A stretch of 32,670 nt of DNA from the NCBI GenBank assembly GCA_031257175.1, contig JAIRPE010000047.1, positions 1-32,670 on the forward strand, read 5' to 3'. This DNA is from Eubacteriales Family XIII. Incertae Sedis bacterium. Its GTDB lineage: Bacteria > Bacillota > Clostridia > Peptostreptococcales > Anaerovoracaceae. Under the pieces are notes generated by a model that was not told where the DNA came from, did not search any database, and was given only the letters and a program-made list of their open reading frames with translations. This document shows positions 1-32,670 of this stretch, piece by piece (the stretch's first letter is position 1; each line of letters starts with the position of its first letter). The translations under genes were made by a program, and so were the position numbers.

Positions 1-27
1 GAGGAGCAACGCATAGAGGAGTAGCAC

Positions 28-2583
28 ATGCGGGAACGCGAAAGACAAGCCAAGCTCGCGGCGGCCATGGCCGCTGCGCTTTTTCTGTCCGTGATTCTTT
101 CAGGTTTCACCAGAATCAACGGCATAGGCAACGTTTACTACAGCACGGAAATGGAGATATTCAAGGGCGTGAGCTATTCTCGCGTCCTGGCCGGCCACGA
201 CCAGAACGGAGTGGAGCGGGCGCATGTCGTGACCGCCGACATGGCTGGCACGCGGGCGCGGCCCGTGGTGTTCTCGGGAGAGGCGGGGAGCAAGTACGTG
301 CTGGACACCATGATAGACACCCTGGAGGCCCAGGGCTACAAGGTGCTGGCGGGGGTGAACGGGGATTTGTTCAGCACGGACACGGCCTGCCCTCGGGGGC
401 TGACCATTCACGACGGGATCATCCAGTCCTCGGGCTACGACCCTCAGTTCGTCGTCGCCTTCGACGCGGCGGGCAAGGCGGAACTTAGCTGGACCAACGC
501 CTCCTACGGGCTCAACACGCGGATTTACGTCCCCCAGCCCGACGGGGCTTACCTTGAGACACCCTTCGCCGCCAATATCGGGTTCTTCAACGTGCCCCAC
601 GGCGGCGCCAAGGCGCTGCATCTGTACAACAGGCTCTACGGGTCCAGCACGAAAACCAAAGGCAAGAACGTGGAGGTGGTGCTGGACGCCCCTTCCTACG
701 CCGACGCCATGCTCCGCTTCGGCAAGCCCCTGCGCGCCACGGTGGCGTGGATACAGTACGAGGGCGCGGACACGCCCATCGGGGACAACCAGTTGGTGCT
801 TTCCACCGACTTCGACTCCGCCACCGCCGAATCTCTGAAGATGCTGGCGCCGGGCGCGGAGGTGGAGATATACGCCTCGGATTCGGACAACGGGCCTATT
901 GGCCGCGCCTCCGAGTGTCTGGGCATGTACATGTTGCTTTACAACAACGGCGCCTGGGTCAACACGGGGACTAGGGCCAATCCCAGGACGCTTTTGGGCC
1001 TCAAGCCTGACGGCTCCGTCTTGCTCTACGTGCTGGACGGCAGGCAGCCGGGCTACTCGTCGGGATTGGGGCTTACCGACGCGGCCAGCCATCTGGTGGC
1101 CCTCGGTTGTAGCGTGGTGGCCAATCTGGACGGCGGCGGCTCTTCCACCATCGCCGTGAGGGAGCCTGGGAGGGACGCCAAGGCGACGGTGAAAAACTCG
1201 CCCTCCGACGGGGCGCAGAGGGCCGTGGCCAACGGCCTGTTCTTCGTGTACCGCGATTTGCCCGACGACGGCAGCAAGCGCCTGAGCGTCTATCAGGACA
1301 ATTATTTGGCCATGCCGGGCGCGACCGTCCAACTCAGCCCTTATCTCACCAACAGCCTCTACGAGAAGGAAGGCTTCGGCTATACGGGCAACGTGAGCTA
1401 CGAGGTGCTGGAAGGGGAAGGGGAGGTCAACCAGTACGGCGCCTTCACGGCGGGCGAGAAACCCGGGACGGTCAAAATCAGGGTTCACAACGGCAGCCTG
1501 GAGGCCATGGCGCGGGTGGAGGTCACGGACGCAGTAAGTTTCGTGCCTAACAGAAGCTCGGTGCTGACCGATCCGGGGGCCGTGACGGACATAAGCGTCA
1601 CCGCCAGCCACGGGTACGCGCCCATAGCCCAAAGGGACAGTCTGTTCAAATGGGAGTGCGACGAGTCCATAGGCTCCATCGACGGGTTCGGCGTGTTCAC
1701 CGCCGTCGGCAAGACGGGGGTCTCAGGAGCCATAAGGGTCTCCTACGGCGGTGAGGTGGCGGTGATACCCGTGCAGGTGGGGTCGAAGATAAGCTTCGCC
1801 GACTTGGTGGACCAAGGCACGGGAGGGCCCCACTGGGCGAAGCCGTACATAGAGGCGCTGGCGGCGCAGGGCATGGTCAGCGGCATAGGCGGCGACATGT
1901 TCGGGCCTGACGACCAGCTTACCCGCGCCCAGTTCCTGGCCATGCTGGCCAAGACCATAACCAGGCTGGATTTGAGCCAGGCGCCTGCGGCGGGGTTCAC
2001 GGACGTGCCTGCCGGCGAATGGTATTACGGGTACGTGAACTGGGGCTTCGCGGCGGGCATAGTGAAGGGCGTGGACGAGAGCCGCTTCGAGCCTGACGCG
2101 CCCATCACCAGGGAGCAGATGACGGTCATGCTGAACAATTTCGCCGTGGCCTGCGGCGTGTTCCTGCCCTCCACGGCGGAGCCGCCCGCTTTCACGGATT
2201 CCGCGTCCGTCAGCGACTGGTCCGTGTTCGCCGTCGGGAAGATAGTGGGCGCGGGCATAATGAACGGCATGCCTGAAGGGGATTTCGCGCCTCAGGGCAG
2301 AGCCACCAGGGCGCAGGCGGCGAAGGTCACTTACGCGCTGATAGAGATTTACAGGGCGTACCCGCAGAACGCCGCGGCGGGCGGGGGCATATCCCCGCCG
2401 CCCCTGGACGGAGAGGCGCCCGCCGCGCCCGTCGCGAGCCCCGGGGCTGTCGGCGCGGGAGCCACGGGGGCGGGGGTCACAGGCCCCGAGCCGCCTCAGG
2501 GCCAGCCTGGGACGGGGGCTTCGGGCGGCGACAGGCCTAACGCGGACGACAGCGGGTCGGAGTCAACGGACGTCGTGCATTGA
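28..2583 (+). CDS. Secreted phosphodiester glycosidase (NAGPA family) with three SLH domains
   Basis: An 851-residue exported protein. The N-terminus has a basic start and a hydrophobic stretch (about residues 9-27) that fits a signal peptide or anchor. Residues about 60-415 match the NAGPA/DUF2233 phosphodiester glycosidase family, with the hallmarks GVNGDLF near residue 110 and LDGGGSSTIAV near residue 370. Residues about 420-590 look like Ig-like beta domains. Three SLH repeats follow (about 590-780), each with the F-x-D-V/L start and an ITREQ/LTRAQ-type end, then a Gly/Ala/Pro-rich tail. SLH domains usually bind pyruvylated cell-wall polymers, so the enzyme should sit on the outer surface and act on a glycan or glycophospholipid phosphodiester; the substrate is not evident. 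An AGAGGAG site lies 6 bases before the ATG. It seems to be transcribed alone, with a terminator behind it. Confidence 0.85.
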   Translation: MRERERQAKLAAAMAAALFLSVILSGFTRINGIGNVYYSTEMEIFKGVSYSRVLAGHDQNGVERAHVVTADMAGTRARPVVFSGEAGSKYVLDTMIDTLEAQGYKVLAGVNGDLFSTDTACPRGLTIHDGIIQSSGYDPQFVVAFDAAGKAELSWTNASYGLNTRIYVPQPDGAYLETPFAANIGFFNVPHGGAKALHLYNRLYGSSTKTKGKNVEVVLDAPSYADAMLRFGKPLRATVAWIQYEGADTPIGDNQLVLSTDFDSATAESLKMLAPGAEVEIYASDSDNGPIGRASECLGMYMLLYNNGAWVNTGTRANPRTLLGLKPDGSVLLYVLDGRQPGYSSGLGLTDAASHLVALGCSVVANLDGGGSSTIAVREPGRDAKATVKNSPSDGAQRAVANGLFFVYRDLPDDGSKRLSVYQDNYLAMPGATVQLSPYLTNSLYEKEGFGYTGNVSYEVLEGEGEVNQYGAFTAGEKPGTVKIRVHNGSLEAMARVEVTDAVSFVPNRSSVLTDPGAVTDISVTASHGYAPIAQRDSLFKWECDESIGSIDGFGVFTAVGKTGVSGAIRVSYGGEVAVIPVQVGSKISFADLVDQGTGGPHWAKPYIEALAAQGMVSGIGGDMFGPDDQLTRAQFLAMLAKTITRLDLSQAPAAGFTDVPAGEWYYGYVNWGFAAGIVKGVDESRFEPDAPITREQMTVMLNNFAVACGVFLPSTAEPPAFTDSASVSDWSVFAVGKIVGAGIMNGMPEGDFAPQGRATRAQAAKVTYALIEIYRAYPQNAAAGGGISPPPLDGEAPAAPVASPGAVGAGATGAGVTGPEPPQGQPGTGASGGDRPNADDSGSESTDVVH

Positions 2584-2606
2584 CGCCCCCCGCGCGCGTA
2601 TGGGGG

Positions 2607-2646
2607 ACGGGCCAGAGGGCTCCTCGCGCCGCGCCCGTGTTTTTTT
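2607..2646 (+). terminator. Probable Rho-independent terminator after the SLH glycosidase
   Basis: ACGGGC (2607-2612) and GCCCGT (2633-2638) form a GC-rich stem around a 20-base loop. Seven T residues follow at 2640-2646. It lies just after the stop codon of the SLH gene and before the peptidase gene. Confidence 0.55.
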
Positions 2647-2722
2647 CCTCGCGGCGCATGTTTAGATACCTCTGTCCTGGGTATATATCGAAGATTATTG
2701 ATTACGTATCGGAGGCATATTA

Positions 2723-3976
2723 ATGATAAACACTTCAACATTGAGTTGCGGCGTCAGGCTTATCACGGAGAAGATGCCCCATGTCCAGTCGGTGGCCATG
2801 GGAGTCTGGGTGCAGGCCGGAGCCGTGTTTGAGCCTACCCGCCTCGCGGGCATTTCCCATTTTATAGAACATATGATGTTCAAGGGCACGGAGAAGCGCT
2901 CCGCCAAAGAAATCGCGGGCGACGTGGACCGCATCGGCGGCCAGATCAACGCTTTCACGGGCAAGGAGGCGACCTGCTATTACAGCAAGACGTTGAGCGC
3001 GAATTTCGCCAAGGGCGCGGAGATACTCGGGGACATGCTCCTTAACTCGGTTTTCGACATCTTTGAAATCGAGAAGGAGAAGAACGTCGTCGTCGAGGAA
3101 ATCAAAATGGTTCAGGACAACCCCGAGGACGACATAAACGACGTCATATGCGAGGAGGTGTTCCACGGCTCATCATTGGCCAAGAGCATATTGGGAACCC
3201 CCTACACCTTGCGCTCCATCAAAAGGGGCGCGATAAAGACTTATCTGCGGCAATATTACACAAAGGAAAACATAGTCATAGCCGTGGCGGGCAATTTTGA
3301 CGAGTCCGAGGTCAAAGAGAAGCTGGAGGAGCTGTTTTCCCCGCTCCCCTCGGGCAAGCCCGACCTCACCCTCGAATTCGCGGAATACGCGCCCAGGTTC
3401 AAAAACAGGCTGAAGGACATAGAGCAATGCCACATCTGCCTGGCCACCAAGTCGCTCAAATCCGACGACGAGAGGCATTACGCCATGGCGCTGCTGAACA
3501 ACGTGATGGGCGGCAGCATGAGTTCCAGGCTGTTCCAGAACATACGGGAGCAGAAGGGGCTGGCCTATTCGGTGTACTCGGCCAACAGCGCCTACAAGGA
3601 GGACGGCTACTACAACATCTACGCCGGGGTAAGCCCCGACAATGTGAAAAAGGCGGTGGCCGCCATATTGCAGGAGCTGGCGCTGCTGGGCAAGCGCGGG
3701 GTCACCACGGACGAGCTGTCCACCGCGAAGGAGCAGATGAAGGGAAATTACATATTTTCCCAGGAAAGCGTGAACGGCAGGATGTTCGTGATAGGGAAAA
3801 ACTACTTGTTGCTGGACAAGGTCTACCTTCCCGAAGAGGTTTTGGCTAAAATCGACAAGGTGGGCATGGAGGATATGCGGGAGGTGGCGGCGCTCATCAC
3901 CGACCCGTCGCGCTATTCGGGCGCCATAGTCAGCAAGAGCAGGTACGACCTTAAGCGGATGGTGAACAAGGAATGA
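2723..3976 (+). CDS. M16 family zinc peptidase (processing-peptidase type)
   Basis: A 417-residue M16 metallopeptidase of the mitochondrial-processing-peptidase/YmxG type. The inverted zinc motif HFIEH gives ligands H46 and H50 with catalytic E49; the distal glutamate ligand is probably E125 or E126 in EEIKMV. The C-terminal half carries the second M16 fold with the usual G-G-S-M-S-S-R-L-F-Q substrate-binding stretch near residue 260. There is no signal peptide, so it is probably cytoplasmic; the natural substrate of this group is not established. CGGAGG stands 8 bases before the ATG. Its stop overlaps the dut start in ATGA, so the two are translationally coupled, a common clostridial pairing. 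Confidence 0.9.
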   Translation: MINTSTLSCGVRLITEKMPHVQSVAMGVWVQAGAVFEPTRLAGISHFIEHMMFKGTEKRSAKEIAGDVDRIGGQINAFTGKEATCYYSKTLSANFAKGAEILGDMLLNSVFDIFEIEKEKNVVVEEIKMVQDNPEDDINDVICEEVFHGSSLAKSILGTPYTLRSIKRGAIKTYLRQYYTKENIVIAVAGNFDESEVKEKLEELFSPLPSGKPDLTLEFAEYAPRFKNRLKDIEQCHICLATKSLKSDDERHYAMALLNNVMGGSMSSRLFQNIREQKGLAYSVYSANSAYKEDGYYNIYAGVSPDNVKKAVAAILQELALLGKRGVTTDELSTAKEQMKGNYIFSQESVNGRMFVIGKNYLLLDKVYLPEEVLAKIDKVGMEDMREVAALITDPSRYSGAIVSKSRYDLKRMVNKE

Positions 3977-4401
3977 AGGTCAGGATAAAATCCGAGCGGG
4001 GCGTCCTGCCCGCCTATGAGACGGAAGGCTCGGCGGGGATGGACGTCAGGGCGGCGCTGGAAAGCCCCGTCACCCTGGAGCCTGGAGCCAGGGCGCTGAT
4101 ACCCACGGGGCTGCGCGTGGAGCTGCCCGAGGGGCACGAGGGGCAGATACGCGCCAGAAGCGGCCTGGCGGCCAGGCACGGCCTGGGGCTGGCCAACGGC
4201 GTGGGCACCATAGACAGCGACTATCGGGGGGAGATCAAGGTGGCGCTGGTGAATTGGGGAGAGGAAGCTTTCACCATAAACGACGGGGACCGCATCGCCC
4301 AGATGGTGGTGGCGCCCTATCGCCGCGTTGAATGGGATTTAGTAGAAGAATTAGATGAATCGTCCAGAGGGGAAGGCGGTTTCGGCCATACGGGAGTCTA
4401 A
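3973..4401 (+). CDS. dut: dUTP diphosphatase
   Basis: A 142-residue trimeric-type dUTPase that hydrolyses dUTP to dUMP and pyrophosphate, keeping uracil out of DNA and feeding dTMP synthesis. All five family motifs are visible in order: AGMDVRA (motif I, about residue 21), RSGLA (II, about 63), GTIDSDYRGEI (III, about 78), GDRIAQMV (IV, about 109) and RGEGGFGHTG (V, C-terminus). The usual serine of motif V is histidine here (FGHTG instead of FGSTG), a mild deviation. The start codon overlaps the stop of the upstream peptidase gene. Length is normal for the family. Confidence 0.95.
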   Translation: MKVRIKSERGVLPAYETEGSAGMDVRAALESPVTLEPGARALIPTGLRVELPEGHEGQIRARSGLAARHGLGLANGVGTIDSDYRGEIKVALVNWGEEAFTINDGDRIAQMVVAPYRRVEWDLVEELDESSRGEGGFGHTGV

Positions 4402-4483
4402 CCGCTGAGGGAGCCGCGGCGCGAGCCGCGCCGTCCGCGCTGAGGCAGGGCGCGGGCGCGTTCGCCTGACAGGAGGGGATGGC

Positions 4484-5506
4484 ATGTTGAGCAGGGAAGA
4501 GTGTGAGGAGCGGGAGCGCGAGGTTCTTTCCGAGTTCGCGGCTAAGGCCGCCGACAGCCGAGGCCGCGCCAGAGCGGAGGAGAAGTGCCGTGTGCGCACG
4601 GACTTCCAGCGCGACAGGGACAGGATAGTGTACTCCAAGGCGTTGCGGCGGCTCATGCATAAGACCCAGGTGTTTCTGGCGCCTGAGGGCGACCATTTCA
4701 GGACCAGGCTGACCCATACCCTGGAGGTGGCGCAGATTTCCAAGACCATAGCCAGGGCATTGCGGCTGAACGAGGATTTGACCGAGGCCATCGCCATGGG
4801 CCATGACCTGGGGCACACGCCCTTCGGCCACAACGGGGAGGTTTTCCTCGACGAGAAGCATGAGGGGGGATTCAAGCACAACGAGCAGAGCCTGCGTGTG
4901 ACGGACGTGCTGGAGAGCAGCGAGACCAGGCAGGGGATGAACCTGACCGAGGAGGTCAGGGACGGCATATTGAACCACACGGGGAACAAGCTGCCCTTCA
5001 CCCTGGAGGGCCAGGTGGTGAGGATAAGCGACCGCGTGGCCTACATCAACCACGACATAGACGACGCCATCAGAAGCGACGTGATAAAGCGCGAGGATTT
5101 GCCCTACGACTGCGTTGAGGCCCTCGGGGCCACCACCACCGAGCGCATCAACACGCTGGTGGTCGATTTGATAGAGAACAGCGACGGCCAGGATTTCATC
5201 AGCCAGGGCGAGATCTGCGCCTATTTCATGAACAAACTGCGCGACTTCATGTTCGCCAACGTGTACCACAGCACCAACGTCAAGGGCGCGGAGGAGCTGG
5301 ACAAGGTCAGGCGGCTGGTTTTCTCGCTCTACGACTACCATATGGAGAACCCCTCGGAGTTGCCCCCTGAGTTCGCCCGCCTGGTGGACGGCCACGGCCT
5401 GGCGGAGATGGTGAAGGACCACATAGCCAGCATGACGGACAGATATGCCATAGAGCTTTACAGGCGGTTGTTCGTGCCTAGGGGATGGAAGCTATGGACG
5501 GGCTGA
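4484..5506 (+). CDS. dgt: Deoxyguanosinetriphosphate triphosphohydrolase-like HD protein
   Basis: A 340-residue HD-superfamily protein of the dGTPase group, which cleaves dNTPs to the nucleoside and triphosphate. The opening RTDFQRDRDRI and HKTQVF segments, H78 in RTRLTHTLEV and H107-D108 in GHDLGHTPFGHNGE give the metal-binding HD signature; a further HD lies in AYINHDIDDA. The length fits the short clostridial and bacillary form. AGGAGG stands 8 bases before the ATG. It sits between dut and dnaG, a common clostridial arrangement linking nucleotide-pool control to replication. Whether it prefers dGTP or other dNTPs cannot be read from sequence. Confidence 0.9.
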   Translation: MLSREECEEREREVLSEFAAKAADSRGRARAEEKCRVRTDFQRDRDRIVYSKALRRLMHKTQVFLAPEGDHFRTRLTHTLEVAQISKTIARALRLNEDLTEAIAMGHDLGHTPFGHNGEVFLDEKHEGGFKHNEQSLRVTDVLESSETRQGMNLTEEVRDGILNHTGNKLPFTLEGQVVRISDRVAYINHDIDDAIRSDVIKREDLPYDCVEALGATTTERINTLVVDLIENSDGQDFISQGEICAYFMNKLRDFMFANVYHSTNVKGAEELDKVRRLVFSLYDYHMENPSELPPEFARLVDGHGLAEMVKDHIASMTDRYAIELYRRLFVPRGWKLWTG

Positions 5507-5601
5507 GGGCGGTCTTTTTTCCGTCTGGCGTCGTCACTGCGACCGCGGCCCTTCGTTACGTATCGGCGAGTACGCGCCTCCGGGCCTTGGCCGCGTTCCT
5601 G

Positions 5602-5658
5602 GCCAGACGAAAAAAATCCTCGCCCTCAGGAAGGCGGGAGGTCTTTTTTCCGTCTGGC
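5602..5658. terminator. Large bidirectional terminator-like hairpin between dgt and dnaG
   Basis: The left arm GCCAGACG (5602-5609), an A-run (5610-5616) and CCTCGCC (5618-5624) pair in reverse with GGCGGGAGG (5633-5641), a T-run (5644-5649) and CGTCTGGC (5651-5658). The inner GC stem followed by TCTTTTTT has terminator form on the plus strand, and the A-run gives the same form on the minus strand. A half copy of the right arm lies at 5503-5549. Confidence 0.6.
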
Positions 5659-5687
5659 GCCGGCGCCGCGACTGCGGCTTAAGTAAT

Positions 5688-5711
5688 CCTCGTCCTAAGG
5701 AGGGACGGCGG
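5688..5711 (+). promoter_or_regulatory. Third terminator-like hairpin covering the dnaG ribosome site
   Basis: CGTCC (5691-5695) can pair with GGACG (5703-5707), with further pairing outside, followed by GTCTTTT and then the dnaG ATG. The sequence from about 5685 repeats, imperfectly, the hairpin at 5615-5648. The only good SD for dnaG (AAGGAGG, 5697-5703) lies in the loop and right arm. It may attenuate or limit translation of the dnaG-rpoD operon; this is inference. Confidence 0.35.
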
Positions 5712-5717
5712 TCTTTT

Positions 5718-7490
5718 ATGGAAAATATCGCTGACTTGATAAAGGACAGATGCAATATAGTGGACGTGATAGGGAGACAGGTCGAGCTGCGCAAGCGCGG
5801 CTCCAGCCATGTGGGCCTGTGCCCCTTCCACCGCGAGAAAACCCCCTCCTTCACGGTTTCCGAGGAGCGGCAGACCTTCAACTGCTTCGGCTGCGGCGTG
5901 GGGGGCGACGTGATAAAATTCGTGCAATTGGCGAACAATCTGTCTTTCCTGGAGGCCGCGGAGAAGCTGGCGGAGGATTACGGCATACAGTGGGACAGAG
6001 GCAGGGGGAGCGGCGCGAAGAAGGACGTCTATTACGAGGCGAACAAGGCCGCCGCCATGTTTTTTTACGACGCGTTGCGAAAATCGGCCAATCCCGCCGC
6101 TTTCTACATGGGGAAGCGGGGGGTGACCGCCGAGACTATAAAGCGCTTCGGCATAGGCTATGCCGACGCGAGGTGGGACAGCCTGCTTCTGGCGCTGACG
6201 GGCAAGGGCATTGACGAGAAGATATTGGCTGAATTGGGGCTTATATCCTTGTCCAACGGGCGGCGCTTCGACAAGTTCAGGGACAGGGTCATGTTCCCCA
6301 TACTGAACACCAGGGGCAAGGTCATAGCCTTCGGCGGGCGAGTGATGGGGGACGGGCAACCCAAGTACCTGAATTCCCCCGAGACGGCGGTTTTTCGCAA
6401 GAAGGACGGCCTATATGCCCTGAACGTCACCAGGCAGGACATATTGAAGCAGGACGCGGCCATTCTCGCGGAGGGGTACATGGACGTGATTTCCCTGTAC
6501 CAGCATGGGGTGCGGAACGTGACGGCTTCGCTGGGGACGGCGCTGACCCAGGAGCAGGCGGGGATGCTGAAACGCTACACGGGCAACGTGCTGATAGCCT
6601 ACGACTCCGACCAAGCGGGCGTGAAGGCCGCGCTCAGGGGCATAGAGACGCTGAAGGCGGCGGGTTGCTCTGTCAGGGTGCTTAGGCTTAAGGGCGCCAA
6701 AGACCCCGACGAGTACATCAAGTCCGAGGGCCGCGACGCTTTTCTGCGCCTGGTGGACGAGGCGCCGTCGGCCACCCAGTTCCAGATGGACTTGGCCAGG
6801 GAGGGCTTCGATTTGGGCGCCCCCGAGGGGAAGCTGGGATTTCTGAGGGAGGCGGCGCGGATTTTGCGCAAGGTCAGCCCGATGGAGGCGGAGGTTTACA
6901 TAAGAAAGACCGCGGCGGAGGCGGGGATTTCCGAAGGGGCGTTGCGGGCGGAGACCTTGGGCCGGACCGCAGCCGGGGAGGACGCGGCGCGAAGCGGCGG
7001 GAGGCCGTTGGGGAACGCCGGGGGCGGCGCGGCGAAAGGGCCCGCAGGCGCCTCGAGGGGCGTGACCATGATGGAAAAAAACCTCATACGCCTGATTCTG
7101 CTGGACAGCCGCTATTTTGCCGAGATTGAGCCTTATGAGGGCGTTTTCGCGGCCCCGACGGCCAGGGAGATATACGGCGCCGTGGCGGGGATGCGGTCGG
7201 GGGACGAGGAGATTGACCTGAAAAAGCTGCAGGACGCGCTTGACGCGGAAGGACGCGCGGCGCTGGAGGATATTCTTAACAATGTGAGAATCGCAGGGCA
7301 GGAGGAAGCCGTGCTGGCGGACTGCCTGCAAGCGCTGAAACTCAGGGCGCTGGCCGAGAGGGAAGAGGGCATCATAGGGCTGCTGGGGGCCTTGGGCGAA
7401 GGCGGCGAGGAAGCTGCAGGGAGGGTGAGAGCGTTGACGGAGGAGCTGCTGGCTATTCAAAGAGAGATGAAAGAGGTAAAAGGCAGGTGA
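5718..7490 (+). CDS. dnaG: DNA primase
   Basis: A 590-residue primase that makes the RNA primers for replication. The N-terminal CHC2 zinc ribbon is complete: C35-x2-H38, then C56-x2-C59. The catalytic core and TOPRIM domain follow, with [12 protein letters not shown] near residue 251 and AYDSDQAG near residue 293. From about residue 410 a Gly/Ala-rich linker leads to a C-terminal helicase-interacting domain. The ATG has an AAGGAGG site about 14 bases upstream, a rather long spacing, within a possible hairpin. Its stop overlaps the rpoD start (GTGA), so primase and the main sigma factor are coupled as in the macromolecular-synthesis operon of many bacteria. Confidence 0.95.
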
Positions 7491-8659
7491 GTGTAATGGG
7501 GTTCGATGTGGAGCAAGACAGGTACGACAGCGAGACCGACGAAAAAAGGTACGACGCCATCGACGAGCTGCTGGAAAGGTCAAAGCAGAAGGGCACCGTG
7601 ACTTACAACGAGATTTCCAACGAGCTGGAGACATTGGACATAGACAAAGACCAGATAGACGATTTTTATGACAAGCTGTTCAGCGCGGGGGTGGAAGTGG
7701 TGGCCGACGTGGAGGAGCCGGAGGAGTACGAGCTTTTGGCTTTGGACGACGACGAGGCGCTGGACGTTGACCCTGACGCCATCACCGAGGACGGCGAGGT
7801 GGATTTGGAGGCCACGCTGCCCAAGGGCATCGCCGTGGACGACCCGGTCAGGATGTACCTGAAGGAGATCGGCACGGTGCCGCTGCTGTCCGCGGACGAA
7901 GAGGTGGAGCTGGCGAAGCGGATGGAGAACGGGGAGCTGGCGGCGAAGCAGCGGCTTTGCGAGGCGAACCTGCGGCTGGTGGTGAGCATTGCCAAGCGTT
8001 ACGTGGGAAGGGGCATGTTGTTCCTGGACTTGATCCAGGAGGGCAATTTCGGGCTTATCAAGGCCGTGGACAAGTTCAATTACCGCAAGGGCTACAAGTT
8101 CAGCACCTACGCGACCTGGTGGATACGACAGGCCATCACCCGCTCCATAGCGGATCAGGCCAGAACCATCAGGATACCCGTGCATATGGTGGAGACCATC
8201 AACAAGCTGATACGGATTTCCAGGCAGCTCCTGCAGGAATACGGGCGGGAGCCCTTGCCCGAGGAAATAGCGGCGGAGATGGAGATACCCGAGGAAAAGG
8301 TCAGGGAGATAATGAAAATCGCCCAGGAGCCCGTCTCGCTGGAGACGCCCATCGGCGAGGAGGAGGACAGCCACCTGGGGGACTTCATACCCGACGAGGA
8401 GGTGCTGGCGCCCGCGGACGCGGCGGCGTTCTCCATGCTGAAGGAGCAGCTGCTGGAGGTCTTGGAGACGCTTACGGACCGCGAGCAGAAGGTGCTGATA
8501 CTGAGGTTCGGCCTGGACGACGGCAGGGCGCGCACGCTGGAGGAAGTGGGGCGCCGCTTTGACGTGACCAGGGAGCGGATACGGCAGATAGAGGCCAAGG
8601 CGCTGCGCAAGCTTAGGCACCCCAGCCGCAGCAAGAAGCTGCGCGATTACCTGGAGTGA
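7487..8659 (+). CDS. rpoD: Primary RNA polymerase sigma factor (sigma-70/SigA)
   Basis: A 390-residue housekeeping sigma factor. A short acidic region 1.1 (about residues 1-110) precedes region 1.2 ([17 protein letters not shown]). Region 2, with [25 protein letters not shown] and [13 protein letters not shown], recognises the -10 element. Region 3 follows, then region 4.2 with [17 protein letters not shown] for the -35 element. Size and order match Firmicute SigA. The start is the GTG overlapping the dnaG stop, with AGAGG about 10 bases upstream; an in-frame ATG at 7496 is an alternative. Confidence 0.95.
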
Positions 8660-9510
8660 TAAGGCTTTCGGACAGGCTGGAGAAAATAGCGTCCTGCGTG
8701 GCGTCGGGCGAGAGCCTGGCGGACGTGGGGACGGATCATGGCCTGTTGCCCATGGCGCTGCACGAGCGCGGCGTCTCGCGAAGGCTGGTTCTCTGCGACG
8801 TGAACGAAGGCCCGCTGGAAAAGACGCGGGACGGCCTGCGCAGGCGAGGCTTCGCCAGGGACGCGGCGCCGTCGGGCGAGGCGCGGGGGAGCGGCGGCCG
8901 GGCGGCGGGTTCAGGCGAGTTTTGGGGCGAGGGGGCCTTCGAGCTGCGGAAGGGCTCGGGGCTGGAGCCTCTGGAGGCGGGAGAGGTGGACGCGGTGGCC
9001 CTGGCGGGCATGGGCGGCCGCCTCATCATAGATATATTGGCCGCGGATTTGGAGAAGAGCCGCAGCTTCGGCAAGTACGCGCTGCAGCCCAGGAACGCGG
9101 CGGACAAGCTACGGGAGTGGTTGGCGCGGAACGGGTTTCCGGTACGCGAGGACGGGCTGGCCATGGAGGGCGGCCACATCTGCACGGTCATGCTCGCCGT
9201 CCCGAGGCCAGGGGCGGCCGCGCGGGGGCGGGCAGAGGCGGCGGGGCCTTCGGCCTTCGGCGGAGAGAGGCTGCGGCGGGTCGTTTCCTCGCTGGAGTCC
9301 TGCGGCGCGGCCTATGACATGAGCGAGGGGCTTATCGCCCGCAGAGACCCGTTGCTGGCTGAATGGCTGGAAAGGAAGCTAAGGACTTTTGACAGGATAC
9401 TCGCGAGTATGGCCGACAGCGGAATCGGGCCTCACGAAACCGCCGACGCCATCGCGGCCAAGCGGGACGCTTATTCGGAGGCGCTGAGGTACATTCGCGA
9501 TGGCGATTAA
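8656..9510 (+). CDS. trmK: tRNA (adenine-22 N1)-methyltransferase
   Basis: A 284-residue TrmK/YqfN-family methyltransferase, which uses SAM to methylate N1 of A22 in tRNA. The opening [12 protein letters not shown] and the SAM-binding ADVGTDHG (about residues 22-29) are typical, as is the LAGMGG motif further on. A Gly/Ala/Ser-rich stretch (about residues 72-95) between these is an insertion compared with the usual compact domain, perhaps a GC-driven loop. The GTG start overlaps the rpoD stop (GTGA), and its end overlaps the next gene by 11 bases. rpoD-trmK-Nif3 is a well-known Firmicute order (sigA-yqfN-yqfO). Confidence 0.9.
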
Positions 9511-10300
9511 TTTTGACAGGCTCATAGGCCACATCGAGCGCATAGCGCCGCCGAGCATGGCGGAGGAGTGGGACAACAACGGAGTCCAGCTACGATTGGC
9601 GGACGGGGACGTGAGGAGGGCGCTGGTGGCGTTGGAGATCACGGACGCGGTCATCGACGAGGCCGAAATGATGAACGCGGACATGCTCGTGACGCACCAT
9701 CCGCTGATATTCCGCAAGCTTAAGTCCGTCTCCTGCCGGGATTTGACGGGCAGGCACGTCATAAGGCTGGTCAAGGCCGGCGTGTCCGTCTACGCCGCCC
9801 ACACCAGCTTCGACGCGGTCTACGGCGGCAACAACGATTATCTGGCGGAGCTGCTGGGCCTTCAGAAGATACGCCGCGCGCAGCCCCGCAAAGAAAGCCC
9901 TGACACGCCTATTTTGGGCAGGATAGGGGACTTGAAAAGCGAGACGCCCTTCGCCGAGGTCTGCGAGTTGGTCAGGCGGCGCCTGGGCGTGGGTCGCGCC
10001 ATGCCCGTGGTGGGGGACGCGGGCGCCCCCATCAGGAAGGTGGCCTTATGCACGGGGGGCGGCGGGGATTTGATAGAGGACGCCCTGCGCAACGGTTGCT
10101 CCCTTTTCATCACCTCGGACGTAAGGCACCACGAGGCGCTGTTCGCGAGGGAGAACGGCCTTTGCGTCATAGACGCGGGGCACTACCACACGGAGGCGCT
10201 GTTCGTGCCGAATTTCGCGGGGAAGCTGAAGGCGGCGGTCGGGGATTTGCTGGAGGTTTATGAGAGCGCGAGGGGGGAGGCGCCCTTTCGGTTGGGGTAG
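9500..10300 (+). CDS. Nif3-like dinuclear metal centre protein (YqfO family)
   Basis: A 266-residue member of the Nif3/DUF34 family, whose hexameric toroids carry a dinuclear metal site; a role as GTP cyclohydrolase-like or metal-chaperone protein has been suggested but is not settled. Metal-ligand motifs are present: H66-H67 in VTHHPLIF, H101 and D105 in AAHTSFDAVYGG, and a C-terminal DAGHYHTE. At 266 residues it lacks the PII-like insert found in Bacillus YqfO, so it is the short form. It overlaps trmK by 11 bases and is the last clearly GC-rich gene before the composition shift. Confidence 0.88.
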   Translation: MAINFDRLIGHIERIAPPSMAEEWDNNGVQLRLADGDVRRALVALEITDAVIDEAEMMNADMLVTHHPLIFRKLKSVSCRDLTGRHVIRLVKAGVSVYAAHTSFDAVYGGNNDYLAELLGLQKIRRAQPRKESPDTPILGRIGDLKSETPFAEVCELVRRRLGVGRAMPVVGDAGAPIRKVALCTGGGGDLIEDALRNGCSLFITSDVRHHEALFARENGLCVIDAGHYHTEALFVPNFAGKLKAAVGDLLEVYESARGEAPFRLG

Positions 10301-10327
10301 GGTTGGTGGAGCTTTTGGCTTCGCGTT

Positions 10328-11407
10328 TTGATTGTCAAGCGGTTTTATGTTGTGGAAATTAAAAATATAGTCAAGTATTTGAAAGAATATAGAGGGCCTC
10401 AGCTTAAAATCATGGAAGTGTGCGGTACTCACACTTCTGCGATATTTAAGGCGGGAATAAGGGATTTGCTGCCGCCTGAGATAAAATTGGTTTCAGGCCC
10501 GGGATGCCCTGTATGCGTCACGCCTAGCGGGTATATAGATAAATGCGTTGAATACGCGTCGCGCTCGAATCATGTAGTCTTAAGCTTCGGGGACATGTTG
10601 AAGGTTCCGGGAACTGAAAGCAGTTTGTTTGAAGCCAAGAGCTTAGGCGGCAGAGTGGAAGTCATGTATTCTGCCGCAGAGGCGTTGATGAAGGCCGAAA
10701 AACATCAGGATACCGTCTACGTAGTGGCGGCCGTCGGTTTTGAAACCACAGTCCCGTCTTACGCGTTGACACTTAAAGAAGCGAACTCGCGCAATTTGAC
10801 TAACATAAGAATGGTTACGGCGCTGAAGTCCGCAGAACCGGCCATAGAGTGGATTTTGGCGAAAGGGGCGGATATAAGCGGCTTCATATGCCCCGGACAC
10901 GTAAGCGCGGTGACGGGAACCGCAGGATATGAACGCATGTCGCGAAAGTACGGCAAACCGTTCGTGGTGGCAGGGTTTGAAGGGGAAGACGTGCTGGCGG
11001 CGATATACGCCATAGTCCGCCTCCTGGAACGCGACGCGAAATTCATGAACCTATATCCTTCCGTAGTGCGGCAAGCAGGCAACGGTAAAGCAAAAGCGCT
11101 GATCGATGAATGCTTTGTCGCCGGAGAAACCGCATGGAGGGGTTTCGGGGTGTTGGCAGGCTCAGGTTTTCGTTTAAGAGAAGAATACGCGCGGTTTGAC
11201 GCAGGCGCATGGATGTCGTATAACGACGCCGCTGATGACGCCCCTAGAGGTTGCCGTTGCAGCGATGTGCTCATGGGCCGCATAGATCCGGCGGAGTGCC
11301 CTTTGTTCGCTCGCGAGTGTGACCTGCAAACGCCGATAGGCGCCTGCATGGTATCCGCGGAAGGGGCGTGCGGGATATGGCGTCGGAATATGCGCAGGGA
11401 GTTCTAG
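10328..11407 (+). CDS. hypD: Hydrogenase formation protein HypD
   Basis: HypD is the iron-sulfur scaffold that, with HypC, holds the Fe(CN)2CO unit during NiFe-hydrogenase maturation. The family signatures are intact: C32-G-T-H-T (32-36), GPGCPVC (57-63), the PGHVSAVTG loop in the middle and the C-terminal cysteine set (GCRCSDVL, AECPLFARECDLQTPIGACM) for the 4Fe-4S cluster. The start is uncertain. The frame opens at TTG 10328 with only a distant GGTGGAG, and GTG 10352 is an alternative; neither has a good SD. Codon use is less GC-rich than in the genes upstream. No hydrogenase structural gene, hypC or hypF is in the window. Confidence 0.92.
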   Translation: MIVKRFYVVEIKNIVKYLKEYRGPQLKIMEVCGTHTSAIFKAGIRDLLPPEIKLVSGPGCPVCVTPSGYIDKCVEYASRSNHVVLSFGDMLKVPGTESSLFEAKSLGGRVEVMYSAAEALMKAEKHQDTVYVVAAVGFETTVPSYALTLKEANSRNLTNIRMVTALKSAEPAIEWILAKGADISGFICPGHVSAVTGTAGYERMSRKYGKPFVVAGFEGEDVLAAIYAIVRLLERDAKFMNLYPSVVRQAGNGKAKALIDECFVAGETAWRGFGVLAGSGFRLREEYARFDAGAWMSYNDAADDAPRGCRCSDVLMGRIDPAECPLFARECDLQTPIGACMVSAEGACGIWRRNMRREF

Positions 11408-11511
11408 TGCTAATCCGCGTTTAAAATCTTACCTGAAGCGGATTAGGAGATAGTATCTTCTGCCATCAGCCCGATAATCTTGGGCGGAATTTAAAAAAGG
11501 ATAAGCATAAG
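11408..11511 (+). repeat. Intergenic repeat copy A, between hypD and hypE
   Basis: This copy starts directly after the hypD stop. Hairpin 1 is CTAATCCGC with GCGGATTAG (perfect). Hairpin 2 has one mismatch (CAGCCC with GGGCGG) around a GATAATCT-type loop. The end is AAAAAAGGATAAGCATAAG. The 5' end TGCTAATCC and the 3' end GGATAAGCA are inverted repeats matching at 8 of 9 positions. It occupies most of the hypD-hypE gap, in the same sense as hypE. Confidence 0.85.
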
Positions 11512-11529
11512 AAGGGATGCAGGTGAGCA

Positions 11530-12588
11530 GTGAAGAACGAAACGACGATAACGACCGCCCATGGGAGCGGGGGCAGAGACACGGCTTTGCTGGTGGAAAA
11601 AGTTTTCAGAAGACGATTGTCAAACGACATACTGGACCGCATGGACGACGCGGCTGTTCTTGGGATCGGCGGAAGGCTTGCCGTCACGACGGACTCGTTC
11701 GTCGTGACCCCCTTATTTTTCAGTGGCGGCGATATAGGCAAGTTAAGCGTGTGCGGCACGGTCAATGATCTGCTGGCAGTGGGCGCGGAACCCAAATATA
11801 TGACGTGCGGCTTTATACTGGAAGAGGGATTGGAATTGAGCCGCTTGGAACGCGTGGTCGAATCGATGGCGCGTGAGGCGGCGGCAGCCGGGGTGCGCGT
11901 GGTCGCCGGGGACACGAAGGTTATAGAGGGTAAAGGCGGGATGTATATCAACGCCTGCGGCATTGGCGCTCTCTCCGACGGGCGCGAAATCGGATCGGAA
12001 AGTTGCGTGGCCGGCGATAAAGTGTTGGTGTCCGGGACGTTGGGAGATCATCACGCTTGCATTCTCAGCGCCCGCATGGGCATAGAGAATAGCATTGTCA
12101 GCGATTGCGCTTGCCTGAACGACGTGGCGGAGGCGCTGATTGCCTCGAAAGTGAAAGTCAGAGCCATGAGAGATGTGACGCGGGGAGGGCTTGCGACCGT
12201 TCTTAACGAAATCGCGGCCGCTTCGGGGATTTTCGTGGAGTTGGACGAAGAAGCGATCCCTGTCGGCGTGGAAGTTAAGGCGCTATGCGGATTGATGGGT
12301 CTGGATCCGCTCTATATGGGGAATGAGGGTAAGATGGTCGTAATCGTTTCAGGGAATGACGCGGAAAAAGCGTTGCGGGCGATGAGAGAGACAAAACATG
12401 GCAAAGACGCCGAAATAGTCGGACACGTGGTAAACTCCACGAGGGATGAGAACCAAGCCAAGGCGGCAAAGCCGGACGCAATGACGAAAGACCTCATCAT
12501 GAACCAAGGCGTCGTCGTAAAGACTAAATTAGGAGGGCGGAGGAGGCTTGACATGCTTCATGGGGAGGGGTTGCCGCGCATATGCTGA
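11530..12588 (+). CDS. hypE: Hydrogenase maturation protein HypE (carbamoyl dehydratase)
   Basis: A 352-residue HypE, an AIR-synthase/PurM-fold enzyme. It dehydrates the thiocarboxamide on its C-terminal cysteine to thiocyanate, giving the cyanide ligands of NiFe hydrogenases. The sequence opens with the typical HGSGGR motif, contains MDDAAVL, TTDSFVV and GTVNDLLAVGA, and ends in the conserved P-R-I-C, so the essential terminal cysteine is kept. The GTG start is chosen because AGGTGA lies just upstream. Repeat copy A fills the gap to hypD. Partners HypC and HypF must lie elsewhere if the pathway works. Confidence 0.94.
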   Translation: MKNETTITTAHGSGGRDTALLVEKVFRRRLSNDILDRMDDAAVLGIGGRLAVTTDSFVVTPLFFSGGDIGKLSVCGTVNDLLAVGAEPKYMTCGFILEEGLELSRLERVVESMAREAAAAGVRVVAGDTKVIEGKGGMYINACGIGALSDGREIGSESCVAGDKVLVSGTLGDHHACILSARMGIENSIVSDCACLNDVAEALIASKVKVRAMRDVTRGGLATVLNEIAAASGIFVELDEEAIPVGVEVKALCGLMGLDPLYMGNEGKMVVIVSGNDAEKALRAMRETKHGKDAEIVGHVVNSTRDENQAKAAKPDAMTKDLIMNQGVVVKTKLGGRRRLDMLHGEGLPRIC

Positions 12589-12913
12589 ACATATTGCGCC
12601 CAATAATTTCGAAGTCTTGGCGATTCGTCGGGTCGGGTTTCAGTAACCATGAGAAAACCTGTGGATAAAATGTTGCCGCCATGCTTGCGCACAGGGCGAT
12701 AGCTTCGAAATTTCAACATTTTATAGGGCATATTTTATCCACAGCCCCCTTTGGATAAAATATATGCGCAACGACGGACGCAATGTGGAAAAGTCATTCT
12801 AACGGCATAAATCTGAGACGATAGGGCTGTTAAAAAACGTTCGTTCAACCTCAAACATTGGTTAACATAATCGTTGCTCACTAAATTAACTGAGTGGGGC
12901 TTTCCAATAAACG
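12589..12913. other. AT-rich intergenic region with DnaA-box-like sites and inverted repeats
   Basis: This gap lies between the convergent hypE and HD-GYP genes. It holds two perfect DnaA-box sequences in opposite orientation, TGTGGATAA (12660-12668) and TTATCCACA (12735-12743), plus two one-mismatch relatives, TTTGGATAA (12750-12758) and TGTGGAAAA (12784-12792). AATTTCGAAG (12605-12614) pairs with CTTCGAAATT (12703-12712), and ATAAAATGTTG (12665-12675) pairs with CAACATTTTAT (12714-12724), so the region is strongly palindromic. No gene is seen. It may bind DnaA or serve as a bidirectional transcription end. Confidence 0.55.
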
Positions 12914-14464
12914 CTAACGCAATGCCGCGCCTGGCGCCCTTTTTTCCTCGGCGATGATCGCGTTCACCACTTCGTTGAGAAACAGCTCGGCTATCAGGGG
13001 ATCGAAGGCTGTGCCGACGCCTTCGGCTATTATGCCTTTTGCTTCGGTTGTTTCAAAAGGAGGTTTGTAGCAACGGGCATGGGTAAGCGCGTCAAAGACA
13101 TCCACCACGGAGGTTATCCGCGCCGCGATAGGAATGTTGCGGCCTCCCAATTTCAGAGGGTAGCCCCTGCCGTCCCAACGCTCGTGATGGCAAAGCGCTA
13201 TATCCTTGCCGATGTCAAGGTACTTGATGTTCTCGTTTGAACCTCTCAATATTTCATCTAGGACATTGGCCCCGTTCACCGTGTGAAGCTTTATCTGTTC
13301 GAATTCTTCGTCTGTAAGTTTTCCGGGTTTTAGCAGCACGCTGTCAGCTATCGTGATTTTGCCTATATCGTGCAAAGTGGAAGCCAGGCTTATAGCGGAA
13401 ATGATGTCGTCGGACAGTTCGTCCATGTACAACCCTTTCTCTATTATTTTGCTGGTCAGAAGTTCCACAGCTCTAGCCATACGAAACACATGCTCGCCTG
13501 TGGAGTGATCCCGCGACTCTGTCACTTGGGCAAGAGACATGACGGTAACCCTGTTCGCTTTGATAAGGCCGTCGTACAAGCGAATGTTACTGAGCCCCAC
13601 GGATACGTTGTGGCAAAAGAGCAGCAACATGCGGCTTTGTATTTCGCTTAGAGGCTCGTTGGTTTCCAAGTAAACGGCATAGCGGTTTAAATCGCTCTGG
13701 TACAACATGCTCGCCAAGCAACCCTCAGAAGAATATTCTCCTGAGGCGCCAATGCTGTTAAAGATGGAGATTATATCGCTTGTATGGACGGTTACGGAGC
13801 CGCACTCGGCCAATATTTGCCATTCGCTGTCGTTGCTGCGGTACGCGCATACGATGCCCCTGCTCCTTATGTCGAAAATGTTGCCGATTTGCTGTAACAC
13901 GGCCTTGGCGTAATCGTACATGGACTGAACGCGCATGATCATGGACGTGGACTTGATGATGTTTTCAAGCCCGACCTTCGTCTGCTCCAAACGATACATG
14001 TCGTGGTAGGCCCGAAGACCTGAAATGATTGTCGTGTAAAGCTTGTCCGACGTCAATTCCGTTTTGGTTTTGTAGTCATGAAGGTCATATTCCATGATTA
14101 TATTTTGCTCCGGAGCCTGCCCGGGTTGCCCTGTCCTGAGCACGATCCTGGTGCACGGGTTAATACTGGCGTCGCGGTACCATTTGATTAGGCGCAGGCC
14201 GGCGTCGTCGGTTTCCATGACCACATCGACAAGCATTAGCGCTATGCCACGTTCCTTTTCGAGTATTAGCTCCGCTTCTTTTGAAGAATACGCGCCTATC
14301 AGTTCGACGCCCTTATCCATGAAAATGAAGCGCTTAAGCATGTAACGCGTGACGTCGTGAACCGACTGCTCATCGTCGATAACCATCACTTTCCAGCAAT
14401 CCTGCGGATCGCTGTCGATATCCTCGTCGTGATCGTCCTGCAAAAAGTTCATCAAATCGTTCAT
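12914..14464 (-). CDS. Response regulator with REC, DUF3369 and HD-GYP domains
   Basis: A 516-residue response regulator predicted to degrade cyclic di-GMP. The receiver domain (about residues 24-150) has the acidic pair D30-D31, phospho-acceptor D80, T111 and a lysine at 132 or 134. The middle part (about 170-310) fits DUF3369, a GAF-like sensor often found between REC and HD-GYP. The C-terminal HD-GYP domain has LHDIGK and HHERWDGRGYP, so the catalytic motifs are intact. GGAGGT lies 7 bases before the ATG. It follows the giant kinase on the same strand with a 113-base gap containing a strong hairpin. The likely role is to lower cyclic di-GMP in answer to the kinase and so favour motility; the last step is inference. 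Confidence 0.9.
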   Translation of the reverse strand: MNDLMNFLQDDHDEDIDSDPQDCWKVMVIDDEQSVHDVTRYMLKRFIFMDKGVELIGAYSSKEAELILEKERGIALMLVDVVMETDDAGLRLIKWYRDASINPCTRIVLRTGQPGQAPEQNIIMEYDLHDYKTKTELTSDKLYTTIISGLRAYHDMYRLEQTKVGLENIIKSTSMIMRVQSMYDYAKAVLQQIGNIFDIRSRGIVCAYRSNDSEWQILAECGSVTVHTSDIISIFNSIGASGEYSSEGCLASMLYQSDLNRYAVYLETNEPLSEIQSRMLLLFCHNVSVGLSNIRLYDGLIKANRVTVMSLAQVTESRDHSTGEHVFRMARAVELLTSKIIEKGLYMDELSDDIISAISLASTLHDIGKITIADSVLLKPGKLTDEEFEQIKLHTVNGANVLDEILRGSNENIKYLDIGKDIALCHHERWDGRGYPLKLGGRNIPIAARITSVVDVFDALTHARCYKPPFETTEAKGIIAEGVGTAFDPLIAELFLNEVVNAIIAEEKRAPGAALR

Positions 14465-14529
14465 TTGCTCTACCTCCGTTAACTGTTTGCGGTTACGTGC
14501 TTTTTCGCGTGGTCAAAACGCTTTCCTCC

Positions 14530-14571
14530 GGTGAGGCAGCGATGCGAAATCTTCCGCGTCGCTGCCTCACC
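14530..14571 (-). promoter_or_regulatory. Strong hairpin between the kinase and HD-GYP genes
   Basis: GGTGAGGCAGCGATGCG (14530-14546) and CGCGTCGCTGCCTCACC (14555-14571) form a 17-bp stem with one mispair and an 8-base loop. No T-run follows on either strand, so it is not a standard terminator. It may be an mRNA-stabilising or partly terminating element that sets the ratio of the two gene products. Confidence 0.5.
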
Positions 14572-14577
14572 GTCGCC

Positions 14578-17500
14578 CTACGAAATTTCCTGTGCTTGAG
14601 TTATGCCGCCGTCGTGCGCGGACTCAGAAAGTTTTGGAAGATTCATGTTGAATCGGCAACCCTGACCAGGAGAACTTACGATTTGTATCGTGCCGCCAAG
14701 GGTCTGGGTGACGAGGGATAAAATTATATGGCCTCCAAGGCCGCTGCCGCCTTCGGATCTGCGCATGGTAAAGAATGGGATGAAAAACTGATCTCTTTCT
14801 TCTGCAGTCATGCCTCTGCCATTATCTTGATACGTGATACTCACAGAATCCTCTAGATCCATGATGTGGATTTCAATTTTGCAGTCGGCCTTTGGCATCC
14901 CCACAAAAGCGTGTATAGCCGAATTCATTATCATATTCGTGAATATCTGCGCCAACGCTCCTGTGGACGAATATATTTTCAACGTGTCAGGGCCTTGGAT
15001 CGTGCAAGATCCGACGATATTCTTTATGGCTGGCCTAACGTAGTCCACGATATTGCCTAATTCAGGCATGAGGTCTATGAAATCAAATACCCCCGCCGTT
15101 TGGTTGACAGTGATTTTTTTGAAATTTTGAACTAAATTTGTAGTGCGAGTTATATTTCCCATCAAAATCTCCAACCCTTCGTGGCTTTCCTGGAAATAAT
15201 CATTAAGTCCTGCCTTCGACAGACTCTGCTTTGCAAAAGAGTCCATCGTCTCTTCGGTTTTGGCCTGTAGCCCTGTGGCCAGGGTGACGCATACGCCGAG
15301 CGGCGTGTTTATTTCGTGAGCGATGCCGCTGATCAGCGTGTTCAACTGTTTGGTGTACGAGCTTAGGCGCTTCTCGAGGTCTATGTTGTAGCTAGTGACC
15401 CTCTGGACTTCCAGCGCGTTCTGTAGGAGCAATCCGGATTGTGCGGCCGCCGCCGTCAGGAACTTAACGCGGGAAGGAGGGAAAATCCCTGGCAACCGCG
15501 CGTTTTCAAGATAAATGATACCCAACAGGGAACTGTTGGTGATCACAGGCAAGCATATGAAGGACTCGGGCTGTTTGGCTGTCAAATACGGATCGTTGAG
15601 GAAGCCGAACTCGTTGTCAGCGGCATTCGCTACCGCGACGACCTTTTTTTCCGCCACATAGCCGATTATTCTCAACGGCATGGCGGAAGGCTCTATAGAG
15701 GTCAATGATATGGGGAGATCCGCATAACTTAACTCCTGGCGTTGCTCGTTCGTGAATTTGAAATTGTATAGCTTCAGTTCCTCGTCTATGTTTAATAAAA
15801 GCAGCGCTTGCTCCGCGAAAGAGTGTTTTATCATCAAATCCAGCATATGTTCCACCATGTCCTCCATGCCGTGCCCGGAAACCATTATGCCAATCAAATC
15901 CAGTATGGCTTGAAAGTCCATGGATGAAGACGCTATGGCGCTTGTGCTTGTGTAAGTGGTATGAGTTAGGCTGTCCTCGGATAAATGTTCGGACAAGTAA
16001 GGGTTCTCAGGAAGATTTTCAGACAGCATCTTAACCTTCGCCTTAGCGCCGATGGCTCTGTAAAGCTCCAGCGTTCTTTGGAACTGGATAGACTTATACT
16101 GCTCCACTTCGTAATTTAATGACCATAGATGCGCCAAAGATTCCTCTATTATACATCTTTCGTAACAGAATCCCATATCTTTGAACTGTTGCGACAAGAG
16201 GCTGTACTCACTTATGTATGCCAGTCTCAAGCCGGAGAGCTTGTGTACTTCCAAATCCACCAGCTTATAAAAAGGGGCGAAATTGCCGGCGTTTGCTTCG
16301 GCGTGCCCTTTAAGAATATCCATGTTGGCGTAAAGCAGCGGCAAGTATTTCCCCAAAAAACCGGAGTCTGTTTCACAAAGCTTTATTATGGACATGGACT
16401 GATAGAATTGGATATAAAAACGCTGGATAAACCCTTTGCGTAGTTCCTGATCTACATAATTCAATTTCATTTCGCTTGCGTAATCCAGCACCTTCTGGTA
16501 GTAGCCGTGGATGAACAGCGCTTGCATTCTATGGGGGTAGTAGTAAATGGAAATAAAATTCCACGACACTTCCCCTTGACTGGCGATGAACTCGGATTCG
16601 TTAAAGCTGCGGTCGTCAAAACTGTCCAGTCCGTTGGTCGCGCCGGACAAACAACGAATGAATTGACGGAAGCAGACATCGAAAATGTATTTGAAGTCAT
16701 TCAGGAAATGCTTGCCGGCCGTGTAAGAAGCGGCATCCGCGTCTCTTGACACCCGCGAGAGCCTTGTCCCTTGAAAAAGGTTGAAGCTGAGAATGATGGC
16801 GTCAACAAAAGAGGCGTAGTAGGGATTCCCTTCCATTTTGGCGATTTGTCGGGATTTTTGATGCACTGCGGGCAGCTCGCTGAACGGGATCGTCCAATGG
16901 GCTATGGATGCGCTGTAAGCCGCCCAAAGGGTGCTCTGCGACAATTTGTTGCGTTCTGAGTAAGCCAACCCTAGATCAAAAGCCCGTTGCGCCCTGAAAT
17001 AATCCCTGTTTGCCGCGTTTTTCTCGGCGGCGAGGGCGATAGCGCGTTCCAACCAAGGGAAGCCGCCATGCTCAAAGGCGTAATTGATGGTCTTGTAAAT
17101 GTAATAGTAAGCGAAGGAATTGGAACTCATCAGCGCGTTCGTGGCCAATGTGGCGAGCAGTGACCCGTTCCGCAGCACGACGGGATTTTCGCTTATCCTC
17201 TTGTTCATAAGCGTGCTGACATCATGGCTTTCGACATAATGGGTGTATTTTATGAATTCCAGCTCGCCGAGCAGGGCAGGATCGGCGTCGTCGCTTTCCA
17301 AAAGCCCCGAGCCTTCTAAATAGGCTTTTATTGAATCCACGATCTTTGCCCATTCGGCCGCGGCCATCTGCTGTCGGATCATGCCGCTGAAGAGAGAATC
17401 CCTCTCGCGTTCGTCTTCCGCGCTGGTTATAAGCTCCTCGTATATCTTTAACGCTTCCTCTCTTTCGCCTAAGGCGAACATGCAAGAAGCGAGATTCTTG

Positions 17501-19881
17501 CGCAAGCCTCGCAAATCGGAGACGGTAATTTTGTCGCCGTGCCCTGCGGCGCTTATGTCTTGGCAGATTTTGTGAGCCGTCTCATAATGGCGTTTTGCCT
17601 TATCGAAATTGGAGACATGCGTAGCTTTGGCGCCGGAGAGCATGTTCAGCCGGAGCAGATCTAACATGTCGTCGAGATTTTCCTTAGGATTGACGCCTGC
17701 TTTATTAAAATGTTCTGTAATGGTGGAGCAGTGAGCGATTAGCGCATCCGAGTCGGCATTATAGTGCGCGTATATGCGTTTGCCGATGAGACGATGGCAT
17801 TGGCGTTTGACATCCGGGGGAATATTCTCATACAACGTGCTAAGGAGGCGCCCCGAAGAAAAAGCGTATTGGTTGAGCCTGGAATTCCAATCGAACCAAT
17901 CAACGTCGATGAAAGGGGTGGCGAGGGTCAAGGCGTCGTCCGCTTTTTCAGAACCTTCAAAAATGATTTCCAAAGTTTCTCGACTCATATACGCGCCTAC
18001 GCATAACAGGAGATGCAACACGGATTTCGCCTCATCGCTTAGGGCGGCGTAGATGTGGGTTATATCGGGCCCTTCGGCAAAATTGGGATTTTCATCTAAA
18101 TCATGGTCTAAAACCCAATTGTTTTGCTTTTCGTCGAAAACGATGCTCTTTGTTCTGTACAGGGCTTTCAAATACACAGCTATGTCGCGGATCTGGCCTT
18201 CGGTATGGCTTATGATATGCCTGGCCAGTTCCGTGGCCAAACGTCTCTCCATGGGGAACGCGTCCATGATGATGTCTGAGGCTTCAGCAGTGGTGGGTGG
18301 GGTCAGCGACAGCTTGAGCAACTTGGCGCGATTGTAATTCAGACCGTTTAAATGCTCATTTAAAACGGAACCCGCAAGCGCGTCGGCGTTCCTGTAGTCG
18401 GTACTCCTGTAGGAAATCAGAAATAGGCAGTTGCACAGCTCGCTGCTGTTTATGGCGGCGAATATGAGCCGTAGGCAAGCCCTGTCCGAAAGCTGCATGT
18501 TGTCGAAGATAAAAACGCATGGGTAAGGCAGGTTGCACAAAACTTGAATGAAAGAACCGAAGGTCTGTTCCAACCTGAACTTGTTTTCCATGACGTCGGA
18601 CAACCGTTCGTAGGACGGATCGTTCGAATTTACGGAAGGCAAGTTCAGCGCGTTTCGTAGGCTCGGCAGTATTTGAGCCAATAAATTTACATTATCGCCT
18701 AAAAAATCCAACAATTGGCCCCTAAAGGCGGAAAAAGAGAGCTTCGCATTGTGCAGTTGAGCCTCCAATCCCGTAAACGCGTCGCGAAACATATGAAACG
18801 GTTCAGCATTGCCGTCGTTATCGTTAGTCCCTCGAAATATCAGGCAGAATTTGCTGCGGACGTAGCGTTCAAAAGCATCCAACAAAAAGCTCTTCCCGGA
18901 AGCTTCGGGGCCTTCCAGCAACAGCAAGGTAGCTTTTGAATCGTCTATTTCGTCAAAAGCGTCTTTCATGATCTTGAAATCCGAGTCTTTGCAGTAAAGT
19001 TTTCCGTTCGATTCCAAGCTCGAGAAAATATCGTTTTCTCCCACGCGGAATCGCGGCGCTTTTTCGCCTGTCCCCGAAGCGGGGAACGATTTAATGCGGT
19101 TTATGTCGTAGATGATGGAGTAAGCGGTTTGGTATCTGTTTTCAGGCGTTTTCTCTATCATCTTCATAATAACGTCGGATATATGCTCGCTGACGTTTTT
19201 TACGTCCTTAGGAGGCGTGGGTCTTACGGCTACGTGCCCGTGTATTAGCTCAGTCGTCGTCTTGCCCGTAAAAGGCAGGACGCCTGTGAGAATTCTGTAC
19301 ATAGTTACGCCAAGAGAATAAATGTCGCTACGCTGATCCAAAGGCTTGTTGATCCTCCCTGTCTGTTCGGGCGATATATACTCGAGCGTCCCCACGATAG
19401 ATTCCTGCCTTTGTTCTGCTCCGTTTTTTTTCAGTAACGAGATGCCGAAATCTATAAACCAAACCTGAAGGCTTTTCGGTTCGATCAGCATATTGGCAGG
19501 CTTTATATCTCTATGTATAATATGAGCCGCGTGAATCAAGGACAGCGATTCGCAGGAGTTTTCAAACAAACGTAAAAATTCGGACTCGTCGAACTCCTTG
19601 GATTTAATATAATCCTCCAGCACCACGGCGTCGTTATCTTCCGAAACGAGATATGTCTGGTTATCGTCAGTTTGAAAGATATCGATGACGTTAGAGACGC
19701 TTTTTATATGATTGGGTTTCAGGATATCGTATTCATGCCTGATCTTATACGTATCCTCAGCGTCTTTATAGGTCTTCAAAGTAACCGGCATACCGTCGCT
19801 TTTCCTTTCGGCGCGATAAATGCAGGTTGACTCGCTCTCAAACATCATTGAGACTATCGAAAAGGCTTCCGTTAACAGCAT
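14578..19881 (-). CDS. Giant hybrid Ser/Thr kinase-ATPase-GAF-histidine kinase
   Basis: A 1767-residue cytoplasmic signalling protein of the 'trifunctional Ser/Thr kinase / ATP-binding / sensor histidine kinase' type. A Hanks-type kinase domain (about residues 1-265) has lysine in VTLK, HRDIKPAN, DFG and the GTLEYISPEQ activation segment. An AAA/STAND-like ATPase follows with P-loop GPEASGKS near residue 325. A long helical, TPR-like region runs to about 1290, then a GAF domain (about 1330-1490). The histidine kinase follows, with H1522 in AHEINTPLG, an N-box NMIMNSA, DNGRGM and GGSGLGGH. There are no membrane segments. I prefer ATG 19881, with AAGGA about 10 bases upstream, over the longer TTG frame at 19902. 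The neighbouring HD-GYP regulator is the likely phosphotransfer partner. The signal sensed is unknown. Confidence 0.9.
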   Translation of the reverse strand: MLLTEAFSIVSMMFESESTCIYRAERKSDGMPVTLKTYKDAEDTYKIRHEYDILKPNHIKSVSNVIDIFQTDDNQTYLVSEDNDAVVLEDYIKSKEFDESEFLRLFENSCESLSLIHAAHIIHRDIKPANMLIEPKSLQVWFIDFGISLLKKNGAEQRQESIVGTLEYISPEQTGRINKPLDQRSDIYSLGVTMYRILTGVLPFTGKTTTELIHGHVAVRPTPPKDVKNVSEHISDVIMKMIEKTPENRYQTAYSIIYDINRIKSFPASGTGEKAPRFRVGENDIFSSLESNGKLYCKDSDFKIMKDAFDEIDDSKATLLLLEGPEASGKSFLLDAFERYVRSKFCLIFRGTNDNDGNAEPFHMFRDAFTGLEAQLHNAKLSFSAFRGQLLDFLGDNVNLLAQILPSLRNALNLPSVNSNDPSYERLSDVMENKFRLEQTFGSFIQVLCNLPYPCVFIFDNMQLSDRACLRLIFAAINSSELCNCLFLISYRSTDYRNADALAGSVLNEHLNGLNYNRAKLLKLSLTPPTTAEASDIIMDAFPMERRLATELARHIISHTEGQIRDIAVYLKALYRTKSIVFDEKQNNWVLDHDLDENPNFAEGPDITHIYAALSDEAKSVLHLLLCVGAYMSRETLEIIFEGSEKADDALTLATPFIDVDWFDWNSRLNQYAFSSGRLLSTLYENIPPDVKRQCHRLIGKRIYAHYNADSDALIAHCSTITEHFNKAGVNPKENLDDMLDLLRLNMLSGAKATHVSNFDKAKRHYETAHKICQDISAAGHGDKITVSDLRGLRKNLASCMFALGEREEALKIYEELITSAEDERERDSLFSGMIRQQMAAAEWAKIVDSIKAYLEGSGLLESDDADPALLGELEFIKYTHYVESHDVSTLMNKRISENPVVLRNGSLLATLATNALMSSNSFAYYYIYKTINYAFEHGGFPWLERAIALAAEKNAANRDYFRAQRAFDLGLAYSERNKLSQSTLWAAYSASIAHWTIPFSELPAVHQKSRQIAKMEGNPYYASFVDAIILSFNLFQGTRLSRVSRDADAASYTAGKHFLNDFKYIFDVCFRQFIRCLSGATNGLDSFDDRSFNESEFIASQGEVSWNFISIYYYPHRMQALFIHGYYQKVLDYASEMKLNYVDQELRKGFIQRFYIQFYQSMSIIKLCETDSGFLGKYLPLLYANMDILKGHAEANAGNFAPFYKLVDLEVHKLSGLRLAYISEYSLLSQQFKDMGFCYERCIIEESLAHLWSLNYEVEQYKSIQFQRTLELYRAIGAKAKVKMLSENLPENPYLSEHLSEDSLTHTTYTSTSAIASSSMDFQAILDLIGIMVSGHGMEDMVEHMLDLMIKHSFAEQALLLLNIDEELKLYNFKFTNEQRQELSYADLPISLTSIEPSAMPLRIIGYVAEKKVVAVANAADNEFGFLNDPYLTAKQPESFICLPVITNSSLLGIIYLENARLPGIFPPSRVKFLTAAAAQSGLLLQNALEVQRVTSYNIDLEKRLSSYTKQLNTLISGIAHEINTPLGVCVTLATGLQAKTEETMDSFAKQSLSKAGLNDYFQESHEGLEILMGNITRTTNLVQNFKKITVNQTAGVFDFIDLMPELGNIVDYVRPAIKNIVGSCTIQGPDTLKIYSSTGALAQIFTNMIMNSAIHAFVGMPKADCKIEIHIMDLEDSVSITYQDNGRGMTAEERDQFFIPFFTMRRSEGGSGLGGHIILSLVTQTLGGTIQIVSSPGQGCRFNMNLPKLSESAHDGGITQAQEIS

Positions 19882-19903
19882 TTCAGCACGATCCTTTCCC
19901 AAT

Positions 19904-20510
19904 CAGCGACCAAAAGGCAGAGTCCGCCTTGCTAAGCGTTTCGCCGGAGTGCTTTCCCAAAGAAGAAAAAGACCGGAGGAACGTATTCTAACGGCGAGAC
20001 GGAAACTATACCTTGGCCTGTGACCATATCCCTTAGTTGCTGCTAGCAACGAATAAAGCTTGGCCAAATAAACCCTGCGAAGTATTACATCCTAATATAA
20101 GTATAACCTGAATTAATGATATAGTCAATCGAATATTGCGAAAATAGTAGAAACAAATCGCGGATTTATTAAAGTATTGCACTAAATTACATATTAAGAC
20201 ACATTATGACATTACTGCTCAAACGAGCAAAAATAACATGGCAAAATATCGATAAAGTATACTATAAATATAAATATTGATAAATAGCAATAAAAACATA
20301 GCTCATCTAGGTTAAAAATTCGATATAAACCCTATTATTTCCCAGCATTTAATAGTTTTTTGAAAAAACATCTTGTCTAAGGGGCGTATATATGATAAAA
20401 TGATGAAGAGTTGATGATAAGGAAGGCGTGCGGTAGCCAAACGAATGGAGATTATATCGACGAATCGCATAATACCACAACCATTGCAACCAAAAGTAAA
20501 GCACCAGCCT
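19904..20510. other. AT-rich intergenic region upstream of the kinase
   Basis: Strongly AT-rich and without a convincing gene. It contains the minus-strand promoter at 20100-20128 and a weaker plus-strand candidate (TTGTCT 20373-20378, 17 bases, TAAAAT 20396-20401). The AT-rich character ends abruptly near 20505-20520. Confidence 0.5.
20100..20128 (-). promoter_or_regulatory. Sigma-A-type promoter for the kinase/HD-GYP genes
   Basis: Read on the minus strand, TTGACT (20123-20128) and TATACT (20100-20105) are separated by exactly 17 bases. This is a near-consensus -35/-10 pair in an AT-rich setting. Transcription would start near 20093, leaving a leader of about 210 bases before the kinase start. 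No other good candidate lies closer. Confidence 0.6.
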
Positions 20511-20970
20511 GGGCTTGCCAAAGGGGATCGGCGGCCTGGGGGACGGTTCGGCGGGCGCCGCCCCAGAGGACGGAATCAGGCGGATGAAATGTTTCGAGGG
20601 GCTGGCGCGGGAGGCCCGTAAGGGCTAATGCAGGGGATTATTGGGAAATGACAGGGGATTGCTTTTCAAGCGCCGACAGGCGCCCCGGGCGGGCGGCCTG
20701 TGGGGCGAGGAACCGAAAAACGGGCTTTTGCCGCCCGCTTTTCGCGGGAGACATACGGACAACTGGGGAGACGCCGCTTCGGACGGTCGGCTTTCTCGGC
20801 GCGGTGGCGCGGGAAGGCCGTCGGGGGCGCGTGACGCCGAGACGCCTTGCGGCGCGGTTCGCGCTGCGGGCGGGGCCGCGCTTTCGGCCCGTCGGCGGCG
20901 CGGGCTTCTTGGCGCCGAGGCAAGCGGCTTTGTTTTTTGCCTGAGCCAATAGAGGGGGGCATTCTCCTGA
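20511..20970. other. GC-rich stretch with no convincing gene, upstream of fliH
   Basis: Very GC-rich sequence full of short palindromes. Frames here are open on both strands only because of base composition; their translations are Arg/Gly/Ala-rich with no recognisable domain. A plus-strand frame entering near 20507 and ending in TAA at about 20629 has no start codon near its beginning and may be the tail of a lost gene. I see no tRNA or rRNA. Confidence 0.4.
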
Positions 20971-21074
20971 CGCCAATCCGCGCTTAAAATGTTGCCTTGA
21001 AGCGGATTAGCAGATACTGTCTTCCGACGTCCGCCCGATATTTTGGGCGGGACTTAGAGGAGGGCAAGTATAAG
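20971..21074 (+). repeat. Intergenic repeat copy B, upstream of fliH
   Basis: Hairpin 1 pairs AATCCGC with GCGGATT. Hairpin 2 pairs CCGCCC with GGGCGG (perfect) around GATATTTT. The 3' end is AGGAGGGCAAGTATAAG, which runs into the purine-rich ribosome site of fliH. It has the same orientation as fliH. The terminal inverted repeat is poor in this copy. Confidence 0.85.
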
Positions 21075-21080
21075 AGGGGA

Positions 21081-21097
21081 GGGCGCGGCGGGCGCCC
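21081..21097 (+). promoter_or_regulatory. Hairpin between the fliH ribosome site and start codon
   Basis: GGGCGC (21081-21086) and GCGCCC (21092-21097) form a 6-bp stem with a 5-base loop, ending directly at the ATG (21098). The SD-like GAGGGGA lies just before the stem. Linear spacing is about 17 bases, but folding the stem would place the SD beside the start codon. Confidence 0.45.
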
Positions 21098-21844
21098 ATG
21101 GAGGTTGAGTTGCACGGCAAATCTAAGGTTGTTAAATGGGGTATGCAATACGAGGTTCTGCCGGAGGTGCTGGAAGCGGTGAAGTCCGTGGCCGCGGAAA
21201 ACAAGGCGCCCTTCAGGCAGGACGAGATGGCCGAGGCCATGCAGGCCGTCCTGGACGAGTCCGCCAGGCAGGCCGAGGAGACGCGCGCGGCGGCCGAGGC
21301 CAAGGCGGCGGCGCTGTTGGAGGACGCGCGGCGGCGCGCCGAGGAATTGTCCAAGCAGGCGGAGGAGGACGGCTACAAGGCGGGCTTCGACGCGGGCGAG
21401 GCGGCGGGTCGGGAGGCCGCGGCGGCGCGGGCCGCGGAATACGTGGAGGAAATCGCGTCGCTGGCTGAGGAGATGCGCGAGATAAAGCGCGAGTTCGTCC
21501 TGGAGAACGAGAAGGAGATGGTCTGCGTCGCGCTGGAGACGGCCAACAAGGTGATGAGGCAGCAGTGCCGCGTGGACACCGACGCGGTGTCCAAGATGCT
21601 GGAGGAGGCGGTGGCCGAAAATGACGGCTCGGTGCGGCTGTACCTGTCGGAATTGCAGAACACGCTGGAGCTGCGTCTGGACAAGAACATCACCAAGAAG
21701 ATAAAGAGTTTCGCGCGGGGGCTTAAGACCGTGATGGTGTCGGAGCCTGACAGCATATTGCTGGAGACGGAGGGCGGGATAGTGGACATCGGCATTCCCA
21801 CCCAGATGGAAATGATTAAAGCGAGCCTGCTGGATGAAGATTGA
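21098..21844 (+). CDS. fliH: Flagellar export ATPase regulator FliH
   Basis: A 248-residue FliH, the stator-like partner that holds and restrains the FliI ATPase and carries it to the export gate. The central part (about residues 65-150) is a charged helical coil containing a GxxxG-type run (AGFDAGEAAGREA) typical of FliH. The C-terminal domain is related to V/F-ATPase delta subunits, with the ending GGIVDIGIPTQMEMI. It overlaps fliI by 11 bases. This is the first flagellar gene here; fliF and fliG, which normally precede it, are absent. Repeat copy B lies directly upstream. Confidence 0.9.
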   Translation: MEVELHGKSKVVKWGMQYEVLPEVLEAVKSVAAENKAPFRQDEMAEAMQAVLDESARQAEETRAAAEAKAAALLEDARRRAEELSKQAEEDGYKAGFDAGEAAGREAAAARAAEYVEEIASLAEEMREIKREFVLENEKEMVCVALETANKVMRQQCRVDTDAVSKMLEEAVAENDGSVRLYLSELQNTLELRLDKNITKKIKSFARGLKTVMVSEPDSILLETEGGIVDIGIPTQMEMIKASLLDED

Positions 21845-23147
21845 CGTCAACAAATACGTTAGGGCGATCAGGAACGCGGATTCGAGCCGTGAGTTCGGCA
21901 AGATAGACCAGGTGGTGGGCATGATGATCGAATCCAGCGGGCCTGAGTGCAAGATAGGCGACTTGTGCAGGATATACGAGGACATAAGCATGTCGGCGCA
22001 TATCAACGCGGAGGTCGTGGGGTTTCGAGGCAGCAAGGTGCTTCTCATGCCTTATGAGGAGCCCGGCGGCATAAGCGGCGGGAATCTGGTGGAATGCACC
22101 CACTCCGCTTTGAAGATAGGGGTTTCGGAGCGCATGGCTGGGCGAGTGGTGAACGCGCTGGGGCAGCCCATCGACGGGGGGGCTCCCATAGAATGGGAGG
22201 GAACCTACAAAATCCAGGGCTGCGGCTCCAACCCGCTGTCCAGGCCGAGGATAAGCGAGGTGCTGGAATTCGGCATAAAGGCCGTGGACGGGCTGCTGAC
22301 CATAGGCAAGGGCCAGCGCATGGGGATTTTCTCAGGCTCGGGCGTCGGGAAAAGCACCCTGCTGGGGATGATAGCGCGGAACGTCAAGGCGGACGTTAAC
22401 GTCATAGCGCTGGTGGGCGAGAGGGGGCGCGAGGTTCGCGAGTTTCTGGAAAGGGACTTGGGCGAGGCGGGTTTGGCCAGGACGGTGTTGGTGGTGGCCA
22501 CGTCAGACCAGCCCTCCATGCAGAGGCTCAGGTGCGCCCAGACGGCCACGGCCATAGCGGAGTTTTTCAGGGACAAGGGCAAGGACGTGCTGCTGATGAT
22601 GGACTCCCTGACCAGGTTCGCCATGGCGCAGCGCGAGATAGGCCTGGCGACGGGGGAACCGCCGGTGGCAAGAGGTTACACACCTTCTATATATTCCCTT
22701 ATGCCCAAGCTTTTGGAGCGGACGGGGAATTTTGAGAAGGGTTCCATAACGGGGATATACACAGTGCTGGTGGAGGGGGACGACGTCAATGAGCCGATTT
22801 CCGACACCGTGCGCGGCATAATAGACGGCCATATAGTGCTGTCGCGCCAGGTGGCCATGAGGAACCACTACCCGGCCATCGACGTGCTGGGCAGCGTGAG
22901 CCGCCTGATGAACGACATAGTGCCCAGGGAGCAGATGGAGACGGCGGGGGCGTTGCGCAACCTGATGGCGGTACACGAGGCGAATTACGATTTGGTGAGC
23001 ATAGGCGCTTACAAGAGCGGGACGAACCCGGCGCTGGACGAGGCTTTGGGGAAGATAACGGCCATAAACGGCTTCCTGCGGCAGAAAGTGGAGGAGCGGT
23101 TCGATTTTGGGGAAAGCGTCAGGATGATGGGGGAAGTCATAGCGTAG
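21834..23147 (+). CDS. fliI: Flagellum-specific ATP synthase FliI
   Basis: A 437-residue export ATPase that powers unfolding and delivery of flagellar proteins. The Walker A motif SGSGVGKST (K173), the family-specific ALVGERGREVREFLE, and the Walker B/catalytic stretch VLLMMDSLTRFAMAQRE are all present, as is the usual GYTPSIYSLMPKLLER segment. The N-terminal beta domain is short, as in FliI generally. It starts inside the end of fliH and is followed after 54 bases by fliJ. Length is normal. Confidence 0.96.
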   Translation: MKIDVNKYVRAIRNADSSREFGKIDQVVGMMIESSGPECKIGDLCRIYEDISMSAHINAEVVGFRGSKVLLMPYEEPGGISGGNLVECTHSALKIGVSERMAGRVVNALGQPIDGGAPIEWEGTYKIQGCGSNPLSRPRISEVLEFGIKAVDGLLTIGKGQRMGIFSGSGVGKSTLLGMIARNVKADVNVIALVGERGREVREFLERDLGEAGLARTVLVVATSDQPSMQRLRCAQTATAIAEFFRDKGKDVLLMMDSLTRFAMAQREIGLATGEPPVARGYTPSIYSLMPKLLERTGNFEKGSITGIYTVLVEGDDVNEPISDTVRGIIDGHIVLSRQVAMRNHYPAIDVLGSVSRLMNDIVPREQMETAGALRNLMAVHEANYDLVSIGAYKSGTNPALDEALGKITAINGFLRQKVEERFDFGESVRMMGEVIA

Positions 23148-23201
23148 AGGCGCCTTTAGACGGCGCGGAATGGAGACTAGGTTGATTATGGAGGCTTACA
23201 C

Positions 23202-23657
23202 ATGAAAAAGTTCGATTTCAAGCTGGACAAGCTGATGAGCTACAAAGAGCAGACGCTGGGGAACGAGCGCATGACCCTGGGGGCGCTTAACGGGGAGATG
23301 GAAAGGACGCAGGCGCGTCTGGACGCCCTAACGGCGGAGAAGGAGAAATGCGCGGCTGAGATGGAGGCGAAACGCGTCTCGGGGGAATTGACCCCCTTGG
23401 GGTATCAGCTTTACCATAAGTACGACGTTTTTCTAAAGGAGGAAATCAACGCAGTGAAGAGGGTTAAGGCCCAGATTCAGGCGAGGATTGATAAACAGGT
23501 GGAGGTTCTCAAGAATATCAAGCTGGAAACAAAGTCCCTGGAGACGGTAAAACAGTCGAAGCTGGCGAGTTACAGAAAGGAGGAGGTGAAAGACGCCGAG
23601 CATTTGTTGGACGAGTTCGTGAACACCGCCAGGGCGATGAGGCGCGTGAGCGTCTAG
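23202..23657 (+). CDS. fliJ: Flagellar export chaperone FliJ
   Basis: A 151-residue, highly charged protein that is almost entirely coiled coil, with the typical FliJ opening FDFKLDKLMSYKEQ. FliJ resembles the gamma stalk of F-type ATPases: it enters the FliI hexamer and links it to the export gate FlhA. GGAGG stands 7 bases before the ATG. Position right after fliI supports the call; sequence alone is only moderately distinctive. Confidence 0.85.
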   Translation: MKKFDFKLDKLMSYKEQTLGNERMTLGALNGEMERTQARLDALTAEKEKCAAEMEAKRVSGELTPLGYQLYHKYDVFLKEEINAVKRVKAQIQARIDKQVEVLKNIKLETKSLETVKQSKLASYRKEEVKDAEHLLDEFVNTARAMRRVSV

Positions 23658-23823
23658 CCGCGAGGCCGCCCTGAGGGTTCGGGAGACGAGGCGCGTCGGG
23701 GCCGGCAGGCGGCCCTGGCGGCGCGGGGATTTTGTTCTATATAAGACGACATGCGGCGGGACGCTACGTCCCCGGCCGTGGAAAGGAGAGAGGAAGAAGT
23801 AAAAAAAGAAAAGAGGTGATGTA

Positions 23824-25455
23824 TTGACGACAGGATTTTTGAACCAGGTCGCTGAGGCGAAGGCCCAAAGCGCGGCGGTCGGGCGCAGGCTCGGGGGAGG
23901 CTCCCAGGCGGAGCCGCTGTTCCGAGTGGCCATGAGCCAGGCGCTTGACAAGGCCAGGCTGAGGCAGACGCCCGTGGCCAAGGGGACGCAATCGGCTCGT
24001 GACGCCTCCGCTCAGGCGCGAGCGCCCGCAGGGGCGGCCCAGGCGGGCGTAAGGGCCGACCAGGGCGAAGCGGGACGGCTTGAGAAGGCGAGAGCCGAAG
24101 CGGGCTGGCAGGCCGCCTGGAGCCAGCCGAGGCAGGACGTGGCGGAGGAGCCGGGCAAAATCGCGGGGCGCGGCGGCGGGGAGGCGCAGGACGGAATAGA
24201 CGGCCCGCGCCTGAACGAGGCCGACGGCTCGACGGGAGCGAACGCGGCGGCGGCTCCTGACGCGGGAGACGGCTCTGCGGCGGCCTTCGGGACGATCGGC
24301 CTGGCCGCCCAGTCGGGAGACGGGGAGGCGAATCTGGCGGATCTGGAGGCGGCTTTGTTGGAACTGGCGGCGGGAAGCCCCGAAGGGGGCGCGCCGACGA
24401 GCTTGACAGAGGCGCTTTCCGAGGGAGCGGCCCTGGGGACGGCAGGCGCGGAAACGCCCGACGCGGCTCTGACAGAGCAACCGGCGGGAAGCGCGGCCGA
24501 GAGGACGTCAGCTTTTCTAAGCGCCTTGACGGCGGCGCGGACGGACGCTTCGGGAAATGACGGCACGGCGCCTGTCCAAGGCGCGGCAGGCCGCGGCTCT
24601 TCACAGACAGGGCAGGCGGCGCCGGCAGAGGCGGCGGACGGCAGCGACGGGACGCGGGGCGGCGCTAAGGGCGAGAGCCGGGAGAGCGGCGCGGCGGCCG
24701 GGACGGACGGCCTTAGAGGCCGGGACGGCGCCCTCGGGGGCGGCGCGGCGCCCATAGGCAGCGGAGGCGAGGACGGGAAGCAGGGAGCGGCGGCGTCAGC
24801 GGCGGAGACCCGACGGACGGAGGAGCCGACCGCTAAAACAGTGAAGGAAGAAGGGCCGACGGCGCCCGCGGCGCCGCGGGGCGAGGCGGCCGAAAGCCAA
24901 GCGGCGGTGCAGGCCTCGGCGTCGGGACGGACGGACGGGGCGAATGGGGCCAATAGCGCGGGCGCCACGGAGGCGCCTAAGGGAGAGGCTTACAGCCAGA
25001 TAGCCGTGAGGGTCATGGAGAACCTGGCCAACAGAGGCCCGAAACAGATCAGCATGAGCCTGTGGCCGGAGGATTTGGGCAAGATAGACATCAGCATGAA
25101 GGCGTTCCAAGGCAAGCTGGTCATCAACATCGCGGCTGAAAGCGCCAAGACCCATGAACTTTTGATGGGGCAGGTGGACAAGCTGGTGAGCGTGCTGGGC
25201 GCGAGCAATCTGCACGTGGAAAGCGTCAGCGTGGCCTCCCAGACGTCACAGCAGCAGGGCGGACAGAGCCATTACGAGCAGTACCAGCCCGCAGGCGCGG
25301 GATTGGCGGACAGGGACGGCGAGGGCAAGAGCGACGGGGGCGCGACGGGGCGCGGCGGCGACAGGAGCGGGGGCCCGAGCGCGGCTGAGGCGGCGGGAGC
25401 CGCGGCGGCAAGCGGGAGCGGGCGTTTCGGAGGCAGGCTGGACCTAACCGCGTGA
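23824..25455 (+). CDS. fliK: Flagellar hook-length control protein FliK
   Basis: A 543-residue protein. The first about 390 residues are low-complexity, rich in Ala, Gly, Glu and Asp, and act as the secreted ruler part. The C-terminal Flg_hook domain (about 395-480) has the family pattern ISMSLWPEDLGKIDISM...GKLVINIAAE and interacts with FlhB to switch export specificity when the hook is long enough. A Gly/Ser-rich tail follows. The start is TTG, supported by AGAGGTGA 5 bases upstream. Repeat-like coding sequence could vary in length between strains and so tune hook length; this is inference. Confidence 0.88.
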   Translation: MTTGFLNQVAEAKAQSAAVGRRLGGGSQAEPLFRVAMSQALDKARLRQTPVAKGTQSARDASAQARAPAGAAQAGVRADQGEAGRLEKARAEAGWQAAWSQPRQDVAEEPGKIAGRGGGEAQDGIDGPRLNEADGSTGANAAAAPDAGDGSAAAFGTIGLAAQSGDGEANLADLEAALLELAAGSPEGGAPTSLTEALSEGAALGTAGAETPDAALTEQPAGSAAERTSAFLSALTAARTDASGNDGTAPVQGAAGRGSSQTGQAAPAEAADGSDGTRGGAKGESRESGAAAGTDGLRGRDGALGGGAAPIGSGGEDGKQGAAASAAETRRTEEPTAKTVKEEGPTAPAAPRGEAAESQAAVQASASGRTDGANGANSAGATEAPKGEAYSQIAVRVMENLANRGPKQISMSLWPEDLGKIDISMKAFQGKLVINIAAESAKTHELLMGQVDKLVSVLGASNLHVESVSVASQTSQQQGGQSHYEQYQPAGAGLADRDGEGKSDGGATGRGGDRSGGPSAAEAAGAAAASGSGRFGGRLDLTA

Positions 25456-25519
25456 CGCGGGCGAGGGACGGAGCCGAGCCGAAGAAAAACGACGAGCTTC
25501 AAAGAAAGGAGGGGAGACA

Positions 25520-26314
25520 TTGGCAATAGACGGAGTCAGCGACTTCATCCAGTCCAACGCCATCAAGGAGAACGTGAGCAAGAACAACAGCGAGCTTTCC
25601 ATGGACGATTTTTTCCAACTGATGGTCGCCCAACTCAAGAACCAGGACATGTTCTCGCCCACGGACAACTCAGAGTTCATGTCGCAGATGACGCAGTTTT
25701 CCATGGTGAACGCCCTGATGGACATGTCGGAGCTGTCCAGCGTGGCCTACAGCACCTCGCTGATAGGCAAGCAGGCTGAGGTGGCGTACATATCAGGGGG
25801 GCAGATGGGGACGGCGTCAGGGGTCATCGACGCGGTGAACCTGTTCAACGGCAAGGCTGAGGTGGTGATAGGCGGCGAGGCTTACGAGTTGAGCAACATC
25901 ATGACGGTGAACGAACCGCCCAAGAGCGGCGCCACGTCCTACCTGAATCTGCCGCTGATAGAGAACTCGGGGCTTATCGGCAGGATGGCCACCGTGATGC
26001 ACTCCTTGGAGACGGGCAACATAGAAACAATTTCAGGAAAAATAACCAGTATCAGGATGGTGGACGACCAGCTTTACTGCGTCATTGACGGGAGGGCTTT
26101 CCCCGCGAGGGAGATAACCTCTCTGAGCGAGGCGGGCGCCAACGTCGCGATCCAGCCTGAGAGCGCCGAGAAGCCGACGGGCGGAGATGAGGCCAAGAAC
26201 GGGGCCGAGGCCGTTGAGGCCGCCGCAGGGGCGGCTTTAGAAGCGGACGGCGGCGAGACGGGGCAGGACGCGGGGGCGACCGAGGACGAGCCAAGGGGTG
26301 AGGCGGATGTCTGA
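25520..26314 (+). CDS. flgD: Flagellar hook assembly scaffold FlgD
   Basis: A 264-residue FlgD, the hook cap that guides polymerisation of FlgE. The N-terminal part has the conserved MDDFFQLMVAQLKNQD and the P-T-D-N-S-E-F-M-S-Q-M-T-Q-F-S run. The region after residue 75 (LIGKQAEV) holds the Ig/tudor-like domain. The last about 50 residues are acidic and Ala/Gly-rich, an extension beyond the usual domain. The TTG start is favoured by AAGGAGGGG about 5 bases upstream. Confidence 0.92.
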   Translation: MAIDGVSDFIQSNAIKENVSKNNSELSMDDFFQLMVAQLKNQDMFSPTDNSEFMSQMTQFSMVNALMDMSELSSVAYSTSLIGKQAEVAYISGGQMGTASGVIDAVNLFNGKAEVVIGGEAYELSNIMTVNEPPKSGATSYLNLPLIENSGLIGRMATVMHSLETGNIETISGKITSIRMVDDQLYCVIDGRAFPAREITSLSEAGANVAIQPESAEKPTGGDEAKNGAEAVEAAAGAALEADGGETGQDAGATEDEPRGEADV

Positions 26315-26711
26315 CAGCGTTAACAGGTACGATATCACAAAGACCCTGGTAAAACAGGTAGGGTTGAACCAAAAACCGCCGAGCGGCAGCAACGCCGCCA
26401 AAAGCGAGACGGAATCCGGAAATTCATTTCGTGAGCTGCTTGACCGCCGTTTGGGGAGCGACGTCATGCTTTCCAAGCACGCCGACATGAGGGCGAAGGA
26501 GAGGAACATCGCCATCGGCGAGGGCGAGATGGGAATGCTCAGCGACGCGTGCGACAAAGCCAGCCAGAAGGGCATAAGGGACGCGCTCATCGTCATGAAC
26601 GATTCCGCATTCATCGTGAACGCGGGCAGCAAGGTTGTTGTCACAGTGGTGGACAAAAACGAGTTGAAAGGGAATATTTTCACAAACATCGAAGGCGCCG
26701 TGTTCCTGTAG
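26307..26711 (+). CDS. TIGR02530-type flagellar operon protein
   Basis: A 134-residue protein found between flgD and flgE in many clostridial flagellar operons and matching the small 'flagellar operon protein' family (TIGR02530). The recognisable core is SFRELLDRRL, then KHADMRAKERNIAIGEGEM, and near the end DSAFIVNAGSKVVVTVVDKNELKGNIFTN-like sequence. The function is not established. I start it at ATG 26307, which has AGGGGTGA 5 bases upstream, rather than the longer GTG frame at 26298. It overlaps the flgD stop. Confidence 0.8.
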   Translation: MSDSVNRYDITKTLVKQVGLNQKPPSGSNAAKSETESGNSFRELLDRRLGSDVMLSKHADMRAKERNIAIGEGEMGMLSDACDKASQKGIRDALIVMNDSAFIVNAGSKVVVTVVDKNELKGNIFTNIEGAVFL

Positions 26712-26808
26712 CCGGACCTCTGGAAGGAGGCTATGCCGGCCCTGAACGACAGATGGGCGGGCGTAAGGACACAACCTTCGACAATACAAAAGGAGAAGGA
26801 TGTAGAAG

Positions 26809-28338
26809 ATGATAGGTTCAATGTATTCAGCGGTTTCCGGGCTTCAAACCCATCAGACGAAGATGGACGTCATCGGAAACAACATCGCGAACGTCAACAC
26901 CTACGGCTATAAGTCGAACAGGGCGACGTTCTCGGACGTCTTTTATCAGACGCGCAGGGCGGCTTCGGCGCCGGGCGCCACTGTGGGCGGCACCAACCCG
27001 TCCCAGCTGGGCTTCGGCTCCAAGGTGGCCAGCATAGACGTGATACACACCAGAGCGGGCGCGGCCACCACCAGCAGGCCCCTGGACGTGTACATCAACG
27101 GGGACGGCTTCATAGCCGTGAAAACCTCCGACGGCAGCGCCAGGTACACCAGGGCGGGGGTGTTGAGCGTGGACATGGCGGGCAACCTGGTGGACAGGAA
27201 CGGCAACATAGTGCTGGGGCTGCCTTTGGACTCCAGCACGGGCAATCCCACCCTGGACAAGGACGGCAAGGCCACCGTGCAGAACCTGGTGCCCATTAAA
27301 CTGGACCCGACGGTGGAGTACACGGGCATAGAGATAGCGCTTAACGGCGAGGTCACGGCCATGAAGCCCGGCCCGCCCACCTTCGTGCCCAATCCCAACA
27401 CGGGCTGGATGTCGGGGACGCAGAGCGTGTCGCCCTCATCCAACTACAGGGGAGAAGTGGTGCTGACCGTGAAGCCCGGCGCGGACACGGAATTCCTGGC
27501 GGGCGAGTACCCCAGCACCTCCACGATGGGGGGAAAGAAAATAGAGGGCGTGACCTTCTCGGCCGCGCCCGGCACGCCCGACCTGCTGGGCAGGATGACC
27601 ATGAAGCTGACGCAAAATGCCAGCGGCGACTACACCTGCCTGCTCACGGGCTACCACAAGGACGGGACGGCGTACAGCGAAAGCAAGACCTTGGCGGCCA
27701 TACCCGGCGCCGTGACCTTCAACGACACAAGCCTGGGCGGTACCGTGACCATAAACCTGGACGCCGCCTCCGCCTCGCTCACAGGCAGCGTGGGCGTTGA
27801 CCCTGCCTTGGCCGAGCAGACCCTTAACCTGGGCACGGCCATAGCCACCCAGATGACCATCACGGGCTTCGCCAACCAGAAGAGCGGCCAGGTGGCGAAT
27901 TTCAACTCCGTCACCTGGGACAAGAGCATGAACACCTTCACCATGGGCGACGTGCAGTTCAGCGTTGACCCCGCCACCTTCGGCTCGTTGCAGGCGGGGG
28001 CGGTGCAGGACATGCCCGTGGGCAATGTGGGGCCCGGCACCAGCACGCCTGAGAAGCTTGGCCATCTGGCTGTGGTGACCTTCCCGAACACGGACGCCCT
28101 GAGCCAGGAAGGGGAGAATTACTACGTCAGCACCCTCAACTCGGGCGAGGCCAAAGCCTACGTGCCCGGCATGTCAGGGACGGGGACTATGCTGGCGGGC
28201 TCTCTGGAGATGTCCAACGTGGACTTGTCCAGGGAATTCACGGAGATGATTATAACGGAAAGAGGCTTCCAGGCCAACACCAGGATGATCACCGTGTCGG
28301 ACGAGATGCTGCAGGAACTTCTAAGCATGAAGAGATAG
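26809..28338 (+). CDS. flgE: Flagellar hook protein FlgE
   Basis: A 509-residue hook subunit. The N-terminal rod/hook signature (MYSAVSGLQTHQTKMDVIGNNIANVNTYGYK, split by a few substitutions) and the C-terminal FlgE/FlgG signature (SNVDLSREFTEMI...RGFQANTRMITVSDEML) are both clear. The middle carries the variable surface domains that give the length expected for a hook rather than a distal rod protein. The position after flgD and fliK supports flgE. AAGGAGAAGG lies upstream with a spacing of about 10. Confidence 0.93.
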   Translation: MIGSMYSAVSGLQTHQTKMDVIGNNIANVNTYGYKSNRATFSDVFYQTRRAASAPGATVGGTNPSQLGFGSKVASIDVIHTRAGAATTSRPLDVYINGDGFIAVKTSDGSARYTRAGVLSVDMAGNLVDRNGNIVLGLPLDSSTGNPTLDKDGKATVQNLVPIKLDPTVEYTGIEIALNGEVTAMKPGPPTFVPNPNTGWMSGTQSVSPSSNYRGEVVLTVKPGADTEFLAGEYPSTSTMGGKKIEGVTFSAAPGTPDLLGRMTMKLTQNASGDYTCLLTGYHKDGTAYSESKTLAAIPGAVTFNDTSLGGTVTINLDAASASLTGSVGVDPALAEQTLNLGTAIATQMTITGFANQKSGQVANFNSVTWDKSMNTFTMGDVQFSVDPATFGSLQAGAVQDMPVGNVGPGTSTPEKLGHLAVVTFPNTDALSQEGENYYVSTLNSGEAKAYVPGMSGTGTMLAGSLEMSNVDLSREFTEMIITERGFQANTRMITVSDEMLQELLSMKR

Positions 28339-28342
28339 CTTA

Positions 28343-28444
28343 TGCTAATCCGAGTTTGAAATGCCGCGTTGAAACGGGTTAGCGGACACTGTATTACGAC
28401 TTCCGCGCGATAACTTTGGGCGGGAGTTAGAGAAGGATAAGCAA
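28343..28444 (+). repeat. Intergenic repeat copy C, after flgE
   Basis: This copy starts 4 bases after the flgE stop. Hairpin 1 is CTAATCCG with CGGGTTAG, one pair changed to a G-U wobble. Hairpin 2 is CCGCGC with GGGCGG, one mismatch. The ends TGCTAATCC and GGATAAGCA match as inverted repeats at 8 of 9 positions. It is the most diverged copy. Confidence 0.8.
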
Positions 28445-28686
28445 GGGGCGCCTGAGGGCCGCCCGACTGAGCGGTTGAAGCTCGGTCGGAGGGCTCGGGG
28501 GGCGCCCATAAGGGACGTTATTGACGGGGGGCGGCGCGCGCGGTTTGCCGCCGCGGGAGGCAAGGGCCCGACCAGGTCGGGCGGCAGGGCGCGGATAGTC
28601 CGCGCGAGGGCAGGATATCCCAGGGGGCGCCCGCGCGAAGGCGGCGGCGGTGAATGGCCGAGCGGGCGCGCCCCCCTGATATATGA
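28445..28686 (+). other. GC-rich, hairpin-rich segment between repeat copies C and D
   Basis: There is no credible gene: open frames have Arg/Gly-rich composition only. The sequence can fold strongly. GGGCGCC near 28445 pairs with GGCGCCC near 28505 around an inner stem CCGACTGAGC/GCTCGGTCGG. Further stems are CCCGAC/GTCGGG (about 28568-28582) and GCGCGGA/TCCGCGC (about 28590-28606). It could be a structured leader, an insertion or decayed sequence. Confidence 0.4.
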
Positions 28687-28791
28687 CACTAATCCGCATT
28701 TGATAATGTTACCTTGAAGCGGATTGGCAGGCGCTATCTTCCGACGTCCGCCCGATAGTTTTGGACGGAGTTAGAAAAGGATAGGTATAAG
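28687..28791 (+). repeat. Intergenic repeat copy D, upstream of flbD
   Basis: Hairpin 1 is CTAATCCGC with GCGGATTGG (one wobble pair). Hairpin 2 is CCGCCC with GGACGG (one mismatch) around GATAGTTTT. The end is AAAAGGATAGGTATAAG, 11 bases before the flbD ATG. No other SD for flbD is visible, so the element probably supplies it. Confidence 0.85.
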
Positions 28792-28801
28792 CGGTAACGA
28801 T

Positions 28802-28996
28802 ATGATAAAACTGACCAGGCTGAACAAGAACAAGAAACAGACGTTCATGCTGAACTGCGATTTGATAGAGACCGTGGAGGAATTGCCGGACACCACCATA
28901 AAACTGGTGAACGGCAACCGCTATGTGGTGGAGGACCCCGTCAACGAGGTCATCTCCAAGGTCATAGCCTTCAAACGCAGCATTTACAGCAAATAG
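28802..28996 (+). CDS. flbD: FlbD/SwrD family flagellar protein
   Basis: A 64-residue protein of the FlbD family (Pfam FlbD; SwrD in Bacillus subtilis, where it raises flagellar motor power). The opening MIKLTRLN, the middle IETVEELPDTTIKLVNGNRYVV and the helical end are typical. It contains no membrane segment. It normally precedes fliL or motAB in Firmicutes; here fliM follows directly. Ribosome binding is not obvious except for the AAGGAT of repeat copy D, about 20 bases upstream. Confidence 0.9.
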   Translation: MIKLTRLNKNKKQTFMLNCDLIETVEELPDTTIKLVNGNRYVVEDPVNEVISKVIAFKRSIYSK

Positions 28997-29070
28997 CCCG
29001 CACGTAGGCCGCGAACGGCGGCATTGGCGGTCGATTGGCGTATTGGCGCAAGGAATTACAGGAGTGGCGT

Positions 29071-30117
29071 ATGGCGGACGTATTGTCCCAAAGTCAAATA
29101 GACAGCCTGCTCAGCAGCCTGCTGAACCCTGAGGAAGCCGCAGGGGACTTGGCCGAAGGCGGCGGGGGCGGCGACGAGCAGGGCGTCACGGGGATTTCCC
29201 CTGACAAGAAGGTGAAGGAATACGATTTCCGCAGCCCCAAGCTGTTCACGCGGGAGCAGCTGAAATTGCTGTTCGGCATATACGAGAATTACGCGCGCAT
29301 CATTTCGGGCCAGATAACGGGGACGCTGCAGACCCACACCCTGGTGGAAATGCTGGAGGTGGAAGAGCAGAAATATTACGAGTTCAACAACGCCTTGCCC
29401 GACTCGGTGCTGCTGGGCGTGATAGACTTCCCCGTCAGGGGGGAGGAGGACGAGGACAACTTCATGTTCATGAACGTGTCCAAGGATATAGGGTTCTGCA
29501 CGGTGGACCGGCTCATGGGGGGGCAGGGCGCGCCGTTGGACGAGGACAGAGAGTACACGGAAATAGAACTGGCGATTCTTGAGTATTTCATGCGCACCGT
29601 GGTGTCGCTGATGAAGAGCGTCTGGTTTGAATATATAGAGGTGACGCCGAGGCTGATAAAGCTGGAGACGAACGCCCGCATATTACAGGGGATAGCCCCC
29701 GACGACAATGTGGTGATAGTGGCGATGAGCGTGTCCGTGAACGACACCCAGGGCCGCATCAATATATGCATACCCGCCTCCACGCTGGACGAGGTGTTCA
29801 AGGTGAGGGCGGCGTTGAGCAAGAAGAACGCGAAGAAGGAGAACCTGGAGGCGGAGGAGCGGCGCAGGCGCCACATTATGGGCAATATCTACGACACAGA
29901 CCTGGAGATGAGAGGCGTGCTGGGCAGCGTCATGATACCCGCCAGAGACGTGATTTCCCTGGAACCCGGGGACGTCATAAGGCTCGACAAGGGCGAGGAC
30001 GCCATGGTAGACCTGACGGTGGAGGAATCCGTCTGGTTCAAGGGGGAGGTGGGCGTGTTGAACAAGAAGCTCGCGATAGAGATTAAGGAATGTTTGAGAG
30101 GGAGGAAGGACTCATGA
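29071..30117 (+). CDS. fliM: Flagellar motor switch protein FliM
   Basis: A 348-residue C-ring protein. The N-terminal LSQSQIDSLLSSL is the conserved peptide that binds CheY-P. The middle domain (about residues 45-245) resembles CheC/CheX. The C-terminal SpoA domain (about 265-345) interacts with FliY/FliN. I start at ATG 29071 because AGGAG lies 6 bases upstream and FliM proteins begin just before this peptide. A TTG 36 bases earlier extends the frame but adds residues not found in the family. Confidence 0.93.
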   Translation: MADVLSQSQIDSLLSSLLNPEEAAGDLAEGGGGGDEQGVTGISPDKKVKEYDFRSPKLFTREQLKLLFGIYENYARIISGQITGTLQTHTLVEMLEVEEQKYYEFNNALPDSVLLGVIDFPVRGEEDEDNFMFMNVSKDIGFCTVDRLMGGQGAPLDEDREYTEIELAILEYFMRTVVSLMKSVWFEYIEVTPRLIKLETNARILQGIAPDDNVVIVAMSVSVNDTQGRINICIPASTLDEVFKVRAALSKKNAKKENLEAEERRRRHIMGNIYDTDLEMRGVLGSVMIPARDVISLEPGDVIRLDKGEDAMVDLTVEESVWFKGEVGVLNKKLAIEIKECLRGRKDS

Positions 30118-30134
30118 CAATAATCCGCGGTTAA
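30118..30134 (+). repeat. Intergenic repeat copy F, 5' fragment
   Basis: TAATCCGCGGTTAA (30121-30134) is the 5' arm and start of the hairpin-1 loop of a repeat that is then interrupted by copy E. The rest of this copy resumes at 30241. Joined, the two parts give one normal copy lacking about 2 bases. Confidence 0.7.
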
Positions 30135-30240
30135 TGCCAATCCGCACCTAGAATGTTGCCTTGAAGCGGATTAGGGGATACCATCTTCCGAAGCCCGCCC
30201 GATAATTTTGGGCGGAATATGAAAGAGGATAGGTATGAAG
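30135..30240 (+). repeat. Intergenic repeat copy E, inserted within copy F
   Basis: A full copy: AATCCGC (30139-30145) pairs with GCGGATT, and CCGCCC (30195-30200) pairs with GGGCGG (30210-30215). The end is GAGGATAGGTATGAAG. The ends TGCCAATCC and GGATAGGTA are inverted repeats at 7 of 9 positions. It sits in the hairpin-1 loop position of copy F. Confidence 0.85.
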
Positions 30241-30323
30241 TGTTGCCTTGAAGCGGATTAGCGGATACTGTCTTCCTGTATCCGCCCAATGATTTTGGGC
30301 GCAATTTAAAAAAGGATAAGTAT
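30241..30323 (+). repeat. Intergenic repeat copy F, 3' part, upstream of fliY
   Basis: This part resumes at TGTTGCCTTGAAGCGGATTAG and lacks the 5' arm, which lies at 30121. Hairpin 2 is CCGCCC with GGGCGC. It ends AAAAAAGGATAAGTATAAA immediately before the fliY ATG, so AAGGAT is the apparent fliY ribosome site. Confidence 0.8.
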
Positions 30324-30326
30324 AAA

Positions 30327-31616
30327 ATGGCGAACGAAGATTATTTGTTGGATGAGATGGAGCTGGACGCCATAGGCGAGGTAATGAACATCAGCATGGG
30401 TTCCGCAGCCACCGCCATGTCCACCATCATGGACCGCAAGGTCAGCATTACCACGCCTGACATAAGAAGCATAGGCGTGGACGAGTTCGACTTCGAGTTC
30501 CTGCATCCCGTGATAGGGGTGGACATCAAGTACGTGGAGGGCATAGAGGGCGTGAACGTCCTGCTTCTGCGCCGCTCCGACGTGGCGAAGATGGTGGGGC
30601 ACCTGCTGTCAACAGACCCGGACGAGATGACCGAGCTGGATGAAATAGGGAAGAGCGCCATCTGCGAGATAATGAACCAGATGATGGGGTCAGCCGCCAG
30701 CGCGCTGGCCACGTTCCTGGGGCGCAGCATAAACATCTCGCCGCCTGAGATACTGGACTCCGTGGAGAAGGACATGGTCAGGGATTTGTTCGGCATAAAG
30801 GGCGACTCCCTGGTGAGCATAAAGTTCAACTTGCACATAGAGGGGCTGGTGGACAGCGAATTTTTGAGCGCCATGGAGCCGAAGCTGGCGAAGGAGATAG
30901 TGTCGATCTCCATGGGCGTCAACGGGGTGGCGGCCGAGCCCGACGCGGCGCCCCCTCAGGCGGCGGCCGGACTTGGCGCCGGTTCGGCGGAGCCTCAGGC
31001 GGCGGCGGAGCCTCAAGCTCCACCTCCTCAGGCGGCGGCCGGCCCGGCCCCGGCCCCCATGGGCGCCCCGCCTGCGGACATCCCCGCCGCCGCGCCGACG
31101 GCCGCGGAGCCTGGGCCGACCGCCCAGGCCCCGCCGAACCCGCCCGCGGGCGGGCAGGCATATCCGGGAGCCTATCCCTACGGCCCCCCCGCCGACTGGC
31201 CACAGCCGCCTCCGGGAGCCTGGGGCCCGCCCCAGGGAGGCTACGCCGCCCCGCCGTACCCCTACGCGCCGTACCCTGGGGGGCAGGCCATGGGGCATCA
31301 GGACAGGGTAGCCACCAGCCCCTACGCCTTTAAGACCTTCGGCAACGTGACGGGCGCGGGAGACCAGGACAATTTGGAGCTGGTCATGACCGTTCCTATA
31401 CAGATAAGCGTGGAACTGGGCAGAACCAGGAGGAAAATCAAGGACATAGCGGACTTGGGAGTGGGGAACATCGTGGAGCTGGACAGGCAGGCAGGAGACC
31501 AAGTGGACGTGATAGCCAACGGCAAGCTGATAGCCAGAGGCGACGTGGTGGTGGTGGACGACAATTACAGCGTCCGCATAACGGAGATAATCAAGCAGCC
31601 CGAAGAATTCGCGTAG
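30327..31616 (+). CDS. fliY: Flagellar motor switch phosphatase FliY
   Basis: A 429-residue FliY. The N-terminal part has two CheC-type phosphatase motifs, ELDAIGEVMNISMGSAATA and ELDEIGKSAICEIMNQMMGS, each with the E-x2-N pattern that removes phosphate from CheY-P. A Pro/Ala/Gly-rich linker (about residues 200-330) leads to the C-terminal FliN-like SpoA domain (about 340-425), which joins the C-ring. The linker is unusually long and proline-rich. The AAGGAT of repeat copy F serves as SD. fliM, fliY and cheY together form the Firmicute switch module. Confidence 0.94.
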   Translation: MANEDYLLDEMELDAIGEVMNISMGSAATAMSTIMDRKVSITTPDIRSIGVDEFDFEFLHPVIGVDIKYVEGIEGVNVLLLRRSDVAKMVGHLLSTDPDEMTELDEIGKSAICEIMNQMMGSAASALATFLGRSINISPPEILDSVEKDMVRDLFGIKGDSLVSIKFNLHIEGLVDSEFLSAMEPKLAKEIVSISMGVNGVAAEPDAAPPQAAAGLGAGSAEPQAAAEPQAPPPQAAAGPAPAPMGAPPADIPAAAPTAAEPGPTAQAPPNPPAGGQAYPGAYPYGPPADWPQPPPGAWGPPQGGYAAPPYPYAPYPGGQAMGHQDRVATSPYAFKTFGNVTGAGDQDNLELVMTVPIQISVELGRTRRKIKDIADLGVGNIVELDRQAGDQVDVIANGKLIARGDVVVVDDNYSVRITEIIKQPEEFA

Positions 31617-31758
31617 CGCGGCCCTCGTCGGGAATGTCGCGCCAAAGAGGCCGACAGGCGTTTTCTTCGGCAGCCCGCCCCGCAGCTAGGGGCGGGGCGC
31701 AAGACGGTAAGGACGTGACGCGCGCGGCCTATAGTAAGAGATGAAGTGAGGTAGTAAT
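31617..31758 (+). other. fliY-cheY gap with a GC hairpin
   Basis: CCGCCCC and GGGGCGG form a 7-bp stem around a 7-base loop, near 31678-31698. No T-run follows. There is slight likeness to hairpin 2 of the repeat family, too weak to call a copy. GAGGT serves as ribosome site for cheY. Confidence 0.35.
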
Positions 31759-32118
31759 ATGGCAAAGATACTGATAGTGGACGACGCGGCTTTCATGAGG
31801 ATGATGGTGAAGGACAATTTGAAAAAAGCGGGCTACACCGATTTCATAGAGGCGGGCAACGGGGAGGAGGCGCTTGCTATTTTCAACGAGCAGAACCCCG
31901 ACATGGTGCTTTTGGACATCACCATGCCCGTAAAGGACGGCATAGAGACCCTGACCGCCATCAAACAGAAAAACCCCCAGGCCAAGGTGGTAATGTGTTC
32001 GGCCATGGGGCAGGAAAGCATGGTGGTGGAGGCGATCAAGCTGGGCGCGCTGGATTTCATAGTGAAGCCGTTCAAGCCCGAGAGGCTGGTTCAGACCGTG
32101 AAGAGCATAATAGGATGA
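31759..32118 (+). CDS. cheY: Chemotaxis response regulator CheY
   Basis: A 119-residue single-domain receiver. D8, D9 and the phospho-acceptor D53 form the acidic pocket; S81 and K103 are the conserved switch residues. CheY-P binds FliM to change motor rotation, and FliY dephosphorylates it. Position after fliY is the normal Firmicute location. GAGGT lies 7 bases before the ATG. A tandem repeat follows the stop. Confidence 0.95.
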   Translation: MAKILIVDDAAFMRMMVKDNLKKAGYTDFIEAGNGEEALAIFNEQNPDMVLLDITMPVKDGIETLTAIKQKNPQAKVVMCSAMGQESMVVEAIKLGALDFIVKPFKPERLVQTVKSIIG

Positions 32119-32141
32119 GCAGGGGAAGGGCGAGCGGTGTT

Positions 32142-32357
32142 GGCGATGTGAATGGGGTGAGCGATGGGAGTGGGTTAAGCGGCGTGAGTGGGGTAAGCGG
32201 AACGTCGGATTGAGGCGGCGTGAGTGGGGCAAGCGGAACGTCGGATTGAGGCGATGTGAGTGAGATAAGCGGAACGTTGGACTTGGGCGGCGTGAGTGAG
32301 GCAAGCGGAACGTCGGACTTGGGCGGCGTGAGTGGGGCAAGCGGAACGCAGAACCGG
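32142..32357. repeat. 36-bp tandem repeat between cheY and fliO
   Basis: At least four and a half near-identical 36-bp units: 32181-32213 (partial), 32214-32249, 32250-32285, 32286-32321, 32322-32357. A degenerate unit precedes them from about 32142. The core is GTGAGTGGGGCAAGCGGAAC. Units abut with no spacers. Plus-strand frames contain a stop in several units, so it is probably non-coding. Confidence 0.85.
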
Positions 32358-32395
32358 GGCGCGGCTTTTGTTGAGGGCCACGCGGGGAGTTTGCC

Positions 32396-32670
32396 ATGTG
32401 GGATTTGATGGGTAGCCTTTTTTCCGTCGTGCTGGCGCTATTGGGCATAATCTTGGTATTGCTGCTAACATACCACGTGAGCAGGTGGTACGCGGCAAAG
32501 CTGGGCCCGACGGCGGGCGGCGGCAGGCATATAAAGATTATCGACAGGGTTATGGTGGGCAAGACGGGCGCCTTGTTGCTCGTGGAACTGTCAGGAACCC
32601 AATACTTGGTCAGCGTCTCCGAGCGAGGAGCGGAAATATTGAAGGAACTGGACGAACCCGTGGAGGCGCC
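32396..32670 (+). CDS. fliO: Flagellar biosynthesis protein FliO/FliZ (partial, runs off the end)
   Basis: The first 91 codons of a gene that continues beyond the window. One strong membrane segment (about residues 8-26, rich in Leu, Val and Ile) is followed by the FliO-type soluble domain start KIIDRVMVGKTGALLLVEL and YLVSVSERGAEIL. FliO helps assemble the FliP ring of the export gate. Its place after cheY matches Firmicute order (cheY-fliO-fliP). GGGGAG lies 6 bases before the ATG. Confidence 0.85.
   Translation, partial: MWDLMGSLFSVVLALLGIILVLLLTYHVSRWYAAKLGPTAGGGRHIKIIDRVMVGKTGALLLVELSGTQYLVSVSERGAEILKELDEPVEA

Follow-up and report, generated by a model that had tools for sequence, protein, structure and literature searches.

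A small mobile repeat with readable ends, a readable target rule and a readable insertion order lies inside the flagellar motor switch operon of an uncultured clostridial lineage. Two copies of this 101-nt repeat occupy the gap between fliM and fliY, the inner one (E) complete and the outer one (F) interrupted by E. The best-supported explanation, which we consider probable, is that E inserted into F, the repeat being a MITE-type element with a TNA target that is moved by a trans-acting transposase. We prefer nesting because removal of E restores an outer copy of exactly 101 nt, because E and F are as unlike as many unrelated copies, because extra arms and armless bodies occur together, and because the family carries a 3-bp target-site duplication. 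Further grounds are that the joined junction has the length of the empty junction in relatives and that a second repeat family is nested with a TA duplication. The initial annotation had proposed past mobility into the loop of an existing copy, and these restoration, body, co-occurrence and target-site results support it.

The window, the whole stretch of 32,670 nt that was analysed, is contig C66 of a 2.04-Mb draft genome in 138 contigs, about 88% complete, and all genes and family copies described in it below lie on the plus strand. The upstream gene fliM (29035–30117), identified by its sequence and by the Pfam domains FliM and FliMN_C, ends in the stop codon TGA at 30115–30117, which in register with the family ends is the left TNA target copy of F. 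Directly after this stop codon lies the left fragment of F, a 14-nt 5' hairpin arm (30118–30131) recognized from its sequence and from arm matches. It is followed by TAA at 30132–30134 in the loop of F, assigned by register and target-site statistics as the left target copy of E. Element E itself (30135–30235) is 101 nt long with two hairpins and the ends TGCCAATCC...GGATAGGTA, and was delimited by its covariance-model match, its fold (z = −3.25) and its length. Its right target copy is TGA at 30236–30238, in register with the family ends and one change from TAA. Next comes the 84-nt right fragment, or body, of F (30239–30322), identified by a covariance-model match and body comparison and ending in ...GGATAAGTA. 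The right TNA target copy of F, TAA, follows in the same register at 30323–30325, and a single A separates it from the ATG at 30327 of a fliY-type gene (30327–31616) with CheC and FliN domains, recognized from Pfam and sequence.

Direct reading of the sequence, in which TAATCCGCGGTTAA is located at 30121–30134 and TGTTGCCTTGAAGCGGATTAG begins at 30241, thus confirmed the initial view that one copy sits inside another between the two genes. The proposed start of the complete copy at 30135 stands, while its proposed end at 30240 lies 5 nt too far, the true end being 30235. The outer pieces had also been thought to rejoin into one element, and they do so without a gap: joined with one TAA they give 14 + 3 + 84 = 101 nt, the length of both the inner copy and the family consensus. 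Gap-free identity to the consensus is 83/101 for F and 88/101 for E, and 77/101 between E and F.

A BLAST search of the draft genome with the repeat gave 41 matches, and a covariance model built from 37 copies gave at least 149 in the same 2.04 Mb; since the same repeat recurs genome-wide, its double occurrence between fliM and fliY is not a chance resemblance. About 263 kb around copies (295 kb including the window) were examined and yielded 165 non-overlapping profile hits. The family element is 101 nt long, non-coding and dispersed, with about 150 copies in the genome. Its terminal inverted repeats are 9 bp long and imperfect, TRCYAATCC matching the complement of GGATARGYA (TRCYTATCC) at 8 of 9 positions, which merge to TRCYWATCC. 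In the first hairpin TRCYAATCCGC pairs with GCGGATTRGYA, with changes paired on both sides at some positions, and the second hairpin is closed by GCCCGCCCAA/TTGGGCGG. Folding against shuffled sequence gave z = −5.4 for the family consensus and z = −3.3 for copy E, and a search of the window against Rfam at the gathering score matched no family.

Elsewhere in the window the covariance model matched four copies, all with approximate ends: at 11408–11508, where the left TNA is the hypD stop codon TAG; at 20971–21069; at 28343–28442, a degenerate copy after flgE; and at 28687–28787, upstream of flbD. Between the last two, also upstream of flbD, lies a G+C-rich non-coding stretch (28445–28683) with apparent inverted repeats, and near the end of the window (32143–32361) there is a tandem repeat with a 36-nt period, GCGGCGTGAGTGGGGTAAGCGGAACGTCGGATTGAG.

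Analysis of the flanks fixed the target rule. The triplet to the left of the element has T at a frequency of 0.81, A at 0.65 and A at 0.73, and the triplet to the right T at 0.86, A at 0.65 and A at 0.78; the two profiles are alike, both T(A/G/T)A, and conservation ends outside them. The middle base agrees between left and right in 56 of 89 single copies, against 41.8 expected, a value reached in none of 10,000 shuffles. Identical triplets other than TAA (TTA/TTA, TGA/TGA) occur seven times in these copies, against 2.2 expected (p = 0.0036). The matching flank profiles, together with the agreement of the middle base above that of the shuffles, show statistically that the element makes a 3-bp duplication of a TNA triplet. 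Further testing concentrated on this boundary triplet and on its middle base; duplications of other lengths or offsets gave some z values of up to 5.9, but from only two to seven pairs among hundreds of combinations. A 2-bp TA duplication of the RUP, Correia or Nezha type was also considered for the family and set aside, the flanks being 3-bp TNA with the same profile on both sides. RUP has been attributed to IS630-type mobilization with TA duplication. The 2-base TG duplication initially suggested for E is wrong as well, the target being the TNA triplet of the loop, originally TAA and now TAA/TGA. Counting against nesting, the target copies of E (TAA/TGA) and of F (TGA/TAA) carry one mismatch each.

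Independent evidence on the outer element came from relatives found through FliM, Clostridiales Family XIII metagenome-assembled genomes with FliM 74–75% identical. The element is absent between fliM and fliY in these relatives, L042, L056 and L043 among them, and no relative in the data has a single uninterrupted copy there. The empty junctions read GGACTC T TAA C ATGGCG in L042 and GGATTC T TAA T ATGGCG in L056, and the window junction, after removal of the outer block (E and F) and one triplet, reads GGACTC A TGA A ATGGCG, equal to both in length to the base. From this agreement the two ends of the outer element F follow, as does its 3-bp duplication. In L043 the junction is likewise empty, and its spacer differs. 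Such an empty site was found at this one site only (in L042 and L056); between hypD and hypE and upstream of rapZ the relatives are without the element, in gaps that are not alignable at the nucleotide level. The element is therefore short, non-coding and abundant, with terminal inverted repeats, a target duplication and an empty site in a relative, and is a non-autonomous MITE-type element, of a known kind but of a new family.

The structure of other loci bears on how the two copies came together. At 11 of 127 loci an additional left arm lies upstream at a spacing of exactly 17 nt, equal to that between the start triplet and the loop TAA; any other spacing is found at no more than two. Bodies that lack their arm and follow the right triplet immediately and in register are confined to three loci, namely the window, L070 and L100, all of which belong to the 11 with extra arms (hypergeometric p = 0.0005–0.0012 for 95–127 loci). 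A single insertion explains the extra arm and the armless body together. L100 combines an intact inner copy with outer pieces, arm and body, that have both degenerated, which is what greater age of the outer copy predicts.

The alternative that survives best, though we regard it as improbable, is that two independent local duplications between TAA triplets, one of the 17-nt left arm and one of an 84–88-nt body, produced the pattern with no transposition at this step. The TAA at the start, loop and end of the element could serve as microhomology for such events, and 8 of the 11 loci with extra arms are without an in-register armless body, so that duplication of the arm by itself may have occurred there. 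L070, moreover, has four arms and two identical bodies, which indicates that local duplication or conversion also happens. The bodies of E and F, by contrast, are not near-identical but 81% identical, a value at the 82nd percentile when all pairs are ranked; among the copies nearest to E, F ranks only 23rd, and E ranks 37th among those nearest to F. Many positions also differ between the arms in the window (TGACAATAATCCGCGGT versus TAATGCCAATCCGCACC), and separate duplications would leave unaccounted for the restriction of in-register armless bodies to loci where extra arms exist. Arm similarity within loci, computed over all 24 arm-like matches including chance ones, is not above random and does not separate the models. 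The eight loci may be either collapsed nests or simple arm duplications, the former being plausible because adjacent 84-nt direct repeats recombine easily.

Less probable still is that the block descends from three full copies in tandem, of which one body and one arm were lost by deletions between TAA triplets. Arrays of full copies with a period of 104–105 nt do exist, at L065, L066, L078 and L081, and at two of these places (L078, C121:1–365; L065, C134:7328–7675) they comprise at least three near-identical copies. The scenario nevertheless requires a triple array and two exact deletions on 3-bp homology, where longer homologies would be preferred, and most tandem copies are 93–98% identical over the body, against 81% for E and F; more diverged tandem copies are the minus-strand pair at L081 (0.78) and L071 (0.86). 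Since either this route or separate duplications of arm and body would give the observed pattern, the statement in the initial annotation that tandem duplication could not leave such fragments was too strong. An assembly artefact of the metagenome-assembled genome is the least credible reading: the draft has 138 contigs and some end inside arrays of the repeat (C121 starts within one, so assemblies do break there), but the block is only about 200 nt, it is bordered by two intact genes whose order is conserved, E and F are distinct enough to be told apart, and L070 and L100 show this architecture again.

Mobile nesting is not confined to the fliM–fliY site. A second repeat family, with the ends TTGCTCC...GGAGCAA and a length of about 75–250 nt, has inserted into copies of the first, or beside them, with a TA duplication. 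At L090 (1112–1274) the arrangement GGCTA-[163 nt]-TAAGTATAA was found, and removal of the insert restores the right end of the host copy with an exact TA duplication. This second family, which looks like an IS630/mariner-type MITE, is also present at L073, L082, L108, L138, L144, L160, L163, L168 and L174. A further common sequence, GGRRTTTGAACATTTTAA.TGCGC..CGCGCTTCAA, abuts several copies on the right (L122 and L175, and partly L167) and is possibly a third repeat family.

Nested insertion suggests the following order of events. A first copy, F, would have inserted at the fliM stop codon, between fliM and fliY, and a different copy, E, would later have entered the TAA in the loop of the first hairpin of F, leaving TAA on its left and TAA, now TGA, on its right. 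The loop TAA would act as a built-in target, hit repeatedly in this 101-nt family, and the tandem bodies so formed would often collapse by recombination, giving ladders of extra left arms. Tentatively, then, the family may bear its own landing site, the same nucleotide being struck again to build nested stacks and then ladders of 17-nt arms, so that its structure was diversified by precise self-insertion, with the element itself perhaps formed when two smaller palindromic mobile units fused. By nesting within itself at a built-in site, a simple MITE could turn into a modular repeat such as BOX.

The mobilizing enzyme would most simply be a trans-acting transposase of the IS5/IS1031 type, a guess drawn from the TNA target, as 3-bp TNA direct repeats are a reported feature of the IS1031 subgroup within the IS5 family, for example in ISLrh (PMC12016507). 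We do not claim membership in that subgroup: the TNA duplication is common to both, but the ISLrh ends, GAACCTGTCTAGTATCT, do not resemble the TRCYAATCC of the family, and an IS5/IS4-type DDE transposase was not found in this genome, a weak difference in a draft. In the draft, which is about 88% complete and in which repeats may have failed to assemble, no match was found to PF01609 (DDE_Tnp_1), PF13359 (DDE_Tnp_4), PF13358 (DDE_3), PF00665 (rve) or PF01797 (Y1_Tnp).

The family resembles RUP of Streptococcus pneumoniae, about 107 bp long with 110 copies in one genome (PMC3049150), in size class, copy number, intergenic placement and MITE features, and differs from it in its 3-bp TNA duplication and unrelated sequence. 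Like the modular boxA-boxB-boxC elements of pneumococcus (PMC3049150), it is a composite repeat in which the number of a module, here the left arm, is variable; unlike BOX, its extra modules are half-hairpins at the insertion site, which at three loci are tied to an outer body that lacks its arm, and it is bounded by defined inverted ends and targets TNA. With REP/BIME sequences and their RAYT transposases it shares palindromic structure, intergenic location and more than 100 copies, whereas it ends in terminal inverted repeats and duplicates the target site, and a Y1 (RAYT) transposase was not found in the draft genome. A small literature search gave no direct match for the family, and as far as the limited literature searched goes, neither the family nor its TNA target or recurrent self-insertion site appears to have been described.

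DNA searches across the taxonomic family (41 and 350 genomes) returned, outside the genome itself, short partial matches only. The genomes of the relatives L042 and L056 nevertheless contain related elements: that of L042 has the first hairpin alone with TTA on both sides (L199) and several lone second hairpins flanked by TAA (L195 and L206, others less cleanly), and that of L056 has elements with both hairpins but other arm sequences (L196, L198, L200). These versions suggest a fast-diverging superfamily, and two palindromic units may have fused to give the 101-nt element. Across L195–L206 (genomes G366 and G368) single- and two-hairpin versions with differing arm sequences are flanked by TNA triplets.

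TNA insertions sometimes land exactly on stop codons, leaving the upstream gene intact: eight copies in the analysed set have a left triplet that coincides exactly with the stop codon ending a long reading frame upstream, and the same holds for the outer element F at fliM. The right end of the element carries an SD-like AAGGA, and the F-derived AAAAAAGGATAAGTATAAA that now precedes the fliY start is, from its sequence, a possible substitute ribosome-binding site. Landing on stop codons together with this SD-like motif may help to explain the tolerance of about 150 copies in a 2-Mb genome. A copy on the minus strand at L102 (C126, near 1013) lies between a gene for a PHP-domain-like protein and a rapZ homologue; the upstream stop codon is supplied by its left triplet, TGA, and the ATG of rapZ is formed by the last A of the element and the right target triplet TGG.
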